From Meiothermus ruber DSM 1279 (lineage in GTDB: Bacteria > Deinococcota > Deinococci > Deinococcales > Thermaceae): DNA of 64,000 nucleotides. Positions 1 to 64,000 of this stretch are shown one piece after another (position 1 is the first letter of the stretch; each line of letters opens with the position of its first letter). The notes beneath the pieces were generated by a model, which ran no database searches, was not told where the DNA came from, and saw only the letters and a list, made by a program, of their open reading frames with translations. Made by a program: the position numbers and the translations under genes. The DNA lies in NCBI RefSeq assembly GCF_000024425.1, contig NC_013946.1, positions 2,976,001 to 3,040,000 on the forward strand, read 5' to 3'.

Positions 1-930
1 TTCGTCGGACAGCAGCTCTTCGGCCAGGGCCTGGTCTTCAGCAGCATCCCGGCCCCGCCGGCGGGTTCCGGCGATGGGGCGGGTCACCACCCGCTGCCCA
101 TCGGAGCGCAGCAGGCTCTCGGGGCTGCTCGAGACCAGGGTCACCTCGCCCAGTTCCAGGTAGCCCATGTAGGGGCTGGGGTTCACCGAGCGCAGGGCGC
201 GGTAGACAGCAAAGGGGTGCACCTGCAGGGGGGCCGAGATGCGCAGCGAGGGCACCACCTGGAAGATGTCGCCGGCCCGGATGTACTCGAGCGCTTTCTC
301 CACCATCTGCTCGTACTCAGCCTGGGTAACGTTCTGGCTGAACTCCACCCGCCGCCCGGCCCGTTCGCCCGGCACCCCCGGCAGCGGCCCGCTGAGCTTC
401 TTCTCGGCCCAGGCGATGCGCTCCAGGGCCTGGGCCCGCTCGTCCTCCAGGGCCGGGGCCACGATGTGGAGCTGCTGCTTGAACTGGTCAAATACAATCA
501 GGACTTCCGGCTCGATAAACAGCAGGTCGGGAATGCCCAGCAGGTCGGGCTTCTGGTTGGGCAGGCGCTCGTAGTAGCGGATGAGGTCGTAGGCCGCGTA
601 GCCCACCGCACCGCCCCAGAACAGGGGCAGGTCGGGGTCGGGCTGGATGGGCCGGTGGATGGCCTGGTAGAGGGTGCGCAGGGGATCCTGGGTCGCCAGC
701 GGCCGGCCATTCAGGGTAAAAACCCCCTCCTTCAGCCGCCAGATGTGGCGGGCCCCCACCCCCACAAAGCTCCAGCGGGCCCAGGCCTTGCCCCCCTCCA
801 CCGACTCCAGCAAAAAGCTGGGACTGGCCTTCTCCGAGAGCTTCAGGTAGGCCGTGACGGGGGTCTCGAGGTCGGCCAGCAGGGTTTTCTTGACCGGGAT
901 GGTGGGCTTGGTTAGGTGTGCAATGGGCAT
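1..930 (-). CDS. trpE: Anthranilate synthase component I (5' part; gene runs off the left edge)
   Basis: TrpE converts chorismate plus ammonia or glutamine to anthranilate, the first step of tryptophan synthesis. The frame starts at ATG 930 (MPIAHLTKP) behind AAAGGAG. It reads through typical N-terminal TrpE sequence (WGGAVGYAAYDLIRYYERLP) and then chorismate-binding domain motifs (DIFQVVPSLR, NPSPYMGYLE, SSPESLLR, RPIAGTRRRG). About 310 codons are present and the C-terminal part, including the remaining active-site motifs, is missing at the window edge. A Trp-rich leader peptide and a terminator hairpin lie directly upstream, so expression is probably attenuated by charged tRNA-Trp. The reading frame is uninterrupted. 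A PabB homologue is the only realistic alternative, and the Trp leader argues against it. Confidence 0.95.
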   Translation of the reverse strand, partial: MPIAHLTKPTIPVKKTLLADLETPVTAYLKLSEKASPSFLLESVEGGKAWARWSFVGVGARHIWRLKEGVFTLNGRPLATQDPLRTLYQAIHRPIQPDPDLPLFWGGAVGYAAYDLIRYYERLPNQKPDLLGIPDLLFIEPEVLIVFDQFKQQLHIVAPALEDERAQALERIAWAEKKLSGPLPGVPGERAGRRVEFSQNVTQAEYEQMVEKALEYIRAGDIFQVVPSLRISAPLQVHPFAVYRALRSVNPSPYMGYLELGEVTLVSSSPESLLRSDGQRVVTRPIAGTRRRGRDAAEDQALAEELLSDE

Positions 931-948
931 CTGCTCTCCTTTAGCAAT

Positions 949-979
949 AAAAAAATCCCCCTGAGGAAAGCCCCAGGGG
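949..979 (-). terminator. trp attenuator (intrinsic terminator ahead of trpE)
   Basis: On the minus strand CCCCTGGGG (979-971), loop CTTT, then CCTCAGGGG (966-958) form a 9-bp stem with one G.T pair, followed by seven T (955-949). It lies 18 bases before the trpE start. A CCCTGGG segment (1002-996), directly after the leader-peptide stop, can pair with the 5' arm (six GC pairs around one T.T mismatch). It is therefore a plausible antiterminator strand that a ribosome at the stop codon would cover and a ribosome stalled at the Trp codons would leave free. Confidence 0.85.
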
Positions 980-1002
980 TAACGACCGCTACCGTCCCAG
1001 GG

Positions 1003-1047
1003 CTATCCGGGCCACCACCAACCCTTGACGAGCGCGATCGGTACCAT
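1003..1047 (-). CDS. trpL: trp operon leader peptide, MVPIALVKGWWWPG
   Basis: This is a 14-codon frame with GGAGG four bases before its ATG, three consecutive Trp codons (TGG at 1020-1012) and a TAG stop. It precedes the terminator hairpin and trpE on the same strand. Three tandem Trp codons in a very short translated frame ahead of a terminator is the textbook design for ribosome-mediated attenuation: low tRNA-Trp charging stalls the ribosome and favours readthrough. The peptide itself is not expected to have a function. The divergent HAD gene starts 82 bases away at 1129. Confidence 0.85.
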   Translation of the reverse strand: MVPIALVKGWWWPG

Positions 1048-1128
1048 CTGGCCTCCAGTCTGCGCTATGGGCGGCCAGAATGCAAGTGGTTCTGTACGCC
1101 GGCCCCACAAAACGATAGGCTAAGGCCG

Positions 1129-1926
1129 ATGCGCTGGCTTACCTTCGATTTTGACGGCACCCTGGCGGACTGGCCTTTTCGCCGCCTGATGCGGCCCCAC
1201 ATGGAGGCTTTGCTAGCAGAGCCTACCATCCGCCAGGCCCTGCGGAGGGAGTACCTGCGCCGCCTGGCCCAGGGCGACCCCACCAAGGTGTACGACTGGG
1301 GCGATATTCACCGGGCTGTGCGGGAGCAACTGGGACTTCCGCCGGTCTTCCCCAACATTGCCCAGGTGCTCGCCGAGGCGAAGCTGCCGCCAGGGCTGCT
1401 TTATCCCGATGTGCCGGCAGGTCTGGCCGCCCTGCGCGCCCAGGGTTATCGGATTGCGGTGGCCACCAACGGCCTGGCCAGGTATCAGCAGGTGTTGGTA
1501 GACAGGCTCAACATCACCTACGACCGGCTACTGGCCCCGGATATCTCGCAGGCCCTCAAGCCCGACCCGGCTTTCTGGAACCCCCTGCGCCGCGAATCGG
1601 TGGAAAAAATTGTGCACGTGGGCGATCTGCTCAGCCAGGACATCTGGGGGGCCAACGCCGCCGGCCTGGGAGCGGTCTGGATCTGGCGCACCATGCCCCA
1701 GGACTGGCGCGAAACCCCGGTGCTCGAGCGCACCCAGCGGCCTGACCTCGCCAGCGTCATCGCCGCCAGGGTAGAAAGCGAGTTAGAAGAGCACGGCCTA
1801 GTGGTTCCGGTTCGCCCCCCCACCCCACCCCAGCCCGACCACATCGTGGCCGACCTGGAAGAACTGCAGATCGTACTGAACAGCGCATCAACCACCCCCT
1901 CCCCTTCGCAGCTTTGCAGCGGGTAG
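1129..1926 (+). CDS. HAD-superfamily hydrolase
   Basis: A 265-residue haloacid-dehalogenase-type phosphatase of unknown substrate. All four HAD motifs are visible: the nucleophile motif near the start (FDFDGT, D6 and D8 region), motif II (ATNG), the motif III lysine (LKPDP) and motif IV (VGDLLSQD). A helical cap fits between motifs I and II. The chosen ATG gives a start directly at the family core (MRWLTFDFDG). A TAGGCT -10 box at 1116-1121 lies 7 bases upstream and no SD is present, so the mRNA is probably leaderless. The Pro-rich C-terminal tail (about residues 225-265) is not part of the HAD fold. The gene is divergent from trpL-trpE. Confidence 0.85.
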   Translation: MRWLTFDFDGTLADWPFRRLMRPHMEALLAEPTIRQALRREYLRRLAQGDPTKVYDWGDIHRAVREQLGLPPVFPNIAQVLAEAKLPPGLLYPDVPAGLAALRAQGYRIAVATNGLARYQQVLVDRLNITYDRLLAPDISQALKPDPAFWNPLRRESVEKIVHVGDLLSQDIWGANAAGLGAVWIWRTMPQDWRETPVLERTQRPDLASVIAARVESELEEHGLVVPVRPPTPPQPDHIVADLEELQIVLNSASTTPSPSQLCSG

Positions 1927-1934
1927 AATCCAGC

Positions 1935-2987
1935 ATGGTTTTTACCCTCACCCGCTACCCCATAATCCAGGCCCCCATGGCCGGTGGGGCCACCACGCCC
2001 GAGCTGGTGGCGGCGGTTTCCCAGGCGGGCGGGCTGGGCTCGTTGGCAGGGGCCTTGCTCCCACCCGACCGGCTGCGCGAGGCCATCCGCCAGGTTCGCC
2101 AGCTCACCGACCGACCCTTCAACGTCAACCTGTTTGTGCTCGAGGCCGCCAAAGTCTCGGCGGATGTGCTCGAGGCCGCCCTGGATCGCCTCGGGCCCAT
2201 CCGGGCCGAGCTGGGCCTGCCCCCCGGCACAGCCCCCCAAAAGTTCAGCGAGGACTTCGGGGCCCAGCTAGAGGTGCTGCTCGAGGAAAAACCACCGGTA
2301 GTGAGTTTTCACTTCGATATTGTTCCAGCCCAGGTTGTCGAACGCTTACATAAAGCTGGTTGCAAAGTTATCGGCACCGCCACCAACGTAGCAGAAGCGC
2401 GGGCCTGGGAAGCCGCTGGGGCCGATTACATCTGTGCCCAGGGTGGCGAGGCTGGGGGGCACCGGGGTACTTTCATGGGCCCGTTCGAGCAGTCCATGAC
2501 CGGAACGCTGGCCCTGGTGCCCCAGGTTGTAGATGCGGTAAAAGTTCCGGTGATTGCGGCGGGGGGCATTATGGACGGGCGGGGAATTGCCGCGGCCTTG
2601 CTCCTGGGGGCCAGTGCGGTGCAGATGGGTACAGCTTTCCTGACCTGCCCGGAGTCGGGGATTCACCCCCTGTACAAGCAAGCCCTGCTGCAGGCTAAAG
2701 GCGACCCCACGGTGGTGACCCGCACCTTTTCCGGGCGTCCGGCCCGGGGTTTGCACAATACCTTTATCGAACGGATGCGGCCCTACGAGGCCCAGGTGCC
2801 ACCCTATCCCATCCAAAACGCCCTCACCACCGAGATTCGCCAGGCTGCTGCCAAAGCGGGCCGCATCGAGTACATGTCGCTGTGGGCTGGGCAGGGGGTT
2901 GGCCTGTGCCGGAGCCTGCCCGCTGCTATGTTGGTAGAAACCCTGATGCATGAGACCCAGACCGCCCTCAGGAGCTGGTGTGAATAG
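1935..2987 (+). CDS. Nitronate monooxygenase-family FMN enzyme
   Basis: A 350-residue TIM-barrel flavoprotein of the nitronate monooxygenase (old name 2-nitropropane dioxygenase) family, which oxidises alkyl nitronates; some relatives are enoyl reductases. Visible family signatures are the N-terminal PIIQAPMAGG, the phosphate-binding GTATNVAEA region, the AQGGEAGGHRG segment with its conserved His, and IAAGGIMDGRGIAAALLLGA near the FMN phosphate site. The start at ATG 1935 follows a TAGAAT box (1924-1929) by 5 bases, consistent with a leaderless message. The stop overlaps the GTG start of the next MFS gene by 8 bases, so the two are probably co-transcribed. The substrate is not deducible. Confidence 0.87.
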   Translation: MVFTLTRYPIIQAPMAGGATTPELVAAVSQAGGLGSLAGALLPPDRLREAIRQVRQLTDRPFNVNLFVLEAAKVSADVLEAALDRLGPIRAELGLPPGTAPQKFSEDFGAQLEVLLEEKPPVVSFHFDIVPAQVVERLHKAGCKVIGTATNVAEARAWEAAGADYICAQGGEAGGHRGTFMGPFEQSMTGTLALVPQVVDAVKVPVIAAGGIMDGRGIAAALLLGASAVQMGTAFLTCPESGIHPLYKQALLQAKGDPTVVTRTFSGRPARGLHNTFIERMRPYEAQVPPYPIQNALTTEIRQAAAKAGRIEYMSLWAGQGVGLCRSLPAAMLVETLMHETQTALRSWCE

Positions 2988-4209
2988 ACTCTTTTATGGC
3001 TGGATCGTAGTCGCGGTGGCGGTGGTTGCCACCCTGATTGCCGCAGGCAACCGCTCGGTGCCAGGGGCGCTCATCCAGCCCCTGCACGAGAGCACCGGCT
3101 GGGCCATCCAGAGCATCTCTTTTGCCACCGCCATCGGGCTGGTACTGTTTGGCCTGGGTGCGCCTTTGAGCGGCTACCTGATGGATCGCTTCGGCCCCCG
3201 ACGCATCACCCTCTTTGGCCTGGGCCTGATGACCCTGAGCATGGCCCTGAGCGCCCTGATGACGCACATCTGGCAGCTCAACCTGGTCTGGGGGGTGCTG
3301 AGCGGGGTGGCCACCGGGGTGGTGGGCGGGGTGCTGGGGGCCACAGTGGCCAACCGCTGGTTCATTCGGCACCGGGGCCTGGTCACCGGCATCTTTGGGG
3401 CCGCCACCTCGGCAGGCCAGCTAATCTTTATCCCGGCCCTGGTCTTCTGGGCCAGCGGGCTGGGCTGGCGTGAGGCCAGTTGGATCATGGCGGCCATCTC
3501 GCTTTTGGCCCTGATACCCGTGGGGCTCTTCATGAAAGACAGCCCGGCGGAGATGGGGCTCAGGGCGCTGGGGGCGGCCCCCGGTTCGGCCCCCATGAAG
3601 ATTACGGCCGACACCGGCATTATGCACAGAGCCCTGCGCTCACCTACCTTCTGGCTGCTAGCGGCTACCTTCTTTATCTGCGGGGCCACCTCCAACGGCC
3701 TGATTGGGGTGCATTTCATCCCCTATGCGGCCTCGTGCGGCCTGACCCCCACCACCGCCTCCGGCATCCTGGCCCTCATGGGGGCTTTGAACTTTGTGGG
3801 CACCCTGGCCTCGGGCTACCTCACCGACCGCTACGACCCCCGGGTGCTTCTGAGCCTTTACTACGGTTTCCGCGGACTTTCGCTTTTATTTTTGCCCTTT
3901 GCGACCACCCCAGAAACCCTGCTAGTTTTTGCGGTGGTGTTTGGCCTGGACTACATCGCCACCGTACCCCCCACGGTGGCTCTGGTAGCGGATAACTTCG
4001 GGCGGCAGAACGTGGGCACGGTGTATGGCTGGGTGTTTGCCGCCCACCAGCTCGGTGCAGCGGCAGCGGCCTGGGCAGGAGGGGCCGCCCGCGATGCCCT
4101 GGGCGAGTACAATCTGGCCTTTTTGCTGGCCGGCGTCATCGGGATTGCCGCTGCCCTGCTTTCGCTGGGCATCCACCGACCAAGCAAGCTGGCTGCGGCC
4201 CAGGGCTAG
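2980..4209 (+). CDS. MFS transporter
   Basis: A 409-residue 12-helix major facilitator. The GTG start at 2980 has GGAGC upstream and places the first membrane helix (FYGWIVVAVAVVATLI) at once. The loop 2-3 signature (GYLMDRFGPRRITLFG) and the equivalent in the second half (GYLTDRYDPRVLLSL) are clear. The pattern resembles the oxalate/formate-monocarboxylate antiporter branch, but the substrate cannot be assigned. The gene overlaps the end of the nitronate monooxygenase gene, which suggests coupled translation and perhaps uptake or export of a related organic acid. It converges on the DsbA-like gene, and I see no convincing terminator in the 64-base gap. Confidence 0.85.
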   Translation: MNRLFYGWIVVAVAVVATLIAAGNRSVPGALIQPLHESTGWAIQSISFATAIGLVLFGLGAPLSGYLMDRFGPRRITLFGLGLMTLSMALSALMTHIWQLNLVWGVLSGVATGVVGGVLGATVANRWFIRHRGLVTGIFGAATSAGQLIFIPALVFWASGLGWREASWIMAAISLLALIPVGLFMKDSPAEMGLRALGAAPGSAPMKITADTGIMHRALRSPTFWLLAATFFICGATSNGLIGVHFIPYAASCGLTPTTASGILALMGALNFVGTLASGYLTDRYDPRVLLSLYYGFRGLSLLFLPFATTPETLLVFAVVFGLDYIATVPPTVALVADNFGRQNVGTVYGWVFAAHQLGAAAAAWAGGAARDALGEYNLAFLLAGVIGIAAALLSLGIHRPSKLAAAQG

Positions 4210-4273
4210 CCCCCGGCGGCTAAGGCCGACGCTTCTAGCACAGGCTAGGCGGGTATGTCCTCGGTTGGGCTTT

Positions 4274-4891
4274 TTACCAGCGGGGCCGTTTGATGGTCTC
4301 GATATGGGCGCCGTTTTCCAGCACGGCGGTGAATAGCTCCCACAGGTTCACGGCCAGCTCCGGCTCGGTGGTGAGCTGGGTGAAACGGAGATAGGCCGCA
4401 TCGCCCGAGGGCAGCACGAAGGTGGGCGTGCCAAAAACCCCCAGTTCACCAGCGACCTCGAGGTCGGTGGCCAGCTCGAGCCGCCGGCTTTCCTCATCTT
4501 CCAGGTCGGCCATGAAGCGCTCCAAGTCCAGGCCGGCCCGCCCCACCGCCTCCACCAGGGTCTGATCCTCGTCCAGCGGGCGCTTGTCCTGATGGTGCAA
4601 ACGAAAAAGCTCGAGGGCAAAGCGCAGGTGGGCCGCCTTCCCCTGCTGCCTTGCGGCGTGGGAGGCCAGAAAAGCCCGGAGCGAGGGGGAGCTTTCCAGC
4701 GGCTGCTCGGCCAGCTTCCAGGCCGGGGTATGGCGCGGCCGGCCTGCGTTTTCGGGATGGTTGCCCTGCTCCAGGCTGTAGTGCCGGAGTGTCAAGTCCA
4801 GGCCCAGTTGGGGGGCCGCCACATAGGCCAGCTCGAGGCCCCGCCAGGCAAAAGGGCACAGGTAATCGAGGTAGATAACCACAGTCTGCAT
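4274..4891 (-). CDS. DsbA-family thioredoxin-fold protein (single active-site Cys)
   Basis: A 205-residue protein of the DsbA/FrnE/2-hydroxychromene-2-carboxylate isomerase group: beta strand, active-site region near residue 12, an all-helical insert (about 60-145), then the cis-proline loop GTPTFVLP and the final strands. The active site reads CPFAW, so only the first Cys of the usual CxxC is kept. A dithiol oxidase role is therefore unlikely, and a glutathione-transferase- or isomerase-like role is possible. There is no signal peptide, so the protein should be cytoplasmic. It begins 25 bases after argC and is probably the last gene of the arg cluster. Confidence 0.8.
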   Translation of the reverse strand: MQTVVIYLDYLCPFAWRGLELAYVAAPQLGLDLTLRHYSLEQGNHPENAGRPRHTPAWKLAEQPLESSPSLRAFLASHAARQQGKAAHLRFALELFRLHHQDKRPLDEDQTLVEAVGRAGLDLERFMADLEDEESRRLELATDLEVAGELGVFGTPTFVLPSGDAAYLRFTQLTTEPELAVNLWELFTAVLENGAHIETIKRPRW

Positions 4892-4915
4892 AGGCCCAAC
4901 AAAGCGGCCTTTGAA

Positions 4916-5881
4916 TCAGTCGCCAAAGTATTCGTAGGTATGGGGCCCTTCCAAACCCAGCATGATATCCAGGTTCTGCACCGCCGCGCCCGAAGCCCCC
5001 TTGCCCAGGTTGTCAAAGCGCGCTACCAGCAGGGCCTGCTCGCGCGCGGGGTTCTCGTAGACGAAGAGCTCGAGCAGGTTGGTGCCGTTCAGGGCCTGGG
5101 GGTCGAGCACCGGGTGGTGCTGGCCGTAGGTCTCCAGGGGCATCACCCGCACAAAGCGCTGCCCCTGGTAGCGCTCCACGAGGGCTTCGTGCAGCTCGGC
5201 GGCGGTGACCTTTTGCGGCAGGGCCCACAGGTGCACCGGGATGAAGTCCAGCATCCCCTGGCGGAAGCGCCCCACCGCCGGGGTGAAGATGGGGGGGTGC
5301 CGCAGGCCCGAGTAGACGGTCATCTCGGGGATGTGCTTGTGGGTAAGCTCGAGGCCATAGGCCCGGTAGTCCCCGGCCAGGCGGTGCTCCCCCCGGCCTT
5401 CCATGGCGTCTATGAGCTGCCGCCCCCCGCCCGAGTAGCCCGAGATGGCGTTTACCGAGGCCGCAAAGTCCGCCGGCAAAAGCCCGGCCTCCACCAGGGG
5501 CCGCAGGAGGGCGATCACCCCGGTGGGGTAGCAGCCGGGGTTGGAAACCAAGCGTGCCCGGCGAATCGCTTCGGGCTGGGCCGGGGTGAGCTCCGGGAAG
5601 CCGTACACCCAGCCCTCGGCCACCCGGTGGGCCGAGCTGGCGTCCAGGATGCGGGTCTCGGGGTTCTCCAGCATCGCCACCGCCCCTTTGGCCAGGTCGT
5701 CGTGCAGGCAGAGGATGGCCACATCCGCCATGTTCAGCAGGCGCTTGCGCTCGAGCTCGTCCTTGCGCTTAGCCGGGTCAATTGAAATGATCTCGATATC
5801 GTTTCTGTGCTGCAAGCGGGCCCGGATTTGCAGGCCGGTGGTGCCCGCCTCGCCGTCAATGAACACCTTGGGCTTACTCAT
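4916..5881 (-). CDS. argC: N-acetyl-gamma-glutamyl-phosphate reductase (short type)
   Basis: ArgC reduces N-acetyl-glutamyl-5-phosphate to the semialdehyde with NADPH, the third step of arginine (or LysW-type lysine/ornithine) synthesis. The 321 residues match the shorter ArgC class. The N-terminal dinucleotide-binding segment is [13 protein letters not shown], the catalytic Cys is near 117 in SNPGCYPTG, and [10 protein letters not shown] is the following family motif. The start ATG overlaps the stop of a small upstream frame (ATGA), and GGAGCC is the likely SD. The gene sits in a leftward cluster with argF, supporting the arginine assignment. Confidence 0.93.
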
Positions 5882-6060
5882 GGCTCCACCCAGCCCCGTC
5901 TTGTCCCAGGGCGGCCAACAGACTTTCGAACGTGTGTGTGCGCATGCTTTGGTTCCAGGCCCAGCTCTAAGAGCATCTGTCGAAGAAGAAACGCCTGGGC
6001 CAGAGGCGACTTTACCTGTGGCCGGCCCACCTGCTTGCGTATGTGCTCGCTCTGCCCCAT
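5878..6060 (-). CDS. Small basic protein between argF and argC (possible)
   Basis: A 60-codon frame starts 5 bases after the argF stop and ends with TGA overlapping the argC ATG (ATGA), the spacing expected of a translated operon member. The predicted peptide is basic and helical, and contains two similar segments, HIRKQVGRP (about residues 6-14) and HVRKSVGRP (about 43-51), separated by a leucine-rich helix ([17 protein letters not shown]). I do not recognise the family. The SD is weak (TAGGGGT close to the ATG). It could be a real RNA- or protein-binding operon factor, or only a frame kept open to couple argC translation. Confidence 0.5.
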
Positions 6061-6064
6061 ACCC

Positions 6065-7006
6065 CTAGCTTAGCAAATGGTAGAGCAGGGCTTTTTGCGC
6101 GTGTAGCCGGTTCTCGGCCTGGTCGAAGACCCTGGACTTTTTGTGCAGGGTGGCCTCCTCGACCACCTCCTCGCCGTAGTGGGCCGGCAGGCAGTGTAAA
6201 AAGATGCCGTCGGGGTCAATTAAGTCCAGCATGGCCGGGGTTACCTGAAAACCGGCGAAGTCTTTGATTTTGCGCCTCTGGCTGGCCTCGGCCTCCTGGC
6301 CCATCGAGACCCAGACGTCGGTATAGAGCACCTGGGCCCCTTTAGCGGCCTCGAGGGGGTCGTGGGTCAGGGTGATATCGGCCCCTAGCTTGAGGGCTTC
6401 CATGTAGATGATGGCGTTGGGCTCATAGCCGCGCGGGGTGGCGATGGTGAGCTTGACCCCGGAGAGCACCGCGCACTGGATATGGGCGTTGGCCATGTTG
6501 TTGCCGTCGCCAATATAGGCCACCTTGATACCCCTGGTATCGGGGAAGGTCTCCTCGATGGTCTGGTAGTCGGCCAGCAGTTGCACCGGGTGCAGCAGGT
6601 CGGAAAGGCCGTTGATGACCGGCTTGGAAGAGTAGCGGGCCAGCTCCTCGAGGGTCGAGTGCAGGTAGACCCGGGCCATAATAGCCTCCACCCAGCGCTC
6701 GAGGTTCAGGGCGATGTCGCGCACCGGCTCACGGGTGCCCAGGCCAATCTCGGCGTTGGTGAGGTTCACCGCATGCCCGCCAAGCTGGTTCATGGCTACT
6801 TCGAAGGTGGTGCGGGTGCGCAGGGAGGGCTTCTCGAAGATCATGGCCAGGGTCTGGCCCTCGAGGGGCCGCAGCCCTTTGTAAGCCCCTCGCTTCATGG
6901 CGTGGGCGGTATCCAGCACCGCGCGGTACTCGGCGGGCGACAGGTCGAGGTTGGAAAGGAAGTCGCGGCCTTTGAGGCTGGCAAGCGGCTTAATCACCTC
7001 AACCAC
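6065..7006 (-). CDS. argF: Ornithine carbamoyltransferase
   Basis: ArgF transfers the carbamoyl group from carbamoyl phosphate to ornithine, giving citrulline. The carbamoyl-phosphate loop SLRTRTTFE (about 61-69; Leu replaces the usual Thr of STRTRT), HPVQLLADYQT (about 139-149) and the C-terminal HCLPAH motif are all present, and the length of 313 residues is normal. I prefer GTG 7006, five bases after GGAGG, over GTG 7012, which abuts it. A TATAAT -10 and a long inverted repeat lie in the 75 bases upstream. It is the first gene of the argF-small ORF-argC-DsbA-like cluster. Confidence 0.95.
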   Translation of the reverse strand: MVEVIKPLASLKGRDFLSNLDLSPAEYRAVLDTAHAMKRGAYKGLRPLEGQTLAMIFEKPSLRTRTTFEVAMNQLGGHAVNLTNAEIGLGTREPVRDIALNLERWVEAIMARVYLHSTLEELARYSSKPVINGLSDLLHPVQLLADYQTIEETFPDTRGIKVAYIGDGNNMANAHIQCAVLSGVKLTIATPRGYEPNAIIYMEALKLGADITLTHDPLEAAKGAQVLYTDVWVSMGQEAEASQRRKIKDFAGFQVTPAMLDLIDPDGIFLHCLPAHYGEEVVEEATLHKKSRVFDQAENRLHAQKALLYHLLS

Positions 7007-7025
7007 AAGCACCTCCGCCCCTGTG

Positions 7026-7060
7026 TGTATAAAAACCCAGTCATAGGGTTTGATTATACA
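7026..7060 (-). promoter_or_regulatory. argF promoter with inverted-repeat operator
   Basis: TGTATAAAAACCC (7026-7038) and GGGTTTGATTATACA (7046-7060) form an inverted repeat around a 7-base centre. On the minus strand the outer half contains TATAAT (7058-7053), a consensus -10 box, and the other half falls in the early transcript. An A/T-rich repeat across an arginine-gene promoter suits a repressor such as ArgR, but the match to the E. coli ARG box is weak. The inner arms (AAACCC/GGGTTT plus T-rich tail) could also act as a weak transcript hairpin. Confidence 0.55.
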
Positions 7061-7081
7061 AATCTACAGGCCAGACGCTAC

Positions 7082-7780
7082 TCAGATGGTCTCGAGCGCC
7101 ACCTCAATCATCTGGTCGAAGGTCTCCTGCCGCTCCTGGGGTGTGGTTTTCTCGCCGGTAATCAGGTGGTCGCTGATGGTAAGAATGCACAAAGCCTGCA
7201 CCCCAAACTTGGCCGCCAGCGTGTAGAGCCCGGCGGCCTCCATCTCAACCGCCAGCACCCCAAACTGGGCCCATAGCTGGTAGGGGTTGGGCTGGTCGTG
7301 GTAGAAGGTGTCGGTGGAAAGCACGTTGCCCACGTGTACCGGCATGCCCCTGGACTGGGCCTGCTCGTAGGCCCGGCGCAGCAGGTCGAAGGTGGCGATG
7401 GGCGCATAGTTCTGGCCGGCAAAGCGCAGGTTGTTGATGGAAGAATCGGTGCAGGCGGCCTGGGCAATCACCAGATCGCGCAGCTTGAGGCGCTCGGTGA
7501 TGGCCCCGGCGGTGCCCACCCGAATCAGGGTCTTGCAGCCGTAAAACTGAACCAGCTCGTGGATGTAGATGCTGGCCGAGGGGATGCCCATCCCGGTGCC
7601 CTGCACGCTCACCCGCTTCCCCTTGTAGGTGCCGGTGTAACCGAACATGTTGCGAACCTGGTTGTATAAAACCGGGTTTTCCAGAAAGTTTTCGGCGATG
7701 TACTTGGCTCGCAGGGGGTCGCCGGGGAGCAGGATGGCCTCGGCCACAGCACCCGGTGGGGCAGAGATATGCGGCGTCAT
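7082..7780 (-). CDS. deoD: Purine-nucleoside phosphorylase, DeoD type
   Basis: A 232-residue hexameric-type PNP that splits purine (deoxy)nucleosides with phosphate in salvage. Family landmarks are [18 protein letters not shown] at the N-terminus, [20 protein letters not shown], the phosphate loop RVGTAGAI, the ribose-binding VEMEAAGLY and the catalytic Asp in TISDHL. The start at ATG 7780 follows TAAAGT (7792-7787 on the minus strand) by 6 bases without an SD, hence a probably leaderless message. It lies upstream of argF, but argF has its own promoter. Confidence 0.95.
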
Positions 7781-7884
7781 AACTGTACTTTATCTTGCCG
7801 TAGCGAAATCGCCAAAGCCGGGGCTGTCTAGCCAGCCCGTTTGCGTGGCCTCGAGCCCAAAAACACCCTTGGCTTTGTTTGAGC

Positions 7885-8277
7885 TCACCCTTCCGGCCCC
7901 TCGGAACCCTGGCGGCCTGAACGTCGCAGCACGGCCAGCTCGAACTGGGTTGGGCATGCAAACGGGCAGTCTGGTAATCCAAGGCCCTGGTGGTACAAAG
8001 CCAGCAGGCTTTGGTCAAAACCCTGGTAGCCTTCCAGGCCCTGTTCACGCAGCACCTCACACAGGCGGTCGGCCTGGCTGGGCTGTTTGAGGGCCTCATG
8101 AATGCGCGGGGTCATGGTGATGACCTCGGTAATAAGGGTTCGCTGGCCTTTAACGGTAGGAACCAGGCGTTGGTGAATGATGCCCAGCAGGCTTTCGGCC
8201 AGCAACACCCGGTTGATATTGCGCTCTGCCAGAGTGACAACGTCTCGGACTGAAGTCCAAGGCTTCTCGGAAATCAC
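7885..8277 (-). pseudogene. Remnant of a PilT/GspE-type ATPase (C-terminal part)
   Basis: The translated frame contains LLGIIHQRLVPT, TLITEVITMTPRIHEAL and GYQGFDQSLLALYHQGL, which follow the pattern of the C-terminal domain of PilT and related type IV pilus/type II secretion ATPases. The Walker A, Asp box, Walker B and His box regions are absent, and the C-terminal tail after about residue 98 no longer resembles the family. I therefore read it as a truncated, decayed copy and not as a functional gene. It lies in a stretch with other broken genes (TrmH remnant, Mrr). A short intact protein of unknown role cannot be fully excluded. Confidence 0.6.
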
Positions 8278-8370
8278 GGATACACCATCTCCGAAGGGGC
8301 CGAGAGCCTGAATGCGGCGGTGGCGCTGGGGGTGGTGCTGTATCAGGCGGGGCTTTCTCGCGGCTTAAAC
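8263..8370 (+). pseudogene. Remnant of a TrmH/SpoU RNA methyltransferase C-terminus
   Basis: Frame translation gives LLGNHGYTISEGAESLNAAV then ALGVVLYQAGLSRG. The GAESLNAAVALGVVLY core is the C-terminal SAM-binding knot motif (consensus ESLNVSVAAGILLYE) of SpoU methylases. No upstream methylase sequence exists in any frame and no start codon fits, so this is a fragment. It overlaps the antisense PilT-like remnant by a few bases and lies just before the Mrr pseudogene. Confidence 0.55.
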
Positions 8371-8410
8371 AGACGGAGCAAGTCTCGTCGGGCAAGTAGA
8401 ATGATAGGAA

Positions 8411-9318
8411 ATGCCAATTCCAAGCTACCAGCGATTCATGTTCCCATTGCTCAAGATGGCAGCAGATGGTGAAGCGCACTCGATGGAGGAAGCCTACGAG
8501 GTGCTGGCCGGACAGTTCAACCTAAGCAAAGAAGATCGGGCTGAATTGCTACCCAGTGGTGGGCAAAGTAGGTATGAGAACCGCGTCGGATGGGCCAGAA
8601 CCTATTTGACAAAAGCCGGATTGTTGGAGTCTCCAAGCCGAGGACAATTCAAAATCACTTCAGAGGGTCGCAAAGTTTTGTAGTCTGGCATTACCGAAAC
8701 TTAACGTCCAATACCTTAATGCAATTCCCCAGATTCGTTGAGCTTAAGCGCAGAGACCGCACCACGGATGAGGCGAGCTCAGAAGAAGAGGTTGGCAATG
8801 AAACAACACCAGATGAGCAGCTCGAACAGCTTCATCTAGTTTTGAGGAGACAGCTAGCACAGGAGCTTTTGGCACGCGTCAAGCAGTGCTCACCTGCATT
8901 CTTTGAGCGTCTTGTGGTTCAGCTTTTGGTAGCAATGGGTTACGGCGGTTCGGTAGCAGATGCGGGTAAGGCAGTGGGGCGAAGTGGGGATGATGGCATT
9001 GATGGCATCATTAAGCAAGACCGGCTTGGCCTGGACAATATTTACTTTCAAGCCAAGCGTTGGGAAAGAACCGTCCCAAGTGAAGTTGTCAGAACCTTTC
9101 ACGGAAGCCTAGCCCTTCAAAGAGCAAGCCGAGGGGTTATCATCACCACCTCGGACTTTTCTAGTAGTGCGATTGAAACAGCTAAGGCGCTCGGGAATAT
9201 CGTGCTAATTGATGGAAATACCCTGGCAGGCTTCATGATCGAGTACAACGTTGGAGTCACGGTAGCGGCACGGTATGAGGTGAAGCGGGTTGATAGGGAG
9301 TTTTTTGCAGAGGGCTAG
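8411..9318 (+). pseudogene. mrr: Mrr-type restriction endonuclease, twice frameshifted
   Basis: Codons from ATG 8411 give an Mrr N-terminal winged-helix domain (PSYQRFMFPLL, RYENRVGWARTYLTKAGLLE) ending at an in-frame TAG at 8681. One frame on, the sequence resumes family-like text (LALPKLNVQYL), and a second shift near 8718 leads to LMQFPRFVELKRRD and the complete catalytic domain (FFERLVVQLLVAMGYGG, then GDDGIDGI and YFQAKRW, the D-(E/Q)xK nuclease core). Two single-base changes about 40 bases apart explain everything. Base composition is less GC-rich than in the neighbours, which fits acquisition. Mrr cleaves modified foreign DNA; this copy should be inactive unless the shifts are sequencing errors. 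Confidence 0.8.
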
Positions 9319-10376
9319 CGATAATACTTCGCGGTATCGCGTAGATGCCCTTCAAAGTCCACGTTCAGAAACAAGCGGCCCTGGGCGTGCAGAAAGTAGA
9401 GGTACTTCTGGCCTTTTTCGTTGGTACGCACCGGATTAAGCACCGCCCGTAAGGCCTCGGTGCCGGGGTTGCTGATAGCCCCCGGGGGCAAGCCGCGCCG
9501 GGTATAGGTGTTGTAGGGGGTGTCTTTTTCGAAGTCGCCCGCGCCCCGGTCGAGTTCGGGCAGGCGTTTGCCCAGGCCATAGGCCACGGTGGGGTCGGCC
9601 TGCAGGGGCATGCCAATTTCCAGGCGGTTGAGAAAGACCCCAGCGATTACCGGCTTCTCACCCGAGTTGGCCGCTTCAGCCTGCACGATGGAGGCCAGCG
9701 TGACCCAGTCGTGAATGCTTTGCAGGCCAAGCTGCTGCAGGCGGGCCTGGGCCTCGGGGGTGAACTCCTGTTCCATGCGGCGGGTCATGGTGCGGATAAC
9801 GTCTTCGGCGGTAAAGTCGAGGGGGAAGTCGTAGGTAGCGGGAAAAAGGTAGCCCTCGAGGGTGGGGCCTTTGGCCTCGGCAGGGCGCAGCTCGGAGGGG
9901 GGGTTGTTGACCAGCTCGAGGAACCGGGGCCCATCCAGGTTGTTTTCGCTCAAGCGCTGGGCCATATCCACCGCCCGCCAGCCCTCGGGAAAGGTGATGC
10001 GCACCGTGAGGGGACGGGATTCACCGGTGATGGCCAGGGCAATGGCCCGCAACCCGTTGCCCTCGAGCCGGTAGTAACCAGGCTTGAGCGCTTTGTCCTG
10101 GCCGGAAAAGCGCAGGTACTGGGCAAACAGATAGCCCGAGCGCACCAGCCCAGCCTGCTCGAGGATACGACCGACGGCTGCGGCCCCGCTGCCCCTGGGA
10201 ATCTGTACCTGGGCGGTGACGCCGGTGGGCCCCATCAGGTAAAGGGCGTAGCCCAGCAGCGCTACCAGCAGTACAAACATAAGCAGCACACCCCGCAGAA
10301 TCCAGCGGGTCGGCGACTTGCTGGCTTCCCGGGTTTCATCGGGGGGGGTAGCGGACAGTGTGGGCTTGTCGTCCAT
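9315..10376 (-). CDS. mltG: Endolytic murein transglycosylase
   Basis: MltG cleaves nascent peptidoglycan strands and sets glycan length. The 353 residues comprise a short cytoplasmic tail, one membrane helix (about 30-50, LRGVLLMFVLLVALLGYALYL), a LysM-like segment (VQIPRGSGAAAVGRILEQAG) and the YceG catalytic domain with the Glu-containing ASIVQAEA and FLNRLEIGMPLQADPTVAYG. The C-terminus carries the usual PYNTYTRRGLPPGAISNPG. The ATG at 10376 with GGAGCC upstream fits better than the longer frame, which runs into ruvX. It starts 16 bases after the ruvX/yqgF stop, so the two form a small operon, as in many bacteria. Confidence 0.93.
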   Translation of the reverse strand: MDDKPTLSATPPDETREASKSPTRWILRGVLLMFVLLVALLGYALYLMGPTGVTAQVQIPRGSGAAAVGRILEQAGLVRSGYLFAQYLRFSGQDKALKPGYYRLEGNGLRAIALAITGESRPLTVRITFPEGWRAVDMAQRLSENNLDGPRFLELVNNPPSELRPAEAKGPTLEGYLFPATYDFPLDFTAEDVIRTMTRRMEQEFTPEAQARLQQLGLQSIHDWVTLASIVQAEAANSGEKPVIAGVFLNRLEIGMPLQADPTVAYGLGKRLPELDRGAGDFEKDTPYNTYTRRGLPPGAISNPGTEALRAVLNPVRTNEKGQKYLYFLHAQGRLFLNVDFEGHLRDTAKYYR

Positions 10377-10392
10377 GCTCGAGGCTCCAAAG

Positions 10393-10803
10393 TTACTGTC
10401 CCACACGGGCCAGATATGACTCCAGCAGGGCGATGGCCGCGGCTTCGTCCAGTTTGCCTTTCTCTTGCCGGATGCGCTTGGGGGCGTGTTTAAGCCGGTT
10501 CTGCCCCAGCTTGGTGGTGTAGCGCTCATCCAGCAGCTCGAGCTGCATACCCCGTTCACGCATGGCCTCTACCAGGGCCTGCACCCGCTCGGCCTGGGCG
10601 CTGGGCCGACCATCGGTGCGCAGGGGCAGCCCCACCACAAAGCGCTCGGCCCGTTCACGCTCGGCAAAGGCCGCCAGGGCCTCGAGGTCGGCCTCGAGGT
10701 TCTTGCGCACCAGGTAACCCCGACCAAAAGCCCAGGGTGAGCCGATCTCGCCCACGGCCAGGCCAATCCGGGCTTCCCCCACGTCCAGCGCCACCACCCG
10801 CAT
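10393..10803 (-). CDS. ruvX: Putative pre-16S rRNA nuclease / Holliday junction resolvase fold (YqgF)
   Basis: A 136-residue RNase H-fold protein with the N-terminal [14 protein letters not shown] (catalytic Asp), [20 protein letters not shown] and a C-terminal [13 protein letters not shown], the standard YqgF/RuvX motif set. YqgF matures the 5' end of 16S rRNA in E. coli; the resolvase role is historical. ATG 10803 lies 7 bases after a GATAAT box, so the message may be leaderless. It is followed closely by mltG and preceded by alaS (47-base gap), a conserved alaS-yqgF-mltG order. Confidence 0.93.
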
Positions 10804-10850
10804 CTACCCTATTATCCCCTCCAGCCCAGAAATGCAGATGAGTCCCAACA

Positions 10851-13502
10851 CTATTCCAGCACCTGCTCGAGCGCCCCAAAAGCCTTTTCCAGGTCGAAGC
10901 CGCCGCCCTGGGCCAGCGCCCCCCTGCCGCCGCCGCGCCCGCCGGCAACAGCCGACAGCTTCTTCATTACCGCACCGGCATCCAGCCCCCTCTCCAGGGC
11001 CTTTTTGCTCACCTTGACCACCAGGTGCTGCCCCGAGCCCACCGCCACCAGGTCGGCCTGGTGCCTGTCCAGCAGCTCGTCGGCTGCACCCCGCAAGGCC
11101 CCGGCCTCGAGACCCTCGAGCTTGACTGCCAGATACCTGTAGCCGTTTGCTTCCTTGAGCGAGATGCCTGCCGCGCTGCCCCCGAGCTGGGCTCGAGCCA
11201 GATCCAGCTTCAGCTTTTCGATCTCTTTCTCGCGGGCCTTGAGTTCGTCCTGGAGCTTGTTCACCCGCTCGAGCAGGTGCTCAGGGGTCGTACCCAGTTC
11301 GCGGGAGAGGCCGCCCAGCCGATCCAGCATCTCGCGTACGTACTGCGTAGCCCCGGTTCCGGTCAGGGCCTCAATGCGCCGCACCCCCGCCGCCACCGAC
11401 TCCTCGGCCACGATCACAAAGGCCCCGATTTCGCCAGTGCGCCGCACGTGGCAGCCACCGCAGAGCTCCTTGGAGGTCACGTTGTCGATGGCCCCTTCCA
11501 CACTGACCACCCGCACCACGTCGCCATACTTTTCACCAAACAGGGCCATGGCCCCTTCTTTGCGGGCCTCCTCCAAGGGCTTGTAGGTATAGCTCACCGG
11601 GAAGTCGGCCTGAATCCAGCGGTTCACCAACAGCTCAATCCGGGCCAAATCCCTGGGGGCAATCGGCTCAAACTGGCTGAAGTCGAAGCGCAGCCGATCC
11701 GGCCCCACATAGCTGCCTTTTTGCTGCACATGGGAGCCCAGCACCGCCCGCAAGGCAGCGTGCAGCAGGTGGGTGGCGGTATGGTTTTTCTCGGTGTCAC
11801 GTCGGTGCATATCCACCAAAGCCCGCACCGTCGAGCCCGCTTTGAGGGTGCCCTCCTCCACCCGCGCGATGTGCAAAAAGATGCCGTCGGGGTTTTTCTG
11901 GGTGGTCGAGACCCTGGCCCAGCCCCCTTCCCATTCCAGCACGCCCGCATCTCCCACCTGGCCGCCCCCTTCGGCGTAGAAGGGGGTTCTGTCCAGCACC
12001 ACCTGCACCTCGGTGCCGGCCGGCGCTTCCTCTATGGTCTGCTCGCCCACCAGGAGCAGCTTGACCTGGGCCTGGGCCTCGAGGCTCTCGTAGCCCACAA
12101 ACTTGGTGCCCCCGTAGTCGGCGGCCAGGGCCGCAAGGGCCTCGTTGGATCTCTTGAAAAGCTCTTTGCTGAAAGCGGCAGCGGCTCGAGCCCGCTCCTG
12201 CTGTTCCTCCAGGGCTTGCTCGAAGCCTTCGGTGTCCACCTGAACCCCGTGCTCGCTTGCAATTTCGATGGTTAAGTCGAGCGGGAAGCCGTAGGTGTCG
12301 TACAGGGTAAAGGCATCCCGGCCCGCCAGGGTATCGCCCGGCTTGAGGTTGGCCAGCATCGCGTCCAGGCGCTTGATACCGCTCTCGAGCGTGCGCAAGA
12401 ACTGCTCTTCTTCAATTTTGATTTGTTTTTGTACGCCCTCGAGGTTCTCCTTTAGCTCGGGGTAGACCCCGCCCATCACCTGGGCCACCACCTCGGCCAG
12501 CCTGTACATGAAGGGCTCGCGCAGGCCCAGCAGGTAGCCAAAGCGCACCGCCCGGCGCAGCAAGCGGCGCACCACGTAGCCGCGCCCGGTATTGGAGAAG
12601 TGCACCCCATCGGAGAGGATAAAGGTCACGGCGCGGGCGTGCTCGGCAATCACCCGGTGGGCCACCGAGCTGGGGCCTTCGTAGCTGATACCGGTCAGCT
12701 CTACAATTTTGGCGATCAGGGGTTGGAATTCGTCGGTCTCGTAGAAGTCGGTCACGTCTTGCAGCACCATAGCCACGCGCGCAAGGCCCATGCCGGTATC
12801 AATGTTGGGCTTGGGGAGCGGCTCCAGCACACCACCGTCCTTGCGGTCGTACTGTGGAAATACCAGGTTCCAGAGCTCCACAAAGCGGTTGGACTCGCGG
12901 GTCTCGTAGTAGTCGGCCCAGGTGTCCGAGCCAAAAGCCGGCCCCCGGTCGTAGTAGATCTCGCTGCAGGGCCCGCACGGCCCGTTGGGGCCTTTGGTGG
13001 GGGCGTTCTGCGGCCAGAAATTCTCGTCGGCGTCGAAGCGGTGGATTTTCTCGGGAGGTACGCCCACCCGCGTCCAGTGTTCAAAAGCCTCGTCGTCGTC
13101 TTTGTAGATGGTCACGTAAATGCGGGTTGGATCCAGGCCCAGCCATTTGGGGTCGGTCAGGAACTCCCAGGCCCACTCGATGGCCTCTTTCTTGAAGTAA
13201 TCGCCAAAGCTGAAGTTGCCCAGCATCTCGAAAACGGTCTGGTGGCGGTTGGTGCGCCCCACGTTCTCGATATCCCCGGTGCGCACGCTCTTCTGGCAGG
13301 TGGTCACCCGGTACCACTCGCCCTCGTGGCCGGGGAAGACCGGCTTTTTGCCCAAAAAGTAGGGCTTGAGGGGGGTCATGCCCGCGTTGATGAAGAGCAG
13401 GGTGGGGTCGTCCTGGGGCACCACGCTAAAGCTCGGCAGGCGTAAATGCCCTTTGGATTCGAAGAACTGGAGAAATTTTTCGCGGATTTCGGCGGTTTTC
13501 AT
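10851..13502 (-). CDS. alaS: Alanyl-tRNA synthetase
   Basis: AlaRS charges tRNA-Ala, which it recognises by the G3.U70 pair. The 883 residues hold the class II core (motif I near FFESKGHLRLPSFSVVP, motif II around RTNRHQTVFEMLGNFSFGD), the GCGPCSEIYYDRG segment, the editing domain with zinc ligands HTATH (about 570) and CGGCH (about 670), and the C-terminal C-Ala domain ending in the Gly-rich GGRGGGRGALAQGG. The length is normal and the frame clean. ATG 13502 is supported by the conserved MKTAEIREKFLQFFESKGH start. Confidence 0.97.
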   Translation of the reverse strand: MKTAEIREKFLQFFESKGHLRLPSFSVVPQDDPTLLFINAGMTPLKPYFLGKKPVFPGHEGEWYRVTTCQKSVRTGDIENVGRTNRHQTVFEMLGNFSFGDYFKKEAIEWAWEFLTDPKWLGLDPTRIYVTIYKDDDEAFEHWTRVGVPPEKIHRFDADENFWPQNAPTKGPNGPCGPCSEIYYDRGPAFGSDTWADYYETRESNRFVELWNLVFPQYDRKDGGVLEPLPKPNIDTGMGLARVAMVLQDVTDFYETDEFQPLIAKIVELTGISYEGPSSVAHRVIAEHARAVTFILSDGVHFSNTGRGYVVRRLLRRAVRFGYLLGLREPFMYRLAEVVAQVMGGVYPELKENLEGVQKQIKIEEEQFLRTLESGIKRLDAMLANLKPGDTLAGRDAFTLYDTYGFPLDLTIEIASEHGVQVDTEGFEQALEEQQERARAAAAFSKELFKRSNEALAALAADYGGTKFVGYESLEAQAQVKLLLVGEQTIEEAPAGTEVQVVLDRTPFYAEGGGQVGDAGVLEWEGGWARVSTTQKNPDGIFLHIARVEEGTLKAGSTVRALVDMHRRDTEKNHTATHLLHAALRAVLGSHVQQKGSYVGPDRLRFDFSQFEPIAPRDLARIELLVNRWIQADFPVSYTYKPLEEARKEGAMALFGEKYGDVVRVVSVEGAIDNVTSKELCGGCHVRRTGEIGAFVIVAEESVAAGVRRIEALTGTGATQYVREMLDRLGGLSRELGTTPEHLLERVNKLQDELKAREKEIEKLKLDLARAQLGGSAAGISLKEANGYRYLAVKLEGLEAGALRGAADELLDRHQADLVAVGSGQHLVVKVSKKALERGLDAGAVMKKLSAVAGGRGGGRGALAQGGGFDLEKAFGALEQVLE

Positions 13503-13523
13503 CGTGGCCTCTCAAACTAACTC

Positions 13524-13551
13524 AGCATAAAAAATATACCCCGCCAAGCAA
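13524..13551 (-). promoter_or_regulatory. Probable alaS promoter
   Basis: On the minus strand TTGCTT (13551-13546), a 16-base spacer and TATGCT (13529-13524) precede alaS by about 22 bases. I found no T-box or other leader between this element and the start. The rest of the 13552-13759 gap shows no gene, only the divergent guaC-like -10 box at its right end. Confidence 0.45.
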
Positions 13552-13759
13552 ACCCCACCGGCCATTTCAACAAAAGAAACGCCCGGGTTAGCGGGTAGCT
13601 CGAGCGAAGGAAAGGGGTTTCATTGCTTGTGTTGCGCTCTCGTGCGGGTGGCCTCGAGCCCGGTCTGAATATACGAAGCACGCATACCTTTGTAAAGCCG
13701 GCCCGCAGTGTGGGCGACGCCGTAGACCCCTTGCCCAGGCTTTAGTACAATTTCGGCCC

Positions 13760-14872
13760 GTGAACTACGGCATTTTCGAGGAAATCGCCCAGACAGCCCT
13801 GGAAAAAACCCAGGCCGACCTGGCCCGCTACCCCTACGAGCGCTTTGAAACCTACTACACCTTCGCCGATAAAACCATCATCCCCACCTTCCTGACCCAG
13901 CCGGTCTCGCGCCGCCAGGTGAATGTGCGCCAGCTTTTTTACACCACCAAAGGCACCATCGAGATTTTCCCGGCCTTTGGGGCCTCCATGAGCATGATGC
14001 GCAGCCGCTTCGCCCGCGACGTATGGGACGGGGGCAACGGCGGGGTGCACATCTTGCCCAGGGTGGGGCTTTCCGACGAGGAGCGCCTTCGGGACGTGCA
14101 GGCCAGCGCGCCGGCCCTGGTGGGGGCCGCTTTGGGCATCAACGAAAAAGAGGAGTTTCTGGCCGAGCTCTTCGCCCAGCCCAACCTGATTTTTGCCTCG
14201 ATTGACATCGCCCACGGGGCCAACGCGGCGGTGCTGCCGGTGCTGGCCAAGATTCGCGGGCTGGGCATTGATAGCGGGGTCATCCTGGGCAATGTGGGCT
14301 CCATCGAGGGCTTCGCCTACGCCTACTGGCTGATGAAGCTCTCGGGCTTCCGCCACTTCATCCTCAAGGTGGGGGTGGGGCCGGGCTCGGTCTGCACCAC
14401 CCGCATCAACACCGGGGTGGGGGTGGGCCAGCTCTCGCTGCTGGAAGAGATTCGCCGGTTCCAGTCGGTGGTGGGTTACAGCGACGTGCAGATTATCTCC
14501 GACGGCGGGGTCAACAGCTCGGGCGACTTTGTGAAGGCCCTGGCCTACAGCGACGGGGTGATGATGGGCAAGTTCTTTGCCTCCGGCAGCTTCGAGGACG
14601 AGGTGCTCATCAAGAAGGACGGGCAGCTCGAGGGCGTCCTGCTCTACGGCATGGCCTCCATGCTGGTAACCGAGAAGCGCAACTTTATCGAGGGCTCCTC
14701 GCAAACCCTGCGGGCCTTCCACCACACCGCCCAGGAAGCCATCGCCCGCCTGCGCGAAGGTCTGCAGAGCGCCATGACCTACGTGAACGCCACCAACCTC
14801 ACCGAGTTTAGGGGCAACGTGCGTTTTGCCCGTAACTCGGCGGCGGCCATCACCGAGGCGGGGGTGCACTAG
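13760..14872 (+). CDS. IMP dehydrogenase/GMP reductase family enzyme (GMP reductase-like)
   Basis: A 370-residue TIM barrel with the family's catalytic loop GVGPGSVCTTRINTGVGVGQ (Cys nucleophile), the phosphate-binding DGGVNSSGDFVKALAYSDGVMMG and the C-terminal KVGV context. CBS domains are absent and the Cys loop reads like GMP reductase, which returns GMP to IMP with NADPH. The N-terminal 100 residues are less typical, so I leave the gene symbol empty. GTG 13760 follows TACAAT (13746-13751) by 8 bases with no SD, so it is a leaderless candidate. The gene converges on dinB with only two bases between the stops. Confidence 0.8.
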   Translation: MNYGIFEEIAQTALEKTQADLARYPYERFETYYTFADKTIIPTFLTQPVSRRQVNVRQLFYTTKGTIEIFPAFGASMSMMRSRFARDVWDGGNGGVHILPRVGLSDEERLRDVQASAPALVGAALGINEKEEFLAELFAQPNLIFASIDIAHGANAAVLPVLAKIRGLGIDSGVILGNVGSIEGFAYAYWLMKLSGFRHFILKVGVGPGSVCTTRINTGVGVGQLSLLEEIRRFQSVVGYSDVQIISDGGVNSSGDFVKALAYSDGVMMGKFFASGSFEDEVLIKKDGQLEGVLLYGMASMLVTEKRNFIEGSSQTLRAFHHTAQEAIARLREGLQSAMTYVNATNLTEFRGNVRFARNSAAAITEAGVH

Positions 14873-14874
14873 AC

Positions 14875-15348
14875 TCAGCGGGCCATTTGCAGCACCTCGC
14901 GGATGCGCCAGAAGGCCAGGTAGAGGTGGTGGGCCTCGTGCACTAAGAAGAGCTCGAGCCACACCCTTAGCGGCATGGGCCCGGCCGCGCTGTGGATGCC
15001 AATGCGCTCGAGCTGGGCCTCGCTCAGGGCCGCCACCTGCTGGTTGAGCTGGGCTCGCAGCTCCTTAAGCAGGCTTATCACCTCCTCGGGAGGGCGCTCT
15101 ACCAGCCGCAAAAAGGCCGGTTCGGTGTCGGGCTTTAGCCGCTCGATCAGGGGGGCCTCTTCCTGCAGGATGCGGGCTATACGATCCTGGGTAACCAGGG
15201 TGAAGTGGGCCAGATGGGCCAGGTTCTCGTGGGCCGACCACTTGTCGGGCAGGCTGTGCTGGCGTAGCTGCTCAGGGGTGGCCGGGCCCAGGATCTGAGG
15301 CAGGCCGGCCAGCGAAAGCTCGAAACGGGTTAGCAGGGGGTTGTGCAT
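14875..15348 (-). CDS. DinB-like four-helix metalloprotein
   Basis: A 157-residue DinB/YfiT-type bundle, with the first metal ligand in SAHENLAHL, and the second and third in VHEAHHLYLAFWR near the C-terminus, the usual His triad. Relatives are thiol-transferase-like or damage-inducible proteins; the role here is unknown. ATG 15348 is chosen because TATGCT (15362-15357) lies 8 bases upstream (leaderless), and the longer frame to 15408 would cross the tRNA terminator. Confidence 0.75.
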   Translation of the reverse strand: MHNPLLTRFELSLAGLPQILGPATPEQLRQHSLPDKWSAHENLAHLAHFTLVTQDRIARILQEEAPLIERLKPDTEPAFLRLVERPPEEVISLLKELRAQLNQQVAALSEAQLERIGIHSAAGPMPLRVWLELFLVHEAHHLYLAFWRIREVLQMAR

Positions 15349-15405
15349 ACGGCTATAGCATAGGCCAAATCGGCTATGCCGGGTGTGCAAGCCCAGGCCT
15401 CCAAG

Positions 15406-15431
15406 CAAAAAGTTGGGGCCCAGGCCCCAAC
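15406..15431 (-). terminator. Terminator of the tRNA-Ser transcript
   Basis: On the minus strand GTTGGGGCC and GGCCCCAAC make a nearly perfect GC-rich hairpin (15431-15412), followed by five T (15411-15407). It follows the tRNA-Ser(GCU) gene by about 27 bases and precedes the dinB promoter. Confidence 0.8.
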
Positions 15432-15457
15432 CCCCATGCTGGTTTTTCTGTTTTATC

Positions 15458-15552
15458 TGGCGGAGGAGGGGGGATTCGAACCCCCGATAGGGACTTTCGT
15501 TCCCTATAACGGTTTAGCAAACCGCCGCCTTCAGCCACTCGGCCACCCCTCC
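15458..15552 (-). tRNA. tRNA-Ser, anticodon GCU
   Basis: The minus strand folds into a class II tRNA: acceptor GGAGGGG pairing with CTCCTCC, anticodon loop TTTGCTAAA (GCT), a long variable arm (TAGGGAC/GTCCCTA) and a T arm with GGTTCGAATCC. The encoded CCA is at the 3' end (15460-15458). Reads AGC/AGU codons. It is paired with a second tRNA-Ser 76 bases upstream and is probably co-transcribed. Confidence 0.95.
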
Positions 15553-15628
15553 ATCTGTCCAGCTCTGGGGTATCGCCCCCAAAACTGCAAACGATACTTT
15601 AGCACAAAACCCAGCAAATGAAATAGCC

Positions 15629-15718
15629 TGGCGGAGGGAGAGGGATTCGAACCCCCGGTAGACTTGCGTCTACAACGGTTTTCAAGACCGCCGCTTTCAA
15701 CCACTCAGCCATCCCTCC
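15629..15718 (-). tRNA. tRNA-Ser, anticodon UGA
   Basis: A minus-strand class II tRNA with acceptor GGAGGGA, anticodon loop CTTGAAA (TGA), variable arm GTAGAC/GTCTAC, T loop TTCGAAT and an encoded CCA (15631-15629). Reads UCN codons, mainly UCA. A TTGACA promoter stands just upstream. Confidence 0.95.
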
Positions 15719-15733
15719 AGGACAGCGCATTCC

Positions 15734-15764
15734 TAACTATGGCCAAGCCCCCCTGGGTTGTCAA
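15734..15764 (-). promoter_or_regulatory. Promoter of the tRNA-Ser pair
   Basis: A perfect TTGACA (15764-15759 on the minus strand) and TAGTTA (15739-15734) with a 19-base spacer (18 if ATAGTT is read) lie 16 bases before the first tRNA. This strength and position suit stable-RNA transcription. Confidence 0.65.
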
Positions 15765-15802
15765 GTAAAATCGCCGACCTCTGATCTCCCCCATCCTGGG
15801 GC

Positions 15803-17020
15803 TTAGCGCACCGAGCGGATCTGGCGAACCAGGAGGGTGCCCAGCACAAAGCAAACCGCCGCCACCAAGAACAGCACCGTGTAACCCAGCCCAGGGCTCT
15901 GGCGGTTGAAGGCATCCAGCATAGCCCCAAAACCCCCCGCCAAGACCTGCGGCAGCACGATGGAGGTCTGCCAGATGCCCATATCGGTGGCGTGGGCCTG
16001 GGGGTTGGGCAGCACATCGGAGACCAGGGCCCAGTCCACCGCCAGATAGGCCCCGTACAGCATCCCGAACACCAGGGCCAGCACCACCAGCACATCGTAA
16101 CGGGGCAGCAGCAAAATGGGCAGCATCAGCGCTGCCAGGCCCACCCCGGCTGCATAGATAATGGGCTTGCGGCCATGTCGATCGGATAAACGCCCCGCCG
16201 GCACTGCGGCCACCGCGGCTCCAATGGAGATGAGCAAACCCAGCAGGGCCACCGCCTGAAAGGCCTCGGTCGCCAGGGTTCGGCCAAAGGCCTGGAAGGT
16301 CTGCACCACATCGGCCAGGTAGTACTGCAAGTAGGTTTGCACCACATACTGGGCCAGCATGACCAGAAAACGCGTGAACCAGACCCAGCGAAAATCGGCG
16401 CTGCGCCAGGGGGCCACCATGCTTTCCCACAAACCCCGGCGCTGGGGCTTTAGGCCCGGCACCTCGCGGATCAGGCTCAAAACCATTCCGGCTGCAATCA
16501 GGTTGAGCAGGGCGATCAGCAAAAACTGCCACTGCAGGTTGGCCAGCAGGAAACCCGTTGCGCCCGCCACCACCTGGCCGCCTACCTGGAGCGCGCCCAG
16601 CCAGCCCGAGGCCACCCCCCGCTCACGCCGGGCGGTCAGGTCGGGGATCAGGGCCGAGTACGGGCCGGTGGCCATATCGTCGGCCAGTTGCAGCAACAGG
16701 TAAGCCGCTACTAGCTGCCAGTAGCTGCCCGCATAGGCCATCCAGACCAGCGCGCCAGCAGTGATAATTGTGCCCATGGCCAAAAAAGGCATGCGACGAC
16801 CCACCCGGTCGGAGATATAGCCCCAGATGGGCGGCCCGATGAAAGCCATCACCGCCCCCAAAGCAAACAGCAAGCCCAGGCGGGTAGCCCGCTCAGGTTC
16901 GGGCACCAGCTCGGCCACCCGCGCCGGTAACAACACAAGCAGAATAAGAAACCACTTGAAGCTGCTGGCAAACCAATAGGAGGAGAGCACCAAATACCAA
17001 GGGTTGGTGTGAGCGCGCAT
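15803..17020 (-). CDS. MFS transporter
   Basis: A 405-residue 12-helix major facilitator. The loop 2-3 motif GYISDRVGRRMPFLAMG and its second-half partner GRLSDRHGRKPIIYAAG are clear, and the sequence resembles the glycoside/sugar-type and MelB-like branch (DMATGPYSALIPD). The substrate is unknown. ATG 17020 is chosen because TATACT (17033-17028) lies 7 bases upstream, a leaderless start; a longer frame to 17170 overlaps the divergent rlmN promoter. The region between the two start codons therefore holds two back-to-back TATACT boxes. Confidence 0.85.
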   Translation of the reverse strand: MRAHTNPWYLVLSSYWFASSFKWFLILLVLLPARVAELVPEPERATRLGLLFALGAVMAFIGPPIWGYISDRVGRRMPFLAMGTIITAGALVWMAYAGSYWQLVAAYLLLQLADDMATGPYSALIPDLTARRERGVASGWLGALQVGGQVVAGATGFLLANLQWQFLLIALLNLIAAGMVLSLIREVPGLKPQRRGLWESMVAPWRSADFRWVWFTRFLVMLAQYVVQTYLQYYLADVVQTFQAFGRTLATEAFQAVALLGLLISIGAAVAAVPAGRLSDRHGRKPIIYAAGVGLAALMLPILLLPRYDVLVVLALVFGMLYGAYLAVDWALVSDVLPNPQAHATDMGIWQTSIVLPQVLAGGFGAMLDAFNRQSPGLGYTVLFLVAAVCFVLGTLLVRQIRSVR

Positions 17021-17126
17021 TTGCCACAGTATACGGGCGGCTGACTGGCGGGCTGGCACGGTGGGGGCTTGAAAACCTCGAGCCGCCCACCATCTGAAGC
17101 AGCCATGCCGGCTATACTGAAGCGTT

Positions 17127-18155
17127 ATGGCTTTGCCGCAAGACCAAATCCCCTTGCTTGCCCTGCCCATCGAAGAGCTTCCGGGCCAGGGCTACCGTCG
17201 GGGCCAACTGGCCGCCTGGCTCTACGCCAAGGGGGCGCGGCAGTGGGACGAGATGACCGACCTGCCCAAGGCCTTGCGCGCCGAGTGGGCCGAGCAGTAC
17301 CGCATCTCGGAGTTCACCGAGGTCGCCCCTTTCCCAAGCCAGGACGGCTCGGTCAAGTACCTGTTCACCCTGCTGGACGGCCAGAAGACCGAGGCTGTGT
17401 ACATGCCCTACCTGAACCGTAAAACCATCTGCATCTCCAGCATGGTGGGCTGCCCGGCGGGCTGCACTTTTTGCGCCACCGGTCGGATGGGCTTTGGGCG
17501 CAACCTAACCGCCGCCGAGATGCTGGATCAGGTTCTGTTTGCGGCCTACCACCAGCAGCACGCGCCCCGCGAGATTCGCAACGTGGTGCTGATGGGCATG
17601 GGCGAGCCGTTGTTGAACCTGGAAAACGTATTTAAAGCCCTCGAGCGCATGCTGCACCCCGAGGGGCTGGCCATGAGCCCGCGCCGCATTACGCTTTCTA
17701 CCGTGGGGATTCCCCGGGGCATCTACAAAATGGCCGAGTGGGGGCTCGAGGTGCGCCTGGCCCTATCGCTCCACGCCCCCGACGACGAAACCCGCCAGCG
17801 AATCATCCCCACCGCCCACCGCTATAGCATCGCTGAAATCATGGAAGCTGTGCGGCACTACTACGCCAAGACCAAACGCCGCATCACCCTGGAGTACACC
17901 CTGCTCAAAGGCGTCAACGACCACGACTGGCAGGCCCGGGCCCTGGCCCAGCACTTTAGGGGCCTGAGCGTCCACATGAACCTGATTCCCTGGAACCCCT
18001 GGGAGGGGGCCCCCCACCAGGGCACCCCCAGGGCGCAAATTCTGAAATTCGCCGCCATTCTGGAGCAGCAGGGCATCCCCACCTCGGTGCGCTGGAGCCG
18101 GGGACGCGACGTGGGGGCCGCCTGTGGCCAGCTCGCGCTGAAGCAACCCGCCTGA
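17127..18155 (+). CDS. rlmN: Dual-specificity 23S rRNA (A2503)/tRNA (A37) methyltransferase
   Basis: RlmN is a radical-SAM enzyme that makes 2-methyladenosine at A2503 of 23S rRNA. The 4Fe-4S motif CxxxCxxC appears as CPAGCTFC (about residues 110-117), the SAM-binding GMGEPLLN follows, and a C-terminal catalytic Cys is found in VGAACGQLA. The 342-residue length is normal. ATG 17127 follows TATACT (17113-17118) by 8 bases without an SD, so the mRNA is probably leaderless. Confidence 0.96.
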   Translation: MALPQDQIPLLALPIEELPGQGYRRGQLAAWLYAKGARQWDEMTDLPKALRAEWAEQYRISEFTEVAPFPSQDGSVKYLFTLLDGQKTEAVYMPYLNRKTICISSMVGCPAGCTFCATGRMGFGRNLTAAEMLDQVLFAAYHQQHAPREIRNVVLMGMGEPLLNLENVFKALERMLHPEGLAMSPRRITLSTVGIPRGIYKMAEWGLEVRLALSLHAPDDETRQRIIPTAHRYSIAEIMEAVRHYYAKTKRRITLEYTLLKGVNDHDWQARALAQHFRGLSVHMNLIPWNPWEGAPHQGTPRAQILKFAAILEQQGIPTSVRWSRGRDVGAACGQLALKQPA

Positions 18156-18199
18156 GCCAGCCATCGCACCGGGGCAAAAGCCATACAATAAACAGCGAT

Positions 18200-18691
18200 A
18201 TGAACCGAAACGTCATCCTCATTGTGGTTATCGTGCTGGCTTTGCTGGGGGTGGGGGCCTATTTTCTGTTTGGGCAGCGCCCGGGCAGCCAGGCCAGCGC
18301 AGGCAGCGGCACGCTCTGCACCAACCAGCCCCCGGCGGCCACCGGCCTGACCAATGAGGGCATCACCACCCTGCGCATCGAAGACCTCAGGGAGGGCAGC
18401 GGCCCCCAGGCCATCACCTCCAACACCGTGCGGGTGCAGTACATCGGGCGGCTGGTAGACGGCAAGCAGTTCGACACCTCCTGCCAGCCGGGCCGCACCC
18501 CCTTCGAGTTCACCTTAGGGACCGGTCAGGTGATCCCTGGCTGGGACTCGGGCATTGTGGGTATGCGGGTCGGCGGCCAGCGCCGGCTGATTATCCCGGC
18601 CAGCCTGGCCTATGGTGAGCGCAGCCCCAGCCCCGATATTCCCCCCAACTCGGCCCTGGTTTTCGATGTGGAGCTTTTAGAAATCAAGTAG
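18200..18691 (+). CDS. FKBP-type peptidyl-prolyl isomerase, membrane-anchored
   Basis: A 163-residue protein with an N-terminal membrane helix (VILIVVIVLALLGVGAYFLF) and an FKBP domain (about 65-163): VRVQYIGRLVDGKQFDTS, FEFTLGTGQVIPGWD, GMRVGGQRRLIIPASLAYG and PNSALVFDVELLEI. The domain would lie outside the cytoplasmic membrane and help fold exported proteins. TACAAT (18184-18189) lies 10 bases before the ATG with no SD. Two Cys residues (about 40 and 94) could form a disulfide; this is only an inference. Confidence 0.92.
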   Translation: MNRNVILIVVIVLALLGVGAYFLFGQRPGSQASAGSGTLCTNQPPAATGLTNEGITTLRIEDLREGSGPQAITSNTVRVQYIGRLVDGKQFDTSCQPGRTPFEFTLGTGQVIPGWDSGIVGMRVGGQRRLIIPASLAYGERSPSPDIPPNSALVFDVELLEIK

Positions 18692-18807
18692 TCCTCGCCA
18701 GCAAGTGTTCTAACCCATACCTTACGAAGGCTGCGGGTATACTTGGAAGGTGGGTTCGCCCGGCGGGGGTGTGCATTTTCTGCCGGGCCCAGTTTCCAAA
18801 GGTGAAC

Positions 18808-19638
18808 ATGCGGTTTGTGGTATTGAGCGGACAAAGCGGGGCCGGCCTGACCTCGGCCCGGATGGCCCTGGAAGACCTGGGCTATTTTTCGGTAGACAAC
18901 ATCCCTCCGCAGCTTTGGAATGACCTGCTCAGAACCGTTGAGGCTCGAGGCATCCATAAGGTGGCGGTGGTGCTGGATATCCGGGCCCGGGATTTGCTGA
19001 ACGAGGTGGAAAGCGTCCTGGCCCAGCTCCATCCCTTCATCATCTACCTGGAGGCCAAGTCCGATATCCTGCTCAAGCGCTACAACCTTTCGCGCCGCCT
19101 GCACCCGTTGGGCATGGGCAACCTGCTGCGCGAGATTGAGGAAGAACGCCTGGCCCTGGCCCCCCTGCGCGACCGGGCCGACCTGGTGATTGACACCTCC
19201 GAGCGCACCCCCCGCCAGCTCAAGGAGGCCCTCGAGGCTGCCCTGGGCGAAGAGGAAGGCTTCCTGCTGCGCCTGTTCTCCTTCGGCTTCAAATGGGGCC
19301 CACCCCAGGATGCCGATCTGGTGCTGGATGTGCGGGCGTTGCCCAACCCCCACTACGACCCGGTACTCAAGTCGCGCCCGGGCACCGACCCGGAGGTGGC
19401 CGCCTATGTGTTCGCGGAAAAGAAGCACGAACCCTTCTACCGCACCCTGCTGACCACCATCGGGCTTTCGGCAGATGGCGCCCGCCAGACCGGACGGGCC
19501 GCCTACACTGTAGCCATCGGCTGCACCGGTGGACAACACCGCAGCGTAGCCGTGGCCGAGCGCCTGGCCCAGGAACTCTCGAGCCGCTTTCGGGTGGAGC
19601 TCGAGCACCGCGACCTAGATAAAGCCATGACCGCCTGA
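18808..19638 (+). CDS. rapZ: RapZ-family nucleotide-binding protein with altered P-loop
   Basis: A 276-residue RapZ/YvcJ protein, in E. coli an RNA adaptor that targets GlmZ for RNase E and so controls GlmS. The body is typical: FSVDNIPPQLW, VIDTSERTPRQLKE, FSFGFKWGPPQDADLVLDVR, LPNPHYDP and the C-terminal TVAIGCTGGQHRSVAVAE. The Walker A motif reads GQSGAGLTSA instead of GxSGSGKS, so the phosphate-binding Lys is replaced by Leu. ATG 18808 has AAAGGTG upstream; a TATACT box (18738-18743) is a candidate -10. The gene stops 11 bases before yvcK, the conserved rapZ-yvcK pair. Confidence 0.92.
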   Translation: MRFVVLSGQSGAGLTSARMALEDLGYFSVDNIPPQLWNDLLRTVEARGIHKVAVVLDIRARDLLNEVESVLAQLHPFIIYLEAKSDILLKRYNLSRRLHPLGMGNLLREIEEERLALAPLRDRADLVIDTSERTPRQLKEALEAALGEEEGFLLRLFSFGFKWGPPQDADLVLDVRALPNPHYDPVLKSRPGTDPEVAAYVFAEKKHEPFYRTLLTTIGLSADGARQTGRAAYTVAIGCTGGQHRSVAVAERLAQELSSRFRVELEHRDLDKAMTA

Positions 19639-19649
19639 ACGAGGCTGAT

Positions 19650-20975
19650 ATGCTCTGGAACAAGGCCAAGCGCCTCAACCTGCAAACCCTTGCCCAGGGC
19701 CTGCGCACCAATCCCGCCGACGACCGCTTTTTCAGCTCGTTGCGCTGGCTGCTGCCGGGCATGCGGGTCAAGCGGTATGCGTTTTTGGCGGCCCTGGGCC
19801 TGCTGTGCATGTTTACTGGGGTGGTTCATCTCTCCTGGCAAACCTCGTTCTTACCCTGGTTCCTGCAAACCACCCGCTGGGCCGGCTACTTTTCCATCCC
19901 GCTGTGGATCTCGGGGGGGCTTTGGCTGCTGGGCGGCCTGGTGCTGTTTTTAATGGGCTTGCGCTGGATGAACCGCAGCATGCTCTCGGCCATCACCGAC
20001 CCCAGCTCGGTCTCCAAGCAGGTTTACATCCGCCGGCGGCTCGAGGCCGGCCCCCGCATCGTGGCCCTGGGCGGAGGCACCGGGCTTTCACGCGTGCTAC
20101 GGGGCCTCAAGATGGAAACCGCTAACATCACCGCCATCGTAGCGGTCACCGACGACGGCGGCTCCACCGGGCGCCTGCGGGTCTCGTTTGGGGTTCCAGC
20201 GGTGGGCGACCTGGTGGACTGCCTGGCCGCCCTCTCGGATGCGGAGGGGCTACCAGAGCTGATGGAGTATCGCTTTCAGCGAGGAGAGGAGCTCAAGGGT
20301 CATACCTTTGGCAACCTGATGCTGGTCTCGCTGTTCGAGCTTAACAACGGCTTCGCCAAAGCCATGCGCCAGGCCAACCAGGTGCTGCGCCTGCGCGGCG
20401 CGGTATGGCCGGCTACCTACGAAGCGGCCCGTCTCTGGGCCGAGCGCGAGGATGGCACGCGGGTGCAGGGGGAGACCGCCCTGCGCGAAAAACCCGGCCG
20501 GATTCGCAGGGTGGGGCTAGCCCCTACTGGGGTGGCCGCCATGCCCGAGGCCATCACCGCCCTGCAAAAAGCCGATTTGATTGTGCTGGGGCCGGGCAGC
20601 CTCTACTCCAGCGTGATTCCCAGTTTTTTGCCCAAGGGCATCCAGACCGCCATTCAGCAGTCCCCGGCCAAGCTGGTCTACATCGTCAACATCATGAGCG
20701 AGCGCGGCGAGACCGAGGACATGGACGCTTACGACCATTTTCGCGCCATCGAGCAGCACCTGGGTCGCAGGCCCAACGTGGTGCTGGTCAATAACACCCG
20801 CATCCCCGAGGATCTGCTCAAGCGCTACCGGGCTGAAGGCCAGACCCCGGTACGTTTCAACCCCAAACGCTTCGAGGGGTTGGGGGTACGGATTGTGGCC
20901 GGCGATTTTTTGGAGCCCGGTTTTGCCCAGCACGACCCCACCCGCCTGGTTAAGGCCCTGATCAACCTGTGCTAG
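19650..20975 (+). CDS. yvcK: YvcK/CofD-like gluconeogenesis factor with N-terminal membrane domain
   Basis: A 441-residue YvcK-family protein that binds UDP-sugars and is linked to cell-wall and carbon metabolism. The CofD-like domain starts near residue 135 with IVALGGGTGLSRVLRGLK, followed by AVTDDGGSTGRLR, GHTFGNLMLVSL, VLGPGSLYSSVIPSFL and LVNNTRIP. The first 115 residues add two membrane helices (about 43-65 and 82-106), so this form should be held at the inner face of the membrane. It follows rapZ closely and has a modest SD (GAGG). Confidence 0.9.
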   Translation: MLWNKAKRLNLQTLAQGLRTNPADDRFFSSLRWLLPGMRVKRYAFLAALGLLCMFTGVVHLSWQTSFLPWFLQTTRWAGYFSIPLWISGGLWLLGGLVLFLMGLRWMNRSMLSAITDPSSVSKQVYIRRRLEAGPRIVALGGGTGLSRVLRGLKMETANITAIVAVTDDGGSTGRLRVSFGVPAVGDLVDCLAALSDAEGLPELMEYRFQRGEELKGHTFGNLMLVSLFELNNGFAKAMRQANQVLRLRGAVWPATYEAARLWAEREDGTRVQGETALREKPGRIRRVGLAPTGVAAMPEAITALQKADLIVLGPGSLYSSVIPSFLPKGIQTAIQQSPAKLVYIVNIMSERGETEDMDAYDHFRAIEQHLGRRPNVVLVNNTRIPEDLLKRYRAEGQTPVRFNPKRFEGLGVRIVAGDFLEPGFAQHDPTRLVKALINLC

Positions 20976-21102
20976 GGTTCTTGATGTAGGAGTCCATACA
21001 GGGTAGGGTGTGGGGCTGTGGGCTGCTCTGGCCCACCCATTGCCTGTGCCCCACCCAGATACCACCCGGCATTGTGGGGTATTGCAGGGGAATCCATCCG
21101 CC

Positions 21103-21789
21103 ATGATCCCGCTTCTCTTCTCCGATCCCGTAGGTGACGACCATGGGCTGGGCTACGCCTACCCCCGCGCCCCGCTGTTCGCCGAGGCCGGTTTTGCCGA
21201 TCTGACCGGTTTTGAAGCCCTTCGCAGTGGAGAGAAGCTGGTGCTCCGGGTCAGACTCCACCGCTACCCCAACCCCAACAACGCCCCCCATGGCTTCTCG
21301 CTAGCCACCATTGGCATTTACATCCACACCGGGCCTGGCGGCCAAGAAGAGCTGCCCGGGGCTGGCTTCAAGACCCCGCCGGGGCAGGGGTGGAACTGGG
21401 CTTACCTGCTCACCGGCTGGAAAGCTGAAGAGCACCGCCCTGATGGCCGCATCGAGAACGTATCGGTTACAAAGAACGGGGACTGGCTCGAGCTTGCCTC
21501 CAACCTGTCCCCAGGGGACTATGGCTACTACGTGGCGGTGGGACTCTACGACCCCTTTACGCCCTGGCACTTTCGCCCGGTGCGCCCCGGTGGGGGCGCA
21601 TGGACGCTGGACGGGCCAGCAGAAGCCCCAGCCGCCGTCGACGTGCTCTCTCAAAGCCAGAATCGGGCCTATCAAAGCGGTGTTTTACAGCCCGTTCGCG
21701 CCACCCAGAACCGCACCCCCTGGGCCATCCTGAGCGCGGCTTTGGGGGTGCTGTTCATCCTGCTGGCTTTCCGCTTTCCTCGACGATGA
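21103..21789 (+). CDS. Glucodextranase-like C-terminal (DOMON-type) domain protein with membrane anchor
   Basis: A 228-residue protein that opens with LLFSDPVGDDHGLGYAYP, the hallmark of the glucodextranase-like, probable carbohydrate-binding beta-sandwich. It continues with FEALRSGEKLVLRVRL and YVAVGLYDPFTPWHFRPV, and ends in a membrane helix (AILSAALGVLFILLAF) with a basic tail, so it is probably membrane-anchored by its C-terminus. There is no obvious N-terminal signal peptide from ATG 21103. A longer start at 21010 is possible but adds low-quality sequence. Function unknown. Confidence 0.65.
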   Translation: MIPLLFSDPVGDDHGLGYAYPRAPLFAEAGFADLTGFEALRSGEKLVLRVRLHRYPNPNNAPHGFSLATIGIYIHTGPGGQEELPGAGFKTPPGQGWNWAYLLTGWKAEEHRPDGRIENVSVTKNGDWLELASNLSPGDYGYYVAVGLYDPFTPWHFRPVRPGGGAWTLDGPAEAPAAVDVLSQSQNRAYQSGVLQPVRATQNRTPWAILSAALGVLFILLAFRFPRR

Positions 21790-21884
21790 GCCCAGTCCTG
21801 ATTGCTTAAACCGATGGCTTTGCGGGGGGTTTCGAACGACTCCCCGTACTTATGCGAACGGGCCCCCAGGGTGTACCCTAGGTT

Positions 21885-22253
21885 ATGCGCGATTTCCTGC
21901 TAAGCTTGCTGCTCAACACCCTGGCCCTGTGGCTCGTAACCCAGCTCTACGGCGGGCTTTTTTTCGCTCATGGAAGCGGTTTGGGCGATTATCTGCTGGC
22001 CGGGCTGATATTTGGCCTGGCCAACGCCCTGCTCAAACCGGTGTTGCTGTTGCTTACACTGCCCTTTAACATCCTGACCCTGGGTTTGTTTACCCTGGTG
22101 GTCAACGCTGTGATTCTGCTGGTTGTGGCGGCCCTAACGCCACTGGACGTGCGGGGTTTTGGCGGGGCTTTGATTGGGGCTATCTTGCTCTCGGTTATCA
22201 GCTTCGGACTCAACCTGCTCATTGGGCCTTCAGATCGGCACCGGGCAAGATAG
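21885..22253 (+). CDS. Phage-holin-family-4-like small membrane protein
   Basis: A 122-residue integral membrane protein with four predicted helices (about 5-25, 30-50, 57-80 and 90-112) and the family pattern LANALLKPVLLLLTLPFNILTLGLF. Proteins of this family (YvlD-like, mis-named phage holin) are common in bacteria with no phage nearby, and their role is unknown. No phage genes surround it. ATG 21885 lies close after a TACCCT/TAGGTT box, again suggesting a leaderless start. Confidence 0.8.
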   Translation: MRDFLLSLLLNTLALWLVTQLYGGLFFAHGSGLGDYLLAGLIFGLANALLKPVLLLLTLPFNILTLGLFTLVVNAVILLVVAALTPLDVRGFGGALIGAILLSVISFGLNLLIGPSDRHRAR

Positions 22254-22362
22254 CACCGGAGTCGAAAAGACAATCAGGGTGGGGTGAAGGCTGTTCCCCA
22301 GGCCAACAACACCCGCTGGGAGTGCGCCGGTAGCTGCTTACCAGCACGGAGGCTTGAAAGCT

Positions 22363-22800
22363 TCAGCGCGAACCCGTAATGTAGCTTTCCAGCTCGGCAA
22401 TCATGAACTCCTGCTGGGTTATGATGGCTTTCACCACGTCCCCAATGGAGATCACCCCCACCAGTTTGCCGTCCTCGAGCACCGGGAGGTGGCGTATGTG
22501 GTGGTCGGTCATGAGGTTCATGCAGTCGGCCACGGTGGCCTCGGGGGTAACGGTAATGAGGTCGCTGGTCATAACCTCCCCCACCCGGGTGTCCTTGGAG
22601 ATGCGGCCCATCAGGATGATCTTGCGAGCATAATCGCGCTCAGAGAAGATGCCCACCAATTGGTCGTCTTTCATCACCATAAGGGCCCCCACATCGTGGG
22701 CGGCCATGCGCTCGAGGGCCTCAAACACCGTGGCTTCCGGCGAGATGGCGTGCACCTTATTGCCCTTAGCCAGAAGCAACTGCCGTACTGTGCTGGTCAT
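22363..22800 (-). CDS. Tandem CBS-domain protein
   Basis: A 145-residue protein made of two CBS domains (about 10-65 and 75-135; VGALMVMKDDQLVGIFSERD, then IRHLPVLEDGKLVGVISIGD). Such Bateman modules bind adenosyl ligands (AMP, ATP, NADH, SAM) and act as energy sensors, but the partner is not evident here. ATG 22800 has a good SD (GGGAGG). A TACAAT -10 box (about 22876-22871 on the minus strand) with a weak TTTCAA -35 lies roughly 70 bases upstream. Confidence 0.9.
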   Translation of the reverse strand: MTSTVRQLLLAKGNKVHAISPEATVFEALERMAAHDVGALMVMKDDQLVGIFSERDYARKIILMGRISKDTRVGEVMTSDLITVTPEATVADCMNLMTDHHIRHLPVLEDGKLVGVISIGDVVKAIITQQEFMIAELESYITGSR

Positions 22801-22911
22801 AGCGAACACCTCCCAAAACAGGCGTACTAAGCGGCAAGCCTTTCCACTTCCTCTTAGGTTCGGAGTGTGTAGGCTATTGTACTTGGCCCAGCCCAACTTT
22901 TGAAATAGGGG

Positions 22912-24165
22912 TTAGGCAGCTCGAGGCCGGGGCTGCGCCTCGCGCACTGCCAGGGACAGGGTCAGGGCCGGCACCAGCAGCAGGCCCAGCACACTCAGGC
23001 TCTCGAGCACCCCATACCGCTCGATAATCGGCCCCACCACCCCGTACAAAAGCCCGGCAAACCCCCAGGTAAATCCCATCAAAAGCCCCGAGACCGTGGC
23101 CATCTGGCTTGGCTCGTGCTCCTGGGCCATGGTGACCGCCACCGGCACACCCGCGTTCATCAGCGCACCGGTAGCAGCCAGCAGCAACACATAGAACCAG
23201 TTTTCCGGCGGAACCAGCAGCAAAGCAACGTAGAGCGGAATGGCAAAGATCATGGTTCCTACCAGCACGTTGCGCCGCCCCAGCCGATCCGAGAGGGTTC
23301 CTCCCAAAAAAGCCCCTACGGTGGCCGAGATACTATAGACCGACAGGGTGAGGGCCACCTGGGCATCGGAGATACCGCGCTGGTGAAACCAAAAAGGAAT
23401 GGTGGTGGAGAAGCTCATAAACACGATGCTGCGCAGGGTCGAAACCGCCCACAGGCGGGCCACATGCCCCCGAAAAACTCGAGCCAAGTCCCGAAAGGAA
23501 GAGGGCCTGGTCTGTAGCCGGGCGGGCGGCGCCTGGCGCAACAGCAAAAAAGCCGGGATCAGGGCCAACGGGATGAACCAGGCCAGGGTCTGTAGCCCCC
23601 CCTGGTTAACCGCGGTGAGCGAGACGATGGGGCCCAGCGAGAGGCCAATGTAACCCCCGGTGCCAAAAAAGCTCATCCAGAAACCCCGCCGGGCCGGATC
23701 GGCGTACTGCCCCACCAAAGCCGCCCCCGCCGAGTGGAACAGGGCCGAGCCCAGCCCCGACAAAGCCAGCACCACCCCCGCCACCCAGAGGTTGGGGAAA
23801 AACCCCAGCAAGCCCCCCCCCAAAGCCATCAATAAAGGCCCCAAGGCGGCCAGAACCCGGCGGTCGTACCGGTCGGCCACCAGCCCAGCCAGGGGTTGCA
23901 ACAGGCTCCCGGTTAGGGATTGCAAGGCCACCAGCAGCGATACCGCCCCATAGCTCACGCCAAAGGCGGCCTGAAGTTTGGGCAGCAGAGGGGTAAGAAA
24001 GGCACCGAATAGGTCGTTGGTGGCATGAAGCCAGGAGAGCAAAAACGGCAGCACCCCAAGAGCATACGCTGACCGCCAGGTCAGGAAAAGCGGTTTAGGA
24101 ATCAAAGCCCGGCGCGATGTGCGGGCGGGGTGGTTCGGTGAAGAACCGAACGAATCTGGTTTCAC
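22912..24165 (-). CDS. MFS transporter, fosmidomycin-resistance-like
   Basis: A 417-residue 12-helix exporter. HATNDLFGAFLTPLLPKLQ and GLVADRYDRRVLAALGPLLM follow the Fsr (fosmidomycin resistance) pattern, with FHSAGAALVGQYADPARRG and GTLSDRLGRRNVLVG in later loops. The substrate is unknown. GTG 24165 overlaps the stop of the upstream PGI-like gene (GTGA), implying translational coupling. About 30 residues precede the first helix from this start, so a later start is possible. Confidence 0.8.
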   Translation of the reverse strand: MKPDSFGSSPNHPARTSRRALIPKPLFLTWRSAYALGVLPFLLSWLHATNDLFGAFLTPLLPKLQAAFGVSYGAVSLLVALQSLTGSLLQPLAGLVADRYDRRVLAALGPLLMALGGGLLGFFPNLWVAGVVLALSGLGSALFHSAGAALVGQYADPARRGFWMSFFGTGGYIGLSLGPIVSLTAVNQGGLQTLAWFIPLALIPAFLLLRQAPPARLQTRPSSFRDLARVFRGHVARLWAVSTLRSIVFMSFSTTIPFWFHQRGISDAQVALTLSVYSISATVGAFLGGTLSDRLGRRNVLVGTMIFAIPLYVALLLVPPENWFYVLLLAATGALMNAGVPVAVTMAQEHEPSQMATVSGLLMGFTWGFAGLLYGVVGPIIERYGVLESLSVLGLLLVPALTLSLAVREAQPRPRAA

Positions 24166-25046
24166 GTAGCCTGCCGCAGGTTGTCCAGTACCTCCCAGTC
24201 GCCCGGCTCCACCCCGTACAACAAGGCCAGGTAGTAGCTGGCCCAGGCCACCCGGTACCAGTAGCACAGGGCTTTGGCCAGGGTGCCTTCGGCCTCGGGC
24301 TCGGGCAGCTCAATCAGGGTGTCCACCCGGCTTTCCAGGATCTCCTGGGCGTAGCTTCGGCGCTCGTCATCACCAATGAGCACGGCGGCGATGGGATCGC
24401 CCTGCTCGTGGCGGGCCTCCAGCGCCGTCACAAAGAACTCCAGGGCCGAGGGCGGGGGGGTGAAGGAGAGGCTTTTACCGATGCGGCTAAAGGTTTGCTG
24501 CAGGGCCTGGCCCAGGCCCGGATAGCGGTCGGGCACCACCCACATAGGGGTGCGCTCCAACAGCGAGTAGGCCATAAACTTGGCTGGATTTTTACTCAAA
24601 CCGACCTCGGGGCGTAAGCGGTCGCGCTCCAAAAGCAAAGCCCGGTCGATGCGGGCCAGCTCGGCTTGCTGACCCGTGGCCAGCAGCAAAAAACGCAGGT
24701 AGCGGTAGGTGGCGAGGGGGTGGGCCGGCACCTCCACCTCGACATTCTCCCGAAAACCCAGCCGCACGATCTCTGCACCGCTCACCGATGCATAAAGCCC
24801 AGCCCCAGCCGCACCGCCAAAGTCGTAGCCCCCTTCTAGCACGAATTGCGTACCGGTAGCGGTAAGCTCCAGGGCAAAGTCGCGCGCCAGCTGTGCCGCC
24901 CACCAGCCTTCCCCAAACCCCACCACCCCGTACGGTGGGGCGTACCTGGCCTGGGGGATTGGCCCACTGCCCACCAGGTCGCGCAGATCAAAAGCCAGCC
25001 CCAAGCGGTCGGCCAAGTAGGTTTCCTGGGCGTCAAGGTCGCGCAT
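24162..25046 (-). CDS. SIS-domain, bacterial phosphoglucose/phosphomannose isomerase-like protein
   Basis: A 294-residue protein that resembles the bifunctional PGI/PMI family in overall layout (GVVGFGEGWWAAQLARDF near residue 45, a KNPAKFMAYSLLERTPMWVV domain boundary, EFFVTALEARHEQGDP, a C-terminal LALLYGVEPGDWEVLDNLR). The usual SIS signature residues are partly lost, so catalytic activity is uncertain. A TAAACT box lies 9 bases before ATG 25046. It is translationally coupled to the downstream MFS gene. Confidence 0.65.
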   Translation of the reverse strand: MRDLDAQETYLADRLGLAFDLRDLVGSGPIPQARYAPPYGVVGFGEGWWAAQLARDFALELTATGTQFVLEGGYDFGGAAGAGLYASVSGAEIVRLGFRENVEVEVPAHPLATYRYLRFLLLATGQQAELARIDRALLLERDRLRPEVGLSKNPAKFMAYSLLERTPMWVVPDRYPGLGQALQQTFSRIGKSLSFTPPPSALEFFVTALEARHEQGDPIAAVLIGDDERRSYAQEILESRVDTLIELPEPEAEGTLAKALCYWYRVAWASYYLALLYGVEPGDWEVLDNLRQAT

Positions 25047-25201
25047 TCTTTTTTCAGTTTACCCACCCTTCAGCTCAACAAAAGCGTCTTGCGGGCTTGA
25101 CTGCTCATCCGGCCTTGGGCTGTCTGGCCCATAGTCCCAAAACGGTGGCCTGCAAGGCCTGGTTTTACGCATCTGGCTAAATGCGGTAGCCTGAAGCTCG
25201 C

Positions 25202-26380
25202 ATGTCGCCCTGGGCCGTCCTCATCGCCGCCATGTTTGCCGGAACCGCCGTCTCGCTCATTGGGCAAGCCTACCCCACCCTGGCCCCCTATATCCGCACC
25301 GATCTACAGCTTTCCCTGGCCGCTGTAGGCCTGCTCAACACGTTTGTTTACATCGGCACCATGCTGGGTTCGCTGCCTTCGGGCTGGCTTACCGACAAGC
25401 TGGGCAGCCGCACGGTGATGATTGTGGGCACCCTAGCGGGCGCTGGGCTCGCCATTGCCATTGCCCTGTTTGCCAAGTCCCAATGGATGTTCATTCCGTT
25501 TTTGTTTCTGGTGGGGTTGGTGGTGGCTTCGGCCACACCCGCTGGCTCGCACGCGGTCGCCCAGTCGTTCCCGCCCGAACGGCGCGGCCTGGTAATTGGG
25601 CTACGCCAGATGGCGGTTCCCCTGGGGGGGGCGCTGGCCGCTGCCATCTTGCCAGCGGTAGCCCACCTAGCCAGTTGGCGCTGGGCCTCGGTGGTTGCAG
25701 CCGTCATCGCCATACTGGCCGCCCTGGTCACAGCCCGGCTCTACCGCGAAAGCCTGGTGCCAAAAGCCGCCCCCCAGGCCACCCCTCCAGGGCTGGCCGC
25801 GGTGTTGCGCGAGCGCAATATCCTGCTGGCGGCCACCGCCGGCGTAACCCTGCCAACCGGGCAGTTTGTGATGATTACCTACCTGATTCTGTTTCTTAAG
25901 GAGCAGTACGGGATTCCCGAGCTCACCGGCGCTGCCCTGCTCACCGCTGCCCAGTTCGCCGGCGCTTTTAGTCGGGTATTCTGGTCGTGGCTATCGGACA
26001 GGATGGGGGGCCAGCGCAAACCATTGCTGGTCATGATGGTGGGGCTGGCCGGGTTAAGTGCACTGGTGCTGGCCTGGCTTCCCCCTGGCACGCCCTTGCT
26101 GTTCAAGGCCCTCATCGTGGTGCTGTACGGAGCCACCGCACTGGGCTGGCAGGGCTTGCATTTTTCGCTTCTAACCGAGCTTTCGCCTCCCGGCTGGGAG
26201 GGGCGGGTGGTGGGGTTTGGCCTGATTTTTACCTCCATCGGCATCGCGGCTGCGCCGCCCCTGTTTGGCCTGTTGGTAGATTCCAGCAACAACTACGCCC
26301 TGGGCTGGATTGCCCAGGCCGCGGTGTTTGGGCTCGGCGCTTTTTTGCTGTCCAACATTGAGGAGAAAACCCGCCGTTAG
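25202..26380 (+). CDS. MFS transporter
   Basis: A 392-residue 12-helix major facilitator, with loop motif GWLTDKLGSRTVMIVG in the first half and SWLSDRMGGQRKPLLVMM in the second. The NarK/nitrate-cyanate and CynX-type branch is the nearest pattern (GLVIGLRQMAVPLGGALAA), but no substrate can be named. TAGCCT lies 9 bases before ATG 25202 without an SD. It is divergent from the PGI-like gene, and the 155-base gap holds no other gene. Confidence 0.85.
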   Translation: MSPWAVLIAAMFAGTAVSLIGQAYPTLAPYIRTDLQLSLAAVGLLNTFVYIGTMLGSLPSGWLTDKLGSRTVMIVGTLAGAGLAIAIALFAKSQWMFIPFLFLVGLVVASATPAGSHAVAQSFPPERRGLVIGLRQMAVPLGGALAAAILPAVAHLASWRWASVVAAVIAILAALVTARLYRESLVPKAAPQATPPGLAAVLRERNILLAATAGVTLPTGQFVMITYLILFLKEQYGIPELTGAALLTAAQFAGAFSRVFWSWLSDRMGGQRKPLLVMMVGLAGLSALVLAWLPPGTPLLFKALIVVLYGATALGWQGLHFSLLTELSPPGWEGRVVGFGLIFTSIGIAAAPPLFGLLVDSSNNYALGWIAQAAVFGLGAFLLSNIEEKTRR

Positions 26381-26410
26381 CGCGGTTTCGTCGGTGATGT
26401 TGCCGTCTTT

Positions 26411-27115
26411 TCATCTGCCCGTCGGCACCGCCGGCAGATCGGAGGGGGCCTCCTCGATCTCAATCAGCCGACCATCCCGCAGCCGCAGGATGCGCTGGGC
26501 CTGGCGGGCTAGCTCGAGGTCGTGCGTCACCAGGATCACCGTACGGCCCTCCTGGGCCTGGCGCATTAGCAGTTCCACCACCCGGGCCCCCGAGGCCGAG
26601 TCCAGGTTGCCGGTGGGTTCGTCGGCAAACAGGATGGGGGGGTTGAGGGCCAGGGCCCGCGCGATTGCCACCCGCTGTTGCTCGCCCCCCGAAAGCCTGC
26701 TGGGCAGGTGTTTGGCTCGCCCGGCCAGCCCCACTGCCTCTAAAAGTGCGGCAGCCCTGGTGGTGCGCTCTTTGAGGCTTATACCCGCCAGCATCATCGG
26801 AAAAGCCACGTTTTCCAGGGCGGTCAGGGTAGGAATCAGGTTCCACTGCTGAAAAACAAAGCCCATGTGCTTCAGGCGCAGTTCCGAGCGGGCATCCTCG
26901 GACAGGGTGGAAAAGGGGGTGTTGTCAAGCCACACCTCGCCCTCGCTGGGCACATCGAAGCCGGCCAGTAGGTTCAAGAGGGTGGTTTTACCCGAGCCCG
27001 AAGGCCCCACGATGGCGGTCAGGCCGGCCGGAAAACGGTAGCTGAAGCGATCCACCGCCACCACGTCCACCTCGCCCTGGTGGTAGCGTTTGTGCAGGTT
27101 GATGGCCTCGAGCAT
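26411..27115 (-). CDS. ABC transporter ATPase, LolD/MacB type
   Basis: A 234-residue ATPase with Walker [10 protein letters not shown] (about 38-46), Q-loop VFQQWNLIP, signature [15 protein letters not shown], Walker [13 protein letters not shown] and the H-loop VTHD. This is the MacB/LolD/FtsE subtype, which drives mechanotransmission without moving substrate across the inner membrane. ATG 27115 overlaps the stop of the permease gene (TGATG) and has GGGGAGG upstream. Partner: the FtsX-like permease directly upstream. Confidence 0.92.
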
Positions 27116-28260
27116 CACAGCCTCCCCAGCGCCTCAACCACTTTGAGCCGGCTGGCGGTTCGGGCCGGCAAGAACCCGGCCAGCAACCCCAGCACCACCG
27201 CGACCAAAAGCGCAAAGGAGGCCAGGCGGAAGGTGACGGCGGAGAGGGCCAGGCCCACCTCGCGCCCGGTGAACCAGTTCACCAGCCCCGAGGCCGCCTG
27301 GCCTAAAACCAGGCCCAGGAGCCCCCCCACCACCCCCAGCAGCAAGGCTTCCAGGAGCACCAGCCCGAATATAAAACCCTGCTTGGCCCCCAGGGCCCGC
27401 ATCAGACCAAACTCGCGGATGCGTTCGTAGACCGACATCATCACGGTGTTGGCTACCAGCAAGCCCCCCACCACCAGCGCCACCAGGCTGATGCCAAAGC
27501 GCACCAGGTCGGAGATGCGCACCGCGCGCTCGGCGAAGCGCAGCACATCCCCGGTGGTCTGGGCGTTCACCCCAGCGATCCGGGCCTTAATGGCCTCGGC
27601 CACCTGGTCGGCTTTGAACCCCTCCCGCACACCCACCGCCGCCGCCGTGTAGTTGCGCGTGCCCAGGGCCTCCTGCACGACGCTAGAAGGAACATAGATG
27701 ATGTTGTCGGAGAGGCCCCCGTTGGGCTTCAAAATACCCTCTACCCGCAGCGAGATGCTGGGCGAGAGGCGCAGCACCTTACCAAGGCCGAGTTGGTTGC
27801 GCTCAGCCAACCGGCTACCCACCACCGCACCTTTGGGGCCTGGAACCAGGCTGCCCGCGGCCAGGGTGAGGTTGGGGTACAGCGCCTTGGGGCTGAGACC
27901 TTCGGGTATCCCCTGAAAGACAAAAGCGGTCTGGGGATCCAGCCCCCCTCGAGTCAGCACTACATACGGGATCACCTGGCTGATACCCAGTTCGGCGGCA
28001 GACTTTTGCAGGGCCTCTACCGTTTCGGGTCGTAGCTCTGGGTAGCCAGGGCTAAAGGCTTCGACACCCTCCGGCAAAACCAGCACCGCCGGCCCCACGG
28101 TTGATAGCTCGGCTCCCAGGGCTTTACGCAGCCCCTCGCCAAATGACAAAAAAAGCACCATAGAGGCCGTTGAAACCACAATTCCCAGCAGGGTCAGGAT
28201 GCTGCGAACAGGCCGGGCCCGCAGGTTGCGGTAGATGAGCGCCAGAACTTCCACGCCCAT
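27115..28260 (-). CDS. ABC transporter permease, FtsX/MacB type
   Basis: A 381-residue permease with an N-terminal helix ([19 protein letters not shown]), a large external domain (about 45-250) and three C-terminal helices in the FtsX fold ([20 protein letters not shown], then [21 protein letters not shown], and two further helices). With its ATPase it probably forms an efflux or lipoprotein/peptide handling complex. ATG 28260 is chosen over the longer frame because the sequence becomes family-like at once. No adaptor gene is adjacent. Confidence 0.88.
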
Positions 28261-28348
28261 CAGAATACCTGTAAAAGGTGGTCGGAGGTGGGTAATCCAC
28301 GCCAAGATTCTCGCCAGCGTGCATTTCTACCCACGATAAACTGTAGGC

Positions 28349-28897
28349 ATGCAGCTCATTACGGTGTTTGGTTCATCGAGGGCACAACCGGGCACACCCG
28401 CTTTTATCGAAGCCCACGCCTGGGGCCGGGCCATCGCCCAGGCCGGGTTCGGTGTAGCCACCGGCGGCTACAACGGGGCCATGGAGGCCGTCTCGCAGGG
28501 GGCCAAGGAGGCCGGGGGGCTGGTGGTGGGCATCACCGCCCCCAGCCTGTTTCCCCAGCGCAACGGGCCCAACCTGCACGTGGATCTGGAGCTACCCTCC
28601 TCCTCGCTGCTCACCCGCATCGAGCGGCTGATTGACGTGAGCGTGGCCTGCCTGGCCCTGCCGGGTGGGGTGGGCACCCTGGCCGAGCTTCTGGCGGCCT
28701 GGAACCTCAACCACATCGCACAGCTACAAGGCAAGCCTCTGAAGCCGCTGGGGGTGCACGTGGGCTGGCTCAAGGTCATCCGCCCCGGCCTCGAGGTCAC
28801 CCCCGACAACCTGAAGCTGCTCACCCCCATTGAATCGCTGCAAAGCCTGCAAAGGTTTTTGCAGGGGCTTTCTAGCGCTCCAGTATCCGGAAGGTAA
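28349..28897 (+). CDS. LOG-family protein (lysine decarboxylase-like fold)
   Basis: A 182-residue Rossmann protein with the LOG/TIGR00725-type motifs GGYNGAMEAVSQGA (usually GGxxGxM) and PGGVGTLAELLAAW (PGGxGTxxE). Family members are nucleoside-5'-monophosphate phosphoribohydrolases, including cytokinin-activating LOG. The substrate here is unknown. TAAACT (28337-28342) stands 6 bases before the ATG, with no SD, so the message is probably leaderless. Its 3' end overlaps the convergent YceI gene by 26 bases. Confidence 0.87.
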   Translation: MQLITVFGSSRAQPGTPAFIEAHAWGRAIAQAGFGVATGGYNGAMEAVSQGAKEAGGLVVGITAPSLFPQRNGPNLHVDLELPSSSLLTRIERLIDVSVACLALPGGVGTLAELLAAWNLNHIAQLQGKPLKPLGVHVGWLKVIRPGLEVTPDNLKLLTPIESLQSLQRFLQGLSSAPVSGR

Positions 28898-29459
28898 AGT
28901 TCACCTCGAGGCGGATGGTCTCGTCCACGCTGAGCACCGACAGCACCCGCGGCTGGGTCAGGCCAAAGTCGCGGAAGGTGAAGCTGGTGCGGGCTTGCAG
29001 GATGGCTGTGTCGCCCCGAAACTCCACCTCACCCTCCCAGGTCACGCTCCGGGTCACGTCGCGAATCTTCAGGTCGCCCACAATCTGCACCGTGGCCTTG
29101 CCGCTCGCGGGCAGCGGGAAGCTCAGGCCGCGCACCTCCTTTGGCACGAACTCGGCCAGCGGGTACTGGGCGGTGTTGAGGGTATTGCGCCGGAGGTAGT
29201 TGTCGCGCCGGGCCTGGTCGCTGGTGAGGGCCGAAAGATCCACCGTAAAACGGGAGCCCTCGAGGGCCCGCCCGTTGCGGTCGAGCCGCACCACCCCCTG
29301 CACCTGCTTGCTAACCCCCACCGCATCGCTGGGAAAGTTGACACCAGCAAGCTGCTCACGCACCCGGTAGCGGGCCTCGCTCTGGGCCGGGACAAGCTCG
29401 AGCCGGCTCTGGGCCAGGGCAGTTCCAAAAATTAGCAACAGTGCAACAAGCCTCCACAT
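28872..29459 (-). CDS. YceI-family secreted lipid-binding protein
   Basis: A 195-residue protein with a signal peptide (MWRLVALLLIFGTALAQ) and a YceI beta-barrel (about 20-195: VDLSALTSDQARRDNYLR, TVQIVGDLKIRDVTRSVTW, FTFRDFGLTQPRVLSV). YceI proteins bind isoprenoid or amide lipids in the periplasm. AGGAGAGG precedes the ATG. It follows the small secreted protein gene by ten bases and may be the last gene of the efflux operon transcript. Confidence 0.9.
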   Translation of the reverse strand: MWRLVALLLIFGTALAQSRLELVPAQSEARYRVREQLAGVNFPSDAVGVSKQVQGVVRLDRNGRALEGSRFTVDLSALTSDQARRDNYLRRNTLNTAQYPLAEFVPKEVRGLSFPLPASGKATVQIVGDLKIRDVTRSVTWEGEVEFRGDTAILQARTSFTFRDFGLTQPRVLSVLSVDETIRLEVNFTFRILER

Positions 29460-29469
29460 GGTTCCTCTC

Positions 29470-30015
29470 CTACCTCTTTGAGAGCAGGGCGATCAGGTTC
29501 TTGAGGTTATCGGCCGCACGGGGCTGCTCTTTGAAGGGGTTGTAGGGCTTGCCCTGGGCGACCGCCTGGAAGAAACCCCCCTGGCCGCCCGGCCCCCGCG
29601 GCTGCCCCTGAAGGTTGCCCGGGCCCATCTGGGGGTTCTGCCCGGCAGCCTCGCGCCGCTGGCGGGCCTCCTCCCGCTGCTTGAGGATGGTCTGGTCAAT
29701 CCACATAAGCTGGGCCGGGGTGAGGATGTTGTCCTCGATGTTGCTCAGTATCTTGCTGGCCTCGGCGGGCTTGAGGTCGGTGCGGTTCTGCAGGTCGCGC
29801 AGAATGGGCAGCAGCTTCTGGGCCTGGGCCTTGGTAAAAGCCAGGCCCCGCTGCTTGTCCAGCTCGTCCAAAAGCCCAACGGTGGCCACCAGATCCAGCA
29901 CCGGACGGTAGGCCTCGAACCGCTGCCGCATCTCGGGGCTGAGGTTGGATGGCCCGCCCTGCGCCAGCGCCAAACCCAAAGCCAGTGTGGTTAGCAGGCC
30001 GATCAGTCTTTTCAT
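29470..30015 (-). CDS. Small secreted protein of unknown function, efflux-operon associated
   Basis: A 181-residue protein with a clear signal peptide (MKRLIGLLTTLALGLALAQ). The mature part is helical and charged (about 30-130, KILSNIEDNILTPAQLMWID) with a Gly/Pro/Gln-rich segment (about 130-150). The LTPAQLMWID stretch recalls Spy/LTXXQ-type periplasmic chaperones, but this is only a weak resemblance. ATG 30015 has GGAGG seven bases upstream. It follows the MacB-like permease gene by 71 bases, so a role with the efflux pump is inferred from position only. Confidence 0.7.
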   Translation of the reverse strand: MKRLIGLLTTLALGLALAQGGPSNLSPEMRQRFEAYRPVLDLVATVGLLDELDKQRGLAFTKAQAQKLLPILRDLQNRTDLKPAEASKILSNIEDNILTPAQLMWIDQTILKQREEARQRREAAGQNPQMGPGNLQGQPRGPGGQGGFFQAVAQGKPYNPFKEQPRAADNLKNLIALLSKR

Positions 30016-30086
30016 GTGCACGCCTCCAACATCCGCAGTCTGCCATTGCTTTGTGTAGAAGCGATAAAGATTAGCTTGGCCGGTTG

Positions 30087-31382
30087 CTACTCATACCGGA
30101 GCGACTCCACCGGGTCGAGCCGGGCCGCCCTCGAGGCCGGGTAAAAGCCGAAGAACACCCCCACCGCCACCGAGAACAGGAAGGCCAGCACCATGCTAAA
30201 GGGGTCGAAGACCGGGGTCACCCGCAGCAACTGTCCCACACTGCCGGCCATGGCCAGGCCCAGCAGGATACCCAGGATGCCGCCCCCCACCGAAAGCACC
30301 ACCGACTCCACCAAAAACTGGGTCAGGATGTCGCGGGGCTTGGCCCCCAGGGCCTTGCGGATGCCAATCTCGCGGGTACGCTCGGTCACCGAGACCAGCA
30401 TGATGTTCATGATGCCGATGCCCCCCACCAGCAGGCTGATCCCGGCCACCCCACCCAGGAACAGGGTCATGGTCTGGGTTACCTGGTTGACCGAGGCCAG
30501 CGCGTCGGCCTGGTTCTGCACACTAAAGTCGTACTCGCTGGGGTCGGTCACTTTGCGGCGCTGGGCCATAAAGTCGGTGAGCTCCTGCTGCAAGCGGCTG
30601 AGTGAGTCCTTGTCGGGAGCCTGCACGTAGATGGCGTTCACCCGGGGCTGGCCGGTGCTGCTGCTGCGAGCCAGGCGCTGCAGGTAGGTCGAGAGCGGCA
30701 CCATCACCTGATAGTTGGGGCTGGCAAAGCCCGAGTCGCCCTTGTCGGGCAGCACCCCCACCACCGTAAAGGAGATGCCAGCGATGCGGATGCGCTGCCC
30801 CAGGGGATCCTGGCCGCCGAACAGATCCTGGGCAATGCCGTAACCAATCACCGCCACCCGGCGGCGGCTTTGCAGGTCGGTCTCGTTGAAGAAGCTGCCA
30901 GAGGCCGGCTGGGCGTTGCGCACGCTGGCATAGTCGGGCCAGGTGCCAATCACGGTGACGTTGAGGTTGCTGGCCCCCACCTTGACCTGCTGGTTGCTCT
31001 GCAGGGTGGGGGCGATGCCGACAATGCGGCCTGCAAAGGCCGACTGTACCGCCTCGGCGTCGGCCAGGGTGATGGTCTGGGGGCCGCCAAAGCGCACCAG
31101 GCCGAAGCCCCCACCCCGCCCCCCGGTGTTGCTGCCGATGGTGATCAGGTTGGTGCCCAGGCTTTGCAGGCTGCGGGTGATGTTGGCCGTGGAACCCTGG
31201 CCCACCATGGTCAGGGCCACCACCGCCGCCACCCCGATGATCACCCCCAGGGTGGTCAGCACCGAGCGCAAAGGGTTGCCCAGAATGGCGCGCCAGGCGA
31301 TGCGGAAGACCTGCCAGAGGTTCATGCCGCCCACGTGGGAGCGAACTTTTTGCGGAGCCGAGCCCACTACAGAAACACTCAT
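30087..31382 (-). CDS. MacB-like ABC permease
   Basis: A 431-residue FtsX/MacB permease: first helix near 40 (SVLTTLGVIIGVAAVVALTM), a large periplasmic domain (about 70-300) and three C-terminal helices (LFLGGVAGISLLVGGIGIMN, RTREIGIRKALGAKPRDI linker, ILGILLGLAMAG, VLAFLFSVAVGVFFGFYPA). Together with the ATPase and adaptor encoded upstream it makes a MacAB-type tripartite pump. ATG 31382 overlaps the ATPase stop (ATGA). MacB proteins export peptides, toxins and antibiotics or siderophore-like molecules; here the neighbouring leader peptide is a candidate cargo. Confidence 0.92.
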   Translation of the reverse strand: MSVSVVGSAPQKVRSHVGGMNLWQVFRIAWRAILGNPLRSVLTTLGVIIGVAAVVALTMVGQGSTANITRSLQSLGTNLITIGSNTGGRGGGFGLVRFGGPQTITLADAEAVQSAFAGRIVGIAPTLQSNQQVKVGASNLNVTVIGTWPDYASVRNAQPASGSFFNETDLQSRRRVAVIGYGIAQDLFGGQDPLGQRIRIAGISFTVVGVLPDKGDSGFASPNYQVMVPLSTYLQRLARSSSTGQPRVNAIYVQAPDKDSLSRLQQELTDFMAQRRKVTDPSEYDFSVQNQADALASVNQVTQTMTLFLGGVAGISLLVGGIGIMNIMLVSVTERTREIGIRKALGAKPRDILTQFLVESVVLSVGGGILGILLGLAMAGSVGQLLRVTPVFDPFSMVLAFLFSVAVGVFFGFYPASRAARLDPVESLRYE

Positions 31383-32092
31383 GCCACACCTCCTACAGCC
31401 CGTTTGCGGTGGGGGTTGGGGCCGTCGGACTCGATCTGTCCGTCCCGGATGCGCACGATGCGCCCGGTGTACTCGGCGATATCGGGCTCGTGGGTCACGA
31501 TAATCACGCTGGTGCCCTCATCGTTGAGCTCCTGAAACAGCCGCATGACCTCTACGGCGGTCTTGGAGTCGAGGTTGCCGGTCGGCTCGTCGGCCAGCAG
31601 GATGGAGGGGCGCATGGTCAGGGCCCGGGCGATGGCCACCCGCTGCTTCTGGCCGCCCGAAAGCTGGGAGGGCAGGTTCTTGAGCTTGTTGCCCAGTCCC
31701 ACCTTTTGCAGCACCTCGAGGGCCCGCTCCCGCCGCTCCTGGGGGCCATAACCGGCGTAGGTGAGGGGCACCTCCACATTCTCCAGCACGCTCAGACGCG
31801 GCAACAGGTGAAAAGCCTGAAAAACAAAGCCGATCTCCTGGTTGCGCACTTCGGCCCGCTCGTTTTCGGTCAGGGTGGTGACGTCCCGCCCGGCCAGGAT
31901 ATAGCGCCCCTCGGTGGGGCGGTCGAGCAGGCCGATGATCTGCATCAGGGTGGTTTTGCCCGAGCCCGAAGGCCCCATCAGGGCCACCATCTCGCCCTGG
32001 CGAATCTCCAGCGAAACCCCCTTGAGGGCCTCAAACTCGAGCGCCCCGCTTTTGTACACCTTGCGCACCTGCTGCAGGGAGACCACCGTCAC
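31379..32092 (-). CDS. MacB/LolD-type ABC ATPase
   Basis: A 237-residue ATPase: Walker [11 protein letters not shown]-loop VFQAFHLLP, signature [15 protein letters not shown], Walker [13 protein letters not shown] and H-loop [10 protein letters not shown]. The GTG start at 32092 has GGAGG six bases upstream and overlaps the macA-like stop (GTGA), so adaptor, ATPase and permease are tightly coupled in translation. Confidence 0.93.
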
Positions 32093-33435
32093 CGCCCACC
32101 TCCTGGAGGGGCCCCCAGGGGCAGGCGCAGCCCGCCCTGGTTGCTGGAGCTGCTGGAAGTGGACTGGACGCGGCTGGGCAGCACCACGGTCTGGCGCGGC
32201 TCAAGGCCCTCTAGCACCACCTGGTTCACCCCATCGTCGGGCCCCAGCACCACCCGCACGGTCTCCTTGCTGCCGTCGGGCTGCAGCACGTCCACATAGG
32301 CCCGGTTGCGCACGGTCTGCACCGCCCGCTTGGGGATGGTCAGGGCGTTGGGAATTTCCTCCGCGATAATCTCGCCCTCGGCGGTCATGCCGGGCCGCAG
32401 CTTGCGCTCGGGGTTGGCAATCCGCACCGTCACGTAAAACACCGCGATGTTCTGCTGGATGGTGGCGCTGGGAGAGATGGCCGTCACCACCCCCTCGAAG
32501 GTCTCATTGTTGAAGGCATCGAGGGTCACCTCCACCTTCTGGCCCACCTTGACCTTGGCGATCTCGCTCTCGTCAATCTGCACCGGCAGGTTCACGCTGC
32601 TGTCGTCAATCAGGGTGAGCAGGGCGGTGCTGTTGCTGACCGTGGCCCCCACCCCGATGCTCCCCACCTGGGCGTTGACCTCCGAGACCACCCCGTCGAA
32701 GGGGGCGTAGATTTTGGTGCTGGCCAGGTTTTCCTCGGCGTTTTTGACATCGAGGCGGGCCTGATCCACGGCGATCTGGGCGTTTCTCAGTTCCTGTGCG
32801 TCGGCGCTTTTCCGCAGGGCCAGGGCCTGGCGCGCGGTGTTCAGGTTAACCCGGGCCATCTCCAGGCTGGCCTGGGCTTTGGCGTAGGTATCGCGCGCGC
32901 TTTGCAGGCTCTGGGCGCTGGCCCCCCCCAGCTCGAAGAGCTTCTGGGTGGCCTCGAGGTTGGTGCGGGCGGCCTCGAGGTCGCGCCGGGCGCTGTCGTA
33001 AGCCACTTCGGCGCTGGAAACGCTTTGCTGGGCTGAGGCCAGGGCGCTTTGCTGGTCGGCCCGGAGCTTGTCGAGGGTCGCCTGGGCCTTCTGCAACGCC
33101 AGCCGGGCGTTCTCCAGGGCGCGGGCATACTCGGTGGGGTCAAGCTCCACGATGAGCTGGCCTTTTTGCACCCGGTCGCCCACGGTGGGCAGCTTGAGCA
33201 CCGTGCCGTTCACGGCAGGTTTAACCGAGAGGCTCTGGACGGCCTCGAGGGTGCCCGGCCCCGAGACCGAGACCCGGAACACCCCTTGCTGCACGGTAGC
33301 GGTCTCGAGTGTAGGCGCAGTGCTGGTGGGCTTGGGCCGCAAAAACCAGTAGGCCGCAACCCCCAGGCCGGCCAGCACTAAAACCACAGCCAGCCAGCGC
33401 CAGGGTATGCGGTTGCGAGAACGGGCTTGAGTCAT
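32089..33435 (-). CDS. MacA-like periplasmic adaptor (HlyD/RND membrane-fusion family)
   Basis: A 448-residue adaptor with one N-terminal helix (WLAVVLVLAGLGVAAYWFL), lipoyl half-motifs (about 55-100, GTVLKLPTVGDRVQKGQLIV, and IYAPFDGVVSEVNAQVGSIG), a long alpha-helical hairpin (about 100-240), a beta-barrel (LPVQIDESEIAKVKVGQKVEV) and a membrane-proximal domain. It should bridge the MacB-like pump to the TolC-like channel. ATG 33435 has AAAGGGTG upstream. The tolC genes lie beyond an inserted cassette on the same strand. Confidence 0.93.
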   Translation of the reverse strand: MTQARSRNRIPWRWLAVVLVLAGLGVAAYWFLRPKPTSTAPTLETATVQQGVFRVSVSGPGTLEAVQSLSVKPAVNGTVLKLPTVGDRVQKGQLIVELDPTEYARALENARLALQKAQATLDKLRADQQSALASAQQSVSSAEVAYDSARRDLEAARTNLEATQKLFELGGASAQSLQSARDTYAKAQASLEMARVNLNTARQALALRKSADAQELRNAQIAVDQARLDVKNAEENLASTKIYAPFDGVVSEVNAQVGSIGVGATVSNSTALLTLIDDSSVNLPVQIDESEIAKVKVGQKVEVTLDAFNNETFEGVVTAISPSATIQQNIAVFYVTVRIANPERKLRPGMTAEGEIIAEEIPNALTIPKRAVQTVRNRAYVDVLQPDGSKETVRVVLGPDDGVNQVVLEGLEPRQTVVLPSRVQSTSSSSSNQGGLRLPLGAPPGGGR

Positions 33436-33885
33436 ATTCACCCTTTGAGTTTCTCCCAGGATATCCAATGTTTGGTGTATGCCATGCGAAGATTTGGTGA
33501 AGATGCTTGCCGCAGCCGCAAGGGGGCGGCTGGGCTGATGTATTTCCACGATGTGCTCCTCAACCTTTTACATCTCAACAACCTATCCCCGCTGCGCTTC
33601 ATTCGCTACTTCCCCCAACAGACTCTACAGGTTGTTGTGCTCTTCGTGATAAAAGCCTGAGGGCCAGCACTTACCTGCACGGGAACTTGACGAAATATTA
33701 AAATCCCAGGTTCCAAAACCGGTAACTTTTCACTTCCATTTTCTTTGGTGGTTTACTAGCCTCATGTTGTACAGGAAGGGGGCAATGCCGCCCGCACGGG
33801 CGGGTACTGTAGCACCACAGCAGTGACTTTTTGGCTGAGGAAGAACGAGCAAGCAGGATAAAGCGTGAAAGAGGAGGGTAAAAAG
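33436..33885. other. 450-base gene-poor spacer, left part of the inserted cassette
   Basis: I find no convincing gene here. A 77-codon frame (33427-33660) lacks an SD and resembles nothing. Features seen: a 9-base inverted repeat CAACAACCT (33576-33584)/AGGTTGTTG (33629-33637), a short GC hairpin CCGCCCG-CA-CGGGCGG (about 33788-33803), and lower GC than the neighbouring operon genes. The promoter of the leader-peptide gene should lie here, but no element near consensus stands out (TTGACG at 33687 lacks a good -10). Confidence 0.5.
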
Positions 33886-34236
33886 ATGAGGTTGATTGAG
33901 ATTCCACCGACGAACCTCGAACAAATCCACGGTGGCCAGGGTGGTTCGTGGAACAGTACGGTGAACCCCGAGACAGGCAACAGGTATACCTGGTTCGAGA
34001 CCGCTGACGGCGCGCGCTCGAGTGTCAGGGTGGATACACCCCCTACACATTCGTTTGTTTGGGGCGATGGTTCGATTACCATCCGCTGCTGCAATCTGAC
34101 TTCACCACATACTGGATTGCATGATGTTGACTATAGCCTGTATACGTTCAGGGCAACTCCGGGCAGCTCCTACATGATCTCGCAGGAACAAATGGCCCAC
34201 AACCTTTATCGAGCTGGCGAGCGCATGGGTTACTAA
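33886..34236 (+). CDS. Double-glycine leader peptide precursor (bacteriocin-like, unknown family)
   Basis: A 116-residue precursor. The N-terminus MRLIEIPPTNLEQIHGG matches the class II bacteriocin leader pattern (hydrophobic positions Leu -7 and Ile -4, then Gly-Gly at 16-17), predicting a mature 99-residue product that starts QGGSWNS. The mature part is rich in Ser, Thr, Gly and aromatic residues, with adjacent cysteines at 68-69 (RCCNL). I do not recognise its family. ATG 33886 is favoured over GTG 33865 by AGGAGG eight bases upstream. It lies opposite to the flanking tolC/macA operon and 52 bases before a CPBP protease gene, an arrangement known from bacteriocin loci. There is no C39-peptidase ABC transporter in the window. 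Confidence 0.7.
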   Translation: MRLIEIPPTNLEQIHGGQGGSWNSTVNPETGNRYTWFETADGARSSVRVDTPPTHSFVWGDGSITIRCCNLTSPHTGLHDVDYSLYTFRATPGSSYMISQEQMAHNLYRAGERMGY

Positions 34237-34245
34237 GCCGCTGGT

Positions 34246-34277
34246 GGTTCGGCGGGACAGCACGTGCCCGCCGAACC
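34246..34277 (+). repeat. Perfect 11-bp hairpin between leader peptide and CPBP protease genes
   Basis: GGTTCGGCGGG (34246-34256), a 10-base loop, then CCCGCCGAACC (34267-34277). There is no T-run, so it is not a standard terminator. It may stabilise the peptide mRNA or reduce readthrough into the protease gene, so that precursor exceeds protease. Confidence 0.7.
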
Positions 34278-34288
34278 GCTCCAATCGT

Positions 34289-34810
34289 ATGACTGTTACA
34301 AGCAACGATCTGTTTCTGGCCGTTATTGTCATAACGGTAGTACAGCGACTGCTTAACCGTCGGTCTCTCTTTTTCCATCAAGCCCGGCCCAGGGAGCTAG
34401 CGCTGGCATTCCTGCTGGGTCTCGCCTACACCATACCCCACCTTCTAACCATCGATTTCACTATTCCAGAAGCAGAACACCGAAGAATGCTGGAGGCCCG
34501 GCTCGAGCCTTGGCCGCTTTTGCGGCTGATGATCTACGTGCCGTTATTTGAAGAATACTTCAATCGCGAAATAATGCTCAAAAACCTAACGAACCGTATG
34601 GGTTTCCCAGTTGCATTGGCGATAAGCAGCCTGTTTTTTGGTCTGATGCATGTACTGAAAGGTTGGCCTGGTTTTCTATTCGCCCTGCTCTTTGGTGTGC
34701 TTGCCGGGTTGCTGTACCGCAAGTACGGGTATTTTGCCGCAGCGGCCGCGCACTCCGGGGCAAACCTGGGCGGTACGCTATTTCCTTACCTTGTAGTGCT
34801 ACTTCGCTAA
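34289..34810 (+). CDS. CPBP-family (Abi/CAAX) intramembrane metalloprotease
   Basis: A 173-residue membrane protein with about five helices and the complete CPBP motif set: EEYFNR (E88, E89, R93), FGLMH (F117, H121) and HSGAN (H155, N159). The family includes Rce1-like prenyl-protein proteases and bacteriocin self-immunity or maturation proteins such as PlnI/PlnP and SkkI. ATG 34289 is used because an upstream GTG (34244) falls inside the hairpin; no SD is visible. Next to a double-glycine precursor, immunity or processing is the likely role, but this rests on gene order. Confidence 0.85.
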   Translation: MTVTSNDLFLAVIVITVVQRLLNRRSLFFHQARPRELALAFLLGLAYTIPHLLTIDFTIPEAEHRRMLEARLEPWPLLRLMIYVPLFEEYFNREIMLKNLTNRMGFPVALAISSLFFGLMHVLKGWPGFLFALLFGVLAGLLYRKYGYFAAAAAHSGANLGGTLFPYLVVLLR

Positions 34811-34879
34811 AGGGGTTCACGGAGCAGCAGAACAAATAGCCCGACACGCTCGTCCAACCATGCTTCGGCCAAGGTTGCT

Positions 34880-35024
34880 CTAAGCTTGATGCATTTTGCA
34901 TATCAAGGGTGCGCGGGGTGGTGACCTGGGCCTCGAGCAGCCCGATAAACCGCGGGGCCTCCTGGCGCATCTCTTCCAGCAGCAGTCGGTTGCGGGCTTG
35001 GATTCGCTCGAGGCCGTCTATCAT
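34880..35024 (-). pseudogene. Truncated 5' end of an efflux-operon gene
   Basis: ATG 35024 with GAGGAG upstream starts a frame 33 bases after the tolC-like stop. Its first 39 codons (MIDGLERIQARNRLLLEEMR..., LLEAQVTTPRT) have host-like codon use. Beyond about 34900 composition changes, and the remaining frame (to 34578) is only the antisense of the CPBP gene. I read this as a small operon gene cut by the cassette. A short intact helical peptide is the alternative. Confidence 0.45.
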
Positions 35025-35056
35025 CCCTGCGTCTCCTCGATTAGGACTCCAAAGGG

Positions 35057-36115
35057 CTAGGGCGCACTGGCCGCCCGCACCAGGCCGGTGAAGTCCTGGC
35101 CGGCGGCCACCGAGAAGGCCGCCAGGGCCCTCCAGTAGCTGCCGATGGCCTGCACCAGGGCGTACTCAGCGCTTTTAAGCGAGACCTGATCGGTTTGGAG
35201 CTGCAAGGCCGAGATGGTGCCGGCCCGCAGGGCGGCCTGGCTCTGCTCCACCACCTTTTGGGCGTTGGCGAGGTTGGCCTGGGCCAGGGCGATGCTTTTG
35301 TAGGCGCTCTGGGCAGCCTGGTAGGCGTTGGTCAGGCTGGTCTGGGCGTTTTGCTGGGCGGTTTGCAGGGTGCGCAGGTTGTTTTCCAGGCTGGTTTTGG
35401 CGGTGTTGAGCTGAACCGCCGGGGTATAGTCGTTGTCGGCCAGTTTAACGTTGAGCTGGGCAAGCTCCACCGCCTGCTGGGCTTGCAGCACGCTGGGGAG
35501 GCGCTCAAACAAGCCGTTGCGCAGGGCCTCGAGGTTGGCTTCCAGAGCGGGCGGGTTCGGGGGGGCCGCCACCGTCACATTGCCCAGGTCGCTCAGGCCC
35601 AGGAGCGCAGCGAGCTGAGCGGCCAGCACCGGTATTTGCGCCTGGGCGTTGGTGAGCGACTGCCTCGAGCTATCCAGGGTGGTCTGGGCCCGGGCCACGT
35701 CCAGCGCGGTGGCGTTGCCCGCGGCCTGGCGGGCCTTGGCCACCTCCAGGTTGCGCTGGTTCAGGGCCACCTGGGCCTGGAACAGGGCCACGTTCTGCTG
35801 GGCTTCGTAGAGGTTCGTATAGGCGTTCACCACGCTCTGCATCACCGAGAGCCGGGTGGCCTCGAGGTTGACCTGGGCCAGCTTGGCGTTCTGCTCGGCC
35901 TGGGTGAGGGCCACAATCAGGGTGCTGGGGTCGGCCTTGAGGGCGTTGAGCTGGAGGGTGGCGTTTTGCAGGGTGGCCTGGGCGCTTTGCAGCGAGGGGC
36001 CCCGGCTATAGGCCTGGGCAAGGGCCTGTACCAGGGTCAGGCTGTTCTGGGCCAGCCCAGCCGAAAAAACCAGCATCGGCAGTAGCCAAAAAAAGCGTTT
36101 TGCGAAGCGAATCAT
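35057..36115 (-). CDS. TolC-like outer-membrane efflux protein (shorter copy)
   Basis: A 352-residue protein with a signal peptide (FFWLLPMLVFSAGLAQ) and repeated long Ala/Gln/Leu helices with NAYTNLYEAQQNVALFQAQV and ANLANAQKVVEQSQAALRAG, the TolC coiled-coil barrel pattern. It is shorter than classical TolC (about 450-490) and lacks much of one repeat. ATG 36115 directly follows the stop of the longer tolC-like gene. Two tandem TolC-type genes ahead of one adaptor-pump pair suggest a hetero-trimeric or alternative channel. Confidence 0.87.
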   Translation of the reverse strand: MIRFAKRFFWLLPMLVFSAGLAQNSLTLVQALAQAYSRGPSLQSAQATLQNATLQLNALKADPSTLIVALTQAEQNAKLAQVNLEATRLSVMQSVVNAYTNLYEAQQNVALFQAQVALNQRNLEVAKARQAAGNATALDVARAQTTLDSSRQSLTNAQAQIPVLAAQLAALLGLSDLGNVTVAAPPNPPALEANLEALRNGLFERLPSVLQAQQAVELAQLNVKLADNDYTPAVQLNTAKTSLENNLRTLQTAQQNAQTSLTNAYQAAQSAYKSIALAQANLANAQKVVEQSQAALRAGTISALQLQTDQVSLKSAEYALVQAIGSYWRALAAFSVAAGQDFTGLVRAASAP

Positions 36116-37441
36116 CTATTTTCCTCCAAGGGCTGCGGTGAGGTCGGCGCCCAGGGCATTTTGCAGGGCCAGGGCGGCCAGTTGGGCCTGGATCAGGGCG
36201 GCCTCGAGGTTGCGCTGGGCCTGAAGCTGGCTCACCTGGGCTGCCTGCACCTCCACACTGGTACCGGTGCCGGCCTGGAGCCGGGCCTGGGCAGTGCGCA
36301 GGTTCTGGTTGGCCGTATTCAAAGCGGCCCTGGCTGCGGCAATGGCGGCCTGGGCGGTCTGCAGGTTCTGATACTTCTGCCGCACATCCAGCTCGGCGGC
36401 CCTGCGGGCGGTTTCCAGGGCCTGCCGGGCTGCCTGCAAAGCGGTCTGGGCAGTGCGAATGCTGCTGTCGCTCACAGGGTCGAAGATGGGCACGCTCAGC
36501 GACAGACCCAGGCTGTAGCCCTGCGACAGCGTACTGCTGGTGGCCTGGCCCACAGGCAGGGCCGCCGAGAGCGAAGCGGTGCCGCTTTTGAGGTTCAGGC
36601 CTGCCGAGAGCGTGCTGCCGCTGTCGCTGTAACCCACGGTAACCGAAGCATTGGGAATCAACCGGTTGCGCTCGGCGCTGGCCAGGTTCTCTTCGGCATC
36701 GCGAAGCTGGGACAGAGCCCGCAGCACATCCGGGCGGCTGGCCAGCGCCCTTTGCAGCAGGGCTTCCAGGCCCTCATCGGGCAGGCTGGGTTCCTCAGGG
36801 GGGGTGGTGGGGTTGCCGAGCTGCTGGGGGTTCAGACCCAGGGTACCCGCCAGGGTGAGCCGGGCCAGCTCGAGGGCCCCCTGGGCGCTCAGCAGGCTCG
36901 AGCGGGCTGTGTCCAGGTTTTGCTGGGCGGTGAGCAGGTCGCTCAGGGTGGCGCTGCCGGCCTGGTTCTGGGCGGTCACAATCTGTAGCTGGCGCTCGCG
37001 CAGGGCCAGGGTGGCCTGGGCCAGGGCCAGGTCGGCCTGGGCCTGGCGCAGGTTGAAGTACTGGGTGTGCAGGGCGATGTACAGGTTGTTCCGGGCCTCG
37101 CGCCGGGCCAGGGCGGCCCGCTCCAGGGCCCGCTCAGCGCTGCGCACGGCGTCGGCGCTGCTCGACCAGGGCAGCACCCCCAGGCTGGCGGTGCCGGAAA
37201 CGGTCAGGCCGCTGCCGCTACCCTCGCGCAGGGTGTAGTCGGCCCCACCTGAGAGCTTGAGGCCCTGGGCGGCCAGGGCGGCCTCGAGCTGCCGCACCGC
37301 GCTCTCGTAGCTGAGGTCGGCGCTTTGCCAGTCCAGGGTGCTGGGTAGGGCCTTGAGCGCATCGGAAAGATCAAGCCCCTGGGCTAGCACCGGGGGGGCC
37401 AGGGCCAGTAAGGTTGCAATGGTTGGGAGTAGTCTCTTCAA
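36116..37441 (-). CDS. TolC-like outer-membrane efflux protein (longer copy)
   Basis: A 441-residue TolC-family protein. I choose TTG 37441: it has GGAGG seven bases upstream and gives a clean signal peptide (KRLLPTIATLLALAPPVLAQG). Both structural repeats are visible, each with long amphipathic helices and the Gly/Ser-rich beta segments (VGYSDSGSTLSAGLNLKSG; LGLSLSVPIFDPVSDSS). It is probably the first gene of the leftward efflux operon; the 168 bases upstream hold no clear promoter. Confidence 0.9.
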   Translation of the reverse strand: MKRLLPTIATLLALAPPVLAQGLDLSDALKALPSTLDWQSADLSYESAVRQLEAALAAQGLKLSGGADYTLREGSGSGLTVSGTASLGVLPWSSSADAVRSAERALERAALARREARNNLYIALHTQYFNLRQAQADLALAQATLALRERQLQIVTAQNQAGSATLSDLLTAQQNLDTARSSLLSAQGALELARLTLAGTLGLNPQQLGNPTTPPEEPSLPDEGLEALLQRALASRPDVLRALSQLRDAEENLASAERNRLIPNASVTVGYSDSGSTLSAGLNLKSGTASLSAALPVGQATSSTLSQGYSLGLSLSVPIFDPVSDSSIRTAQTALQAARQALETARRAAELDVRQKYQNLQTAQAAIAAARAALNTANQNLRTAQARLQAGTGTSVEVQAAQVSQLQAQRNLEAALIQAQLAALALQNALGADLTAALGGK

Positions 37442-37609
37442 AACGCCACCTCCACTCGGGTCATCTTTGACAAGGCGCATGTACGCGCAACGAACGAGAT
37501 GTGTAGGTTTGGTGAAGGAGTCCCGGATGGCCAGCCCAGGGGCCTGGCCTTGCGGAGATTTACTCACAGCCAATACCCCCCGTTGTCGTTGCGTCTTGGC
37601 GCAAACCCG

Positions 37610-38506
37610 CTAGCTCATCACCTCTTCCGGGTGGTGCTTGTTCCAGTAGCGCACCAGCCCATCCACGCTCATCCAGGCGGGGTCGGCAAACTCGTACTCC
37701 CGAACTTCCTCCTCCGAAAGCCCCGCAGCCCGTAGGGTGTTGGTCACGTAGGCCTCAAAGGCCTGCACCATCTGTTCACGGGTCAGGCCGGCCTTGAGCT
37801 GTTGCTTGATCCAGTCGGCCCACTCCAGCAGCCGGGCCTCCAGCGCATCCAGGTGTGGCCCGACCTCCTCGGTCTCGCCAAAGTGGGTCAGGTAAATCTT
37901 GTTCAGCTTTAAGGCCCGTAGCCGGGCAAGGGAGGCGCGCCAAGCTTCGATGTGAATCTCCGGCGGGGGGCAGGGGGGCAGCACCGGGCCGCGCCCAATT
38001 TTGACCCCGGTTACATCACCGCCAATCAGTACCTCGCCAATCCGGTAGGCGTGGTGGTGGTAGGCGTGGCCGGGGGTCTCGAGGGCCTCGATCTGGGCCT
38101 CGCCAATCCGGATCACCTGACCATCCTGAACGATCTCGATCTGGCCCTCCGGCACGTGGCCCATCTGGCCCCAGAGTTCTTCCATCCGGTCGCCGTAGAT
38201 GCGGCTGGCCGAGGCCCAGAGTTTGCTGGGGTCTACCAGGTGCGGCGCCCCCTTGGGGTGGACGTAGATGGTCGCCCCCCGCTCGGCCATGCGCCAGGCG
38301 GCGCCCGCATGGTCGAGGTGGATGTGGGTCACGAAGACGTGCTTAATGTCGGAGGCGGCGTAGCCCAGCGCGTTGAGGCCATCCAGCAGCACCGAGAAGC
38401 GCGACTCCGGCCCGGTCTCGAAGAGCACCGGCCCCTGGCTGGTTTCCAGCAGGAACGAAGCAATTACCCTGGGGGCGCGGTCATGAAGGTCGAGGATGTG
38501 GATCAC
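37610..38506 (-). CDS. Metallo-beta-lactamase-fold hydrolase
   Basis: A 298-residue MBL-fold protein with the metal motif THIHLDHAG (HxHxDH), the following ligand His in TPGHAYHH, the Asp in IGGDVTG and the final His in LTHFGE. The glyoxalase II/thiolesterase-like subgroup is likely, but the substrate is unknown. GTG 38506 follows TACAAT (38518-38513 on the minus strand) by 6 bases, a leaderless start; the longer frame (to 38542) would include the promoter. It lies 19 bases downstream of the M20 peptidase gene. Confidence 0.85.
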   Translation of the reverse strand: MIHILDLHDRAPRVIASFLLETSQGPVLFETGPESRFSVLLDGLNALGYAASDIKHVFVTHIHLDHAGAAWRMAERGATIYVHPKGAPHLVDPSKLWASASRIYGDRMEELWGQMGHVPEGQIEIVQDGQVIRIGEAQIEALETPGHAYHHHAYRIGEVLIGGDVTGVKIGRGPVLPPCPPPEIHIEAWRASLARLRALKLNKIYLTHFGETEEVGPHLDALEARLLEWADWIKQQLKAGLTREQMVQAFEAYVTNTLRAAGLSEEEVREYEFADPAWMSVDGLVRYWNKHHPEEVMS

Positions 38507-38525
38507 AGGCCTATTGTATGCCGGC

Positions 38526-39887
38526 CTAAAAGATGCCTGCAAAGCCGTCCAGAATGCGGGCGATATGCCGGGCAGCGTTGTGGAAGTCCTGGATGCGGAT
38601 GTTCTCGTTGGGGGCGTGGGTGCGGTTGGTGATGCCGTAGCCCACCCCCGCGTCGATGACCGGGATGTTCAGGGGCCCGGCAAAGGCGTACACCGGCGAG
38701 CTGCCCCCGGTGAGGGGGATGCGTTGGTAGGGCTTCTGGTAGACCTCCTGGGCTGTGCGGGCCGCCAGCTCTACCAAAGGGTGCTGGGGGTCGGAGCGGG
38801 CCGGGAACATGTAGTCGGCGTGGGTGATCTGCACATCGGTGAAGCCCTCGGCGTCGAGGTGGGCCCGCAGCTTCTGGAGGATGTCGGTGGGATCCTGGTC
38901 GGGCACCAGGCGGAAGTCGAGCTTGGCCTTGGCCCGGGCGGGAATCACGGTCTTGGTGCCCGGGCCCTGGTAGCCGGTGGTGATGCCCTGGATGTTGCAG
39001 GTGGGGTTGAAGACGGCCTTGCGCAGCTCGAAACCGCTCAGGTTGTTCACAAAGCCCCGCACCCCGAAGCTCTGGCGCAGGTAGGCCTCGAGGTCGGGCA
39101 GGTTGCGCAAGAGCTCGAGGTCCTGTTCCGAGACAGGCCGCACATGGTCGTAGAAGCCGGGAATCAGGATGCGCTCGTTCTCGTCTTTCAAAGCGGCCAG
39201 CACCCGCACCATCCGCCAGGCCGCGCTGGGCAGGATGTGGGCGTTGCCGGAATGGGCGTCGCGCGAGAGGGTCTCGACCTCGAGCTCCAAAGCCAGAATC
39301 CCCCGCCGGCCCAGCGAGGTGCCGGGCCGTTCCTCAAAGTCAATGCCCCCTTCCTCCCAGATGGCCCCGTCGCATTTGAGCAAGTCCAGGTGATCCTGCA
39401 CGAACCGGGCGATGCCGGGGCTGCCCACCTCCTCGTTGCCCTCCACCACGAAAAGCACCCCGCAGGGCAGCTCGCCCCCATGCGCGGCCCGCACCGCCTC
39501 CACCGCAGCCAGGCGGGCCATAAACTCGCCCTTGTCGTCCTTGGCCCCGCGGGCAAAGAGCTTACCCTCGCGGATTTGCGGCGCAAAAGGGGGCGAGTCC
39601 CACAGCTCCAGGGGCTCGGGGGGCTGCACGTCGTAGTGGTTGTAAAAGAGCAGGGTGCGCTCCGATTTCCCGGCAGCCCGGCCCACCACCACCGGGTTGC
39701 CGTAGCCCTCGATCTTCCAGGTCTCAAAGCCGTGCTGTTGCAAGATTTGTTCGACCAGTTGGGCGCACTCCAGCACCCCCTCGCCGGTGGCCGAGACGCT
39801 GGGCTGGGCGCAGAGGCGGATGGTTTCTTGCAGGTAGGCCTCGAGGTGCTCTTGCAGGTAGCGGTCTATAGCTTCGGTTCTGGACAT
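38526..39887 (-). CDS. M20-family dipeptidase/aminoacylase-like peptidase
   Basis: A 453-residue M20 metallopeptidase with the zinc ligands in LFYNHYDVQPP (His), GAKDDKGE (bridging Asp), EGNEEVGS (catalytic Glu and ligand) and a C-terminal His in ITNRTHAPNE. The dimerisation domain (about 200-320, SRDAHSGNAH) is present. It resembles the CNDP dipeptidase/ArgE-DapE branch. TATAGT (39899-39894) lies 6 bases before ATG 39887, so the message is probably leaderless. Confidence 0.92.
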   Translation of the reverse strand: MSRTEAIDRYLQEHLEAYLQETIRLCAQPSVSATGEGVLECAQLVEQILQQHGFETWKIEGYGNPVVVGRAAGKSERTLLFYNHYDVQPPEPLELWDSPPFAPQIREGKLFARGAKDDKGEFMARLAAVEAVRAAHGGELPCGVLFVVEGNEEVGSPGIARFVQDHLDLLKCDGAIWEEGGIDFEERPGTSLGRRGILALELEVETLSRDAHSGNAHILPSAAWRMVRVLAALKDENERILIPGFYDHVRPVSEQDLELLRNLPDLEAYLRQSFGVRGFVNNLSGFELRKAVFNPTCNIQGITTGYQGPGTKTVIPARAKAKLDFRLVPDQDPTDILQKLRAHLDAEGFTDVQITHADYMFPARSDPQHPLVELAARTAQEVYQKPYQRIPLTGGSSPVYAFAGPLNIPVIDAGVGYGITNRTHAPNENIRIQDFHNAARHIARILDGFAGIF

Positions 39888-39953
39888 GGTTAGACTATAC
39901 GTCTTCTGTACGACAAGCTGGCAACCTTCACCAGCCGACCCACCTGGGCGCTG

Positions 39954-40412
39954 CTACCGCAGCAGCCGAGGGTCGAGCCATAGGTCTTGGGGTTTACCGA
40001 CCTTTATCTCAGACATCGCTGGATGTCTGGGGTTGAGCAGCAAATTGAACTCAACAGGCACGACCGCCGAAGGCACTTTGAGCGCCAGCGAACGCAAGCT
40101 TTGCGCCCACTCGCTACCCAGTTGCTGGGTGGACGCTGGGTAGGGTTCGGGCAGTTGCTGCCAGTCCGGCGGCAGATGCTGCAAGGTCTCTATATGCGCG
40201 TCGGGGACTTCAACCTCAATGGCCACAAAAGCGGCCAGGTACGACCGTTCGGTGACGTGCACCAGGATTTCCAGAATTCCCGTGGCAAGGCTCCCCGCCA
40301 AATACACCACCGGAACCCCGCTCTGGTTCCAACGGCCTGGACTTCGGGCCGCTCCCTCACCGGTGAAAGCCGCATGGGCATATCTGCGCGAGGTGATCCG
40401 CCAGGCCCTCAT
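39954..40412 (-). CDS. RES-domain toxin
   Basis: A 152-residue protein with the RES family layout: WRITSRRYAHAAFTGEGAAR, SPGRWNQSGVPVVYLAGS and ATGILEILVHV. The conserved Arg, Glu and Ser needed for NAD+ breakdown are plausible in GEGAARSPGRWN and LEILVH. RES toxins such as MbcT/ParT degrade or transfer NAD+. The start overlaps the antitoxin stop by four bases (ATGA), the usual antitoxin-first order. The frame is intact. Confidence 0.9.
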   Translation of the reverse strand: MRAWRITSRRYAHAAFTGEGAARSPGRWNQSGVPVVYLAGSLATGILEILVHVTERSYLAAFVAIEVEVPDAHIETLQHLPPDWQQLPEPYPASTQQLGSEWAQSLRSLALKVPSAVVPVEFNLLLNPRHPAMSEIKVGKPQDLWLDPRLLR

Positions 40413-40807
40413 GTCACCAGGCCGTCTTCCAGGCGCCCCAGCAGATGCTCAACGGCCCTAAAACCGGGCTCGGTATCGAGGTATTGCAGCGGGCTAGCAC
40501 CATGTAAAAACAGCTTGGGACTATTCATCCACCCTGCTGCCAGCCGAGCAGAGCCAAAGAGTTCCTCCGCCCTCCGGAGCAGATACATCACCTTGTACAG
40601 CCGGTTGGATTGCTCCCGGTTCAGGCGTCCAAACCCCTTATATCGGTGCGCACTGCTGCGCGGAATGCCCGCAGCCTCGAGCACCTCCTGCTGGCTCAGA
40701 CCATACCGCTGCGCGATTTCTCCGATGAGTTCAACCGGCAGGCCCTCCCGCACGCGGGCCACCTCATCGGGCGAAAAGTCGAAGCGCAACCCAACGGTTT
40801 GTCCCAT
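40409..40807 (-). CDS. Xre/MbcA/ParS-type antitoxin
   Basis: A 132-residue antitoxin with an N-terminal HTH-like part (ELIGEIAQRYGLSQQEVLEAAGIPRSSAHRY, about 27-60) and a C-terminal MbcA/ParS toxin-binding domain (AEELFGSARLAAGWMNSPKL, GASPLQYLDTEPGFRAVEHLLGRLEDG). The second part is the DUF2384 signature. ATG 40807 lies 7 bases after TACCAT with a perfect TTGACA 17 bases further up, so the transcript should be leaderless. An upstream TTG and ATG in the same frame fall inside the promoter. Confidence 0.9.
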   Translation of the reverse strand: MGQTVGLRFDFSPDEVARVREGLPVELIGEIAQRYGLSQQEVLEAAGIPRSSAHRYKGFGRLNREQSNRLYKVMYLLRRAEELFGSARLAAGWMNSPKLFLHGASPLQYLDTEPGFRAVEHLLGRLEDGLVT

Positions 40808-40814
40808 AAAGGAC

Positions 40815-40843
40815 ATGGTATTGTTCCATATGGATGCTGTCAA
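40815..40843 (-). promoter_or_regulatory. RES-Xre promoter with internal palindrome
   Basis: TTGACA (40843-40838), a 17-base spacer and TACCAT (40820-40815) on the minus strand. The spacer contains the perfect 10-bp palindrome TCCATATGGA (40825-40834). An autoregulatory antitoxin bound there would block RNA polymerase, which fits the usual control of TA operons. Confidence 0.7.
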
Positions 40844-40878
40844 AGGTGCATGCCCTCATCCAGGGTTTATACGGCCTC

Positions 40879-42492
40879 CTACTGCGGTACTTGCCGGTAG
40901 TTCCTGAACTGCTCCCGCAGCTTGGACTTGAGGAACTTGCCGGTGCTGGTGCGGGGAATCTCGTCCAGGAAGACATAGGCATCCGGCAGCCACCACTTGG
41001 CAAACCGAGGCTCCAAAAACCGGGCCAGCTCCTCCGGGGTAACGCTAGCCCCCTCCTTGAGCACCACCGCGGCCAGCGGGCGCTCGTCCCACTTGGGGTC
41101 GGGTATGGCGATCACCGCGGCCTCTTTGACGGCCGGATGGGCCATCAGGGCGTTCTCCAGGTCAATCGAGCTGATCCACTCGCCGCCGGACTTGATCAGG
41201 TCTTTGGTGCGATCGGCAATGCGGATGTAGCCCTCGGGGTCAATCGCCACCACGTCGCCGGTACGGAACCAGCCGTCGGGGGTCCACTTGTCGGACTCTT
41301 CTTCCAGGTTGTAGTAGCTCGCGGCCACCCAGGGCCCCCGCACCTGCAGCTCGCCCAGCGACTGCCCGTCCCAGGGCACCACGCCCTGCTCACCCACCGC
41401 CCGGATCTCCACCCAGGGGGTGGGCAGGCCTTGCTGGGCCCGGTAGCGGTACTCGAGCGCCGGGTCGCCCCGCAGGTAGCGCTTGAGCCGGCTCACGGTG
41501 CCCAGCGGGCTCATCTCGGTCATGCCCCAGGCGTGCAGCACGGTGTGGCCCAGGCGGTCGTAGGCCCGGATCATGGCCTCGGGGGCCGCGCTCCCCCCCA
41601 CCACCATCTCCATCGGTTTGAGCTTCCAGCGGGTGGGTTCTTTCTCGAGGGCTTGCAGCACCCCCAGCCAGATGGTGGGCACCCCGGCGGTCTTGGTCAC
41701 CTGTTCCGACTCGAACAGATCCAGCAGGCTCACCGGGTCGAGGTGGGGCCCTGGCAGCACCATCTTGCTGCCCACCATCACCCCGGTGAAGGGCAGCCCC
41801 CAGGCCAGCACGTGGAACATGGGCACCACCGGCAGCAGCACATCGTGGCCGGCCAGGTTCAGGGCATCGGGCAGGGCCGAGGCCAGGCTGTGCAGGGCAA
41901 TGGAGCGGTGCGAGTAGACCACCCCCTTGGGCTTGCCGGTGGTACCGGAGGTGTAGCACATCCCGGCGGCGTCGCGCTCCTCGAGGGCGGGGTAGCTGAA
42001 GTCGGGGTCGCCGGTGGCCAGGAAGTCCTCGTAGCTCATGAAGCCCTCCGGCACCGGCTGGCCTGAGAGGGGCACCACAATCACCTTCTCCAGGTTCACC
42101 TGCTCCCTTACCGCTTCATACAGCTTCAAGAGCACATCGTCTACGATCAAAAACCTGTCCTGGGCGTGGTTGATGATATAGGCGATATCGGAGGGGTGCA
42201 GCCGCAGGTTCAGCGGGTGCAGCACCCCCCCGGCCGCCGGGATGCCAAAGTAGGCCTCGAGGTGGGCGTAGGTGTTCCAGGAGAGGGTGGCTACGCGGTC
42301 GCCCTTTTGCAGCCCGGCCTTTTGCAGGGCCGAGGCCAGCCTACGCGAACGCTGGTAAAAATCGCCAAAGGTGTAGCGGTGCAGCGACTTGTCGGGCAGC
42401 CGGGTCACAATTTCTTCCTTTGGAAACAGCTTGCCGGCCCGCTCCAAAAGGTGCGGCAGGGTCAGGGGAAAATCCATCATGGTGGACTGCAT
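40879..42492 (-). CDS. Long-chain fatty-acid-CoA ligase
   Basis: A 537-residue ANL-superfamily enzyme that makes acyl-CoA through an acyl-adenylate. The AMP motif MCYTSGTTGKPKG (P-loop), GMTEMSP, FRTGDVVAID, the linker RTKDLIKSGGEWIS and the C-terminal Lys in RTSTGKFLKSKLR are all present. The sequence runs closely along the T. thermophilus long-chain acyl-CoA synthetase as I remember it (HRYTFGDFYQRSRRLASAL). ATG 42492 has GAGAGGAG with six-base spacing. The longer frame (to 42705) is low-quality and overlaps the end of the upstream MBL gene. Confidence 0.93.
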   Translation of the reverse strand: MQSTMMDFPLTLPHLLERAGKLFPKEEIVTRLPDKSLHRYTFGDFYQRSRRLASALQKAGLQKGDRVATLSWNTYAHLEAYFGIPAAGGVLHPLNLRLHPSDIAYIINHAQDRFLIVDDVLLKLYEAVREQVNLEKVIVVPLSGQPVPEGFMSYEDFLATGDPDFSYPALEERDAAGMCYTSGTTGKPKGVVYSHRSIALHSLASALPDALNLAGHDVLLPVVPMFHVLAWGLPFTGVMVGSKMVLPGPHLDPVSLLDLFESEQVTKTAGVPTIWLGVLQALEKEPTRWKLKPMEMVVGGSAAPEAMIRAYDRLGHTVLHAWGMTEMSPLGTVSRLKRYLRGDPALEYRYRAQQGLPTPWVEIRAVGEQGVVPWDGQSLGELQVRGPWVAASYYNLEEESDKWTPDGWFRTGDVVAIDPEGYIRIADRTKDLIKSGGEWISSIDLENALMAHPAVKEAAVIAIPDPKWDERPLAAVVLKEGASVTPEELARFLEPRFAKWWLPDAYVFLDEIPRTSTGKFLKSKLREQFRNYRQVPQ

Positions 42493-42581
42493 GGGCATCT
42501 CCTCTCGCTTCGGGTTGTAACAAAAGTATAAGACCCCCTCGAGGTCTTTACCACGAGGGGGCCGGGGTTCCAGGAAGGGGC

Positions 42582-43496
42582 CTAGAAAGTGAAGAAGGCC
42601 GGCACGAACTCGTAGGCGTTGCCCGCGCGGCGCACGTAGCCCACGCCCGGCCAGGCGAAGTGGTAGCCCACCACCATAATCCGCTCCGCCGCCGCGGCCT
42701 GCCACAGCCGGGCCCGGGTGGCCACGGCCTGCTGGGGGTTGTTGTCAAAGCCCAGGTAGTGATCGGGGAAGCGCAGGGAGAGGATGTAGTGGCCCCCGGC
42801 ATCGCCCAGGTGCCACAGCGTCCGTCCACCCGAGGTTACCTGTACGGCCAGGTGCCCTACGGTGTGGCCCGGGGTATCCACTGCGGTGACGCCGGGGGCA
42901 ATCTCGGCCCCAGGACGCACCCGGGTAAAGCGGTCGCGCAGGGCCACCAGGTTGGCGGGTGGGGTGGCCTGGGAGAGCCAGAACTGTAGCTCGGTCTCGC
43001 CGATGACGTGCTGGGCGTTGGCAAACACCGGCTGCCCATCCCGCACCAGGCCGCCAATATGGTCGCCGTGGCCGTGGGTGATGAAGACGATATTGATATC
43101 GGCAGGCCGCAAGCCGGCGTTGGCCAGGTTGTTCAGCAGTTGCCCGGCCTGGCCCCGGCCGGTATCGATGAGAATCTTGGCCCGCCCGGTGTCGATGACC
43201 ATGGGGTTGAAGTTGTTGATGAACTGGGTGGGCTCGAGGAAGTTCTCCCGCAGGGCTGCTTCAAACTCGGCCTGCCTGCCAGGGTTCGCCCCCCAGTTGG
43301 GAAAGGCGTTGCCAGGGGGGGTCTGACCGTCGCTCAAAACCGTTAGGGTAAAATCCCCCAGTTTGAACCGGTAAAAGCCGGCCCCATTGGGCATCGCAGA
43401 CGCCTGTTGAGCCATGGTGGGTATCGTACCGGCAGCCGCCACCGCACCGGTAGCACCCAGCAGCTTGAGGGCTTGGCGACGAGAAACTTTACTCAT
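42582..43496 (-). CDS. Tat-exported metallo-beta-lactamase-fold protein
   Basis: A 304-residue MBL-fold hydrolase with an N-terminal twin-arginine signal (SRRQALKLLGATGAVAAAG, residues 5-23) followed by an Ala-rich cleavage region. Metal motif HGHGDHIGG (141-149), then TPGHTVGH, HLGDAGG and a final His near VVGYHFAWPG. It should act in the periplasm; the class resembles AHL-lactonase/organophosphate-type MBL proteins, but the substrate is unknown. AAGGAGG stands before ATG 43496. It lies 90 bases upstream of the acyl-CoA ligase gene on the same strand. Confidence 0.9.
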   Translation of the reverse strand: MSKVSRRQALKLLGATGAVAAAGTIPTMAQQASAMPNGAGFYRFKLGDFTLTVLSDGQTPPGNAFPNWGANPGRQAEFEAALRENFLEPTQFINNFNPMVIDTGRAKILIDTGRGQAGQLLNNLANAGLRPADINIVFITHGHGDHIGGLVRDGQPVFANAQHVIGETELQFWLSQATPPANLVALRDRFTRVRPGAEIAPGVTAVDTPGHTVGHLAVQVTSGGRTLWHLGDAGGHYILSLRFPDHYLGFDNNPQQAVATRARLWQAAAAERIMVVGYHFAWPGVGYVRRAGNAYEFVPAFFTF

Positions 43497-43583
43497 ACGA
43501 GCCTCCTTAGGGTTTTCTCATCTTGCTTGACGAAATAAAGTACGTAAAAAACCATAGCTTAGGGGGTTCAGCCCAATGTAGGC

Positions 43584-44288
43584 TCACCTCACATTGGCCT
43601 GCCGCCGCTGCAACCCTGCGTGTAGGTGGGCCTGGCGCAGGGGCTCGGGCAGGCGGGTCTTCCCCATCAGCAAGCGCACCAAAGCCAGGCTCTCTTCCAT
43701 GCCCACCCGGTGGCCCGGCGAGACCACCAGCGGACGAACCCCAGTGCGGCTACGGAAAAGCCAGCCAATCTGCGCCCCCCCATCCAGCAAGCGCACCGCT
43801 GAACCCGCCTCCAAAGGCAGTACACCCTCTGGCCGGCCCCAAAGCAGGGTTTTGGCAACCCCTAGGGCTGGGAGGTTCAGGTGCACCCCCAGGTGGGCGG
43901 CAATGCCCAGCCGCCTGGGGTGCGCGATGCCCTGTCCGTCCACCAGGAGCACCTCGGGCAGGCGGGATAGCCGGGCCAGGGCCGCCAGGTACAGCGGGGC
44001 CTCGCGGAACGATAGGTAGCCGGGAATGTAGGGAAATAGCTCGGCCGCGTCCATCTGGGCTGCGGCGACCTCGAGCACCCCCCCCGTCTGCCTGTCCCAC
44101 AAGACCGCCACCGCCACCGAGGGGCCTTTTTGCCTGGAAAAACGGGTCGGGTGGGAGGCATCCAGGGCCGCGATATACCGGGCCCCACAGGGGTTCCCGG
44201 CCAGCACCACGGCCCTAGCAAGCTCGGCTTGCAGCGCCGCTGCCGCCTGCAAGCTGCCCGGCCAGGTCAGGCGGGCGGCATCATCCAC
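43584..44288 (-). CDS. nfi: Endonuclease V (deoxyinosine 3' endonuclease)
   Basis: A 234-residue EndoV, which nicks DNA one base 3' to deoxyinosine. Catalytic elements: Asp in AALDASHP, the Tyr wedge and Glu in PYIPGYLSFREAP, Asp in LLVDGQGIAHPRRLG, plus GVAKTLLWG and SPGHRVGMEESL. GTG 44288 gives the usual family length; a longer GTG start at 44402 would add 38 atypical residues. I see no strong SD at either, so the start is uncertain. It lies 87 bases upstream of the Tat-MBL gene. Confidence 0.88.
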   Translation of the reverse strand: MDDAARLTWPGSLQAAAALQAELARAVVLAGNPCGARYIAALDASHPTRFSRQKGPSVAVAVLWDRQTGGVLEVAAAQMDAAELFPYIPGYLSFREAPLYLAALARLSRLPEVLLVDGQGIAHPRRLGIAAHLGVHLNLPALGVAKTLLWGRPEGVLPLEAGSAVRLLDGGAQIGWLFRSRTGVRPLVVSPGHRVGMEESLALVRLLMGKTRLPEPLRQAHLHAGLQRRQANVR

Positions 44289-44504
44289 CCCCTCTATAAA
44301 TCGCTCCTCCAGGAAAGGTTCTGCATACCCCTGCACAAAACGCGCCGTACCAATTGTAGCGCTGGGCAACCCCGGCCATCGCGACGTCGCTTCCAAAACC
44401 ACCGGCCAGGTATGCTACAATCGGCCCTTGGCGTAGGTTCGCTGATGCTTAACCCGGGTCTTAGCTTATCGGGGTACAAAGAGTTCGGTGGGCGATGCTA
44501 CCGG

Positions 44505-44532
44505 AAAAAGGGGCCGGGCCAGGCCCGACCCC
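44505..44532 (-). terminator. Terminator after tRNA-Arg
   Basis: On the minus strand GGGGTCGGG and CCCGGCCCC pair around a CCTGG centre (44532-44510; one T.G pair), followed by five T (44509-44505). It ends tRNA-Arg transcription before it enters the nfi promoter region. The sequence between it and nfi (44289-44504) carries rightward TATGCT/TACAAT words near 44419-44429 but no gene. Confidence 0.75.
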
Positions 44533-44539
44533 AAGAAGC

Positions 44540-44615
44540 TGGCGCACCCGACAGGACTCGAACCTGTGACCTTTCGCTCCGGAGGCGAACGCTCTATCCA
44601 CTGAGCTACGGGTGC
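44540..44615 (-). tRNA. tRNA-Arg, anticodon CCG
   Basis: A minus-strand cloverleaf: acceptor GCACCCG/CGGGTGC, D arm with AGTGGATAG, anticodon stem-loop TTCGC-CTCCGGA-GCGAA (CCG), T arm AGGTTCGAGTCCT and an encoded CCA (44542-44540). Reads CGG. Seventy-six bases including CCA. Confidence 0.96.
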
Positions 44616-44628
44616 ATAAGCACCAAGC

Positions 44629-44658
44629 AGGGTAGCACCGCATAGAGGAGGCAGTCAA
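44629..44658 (-). promoter_or_regulatory. tRNA-Arg promoter, overlapping the ribosome site of the divergent gene
   Basis: TTGACT (44658-44653) and TACCCT (44634-44629) with an 18-base spacer on the minus strand. The -35 box abuts the GTG start of the divergent SurA/PpiD-like gene and its SD (GAGGAGG, 44645-44651) lies in the spacer, so the two units share this DNA. Confidence 0.55.
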
Positions 44659-46521
44659 GTGTTTGGAATCAACAGAAGGGTAGTTGCGGTTATTTTCGGG
44701 GTTCTGGCCCTGGCCTTTGTGGTGGGTTCGGTTCTGCTCTTTACCCCCCAGGGCCAGCGCAGCACCCAGGGCAAGACCGAGTTCACCGTGAACGGTCGCC
44801 CGGTCTACGAGCTGGATCTGGCCAGGGCCCAGCAGAGTGACCCCATTTTGAGCACCAACCCCCAGGGTCTTCTGAAAAATCTGGCCGAGGTCAACTTCGT
44901 CGATCGGATGATCGTGACCACCGCGCTGTTGCAGGACACCGCGCGCGTGCGGGTCTCCAGCGGGGAGCTCAAGAAAGAGCTCGACACCATCAAGGAGCGC
45001 TTCGGCCTGCAAAAGAAGGAAGACTACGACCGTTTCCTGACCCAGGTGGGCTACACCGACTCGCAGTTGCGCAACGAGTTGCGCGACCAGATCCGCATCA
45101 ATAAGCGGGTAGAGGAAATCCAGAAAAAAGCCGAGCCGACCGAAGAAGAGATGCGGCTGTACTTCGAGCTGAACCGCGATCAGTACAAAAACGAAGAACG
45201 GGTGCAGGCCCGCCAGATTGTGGTGGATGACAAGACCACCGCCGACAAAATCTACGCCGAGGTGACCGCTCCCGGCGCGGATTTTGCCGCCATCGCCAAG
45301 GCCAATTCCAAGCTGAACGCCGAGCAGGGCGGGGCCCTGGGCGCCCAGGCCGGCCAGAGCGAGCCCGGCCCGGTGACCCGGGTGGTCTTCCCCAACGCGG
45401 TGGCCGAGGCGGTCTTCAAGCTGCGCGACGGACAGATCAGCAAACCCATCGAGGCGGGGGGCCGCTTCTACATCGTGAAGGTCGAGAAGTACCTCCCGGC
45501 GGGCGATGTGAAGTTTGAAGAGGTCAAGGATCGGGTCAAGGAAGACGCCAAGCGCATCAAGGGCCAGGGCGCCCTGGAAGCCTACATCGAAGAATTGCGG
45601 GCCAAGGCCAACGTGAAGTTTGCCGAAGGCTCCACCTACAAATTTGAAAACCCGGTTGTGGCTAAGGTCGGTGATACCGAGATCAAGCTGACCGAGGTAA
45701 CCCAGTCGGTCTTTGCCAACCCGCAGGTGCCCCAGCTTCTGCAGCAGGGCCTGGGGGAGCTGGCCGTGCAGTTCTTCATGCCCCAGACGCTGGAACAGCT
45801 CATCAGCCGGGAGGCGGCCTACCAGTTTGCCCAAACCCTGGGCCAGCCCTTCTTCGGCTCCAAAAGCGATGTGGTCGCCCAGGCCCAGCAGTGGAAAACC
45901 CGCGACATCACTGTGACGGAAGCCGAGGTGCGCAGGTACTACGACGCCAACCTGGCCAACTTCACCATCCCGGCCTCGGCCAAGGTGCAGGCGGTGAACT
46001 TCAAGAAGGAAGACAAGGCCAAGGCCGATGCCTTCCGGGCCGCCGCCCTCAAAGGCGGCAAGCTCGAGGATCTGGCTAAGGCCAACAACGGCACCGTGCA
46101 GGATTATGGCGTGGTCAACCCCGGCACCATGCCCCCCGTACCCAACCGGCTGGTCTTCCTGACCCGCGGCACCTTCCCCAAAGGGCCGCTGGGTGAGGTG
46201 AGCGAGGTGGTGAAGCTCGAGGACGGGAGCTTCCAGGTGCTCATCGTCAACGACCGCAAGGCCGAGGTGCTGCGCCCCTTTGAGGAGGTCAGGGAAGAAG
46301 CCCGCCAGCAGGTACTAGCCAGCCGCCGGGCCGAGGCCGCGCAGAAGTGGTTGGAGGAGGTGCGCAAGGCCGCCAAGGTAGAGAACAACCTGCAAAAGGT
46401 GCTGACCGCCCTGACCCCCAAAGAAGAGCCCAAACAAGAGCAGCCCAAGACCAACGAGAGCCAGCCCAGCGGCAACTCGTCCCAGCCTGGCACCAATCAA
46501 AGCACCCCGGCCAACCGCTAA
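44659..46521 (+). CDS. SurA/PpiD-like peptidyl-prolyl isomerase chaperone
   Basis: A 620-residue membrane-anchored chaperone. It has an N-terminal helix (VVAVIFGVLALAFVVGSVLLF), a SurA_N-like helical region (about 35-170), a parvulin domain (about 175-275, ARQIVVDDKTTADKIYAEV ... RFYIVKVEKY), a second helical region and a degenerate parvulin-like domain (about 430-540), then a low-complexity Pro/Gln/Ser/Asn tail. It should assist outer-membrane and exported proteins, for example the abundant SlpA. GTG 44659 has GAGGAGG seven bases upstream. A strong terminator follows. Confidence 0.88.
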   Translation: MFGINRRVVAVIFGVLALAFVVGSVLLFTPQGQRSTQGKTEFTVNGRPVYELDLARAQQSDPILSTNPQGLLKNLAEVNFVDRMIVTTALLQDTARVRVSSGELKKELDTIKERFGLQKKEDYDRFLTQVGYTDSQLRNELRDQIRINKRVEEIQKKAEPTEEEMRLYFELNRDQYKNEERVQARQIVVDDKTTADKIYAEVTAPGADFAAIAKANSKLNAEQGGALGAQAGQSEPGPVTRVVFPNAVAEAVFKLRDGQISKPIEAGGRFYIVKVEKYLPAGDVKFEEVKDRVKEDAKRIKGQGALEAYIEELRAKANVKFAEGSTYKFENPVVAKVGDTEIKLTEVTQSVFANPQVPQLLQQGLGELAVQFFMPQTLEQLISREAAYQFAQTLGQPFFGSKSDVVAQAQQWKTRDITVTEAEVRRYYDANLANFTIPASAKVQAVNFKKEDKAKADAFRAAALKGGKLEDLAKANNGTVQDYGVVNPGTMPPVPNRLVFLTRGTFPKGPLGEVSEVVKLEDGSFQVLIVNDRKAEVLRPFEEVREEARQQVLASRRAEAAQKWLEEVRKAAKVENNLQKVLTALTPKEEPKQEQPKTNESQPSGNSSQPGTNQSTPANR

Positions 46522-46538
46522 TCCCGTACTGTTTGTGG

Positions 46539-46566
46539 CCCTCCCCCAAGGCGGGGAGGGTCTTTA
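46539..46566 (+). terminator. Terminator of the SurA/PpiD-like gene
   Basis: CCCTCCCC (46539-46546) and GGGGAGGG (46553-46560) with a 6-base loop, followed by TCTTTAT. It lies 17 bases after the stop codon. Confidence 0.8.
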
Positions 46567-46633
46567 TATGGCAGCGGGGGCCCCCGCGCCGACCTTCTGC
46601 AATTGGCCGGCAGCGTGTAAACTCTAGGGCGGT

Positions 46634-47050
46634 ATGGAACGCACCTACATCATGGTCAAACCCGACGGCGTGCGCCGGGGCCTCACCGGCGAGATTATCA
46701 ACCGCATCGAGCGCAAGGGCTTCAAGATTGTGGCGATGAAGAAGATGGTCATACCCCGCGAGACCGCCGAGACCCACTACGGCGAGCACAGGGGCAAGCC
46801 CTTCTTTGAGGGGCTGGTCAACTTCATCACCAGCGGCCCGGTGGTGGCGATGGTGGTGGAGGGGCCGGGGGTCATCGCCGAGATGCGCCGCCTGATGGGG
46901 GCCACCCGCCCCTGGGAAGCCGCCCCCGGTACCATCCGCGCCGACTTTGCCACCACCGTGGACGAAAACGTGATCCACGGCTCGGACAGCCCGGAGAGCG
47001 CCCAGCGCGAAATTGGTATTTTCTTCAAGCCTGAAGAGATTATCGGTTAG
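46634..47050 (+). CDS. ndk: Nucleoside diphosphate kinase
   Basis: A 138-residue NDK that balances NTP/dNTP pools by phosphate transfer through a His. Motifs: [58 protein letters not shown] and the active-site [19 protein letters not shown] (His in NVIHGSD). TAAACT (46618-46623) lies 10 bases before the ATG and there is no SD. The last four bases overlap the convergent uvrB stop. Confidence 0.97.
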
Positions 47051-49047
47051 CGCTTGCGGCGGCGCCGGGCTTTGCCGGCGGTGGTGGGTTCGGGCAGGCC
47101 TTTGATGCGGGCCTCGAGGCTCCGCATCTGGTCGCGCAGGCTGGCGGCCTTCTCGAAGTCGAGGGCCTCGGAGGCCGCCCACATCTCGGTCTCGAGCTGC
47201 TCCAGCAGGCTCTGTAAGAGCGCCGGGTCGTCCAGCACTGCCTCGGCGGCCTCGGCCTCGTAGTCCTCGGGCTTGACCAGCTTGCGCACCGACTTCTGCA
47301 CGGTGGCGGGGGTGATGCCGTGCTCGAGGTTGTAGGCTTCCTGCAGGGCCCGGCGGCGGTTGGTCTCCTCAATGGCGGCCTTCATAGCGTCTGACACGGT
47401 GTCGGCGTAGAGGAACACCTCGCCCCCCACGTTGCGGGCAGCCCGCCCGATGGTCTGGATCAGGGAGCGTTCGGAGCGCAGGAAGCCCTGCTTGTCGGCA
47501 TCCAGGATGGCCACCAGCGAGACCTCGGGCAGGTCGAGGCCCTCGCGCAGCAGGTTGATGCCCACCAGGGCATCGAAGTAGCCCAGCCGCAGGTCGCGCA
47601 GCAGGGCCTGGCGCTCGAAGGCGTCGAGTTCGTGGTGCAGGTAGCGGGCCCGCACCCCGTGCTCCACCAGGTAGGCCGTGAGCTCCTCGGCCATGCGCAC
47701 CGTCAGCACCGTGACCAGGGTGCGCTCACCCCGGGCCGCGCGGGTGCGGATGGCCCCCATCAGGTCTTCGATCTGGCCGGTGGTGGGTTTGACCGTCACC
47801 CTGGGGTCGAGTAGGCCGGTGGGGCGGATGATCTGCTCCACCACCCGGCCCGAGACCTCGAGCTCGTAGGGCCCTGGCGTGGCCGAGACAAACACCACCT
47901 GCCCCACCCGCTCCAAAAACTCGTTGAACTTGAGGGGGCGGTTGTCCAGGGCGCTGGGCAGGCGGAAGCCGTAGTCCACCAGGGTCTTCTTGCGTATGTA
48001 GTCGCCGTTGTACATCCCCCGAAGCTGGGGCACACTCACGTGCGACTCGTCCAGGAGCACCAGGTAGTCCTCGGGAAAGTAGTCGAGCAGGGTGTAGGGT
48101 GCTTCGCCGGGGGTCTTGCCGGACAAAAACCGGCTGTAGTTCTCGATGCCGGGGCAGGTGCCCATCACCTCGAGCATCTCCAGGTCGTAGAGGGTGCGCT
48201 CCTTGAGCCGCTGGGCCTCCAGCAGCTTGCCCTCGGCCTCGAACACCTTGAGCCGCTCCTCCAGCTCCCGCCGAATCTCCGGGATGGCCTCCTTGAGCCG
48301 CCACTCCGGGGTGGCGTAATGGGTGGCCCCCAGCAGCACAAAACCCGGCAGATCTTTGAGGCGTTCGCCCGTCACCGGATGCACCACCGTCACCCGGTCG
48401 ATGGTGTCGCCGAACAGCTCGATGCGGATGGGCTCCTGCTCGTAGGCCGGCCAGACCTCGAGCACCTCGCCCCGGGCCCTGAAACGCCCGGCCTCGAGCT
48501 GCAGATCGCCCCGCTCGTACTGCAAGTCCACCAGCCGCTCAATCAGGCGCTCGCGGGGGCAGTCCTGCCCCACCTCCACCACCAGGCTCATGTTCTTATA
48601 GTCCTCGGGGCTGCCCAGGCCGTAGATGGCCGAGACCGAGGCCACCACAATCACGTCGCGCCGGGTGAGCAGGCTGCGGGTGGTGGAGTGGCGCAGCCGC
48701 TCGATCTCGGGGTTGATGCTGGCGTCTTTCTCGATGTACAGGTCGCGCCCCGGCACGTAGGCCTCGGGCTGGTAGTAGTCGTAGTAGCTGATAAAAAACT
48801 CCACCGCGTTTTCCGGGAACAGCTCGCGGAACTCGGCGGCCAGCTGCGCGGCCAGCACCTTGTTGGGGGCCATGACCAGGGCCGGGCGCTGCAACGCTTC
48901 AATCACCTTGGCCATGGTCACGGTCTTGCCAGTGCCGGTCGCGCCCAGGAGGGTGACAAAGCGCTCGCCGTCGCGCAGGGCTTCGGTGAGGGCGGCAATG
49001 GCCTGGGGCTGGTCGCCTTTGGGTTCGGGGCCTTGGTAGCGGAACAT
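47047..49047 (-). CDS. uvrB: Excinuclease ABC subunit B
   Basis: UvrB verifies damage and holds the pre-incision complex in nucleotide excision repair. The 666 residues include Walker [16 protein letters not shown], the beta-hairpin region ([20 protein letters not shown]), DESH in [11 protein letters not shown], motif [11 protein letters not shown] and the C-terminal UVR helix pair ([21 protein letters not shown]). ATG 49047 follows TAGATT (49061-49056) by 8 bases with no SD, so it is probably leaderless; the longer frame to 49068 would include the -10 box. Confidence 0.97.
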
Positions 49048-49077
49048 TAGCAACCAATCTACTACCATCCAATAGAT

Positions 49078-49124
49078 TATGTTTGTATCGAAACTCGCAC
49101 TGACCTGGGTATGCTAACATAAAC
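49078..49124. promoter_or_regulatory. Inverted repeat in the uvrB-vapB intergenic region
   Basis: TATGTTT (49078-49084) and AAACATA (49118-49124) are perfect 7-base inverted copies that flank the probable vapB promoter (TATGCT at 49110-49115). VapB-type ribbon-helix-helix antitoxins usually bind such repeats with their toxin. The left half lies only 17 bases from the uvrB -10 box. Confidence 0.5.
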
Positions 49125-49126
49125 AT

Positions 49127-49366
49127 ATGAAACGCACCACCATTTACCTGGATCCCGAGCTCGAGCTGCTGCTCAAGCTCGAGGCCCGGCGCTCAAAAAA
49201 GCCCGTGGCCGAGATTATCCGCGAGGCGGTTCGGGATAAGCTGTACAAAAAACCCCGAGGGCTCCCCGTTGGGGTGGGTGAATTCGATAGCGGCCACACC
49301 GATGGTGCCGAGCGTTTTGAGGAGATCTTGGACGAGCTGGGGTTTGGCAACCCGGAGAATAGCTGA
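49127..49366 (+). CDS. vapB: VapB-like ribbon-helix-helix antitoxin
   Basis: A 79-residue protein whose N-terminus (KRTTIYLDPELELLLKLEAR, then KPVAEIIREAVRDKLY) is a ribbon-helix-helix DNA-binding fold; the C-terminal 35 residues should bind and block the toxin. The stop overlaps the vapC start (TGATG). There is no SD, and TATGCT (49110-49115) stands 11 bases upstream. The inverted repeat TATGTTT/AAACATA flanks the promoter. Confidence 0.88.
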   Translation: MKRTTIYLDPELELLLKLEARRSKKPVAEIIREAVRDKLYKKPRGLPVGVGEFDSGHTDGAERFEEILDELGFGNPENS

Positions 49367-49773
49367 TGGCCCTGATCCTGGACAGCGGCGTGCTAACCGC
49401 TCTTTACGATCGGCGAGACCAGTGGCATCTTGCAACCAAAGATTTACTGCTTCGCGAATCAGGCCCACTGGTTATACCAGCCCCAGCGATCCCGGAGGTG
49501 GATTACTTCCTTGGTAAAAGGCTGGGCCTTCCAGCCCAGCTTCGGTTTTACCAGGGCATTACCGAGGGTGCCTATCTGGTAGCCGATCTATCCGAAGCCG
49601 GATACCAGCGGGTTTTTGCGCTGAACCAGCAGTACCAGAGCCTCCGCCTGGGTTTCGTGGATGCCGCCGTCATCGCCATTGCCGAGGAACTGGGCATCGG
49701 GCAGATTGCCACCCTCGACCGCCGGCATTTCGGGGCGGTGGAGGCCCGAATCAAGCTCGAGCTGCTGCCCTAA
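49366..49773 (+). CDS. vapC: VapC-like PIN-domain toxin RNase
   Basis: A 135-residue PIN-domain protein. The acidic residues expected at the active site are visible: D6 in LILDSGVLTALYDR, Glu in IPEVDYFLG, the Asp in LGFVDAAVIAIAEELG and Asp in TLDRRHFG. VapC toxins cut tRNA or rRNA. Its stop codon lies in the T-run of the opposite slpA terminator. The frame is intact and the pair looks functional. Confidence 0.9.
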   Translation: MALILDSGVLTALYDRRDQWHLATKDLLLRESGPLVIPAPAIPEVDYFLGKRLGLPAQLRFYQGITEGAYLVADLSEAGYQRVFALNQQYQSLRLGFVDAAVIAIAEELGIGQIATLDRRHFGAVEARIKLELLP

Positions 49774-49802
49774 AAAAAGAACCCCGCCCTTTCGGGCGGG
49801 GG
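49772..49802 (-). terminator. Terminator of slpA
   Basis: CCCCGCCC/GGGCGGGG stem (49782-49801) with a four-base loop, followed on the minus strand by TTCTTTTTTT. It lies 19 bases after the slpA stop; the T-run overlaps the vapC stop codon on the other strand. Confidence 0.9.
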
Positions 49803-49820
49803 TTGAAGTGGGTTCGATGT

Positions 49821-52619
49821 TTAGAACTTCACTTCGTAGCTGATCTTGAAGCCCGAGCCGTTGCTGACGGTAGCGCCGCTGCCATCCGCCAGGGTGGCCG
49901 AGGCCGCCGCCATGGTCAGGTTGCCGTACTTCCACTCGAGGTACAGGCCGGTCACGCTACCCGAGTTGGTGCCGAAGTCGGTGGTGAGGTTCCAGGGGAA
50001 CTGTACTTCGCCGGGGTAGTTGAAGACACGGTCGGTGGTGAGGCTCAGGGGGAAGTTGCCGAAGCCGCGGGCCGGCGCACCGCCCACAGGGTTGGGCGAT
50101 ACCACGTTGGTCGCGCTGTAGCGGGCATAGCCCACCTTGAAGACGCTGCCGGTGGCCAGGAACTCGTTGAGGTTCAGGCCCACCCGCCAGTACTGCTCGC
50201 TCGAGGAGTTGCTACCTGGTGCGGTCTCGGTGATGGACTGCTGCACGAAGGCACCCTCGAGGCTGGGCTTGAGGAAGATCCCAAGCTGGTCGGTGGTTAC
50301 ACCGATCCCATACTTGAGAGCGTTGGTAGACCGGTTGCCCGGCGCCGGCGCAGCAGCCGAGAAGCTGTGGTAGCGCAGGATGGGGTTGAACGAGATGAAG
50401 CCCAGCTTGGCGTTGTAACCCACGCTGGCGAGCACATCATTACCGGCGTTGGGGCCCGCGAAGGACTGGTACCACAGGTTGATGTCCAGGTTGGGGATCA
50501 GAGCGTTGCTGGCACGACCGTTGTGGATCAGCTTGACCCCGAAGCCACTCGACCAGCGGGCATCCTGGTTGTTGTAGAGGTAGTAGTTGTAGTTGCCGTT
50601 CAGGCCCGACTGGCCGCCGGTGGCACCGGAGACCTGCGCACCGTTCACGTTGGTGTTGTTGAAGAAGGGGTTCAGGCTGAAACCAGCGAACAGCGGGATG
50701 GTAGCACCCACGCTGAAGGTATCGGCGGTCTGGGCGCCGGTGGCGAAGTCGGCGGAGTTGTCGTAGAAGCCGCGCACCTCGATGCCGCCCAGGATAGGCA
50801 GGGTCAGCTTACCGTCGAGGCCGAACCCACGGTTGTTGGCGCCGTAGGGGGCCTCGCCGTTGCCGCCCAGCCCGAAGTAGTAGTAGCTGGAGGCCGAGGA
50901 CAGGCCGGCCTGACCGTTGTTGTACTGCGGGTCAATGGCGCGGTAGTTGGCATTCAGTTCGATGATGCCCAGCTTCACCCCCAGCTTGGTGTAGAAGGCC
51001 TGGTCGGTTACGAGCTGGTTGGAGAAGTCAACGGGGGTACCGAAGGGCGTGGAGGCCACAAAAGCGCCTTCCAGGTTCACAAGCCCAAAGAGGCTGCCCT
51101 TGTAGTCCACCCCAAAAGCCGAGCGGTTGCCGCGGTTCTCGGCGTAGCTGAGACCGGTGGTGATACCCAGCAGGTTGAGCTCGGCCCGCAGACCACCGTA
51201 GGTGGGGTCGGTTCCCCATACGCGGCTTGCGGCTGGAATTGCAGTGTCGTCAATCCCCTCACCCGCCACCACGGTGAACTTCGGAGACAGCGGGAAGGCT
51301 TTGGCATCCAGGGTAGCCACAAAGCCACGGGTGGTGATCAAATCCCCCACGGTGCTGTTGTTGAAGAGGTAGGGGTTGAAGCTGAAGGTGCTGTCGTCGT
51401 TGTTGTAGGTAACGCTGAAGGCCTGGCCGGAGAGGCTGCCCTTGACGCTGGCGCTGTTAAGGGCCAGGGTACGGGCCACGCCGGAGTTGACCAGGTCGGC
51501 GCTCAGGCCCAGGCTCACCTCGCTGATGGCGCCGCCGGTGGGCTTGAGGCCAAAGTTCAGGCTGGCCCCGCCGTAGGTGTAGGTCTGGTTGAAGTCGCCG
51601 CGGCGGAAGGCGTTGCGGATGCGGTTGCCCGACACATCATCCGTACCGGTGCCAGAGCTCAGGGCATTGCCGGGGAAGAGGCGGTCGAGGTCAAAGTCCC
51701 CGCCGGTGTTGGTGGAGTAGCCATAGGTGGCCGAGAGCGAGCCGGTCAGGGTCGGGCGGGTGGCTTCCACCGCCGCCAGGCGCTGATCCAGGGCCCCCAC
51801 GCGGGTATCCAGGGCGCTCACCCGATCGGACAGGCGCACCAGGTCGCTGCGCAGGGCGGTGGCGAACTCCTGGATGGCGCTCACGTCTTCGCGGTTGGCG
51901 AAGCTTTCGAAGTCCACGTCGCCCAGTTGCTTCTCGAGGGCGGTCACCCGGTCTTGCAGGCTGAGCACATCCTGGTTCAGAAGCACGGCCAGCTCGTTGA
52001 GGGCGCGGATGCTGTCGGCGTCGGCTTCCACCTGGGTCTTGAGGGCGGCCACATCACCTTCGATGCCATCAAGACGCTCGGCCAGCACCTGGGCCTGGGC
52101 CAGGGCGGTGTCGGCGGCCACGCTGGCGGCTTCTACGCGGTCGGCCAGGTCGGCCAGGGCGGCCTCATCCATGCCCGGGGCCGGGGCGGGCGCAGCCTTC
52201 AGGGCTTCGATGGCGGCCTCGAGGCGGGCGATGTCGTCCTTGGAAGCGGCGTTGTCTTCCAGGGCCGATACGCGCACGCCCAGGGCGGCCAGCTCGGCGG
52301 CCAGCTCCTGCACCGCGTTGCGGATGGCGGTCATGTCTTCCGCGTTCATGCCGCTGCCGTCGGCCTTCACGCACTCGCCGCCCTGCTGGATCTCGTTCAG
52401 CAAGCGCTGGAAGATCAGGGCGGCCTGGTAGCGGGTCAGGTTGGTGTTACCACGGAAGGTTCCATCGGGGAAGCCCGTGATAAGACCGCAGGCCGCGATG
52501 CGCTCAACGGCTTCCTTGGCCCAGTGCCCGGCGGGTACGTCGGAGAACTGCGCCTGGCCGAAGCCTAGACCGAGCACGGTCAGCAACCCAGCCAAGTAAA
52601 CTACTAGCTTCTTCTTCAT
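49821..52619 (-). CDS. slpA: S-layer/outer-membrane protein with SLH domain (SlpA-like)
   Basis: A 932-residue envelope protein. It has a signal peptide (LVVYLAGLLTVLGLGFGQAQ), one SLH domain (about 25-75, FSDVPAGHWAKEAVERIAAC) that binds pyruvylated cell-wall polymer, a coiled-coil region (about 95-290, many A/L/D heptads), then a long beta-rich part (about 295-932) with alternating strands and a terminal Phe (ISYEVKF), as in outer-membrane barrels. The family tethers the outer envelope to the wall in Thermus and Deinococcus. ATG 52619 has GAGGAGG. The promoter is strong with a long leader, and transcription ends at the terminator next to vapC. Confidence 0.93.
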   Translation of the reverse strand: MKKKLVVYLAGLLTVLGLGFGQAQFSDVPAGHWAKEAVERIAACGLITGFPDGTFRGNTNLTRYQAALIFQRLLNEIQQGGECVKADGSGMNAEDMTAIRNAVQELAAELAALGVRVSALEDNAASKDDIARLEAAIEALKAAPAPAPGMDEAALADLADRVEAASVAADTALAQAQVLAERLDGIEGDVAALKTQVEADADSIRALNELAVLLNQDVLSLQDRVTALEKQLGDVDFESFANREDVSAIQEFATALRSDLVRLSDRVSALDTRVGALDQRLAAVEATRPTLTGSLSATYGYSTNTGGDFDLDRLFPGNALSSGTGTDDVSGNRIRNAFRRGDFNQTYTYGGASLNFGLKPTGGAISEVSLGLSADLVNSGVARTLALNSASVKGSLSGQAFSVTYNNDDSTFSFNPYLFNNSTVGDLITTRGFVATLDAKAFPLSPKFTVVAGEGIDDTAIPAASRVWGTDPTYGGLRAELNLLGITTGLSYAENRGNRSAFGVDYKGSLFGLVNLEGAFVASTPFGTPVDFSNQLVTDQAFYTKLGVKLGIIELNANYRAIDPQYNNGQAGLSSASSYYYFGLGGNGEAPYGANNRGFGLDGKLTLPILGGIEVRGFYDNSADFATGAQTADTFSVGATIPLFAGFSLNPFFNNTNVNGAQVSGATGGQSGLNGNYNYYLYNNQDARWSSGFGVKLIHNGRASNALIPNLDINLWYQSFAGPNAGNDVLASVGYNAKLGFISFNPILRYHSFSAAAPAPGNRSTNALKYGIGVTTDQLGIFLKPSLEGAFVQQSITETAPGSNSSSEQYWRVGLNLNEFLATGSVFKVGYARYSATNVVSPNPVGGAPARGFGNFPLSLTTDRVFNYPGEVQFPWNLTTDFGTNSGSVTGLYLEWKYGNLTMAAASATLADGSGATVSNGSGFKISYEVKF

Positions 52620-52842
52620 TCTGCCTCCTCAAAGCCTCGCGGGCCTCCGGATGGATGCCGCACGAGAACCGGTTTTGCGGAGGCGCGGGGTTTTGCGGGG
52701 CGAGTTGCCGTGTTTCCTCTCCCAGAGTCCCCAGCGTCCGCAACGGATGCTCGGTAGAGCGGGCTCCCCACTCACGGGGCTCAAAAAGCTCTCACCTTGC
52801 GCATCCGGGGGCATCATACCCATGTATTTATCGGGATGTCAA
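52620..52842 (-). promoter_or_regulatory. slpA promoter and ~190-base 5' leader
   Basis: TTGACA (52842-52837), an 18-base spacer and TATGAT (52818-52813) on the minus strand make a strong promoter. The leader down to ATG 52619 is GC-rich and contains no frame I can support. In Thermus, slpA has a long leader used for control; here the sequence shows only the length and the structure-prone composition. Confidence 0.7.
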
Positions 52843-52872
52843 GTATGAACAGGCGCTCAGACGATTAAACTG

Positions 52873-52878
52873 TACAAT
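52873..52878 (+). promoter_or_regulatory. Probable glmS -10 box
   Basis: TACAAT, preceded by AAACTG and with no clear -35. It faces away from the slpA promoter, whose -35 lies 31 bases to the left. A CTGGGG/CCCCAG hairpin (52882-52903) opens the transcript, before the ribozyme-like RNA. Confidence 0.45.
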
Positions 52879-52930
52879 GGGCTGGGGTTTATTAAGGCCC
52901 CAGGAAAGGAGGTTGGGTCTCAAAGTGAGG

Positions 52931-53120
52931 AGCGCAGGGGGTCGGATACCGACCTTACGAGGTGGCGGTCTCATGCCGAGATAAGCAGCCAACTGCGAAA
53001 GATCGAGTGGTTCCGCGGATGCCGCCAGGGGGCGAACCCCTCCCTCTCCGCTGGCCCAGCGGCCAGAGCAGCCCTGCGGGAAAGCCGGATGCGCGAGCGC
53101 CGGACAGCCAATGGGCAGGG
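52931..53120 (+). ncRNA. glmS ribozyme-like RNA in the glmS leader (divergent)
   Basis: In order: AGCGCAGG with the expected cleavage point between A52931 and G52932; a 6-bp hairpin GGTCGG-ATA-CCGACC (52940-52954); TTACGAGG (52955-52962), like the conserved TGACGAGG; a P3-like stem TGGCGG (52963-52968)/CCGCCA (53022-53027); and inside it ATCGAGTGG then TTCCGCGGATG, like the conserved ATCGAG...TTCGGCGG-TG. The GCG at 53015-53017 can pair with CGC at 52933-52935, as in the ribozyme's P2.2 pseudoknot. A 32-base insert with a TCTC/GAGA hairpin is extra. Glucosamine-6-phosphate would trigger cleavage and silence glmS. The 3' limit is uncertain. Confidence 0.7.
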
Positions 53121-53273
53121 TTCAGGTGGAGAAAGCAGCCTAAATTCATCACACCCACCGGCCTTATCCAGCCGGTAAGGGGTGGCCTTTGGGGTGTATG
53201 GCCCCAGGTTTGGTGCAAATAGCAGCGGCTTGAACGGACAGTTGGTCTATGGTTTAGGAAAAGAGGTAAAAAG

Positions 53274-55088
<1,815 letters not shown>

Positions 55089-55101
55089 CTGCGCCCGTAT
55101 A

Positions 55102-55132
55102 AACGCGCCACCTGCGGGCGGCGCGTTTTTTT
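55102..55132 (+). terminator. glmS terminator
   Basis: AACGCGCC (55102-55109) and GGCGCGTT (55120-55127) with a 10-base loop, running into a TTTTTTT tract (55126-55132). It lies 13 bases after the glmS stop. Confidence 0.9.
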
Positions 55133-55156
55133 GGTTCCTGTGCCACAATAGGCGGG

Positions 55157-55975
55157 GTGGAAATCTACCTGGGCACCGGCGGCTACACCAACGAGGACTG
55201 GGTGGGCCTTTTGTACCCGCTCGAGGCCAAAAAAGACCAGTGGCTCTCGATATACGCCCGCCACTTCAACGCCGTGGAGCTGAACTCCTCGTTCTACAAC
55301 ATACCCGGCCTCAAGGCCTTTGCTGGAATGCTAAAGCGCAGCGAAGGGCGGGTGCACTGGGCGGTCAAGATTCACCAGAGCATGACCCACGAACGCAAGG
55401 CCGGCGACGAGGACTACCGGCGGCTTTTTGAGTCGGTGGCCCCCCTGCGCGAAGCCGGGGTGCTGGGGCCTTTTTTAGCCCAGTTTCCCCAGAGCTTTCA
55501 CCGCACCCCCGAGAACCGCAGGTATTTGGCGGCCCTGGCCCAGCGTTTCGCCGACAAAACCCTGGCCCCCGGCGGGCTGGCAGTGGAGTTTCGCCATGCC
55601 TCCTGGGACAACGAGGAAGTGCGCGAAGCCTTCCGCAAAGCGGGCCTGACCTGGGTCAGCACCGACTACCCGCCCCTGCCCGGCCTGCCCAAAAACCAGC
55701 TCCACATCACCAGTGAGATCGCCTACATCAGGCTCTCGGGGCGCAACAAGGAAAAGTGGTACGAAGGCAAAGACCAGGCCGAGCGACACGACTACCGCTA
55801 CAGCGAGGAGGAGCTGCGCTTCTGGGTGCGATCCCTGCAGGCCGCCTTGGAGCACGAAACCCCCACCCAGGTCTGGTTCATCTTCAACAACACCACCAGG
55901 GGCCACGCCCTGGTCAATCTGGAGATGCTGCAGCGGCTGCTGGAGGAAGCCGGGCTACTCCCGCTGACTGGCTAG
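55157..55975 (+). CDS. DUF72 (YecE-family) TIM-barrel protein
   Basis: A 272-residue protein of the DUF72 family, with IYLGTGGYTNEDWVGLLYP at the N-terminus, FNAVELNSSFYNIP, FLAQFPQSFHRTPEN, VEFRHASWDNEEV and a C-terminal FIFNNTTRGHALVNLEMLQ. The biochemical function is unknown; a TIM barrel related to sugar-phosphate or nuclease folds is expected. GTG 55157 lies 7 bases after CACAAT with no SD, a leaderless candidate. Its 3' end overlaps the convergent MFS gene by 21 bases. Confidence 0.9.
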   Translation: MEIYLGTGGYTNEDWVGLLYPLEAKKDQWLSIYARHFNAVELNSSFYNIPGLKAFAGMLKRSEGRVHWAVKIHQSMTHERKAGDEDYRRLFESVAPLREAGVLGPFLAQFPQSFHRTPENRRYLAALAQRFADKTLAPGGLAVEFRHASWDNEEVREAFRKAGLTWVSTDYPPLPGLPKNQLHITSEIAYIRLSGRNKEKWYEGKDQAERHDYRYSEEELRFWVRSLQAALEHETPTQVWFIFNNTTRGHALVNLEMLQRLLEEAGLLPLTG

Positions 55976-57139
55976 CTGCGGTCGGGCCAGGAAAAACAAA
56001 AGCGCCAGACCGATCAGCATGGCGGAAAACACATACGGATAGGCCGGGGAAAACCCGTACAAAGAGGTGCCCACCACCGGCCCCAGCATGCGCCCCAGGG
56101 CCTGGGCCGCGCTGGATAGACCGGCCACCACCCCCTGTTCGTCGTCGGAAACCGCCAGCGACTGGGCGGCCGTGAGCCCCGGGGTTGCCATCGAACCCAG
56201 CCCCAGCAAGACCAGCGAGGCGGTGAGCCAGGCGAAGCTGGGCGCGAACACCAGGCCCAGGTAGCCCAGCAACAGCAGGGCCAGCCCAAGGCCCAGCAAC
56301 GCCCTGGGCGGCCACCTGACCGTGCGCACCCAGAAGCCCTGCACCAGTACCCCCACAATGCCAAAAATCACCAGGGCCAGGCCGACAGTCTGGGCGGTCT
56401 GGGCTGGGGTGAGTCCCAGGCGATCCTGGTACAAAAAGGCCACAGTCTGCTCCATGGCGATGGAGGCCAGGTTGATGCTCAAGCCGATAAGGAGCAAAGG
56501 CCGGATGCGGGGATCAGTCCAGGAGAGGCTGGGAGGGGTTGGGGTGCGCTCGAGCGGCCGGCGCGACTCAGGCAGGGCCAGCCCGACAAAAAGCGCGTTC
56601 AGTAAGGCCAGGCTGGCCGAAAAAACCACCGGCACCAGCAGCCCAAAGTGCGCCAAACCCGCCCCGATGGCCGGGCCAAAAATCACCCCAAGCCCAAAGG
56701 CAGCCCCCAAAACGGCAAAGTTCTGGGTGCGCTGTTCGCGCGGGGTGATGTCGGCCAGGTAGGCCTGGGCGGTGGGCAGGGTGGCCGAGGAGAAAGCACC
56801 CCCCAACAGCCTGGAGAAGAGCAGGCATGCAAACAGCCCCCAGCCCGAAAGCACCTGCTGGTAGCCCAGCCAGGCGAACAGCGCAAACAAAAAAAAACTG
56901 GCCGCAAAACCCAGGATGCCCATCAGCAAGATGGGTTTGCGCCCCACCACCTCACTGCGTCGCCCCCAGTAGGCAGCCAGGATGAACTGCATCAGGGCGT
57001 AGCCGGTGGAAAACAACCCCACCTGCACCTCGCTCAAACCCAGCTCTCGTGCAAGCGGCCCCAGGATAGGGAACAAGACCGATAAGCCCAGAATGCTATT
57101 AAACAGGGTTAGGAACAGCAACGAAAGTGGTTTCACCAT
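55955..57139 (-). CDS. MFS drug/tetracycline-type efflux transporter
   Basis: A 394-residue 12-helix antiporter with the TetA-like layout: YWGRRSEVVGRKPILLMG in loop 2-3, the motif C-type GVIFGPAIGAGLAHFG in helix 5 and LLGLGSMATPGLTAAQSLAV in the second half. Motif C marks drug/H+ antiporters, so export of a toxic compound is likely, but the substrate is unknown. The N-terminal helix starts at once from ATG 57139. It converges on the DUF72 gene with a 21-base overlap. Confidence 0.85.
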   Translation of the reverse strand: MVKPLSLLFLTLFNSILGLSVLFPILGPLARELGLSEVQVGLFSTGYALMQFILAAYWGRRSEVVGRKPILLMGILGFAASFFLFALFAWLGYQQVLSGWGLFACLLFSRLLGGAFSSATLPTAQAYLADITPREQRTQNFAVLGAAFGLGVIFGPAIGAGLAHFGLLVPVVFSASLALLNALFVGLALPESRRPLERTPTPPSLSWTDPRIRPLLLIGLSINLASIAMEQTVAFLYQDRLGLTPAQTAQTVGLALVIFGIVGVLVQGFWVRTVRWPPRALLGLGLALLLLGYLGLVFAPSFAWLTASLVLLGLGSMATPGLTAAQSLAVSDDEQGVVAGLSSAAQALGRMLGPVVGTSLYGFSPAYPYVFSAMLIGLALLFFLARPQLASQRE

Positions 57140-57209
57140 TCAACCATCGCGGCTCGAGGAGCTGGATAAAAAGCCGGGCGGGAGCCCACTGGGGTCGGCG
57201 CAGCTCGGC

Positions 57210-58169
57210 CTACTTAACATAGGTCAGCCAGGCTGCGTACTTGGGATTTTTACCGTGCACCACGTCCATATAGGCAGCCCTGATCTTCATGGTGTGCTCC
57301 CCGGCCTTACCCGTGCCAATGGCCCGGTGATCCAGGTACGAGACCGGCGTAACCTCGGCGGCTGTGCCTACCATAAAGACCTCGTCGGCCATGTAGAGCT
57401 GGTCGCGGGTGGCCCGCACCTCGCGCACCTCGTAGCCCAGGTCGCGGGCAATGGTGATGACCGAGTCGCGGGTGATGCCCATCAGGTTAACCGAGTGCTC
57501 CACCGCATACAGCACACCATGGCGGATGAAGAAGATGTTTTCTCCTGACCCCTCGGCCACAAAGCCTTCTTTGTCGAGCAACAGGGCCTCGTCAGCCCCC
57601 GCCTGCTGGGCCTCCACGCGGGCCAGGGCGCTGTTGACGTAGTTCCCTCCCACCTTGGCCTTGCCGGGCATCACGTTGGCCGGGAAGCGAGCCCAGGACG
57701 AGGTAATCAGCCGGGCCCCCTTGCGCACGGCCTCCTCACCCAGGTAGGTGCCCCATTCCCAGGCCGCGATCATCACCTCGGCTGGGTTGTTGGGCAGGGG
57801 GTTCACCCCCAACGTGTGGGCCCCCATCCAGGCCAGCGGGCGGATGTAGCAGCTTGTATAGCCGTTGGCCCGGACGACCTCCTGGATGGCCTGGTTGATC
57901 TGCTCAGGGCTAAAGGGCAGCTCGAACATCATGACCTTGGCGCTGTGAAAAAAGCGCTCGGTGTGTTCCTGCAGGCGGAAGATGGCCGGGCCCTGGGGGG
58001 TGTTGTAGGCCCGGAGGCCCTCAAAAATGCTGGTTCCGTAGTGCAAAGCGTGGGTCAGTACCGAGACTTTGGCCTCTTCCTGGGGCACCATCTGCCCGTT
58101 GAACCAGATGAGCCCGGCCTTCATTTTGCTATCGCCACCAACGCTTTTGGTTTTGGTCTCGGTTGCCAT
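57210..58169 (-). CDS. ilvE: Branched-chain amino-acid aminotransferase
   Basis: A 319-residue PLP fold-type IV transaminase for leucine, isoleucine and valine. The PLP Lys is in MPGKAKVGGNYVNS (K of GGNY region), with LHYGTSIFEGLRAY, RPLAWMGAHTLGVNP and the conserved EGSGENIFFIRHG and FMVGTAAEVTPVSYLDHR. The branched-chain class fits better than D-amino-acid transaminase. ATG 58169 has GGAGG four bases upstream; fifteen residues precede the usual MKAGLIWFNG start. Confidence 0.93.
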   Translation of the reverse strand: MATETKTKSVGGDSKMKAGLIWFNGQMVPQEEAKVSVLTHALHYGTSIFEGLRAYNTPQGPAIFRLQEHTERFFHSAKVMMFELPFSPEQINQAIQEVVRANGYTSCYIRPLAWMGAHTLGVNPLPNNPAEVMIAAWEWGTYLGEEAVRKGARLITSSWARFPANVMPGKAKVGGNYVNSALARVEAQQAGADEALLLDKEGFVAEGSGENIFFIRHGVLYAVEHSVNLMGITRDSVITIARDLGYEVREVRATRDQLYMADEVFMVGTAAEVTPVSYLDHRAIGTGKAGEHTMKIRAAYMDVVHGKNPKYAAWLTYVK

Positions 58170-58247
58170 GTTTCCTCCAAGAACAAACGCGGTTCATTTG
58201 CTGTGCATCCCTCGCGGCAGGCCAGGGAAGCGCTGCGGACTCCACCA

Positions 58248-59048
58248 TCATACTTCTTTGAGCAGCGAGGCCAGGGTATCGGGTAGCAGGTGGCGGTGGC
58301 TTCGAACCTCCTGTTCACCGGTGCGAAGCTGCAGGTAACGCCGGGCGGTGTCTTGCAGGATGGGCATCAGCTCGGGCTGCTGGATCACCTGGGGTAGCAG
58401 GTCGCGTAGCTGGGCCTCGAGCTTCTGCTGGGCCAGGTAGCGAGCGGCCTGCAGGGGCTCGCCCTCGAGGCGCGCTCGTAGGGGAAAACGGGTCAGGTGT
58501 GTTGCCTCGCGTTGCACAGTAGGCGCATCCAGCAGCCTCTGGCAGGATTTGCAAGGATGCACCGGACTGGGCGCGCCGCAGATGGGGCATGGCGGGTGAG
58601 GGTTGCCTTTCTGCCTTTGCAGTATGGCCCTGCCAGCCCGGAGAATCACCCCCTGGAGGTCTTGCGGGGAGCGCTTGGCCAACTCTTGCAGCCGGGCTTC
58701 TTCTTTGGGGTCTAGCCTGGGTAGGGTTTTTGGCTTTTCTTTGGGCCTGGCTTTTTTCTCGGCTCCCACCAAGAAGCGCAGCTCCTGTACCAGTCCGGGC
58801 TGCTTCTCCTGGTAGCGCCTGAGGAACTCCTCCCGCAGGTAGGTAAGCTGGTGGGCCACCACCGCATCGACCACCCGCACGAACAGCACCCCGTCTTCCA
58901 GGCGCTCCGCCTCGGTGAGCTCGCTCAGGGCCGGCCCGGCAATCTCGGGCCACAGCGCCAGGGCCTGGCCTCGCCGAACCCCGCTGCTCAGCCCTTTCTG
59001 GCGCAAAATTTGGGCGACAATCTCGGCAGATGAACGAGCCTTGGACAT
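58248..59048 (-). CDS. DciA-like (DUF721) replication protein with C-terminal zinc ribbon
   Basis: A 266-residue protein. Residues 1-95 follow the DUF721/DciA pattern (VAQILRQKGLSSGVRRGQAL, LWPEIAGPALSELTEAERLE, DGVLFVRVVDAVVAHQLTYL); DciA loads the replicative helicase DnaB in bacteria without DnaC/DnaI. It is followed by a Lys/Pro linker, a second helical region and a zinc-ribbon-like CPICGAPSPVHPCKSC (about 160-175), then a helical tail. The ribbon is not part of the standard DciA domain. TAGCCT lies 10 bases before ATG 59048. recF lies 1.2 kb away on the same strand. Confidence 0.75.
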   Translation of the reverse strand: MSKARSSAEIVAQILRQKGLSSGVRRGQALALWPEIAGPALSELTEAERLEDGVLFVRVVDAVVAHQLTYLREEFLRRYQEKQPGLVQELRFLVGAEKKARPKEKPKTLPRLDPKEEARLQELAKRSPQDLQGVILRAGRAILQRQKGNPHPPCPICGAPSPVHPCKSCQRLLDAPTVQREATHLTRFPLRARLEGEPLQAARYLAQQKLEAQLRDLLPQVIQQPELMPILQDTARRYLQLRTGEQEVRSHRHLLPDTLASLLKEV

Positions 59049-59130
59049 CCCTCACTACAGGCTAGGCAAAAGCCCCTCCCTTGGCTACTACCCAGCCCAC
59101 CAATGGGCCAGGCCAGGGTATGGTAGCGGT

Positions 59131-59871
59131 GTGGAACTCAGCCCCCAGTCCTGGGCGGTGGCCCTGCTGGCCGCCTGGCTGGTGGGTGCTTCCAAGGCCG
59201 GTCTATCGGGTGCGGTGACCATTGCCGTGGTTTTATTCGCCAGCATTATTCCGGCGCGCGAGGCCACCGGCGCTTTGCTACCGGTGCTGATCTGCGCCGA
59301 CTTTATCGCTGTCAGCATGCTGCGCAACAACGTGCGCTGGCAAGCGCTCATGCGAATTTTCCCCTGGACAGCGGTGGGGGTGGGCCTGGGCACATTGATG
59401 CTTTACTTTAGCAACGACGCGCAGGTGCAGCGGGTGATCGGGGCCATTGTGGCCGGCATGACCCTGTATCAGCTATACCGCAAGGCCCGCAATCTAAACG
59501 ACGTGATGGTTTCCCGCCACCCCGCCTTTGCGCTCAGCATGGGCGTGGCGGCTGGTTTTACCACCATGGTAGCCAACGCGGCAGGGCCTTTTGTGCTCAT
59601 CTATATGCTGGCTATGCGGATGGGGAAGCTCGAGGTGGTGGGCAGCATCGCCTGGTATTTCCTGGTGGTCAACCTGTTCAAGGTGCCTTTTGCGGTAGGC
59701 CTGGGCCTTATCACCTGGGAGTCGCTTGCCTTTAACCTGTGGCTAACCCCCGCGGTGGTGCTGGGGGCCCTGGCAGGCCGCCGGCTGCTAAACCACATCC
59801 CGCAAAGCACCTTCGAGTGGATGGCGCTCTTGCTGGCCCTGCTGGGGGGCCTGCGGCTGCTCCTGGCCTAG
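59131..59871 (+). CDS. Sulfite exporter TauE/SafE-family permease
   Basis: A 246-residue membrane protein with about eight helices and the TauE/SafE pattern (WLVGASKAGLSGAVTIAVVLFA, TGALLPVLICADFIAV, GVAAGFTTMVANAAGPFVLIY, SIAWYFLVVNLFKVPF). Family members move sulfite, sulfoacetate or other organic anions. GTG 59131 follows TATGGT (59119-59124) by 6 bases, so it is a leaderless candidate; the longer frame (58915) covers the divergent dciA-like gene. Confidence 0.88.
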   Translation: MELSPQSWAVALLAAWLVGASKAGLSGAVTIAVVLFASIIPAREATGALLPVLICADFIAVSMLRNNVRWQALMRIFPWTAVGVGLGTLMLYFSNDAQVQRVIGAIVAGMTLYQLYRKARNLNDVMVSRHPAFALSMGVAAGFTTMVANAAGPFVLIYMLAMRMGKLEVVGSIAWYFLVVNLFKVPFAVGLGLITWESLAFNLWLTPAVVLGALAGRRLLNHIPQSTFEWMALLLALLGGLRLLLA

Positions 59872-59880
59872 GGGGGTCTT

Positions 59881-60246
59881 TCAGCGTTTGCGTTTATTTT
59901 TGGGTTTCTTCTGGGCCTTCTTGCTGGCAGCCGGCAGGGGCCTGGCCCAGACCCGCCGCAGCCAGACCAAACCCCAGAGCGAGGCCAGGCCCAGTCCCAG
60001 CGCGACAGCAAACGTTGCAACCGCCACGCGCAGCCAGGAGGGGTGCAGGCGCTCGCCCGAAGGCAGGGTCACAGGCCCGCTCGAGGTCGCCAGAACCTCG
60101 GCGTAGGGTAGCAGGCGCACCAACACAAAGCCCATAAACACCACCACAATTACAGCCAGGATGGCCAGGCCCAGCAGCAGGGCCCAGGCCAGCCCGCGCC
60201 GGGCCTCCTGGATCGATGAAGCATCTATTTCTCTCCCGGGCTTCAT
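59881..60246 (-). CDS. Small membrane protein coupled to recF
   Basis: A 121-residue protein with two membrane helices (about 20-45 and 75-97), a short external loop and a basic Lys/Arg-rich C-terminal tail (SKKAQKKPKNKRKR), which probably faces the cytoplasm. I do not recognise the family. ATG 60246 overlaps the recF stop (ATGA) and has GGAG three bases upstream, so its translation is coupled to recF. The basic tail could bind nucleic acid or phospholipid; this is speculation. It ends 10 bases from the convergent TauE-like gene. Confidence 0.7.
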   Translation of the reverse strand: MKPGREIDASSIQEARRGLAWALLLGLAILAVIVVVFMGFVLVRLLPYAEVLATSSGPVTLPSGERLHPSWLRVAVATFAVALGLGLASLWGLVWLRRVWARPLPAASKKAQKKPKNKRKR

Positions 60247-61316
60247 ACGCTCCACACCCCGGCTTCAATCTCGATCACGGCCCCGGTGCCGGGGGTTTCC
60301 AGGCCGGCCAGGATGGCCTGTGGCAGGCTCTGGGCATAAGCCAGCAAGGCCCCGCGCCGGCGGTTGTCCAGCTCGCTGTGCCACTCGTCTACCAGCAGCA
60401 GTGGGGCCTCCTCGTAGTGTTGCCAGAGCAGGCGGTGTTCGGCCAGGCGGAGGGCCAGCGCGATGCTACGGCACTCGCCCCGGCTACCAAAGCGGGCGGC
60501 CTCGCGCCCTTCGAGCAGAATAACCAGATCATCGCGGTGGGGCCCCACGCTGGTGGCCCCGCGCTGGAGGTCGTCTTGCAGGTTATCCTCCAGGGTTTGC
60601 AAAAAGCGATCCGGGTCGGTGGTCTCAGACAGCTCCAGGTTCAGTTCGCCCGGAGCCAGCTCGCGGTAGGCCTCGCGGGCCAGGGGGGTGAGCTTGGCCA
60701 GCATTCGGCGGCGCAGGCTAAGAATTTCGCTGCCATACTTGACCAGTTCATGGTTCCAGATGCCGATGGAGGCCCTTGTTGAGCTGGGTGCACCCTCGCC
60801 CTGTCCCCTGGAGGTCGGACGAAAGCCACTCTTTAGCACGGCATTGCGCTGCTGCAAAGCCCGGTTGTACTGGCTGAGCATTGAGCGGTAGCGGGCCGAG
60901 AAGCGTGAGAGCAGCACATCCAGAAACCGGCGGCGTTCCTCCGGGGGGCCCAGCACCAGCTCGAGGTCGTCGGGGCCCAGCAGCACCGCACCGGGCAGCT
61001 GGGCCAGCTCCCGCAGCGAGGCCGGGGCCTCGTTGAGCCGGTGCTCGCGGCCTTCGCGGCTCAGCTTTACCTCCAGGCGGCTGTTGCCAAACTGGGTCTC
61101 GATCTCGGCATGTAGCCAGGCCTCTCCCTGGCCGAAGGCGATGCGTTCGGCCAGGCCATTGCGTAGCTCACCACCCAGGGCCAGCTCGATGGCCTCGAGC
61201 AGGTTGGTCTTGCCCTGGGCATTCCCCCCCACCACGGTGGTCAGGCCCGGCCCCGGCGCGAAAACTGGGGTGAAAAGGTTTCGGAAGTTTTTTTGCCGCA
61301 AGCGCAACAGACGCAC
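60243..61316 (-). CDS. recF: RecF recombination-mediator ATPase
   Basis: RecF, with RecO and RecR, loads RecA at gapped DNA. The 357 residues carry Walker A VVGGNAQGKTNLLEAI, the lid region GAVLLGPDDLELVLGPPEERRRFLD, an ABC-type signature (GSRGECRSIALALRLAEHRL) and Walker B LLLVDEWHSELDNRRR. The signature differs from the classical SxGQQ form but resembles Deinococcus RecF as I recall it. GTG 61316 follows TAGCCT (61329-61324) by 7 bases, so it is a leaderless candidate. No dnaA or dnaN is in view, so it is not in the usual origin cluster. Confidence 0.93.
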   Translation of the reverse strand: MRLLRLRQKNFRNLFTPVFAPGPGLTTVVGGNAQGKTNLLEAIELALGGELRNGLAERIAFGQGEAWLHAEIETQFGNSRLEVKLSREGREHRLNEAPASLRELAQLPGAVLLGPDDLELVLGPPEERRRFLDVLLSRFSARYRSMLSQYNRALQQRNAVLKSGFRPTSRGQGEGAPSSTRASIGIWNHELVKYGSEILSLRRRMLAKLTPLAREAYRELAPGELNLELSETTDPDRFLQTLEDNLQDDLQRGATSVGPHRDDLVILLEGREAARFGSRGECRSIALALRLAEHRLLWQHYEEAPLLLVDEWHSELDNRRRGALLAYAQSLPQAILAGLETPGTGAVIEIEAGVWSV

Positions 61317-61399
61317 TGGCTATAGGCTAAGGGCCCCAGGCTTTAGGCTCAAGACCAGAAAGCTCATTTGCTGCCCAGCCATAGCGTATGCTGGCGCTC

Positions 61400-62239
61400 A
61401 TGAGTCCCGAACTGCTCGCGGTTTCTTTTGCGCTGCTTTCGGCCATCTCGTGGGGCGCAGGCGACTTTAGCGGAGGGGTGGCGGCCCGCCGGCTCAACCC
61501 CTACCTGATTGCTTTGCTGGTGCATGCCACCGGTTTGCTGCTTTTTACTCTGCTGGCCCTGCTGCGCGGGGAGGCCTTTCAGGCGCAGGATGTGCCCTGG
61601 AGCCTGGGCGCAGGGCTGGCGGGCTGTGCAGGGCTGGTGTTTCTGTACCGGGCTTTCGAGGCCGGGCAGATGGGGCTGGCGGCCCCCGTGGCCGGGGTGG
61701 TGGGGGCCGGGCTGGCGGCCCTGGTGGGGTTTGTGCTCGAGGGCCATCCCACGCCATCCCAGCTCCTGGGCTTTGGGGTGGGTCTGCTGGGCGTCTGGCT
61801 GGCGGCGCGTCCCGATGGTGCTTCTGGCCCCTCGAGGGGGCTGATCTACGCCTTCCTGGCGGGTCTGGGGTTTGGGGGGTATTTCACCCTGATTCACCAG
61901 GTAGAGGGCCTGTTCTGGCCCTCGGCCCTGGCCAAGCTCACCGCCACCACCCTGATGCTCGGGCTGGTGGGGGGGCTGGGTCTCTTGCGGCGGGAGGCCA
62001 GGCTGGTCACCAGCCTGGGTCTGGTGGGCCTGGCCGGACTCCTGGACGCCGGGGGCAACCTGCTTTTTCTGGTCGCGGCCCAGACCGGGCGGCTGGACGT
62101 GGCCGCCGTGATCTCCTCGCTATACCCCGCCTTTACCACTGTGCTGGCCTGGGCGCTGCTGCGAGAACGGCTGGGCCAGGGCCAGGTGATGGGGGTGGTG
62201 CTTTCGCTGGCGGCCATCGCCCTCATCGCCGCCGGTTAG
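61400..62239 (+). CDS. EamA/DMT-superfamily transporter
   Basis: A 279-residue protein with ten predicted helices in two EamA repeats (first: LLSAISWGAGDFSGGVAARR, GLVFLYRAFEAGQMGLAAPV; second: FLAGLGFGGYFTLIHQVEGL, AVISSLYPAFTTVLAWALLRERL). DMT proteins export amino acids or metabolites; the substrate is unknown. TATGCT (61387-61392) lies 7 bases before ATG 61400. An earlier ATG (61388) falls inside that box. Divergent from recF. Confidence 0.87.
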   Translation: MSPELLAVSFALLSAISWGAGDFSGGVAARRLNPYLIALLVHATGLLLFTLLALLRGEAFQAQDVPWSLGAGLAGCAGLVFLYRAFEAGQMGLAAPVAGVVGAGLAALVGFVLEGHPTPSQLLGFGVGLLGVWLAARPDGASGPSRGLIYAFLAGLGFGGYFTLIHQVEGLFWPSALAKLTATTLMLGLVGGLGLLRREARLVTSLGLVGLAGLLDAGGNLLFLVAAQTGRLDVAAVISSLYPAFTTVLAWALLRERLGQGQVMGVVLSLAAIALIAAG

Positions 62240-62253
62240 CTGGGCTTGCGGCG

Positions 62254-62859
62254 CTAAAGCTTCAAGCCGTACTCGTAGCCCCAGGAAAAGGTCTGCAGGC
62301 GCGTAAACCCCATCCGCTCGTAGAAGGCCACCGCGCCCAGGTTGCGCCGGCCCACCCCCAGGTGCACGCCCGGCACCCCCAGCCGGCGCAGGCGCTCCAG
62401 AAACACCTCCATCAGCTTGCGGCCCTGCCCCTGCCCCTGGGCCCTGGGCAGCAGGTCGATGTGCAGGTGGGCCGGGTAGGTATCGGCCAGGCTCGAGGGC
62501 ACATAGCCTTTGTGAATCAGGCGGATCATGGCGGCATCCCTGGAGGTATCGGCCTCGAGCGGCAGGGGGTACTTCTGTCGCAGGGGCGGTAGCCACACGC
62601 TCTCCATCCAGGCCGCGAACTCGAGGGAGTCGCAGCAGCCCAGCACGTAGCCGCACACCCCCTCGAGGTCGGTGAGCACAAAAACCAGGTCGGGCTCGTG
62701 AACGGCGTAAGGGGCCGCGTAGAAGTGGCCCAGCAGGCTGGCATCCCGGTATAACCCGCTGGCATCGGCCCCGCTGTCGCCGGTTAGCAAACAGACCCGG
62801 TAAAGCTGCGGCAGATCGGCCGGCTCATAGGGGCGGATGGCGAAACCCATGCCTTGCAT
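62254..62859 (-). CDS. GNAT-family N-acetyltransferase
   Basis: A 201-residue acetyltransferase with the GNAT fold: an N-terminal [15 protein letters not shown], the acetyl-CoA motif A region ([20 protein letters not shown], with the R/Q-x-x-G-x-G/A loop) and motif B ([20 protein letters not shown]). The substrate is unknown; a cysteine pair (GCCDS) is present. ATG 62859 shares one base with the priA stop (TGATG) and has GGAGG upstream, so it is translationally coupled. Confidence 0.88.
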
Positions 62860-64000
62860 CAGTCCTCCAGCAGTCCCACAAAGCTTTGCGGATCGGGGTC
62901 TATCCTGAGCCGCGCGCCGCGCACCGGGGGCAGGTTCGCCATCAGGGCCCGGACTCGCTCTTCGGAGCTTTTGAGCAGCAGGTGAAACACGTACTGGCCC
63001 CGCAGACGGGCCACAGGGGCCGGGGCCGGGCCCAGCAGCTCGCCTGGCTCGGCGCTGGCCTGGAGAAGCTGGGCTAAGCGAAAGATGGCATCGCGGGCCA
63101 CCGGCTCCTTGGGGTGGGCCACCTCGAGCTTCACCATCCGGCTGGCCGGGGGGTAACCCAGGGTGCGGCGCAGGGCCAACTCAACCTCCATAAAGCCCTG
63201 GGGGCTGGCGGCCTGGAGCGCCCGGTGGGCGGCGTGCCCCGGCTCAAAGGTCTGCAACACCAGCAGCGGGCGGCGCTGGGGGTGCAGGTCGGTGAGCTGC
63301 CACAAAAGCCGGTGGTAGCGCTCAACCGCCCGAAAGTCGGTCTCGAGGACAAACCCATCGGCATAGGGCAGCAGCACCAGCGCCAGCTCGGGCAGCACCG
63401 GCCCCCGCAGAATGGCGGTGGTGCCCACCAGCACCCCCGGCTCGCCAGCCAGCAAGGGGCGCAGGTCGTCTTTGGCCTCGGCGGTGTAGCGGTAGCGGGG
63501 CAGGCTGGGAAGGTACCGCCCCAGGGCCTCCACAAGCCACTCCACCCCCGGCCCCCTGGGGTCGAAAACGTCGGACTGGCAGCTAGGGCATAGCTCGGGC
63601 GCTTTCTCCTCGTGGCCGCACTGGTGGCATTGCAAGAGGCCCAGCCGCCCGCTCTTGTGGTAGCGCAGGGGCAGGGCGCAGTTGGGGCACATAGCCTTCC
63701 AGTCGCACTGCTTGCAGCGCAGCACTGCGCTATAGCCCCGCCGGGCCGAGAGCACAATGGCCTGGCGCTTTTTCTCCTGCACCTGCTGCAACAGGGCGAT
63801 GGCGGCTCCGGTCAGGGGCCAGCCCCGCTCCTGGTGCAGATCCAGCAGGTGCAGCCGCGGGTGGGGCGGGGGCAGCAGGTAGGATGGTTCGTCCCAGACC
63901 TCCAGGCTGTTGACGCTCGAGCAGTAGTGGATGGGCACCCCCAGCCCCTGGGCCCGCAGCCGGGCCAGCCGGGGCACGAAGGCCCTCGAGCCCCCCGGAA
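62859..64000 (-). CDS. priA: Primosomal protein N' (PriA), partial and helicase-degenerate
   Basis: The 3' part of priA, running off the right edge; PriA restarts stalled forks. The zinc-binding region is intact ([20 protein letters not shown] ... CHQCG ... CPSC). Helicase motifs are changed: motif V reads [10 protein letters not shown] instead of GTQMxxKGHDF, the Walker-like DADLGL region is YADGFV, and motif VI QVAGRAGRG is [10 protein letters not shown], so the arginine finger is missing. The final domain ([19 protein letters not shown]) is normal. D. radiodurans PriA is reported to lack ATPase motifs, which fits this pattern. The stop overlaps the GNAT start. Confidence 0.88.

Follow-up and report, generated by a model that had tools for sequence, protein, structure and literature searches.

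A very probable glmS ribozyme, its core enlarged by two hairpins, upstream of glmS in Meiothermus ruber

The analyzed window comprises 64,000 nucleotides of the Meiothermus ruber genome, which was searched as a single contig of 3,097,457 bases. The window contains a glmS gene encoding glutamine--fructose-6-phosphate transaminase, and the protein matches TIGR01135 far above the cut-off of 418 bits (Table 1). The predicted RNA element extends from 52931 to 53123 on the + strand, and the glmS start follows 150 nt downstream. This arrangement agrees with the proposal of the earlier note that the RNA is located to regulate its own enzyme, and the GlmS start was found downstream of the leader in all examined loci of relatives. 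Neither a + strand promoter nor a terminator-like site was recognized in the leader region. The divergent neighbor (49821-52619, - strand) encodes a protein of 932 aa with a weak match, below the cut-off, to an iron uptake porin model, and the intergenic region common to both genes must hold the glmS promoter. At one relative's locus (L027), the ribozyme and glmS are separated by a gene of 129 aa (1692-2081) that belongs to the 23S rRNA-intervening-sequence protein family (PF05635, E 8e-28), and some 630 nt lie between the ribozyme core and the glmS start.

Table 1. Parts of the predicted ribozyme and the gene downstream of it (positions in the window)
Feature	Position	Strand	Remark
Cleavage-site strand A/GCGC-A	52931..52936	+	predicted cut A52931/G52932
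P2.2 5' strand CGC	52933-52935	+	pairs with GCG 53015-53017
P1 hairpin GGTCGG-ATA-CCGACC	52940..52954 (arms 52940-52945 / 52949-52954)	+	covariation
ACGAGG, active-site strand	52957..52962	+	ACG(A/C)GG in 34/34 homologs
P2.1 5' strand CGA	52958-52960	+	partner TCG 53003-53005
P2 5' strand TGGCGG	52963..52968	+	pairs with 53022-53027
Extra hairpin 1 (P2a) TCTC-ATGCC-GAGA	52969..52981	+	same hairpin in Thermus, Meiothermus, neighbors
Conserved single strands TAA and GAAAG	52982-52984 and 52997-53001 (range 52982..53001 spans P2b too)	+	flank P2b; putative function
Extra hairpin 2 (P2b) GCAG-CCAA-CTGC	52985..52996	+	exchange with CCGG/CCGG in Thermus
ATCGAG	53002..53007	+	TCG 53003-53005 is the P2.1 3' strand
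CCGCGGATG	53013..53021	+	GCG 53015-53017 is the P2.2 3' strand
P2 3' strand CCGCCA	53022..53027	+	P2 covariation (see text)
P3 hairpin GGGGG-C-GAACCC-CTCCC with loop L3	53028..53044	+	pairing versus shuffles
L3 strand GAACCC of pseudoknot P3.1	53034..53039	+	partner 53118-53123
P4 domain	53071..53116	+	outer stem GCCC 53071-53074 / GGGC 53113-53116
P4 inner stem CCGG / CCGG	53085-53088 / 53100-53103	+	purine-rich internal loop between the stems; GCGA (GNRA-type) tip
P3.1 3' strand GGGTTC, 3' boundary of the ribozyme	53118..53123	+	covaries with L3
glmS, gene proposed to be controlled	53274..55088	+	TIGR01135, 858.8 bits

The earlier note had read the leader as an ordered series of glmS ribozyme elements, and all motifs that it quoted were found on the + strand and in that order. 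The cleavage-site AGCGC begins at A52931, the P1-like hairpin GGTCGG/CCGACC is present and covaries, and the complementary CGC/GCG strands suggested to form a pseudoknot are those of P2.2. The stem TGGCGG/CCGCCA is also real, but the name P3 was not correct: according to the standard crystal-structure naming (PMC11602151) it is P2, and the same scheme assigns CGA/TCG to P2.1 and CGC/GCG to P2.2. The insert, described as 32 bases with a hairpin of its own, exists; it has a length of 33 nt (52969-53001) and forms not one but two hairpins, TCTC/GAGA and GCAG/CTGC, with TAA between them and GAAAG after them. The proposed start of the element was retained, whereas its 3' end was moved from 53120 to 53123, where P3.1 closes. 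A single place in the window has the ordered motif set together with the pairing stem, and none of 300 shuffles has it; even when pairing is not required, only about 3e-5 motif sets are expected per window.

An Rfam scan of the 431-base leader (cmscan) yielded no glmS match, neither at the gathering threshold nor at E <= 10, and the snoRNA-like matches in the scan at E <= 10 were rejected as chance. When RF00234 was searched against the whole genome with laxer filters, a check that the earlier note had suggested, the leader was the best match of the genome (window 52920-53072, model positions 1-167, 19.4 bits, E 0.03), though below the cut-off of 37 bits. Orthologous leaders with the insert reached 22-29 bits (up to 28.8); E-values within the same genus were 8.4e-5 (G009), 1.5e-4 (G015), and about 0.003 in another case. 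All tested insert-bearing leaders of the Thermaceae type stayed below the Rfam cut-off. In contrast, insert-free glmS leaders of the phylum cleared it with 40-49 bits. Because of this difference between the two forms, the most likely explanation for the shortfall is the insert combined with divergence. The cut-off is a threshold of model coverage, and not a biological feature that defines the class.

A model of the two-hairpin core (R1) was built from 24 insert-bearing relatives, excluding the M. ruber leader and its nearest kin. When the M. ruber genome was searched with R1, the leader was the only match, with 97.6 bits and E 3.3e-20. The model also detected the insert-free leader of G025 (E 4.5e-8), which is detected by RF00234 as well (E 6e-7). 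Matches at E <= 0.1 were obtained in 62 of 111 genomes of the phylum, the weakest of which may be due to chance.

Covariation was analyzed in 34 homologous leaders and in a second alignment of 25 sequences, and the paired elements listed in the earlier note turned out to be conserved and covarying in relatives. The four outer pairs of P1 were paired in 33-34 of the 34 leaders, with many double changes (GC/AT/TA/CG), and five of the six P2 pairs were paired in all 34; for both stems, 0 of 2000 shuffles matched the pairing. The 5' strand of P2 occurs as TGGCGG, TGGTGG, TGGAGG, TGACGG, TGAACG, TAGACG, and TAAGGA, each complemented over the five inner pairs, while the first pair, like that of P2a, is often unpaired. 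One compensatory change was observed in P2.1, from CGA/TCG to CGC/GCG in two leaders (L022 and L023, ACGCGG with AGCGAA), and in four of the 34 leaders the third pair is A/G. The P2.2 pairs are invariant in 34/34 and, because they never vary, say nothing about pairing. AGCGCA and GCGGATG (53015-53021) were both present in 34/34 leaders, a conservation that is partly by construction, as both served as search anchors. At the position of ATCGAG, all homologs have (T/G)CGA(A/G).

In the 3' part of the element, P3 was paired to 0.95 in distinct arms versus 0.84 after shuffling (21/5000), counted from an alignment that was gapped by hand, as MAFFT misplaces the gap in the Thermus P3. P3.1 occurs as GAACCC/GGGTTC, GAGCCC/GGGCTC, GGGCCC/GGGCCC, GAATCC/GGATTC, GGACCC/GGGTCC, and CGACCC/GGGTCG, and 0 of 5000 shuffles matched its pairing, in a register that was gapped by hand and set by eye and leans towards pairing. 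The outer and the inner stem of P4 covary, and its GNRA tip is found in most relatives but is shortened in several Thermus. In the 25-sequence alignment, 89.8% of the cells pair and the covariation score is 0.224; sliding the partners lowers these values to 27-50% and at most 0.080, respectively.

The folding energy gave no signal relative to shuffles (z -0.25). Such a signal can be missing for GC-rich, pseudoknotted RNA. Together with the score below the Rfam cut-off, this result would be in line with a GC-rich leader that resembles the ribozyme consensus merely by accident. The probability of such an accident is negligible in view of the shuffles devoid of the motif set and the conservation before glmS across the phylum, and the covariation refutes it.

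The leader shares with the RF00234 ribozymes of Bacillus and Thermoanaerobacter the cleavage-site strand, ACGAGG, AUCGAG, GCGGAUG, P1, P2, the P2.1/P2.2 double pseudoknot, the P3/P3.1 pseudoknot, a P4 with internal loop and GNRA-type tip, and the position before glmS. The conserved core nucleotides at the cut site and in the cofactor pocket (A/GCGC, ACGAGG, AUCGAR, GCGGAUG) are thus present along with the characteristic architecture and the covariation of P1 and P2, while a match to RF00234 at 37 bits is absent. The leader differs from the RF00234 form in having 33 nt with two hairpins, instead of 2-3 nt, between P2 and the 3' strand of P2.1, in an A/C combination that replaces the fourth P2.2 pair, in a divergent P3-P4 region, and in its score. 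From these sequence comparisons, we consider it highly likely that the leader is a glmS ribozyme, in which a cut driven by glucosamine-6-phosphate (GlcN6P) would lead to mRNA decay and the hairpins would brace the core.

In the proposed mechanism, GlmS makes GlcN6P, the abundance of which would be sensed by the leader. When plentiful, GlcN6P would bind to the preformed pocket of the P2.1/P2.2 double pseudoknot and act as a cofactor, and the RNA would be cleaved after A52931, leaving G52932 at the new 5' end of the downstream glmS mRNA. This mRNA would then be degraded, probably by RNase J, and its decay would lower GlmS synthesis. For the class, it has been described that GlcN6P binds as cofactor and that cleavage makes the 3' fragment a target of RNase J1 (PMC7125110). 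An RNase J homolog is encoded in the genome (550 bits, cut-off 400). The extra hairpins, which follow the 5' strand of P2 and precede the 3' strand of P2.1, would in these thermophiles most likely brace the core and leave the chemistry unchanged.

The fourth pair of P2.2 deserves separate consideration. It is a mismatch, A52936/C53014, in M. ruber and in the other Thermaceae-type insert-bearing relatives, and it can be A-U in insert-free forms. In one core construct, loss of the corresponding pair carried a cost of about 1000-fold, although natural ribozymes conserve this pair poorly (PMC7125110). This loss, together with a 33-nt insert within the core, could indicate an RNA that is derived from a glmS ribozyme and still binds GlcN6P but cuts inefficiently, and thus an ordinary riboswitch or a relic. 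We regard this as very improbable, since all 34 leaders, from several families, retain the residues around the cut, both strands of P2.1, and the three P2.2 pairs nearest the cleavage site, a conservation that would be required for strand cutting and not obviously for mere binding. Also, a riboswitch of this kind is not favored by the leader region, in which no terminator-like site was recognized.

The two-hairpin insert, correctly described as unlike the Firmicute forms, is not unique to M. ruber. It was found in named Thermus and Meiothermus species, in neighboring families, and in L037 from another family, and, judged by these leaders, it is general in Thermaceae. The insert-free relatives have 2-3 nt at this site, and no insert is present in the Deinococcota leaders L034, L035, and L036; families other than those named lack the insert or have a hairpin at another place in the core. 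In P2b, 98% of the cells are paired and two pairs show double changes, including an exchange of GCAG/CTGC and CCGG/CCGG. For P2a, TCTC/GAGA is exchanged with CCCC/GGGG (Thermus, Meiothermus, neighbors). As whole arms, P2a and P2b paired no better than shuffles (133/2000 and 488/2000, respectively), because few distinct arms exist. The flanking ATAA...AAAG is almost invariant (alignments A2 and A3).

The location of the insert between P2 and the strand lining the cofactor pocket, the conservation of the TAA and GAAAG single strands almost like the core, and the generality of the insert in the thermophilic Thermaceae would be in line with a ribozyme that has the same fold and cleavage but whose cofactor choice or temperature response is altered by the two hairpins. 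Nevertheless, we judge an altered response to be unlikely: the strands of the cofactor pocket are unchanged, insert-free forms precede glmS too, and the hairpin tips vary freely, one with a repeat of about 117 nt in a relative, which suits a structural role. A tentative and rather doubtful idea is that the two hairpins and the TAA/GAAAG strands together make up an additional module, which would dock onto the core and tune cofactor affinity or activity at high temperature. If so, the Thermaceae ribozyme would be a functionally distinct subclass and not a decorated copy.

Further length variation was observed among the relatives. In another family of the phylum (L031, L032, L033), the core has a hairpin elsewhere, with AUCGAA before it and CUGCGG after it, and P2a/P2b are absent. 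P1 is longer by roughly 55-75 nt in several Meiothermus (L006, L008, L010, L011, L014, L016); some species have this extension in common, and in G002, G003, and G006 it does not occur as a genomic repeat. In L014 (G016:C96:10530-10656, genus Meiothermus), P2b of the glmS ribozyme contains a copy of a MITE-like repeat of about 117 bp with the inverted ends TTATACCAAATCTGC / GCAGAGTTGGTATAA. The repeat occurs at least 40 times in G016 and 25 times in G006 (copies L071-L086); the M. ruber genome has fragments only, and no clear target-site duplication was found in 16 further copies. The two-hairpin insert itself does not derive from this repeat, as it is conserved across genera and unlike the repeat. 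A different insert of about 110 nt occupies the same P2b spot in L016 (G005:C294), and because the two inserts differ, two independent insertions have, by comparison of the leaders, hit P2b. It seems that P2b tolerates insertion, with the core staying intact.

The insert-free Deinococcota ribozymes (L034-L036) and those with the hairpin at the other site (L031-L033) have the same core elements and precede the same gene, and differ from M. ruber in lacking P2a/P2b. McCown, Roth and Breaker (RNA 2011) reportedly described Deinococcus-Thermus glmS ribozymes whose catalytic core has extra stems and whose core-supporting substructures are altered. These variants would resemble the M. ruber leader in having such stems in the same phylum. 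The two-hairpin leader is thus probably a known variant already described in 2011; none of the papers found in a literature search describes the Deinococcus-Thermus glmS ribozyme variants.

In summary, a wall-precursor gene of thermophilic Deinococcota is very probably under the control of a metabolite-driven ribozyme, which standard annotation overlooks because of the failure of all tested leaders of this type to reach the Rfam cut-off. The alignment of about 50 members provides a clean way to repair the Rfam model, and with the insert, nature itself supplies a test of the tolerance of a catalytic pseudoknot core.
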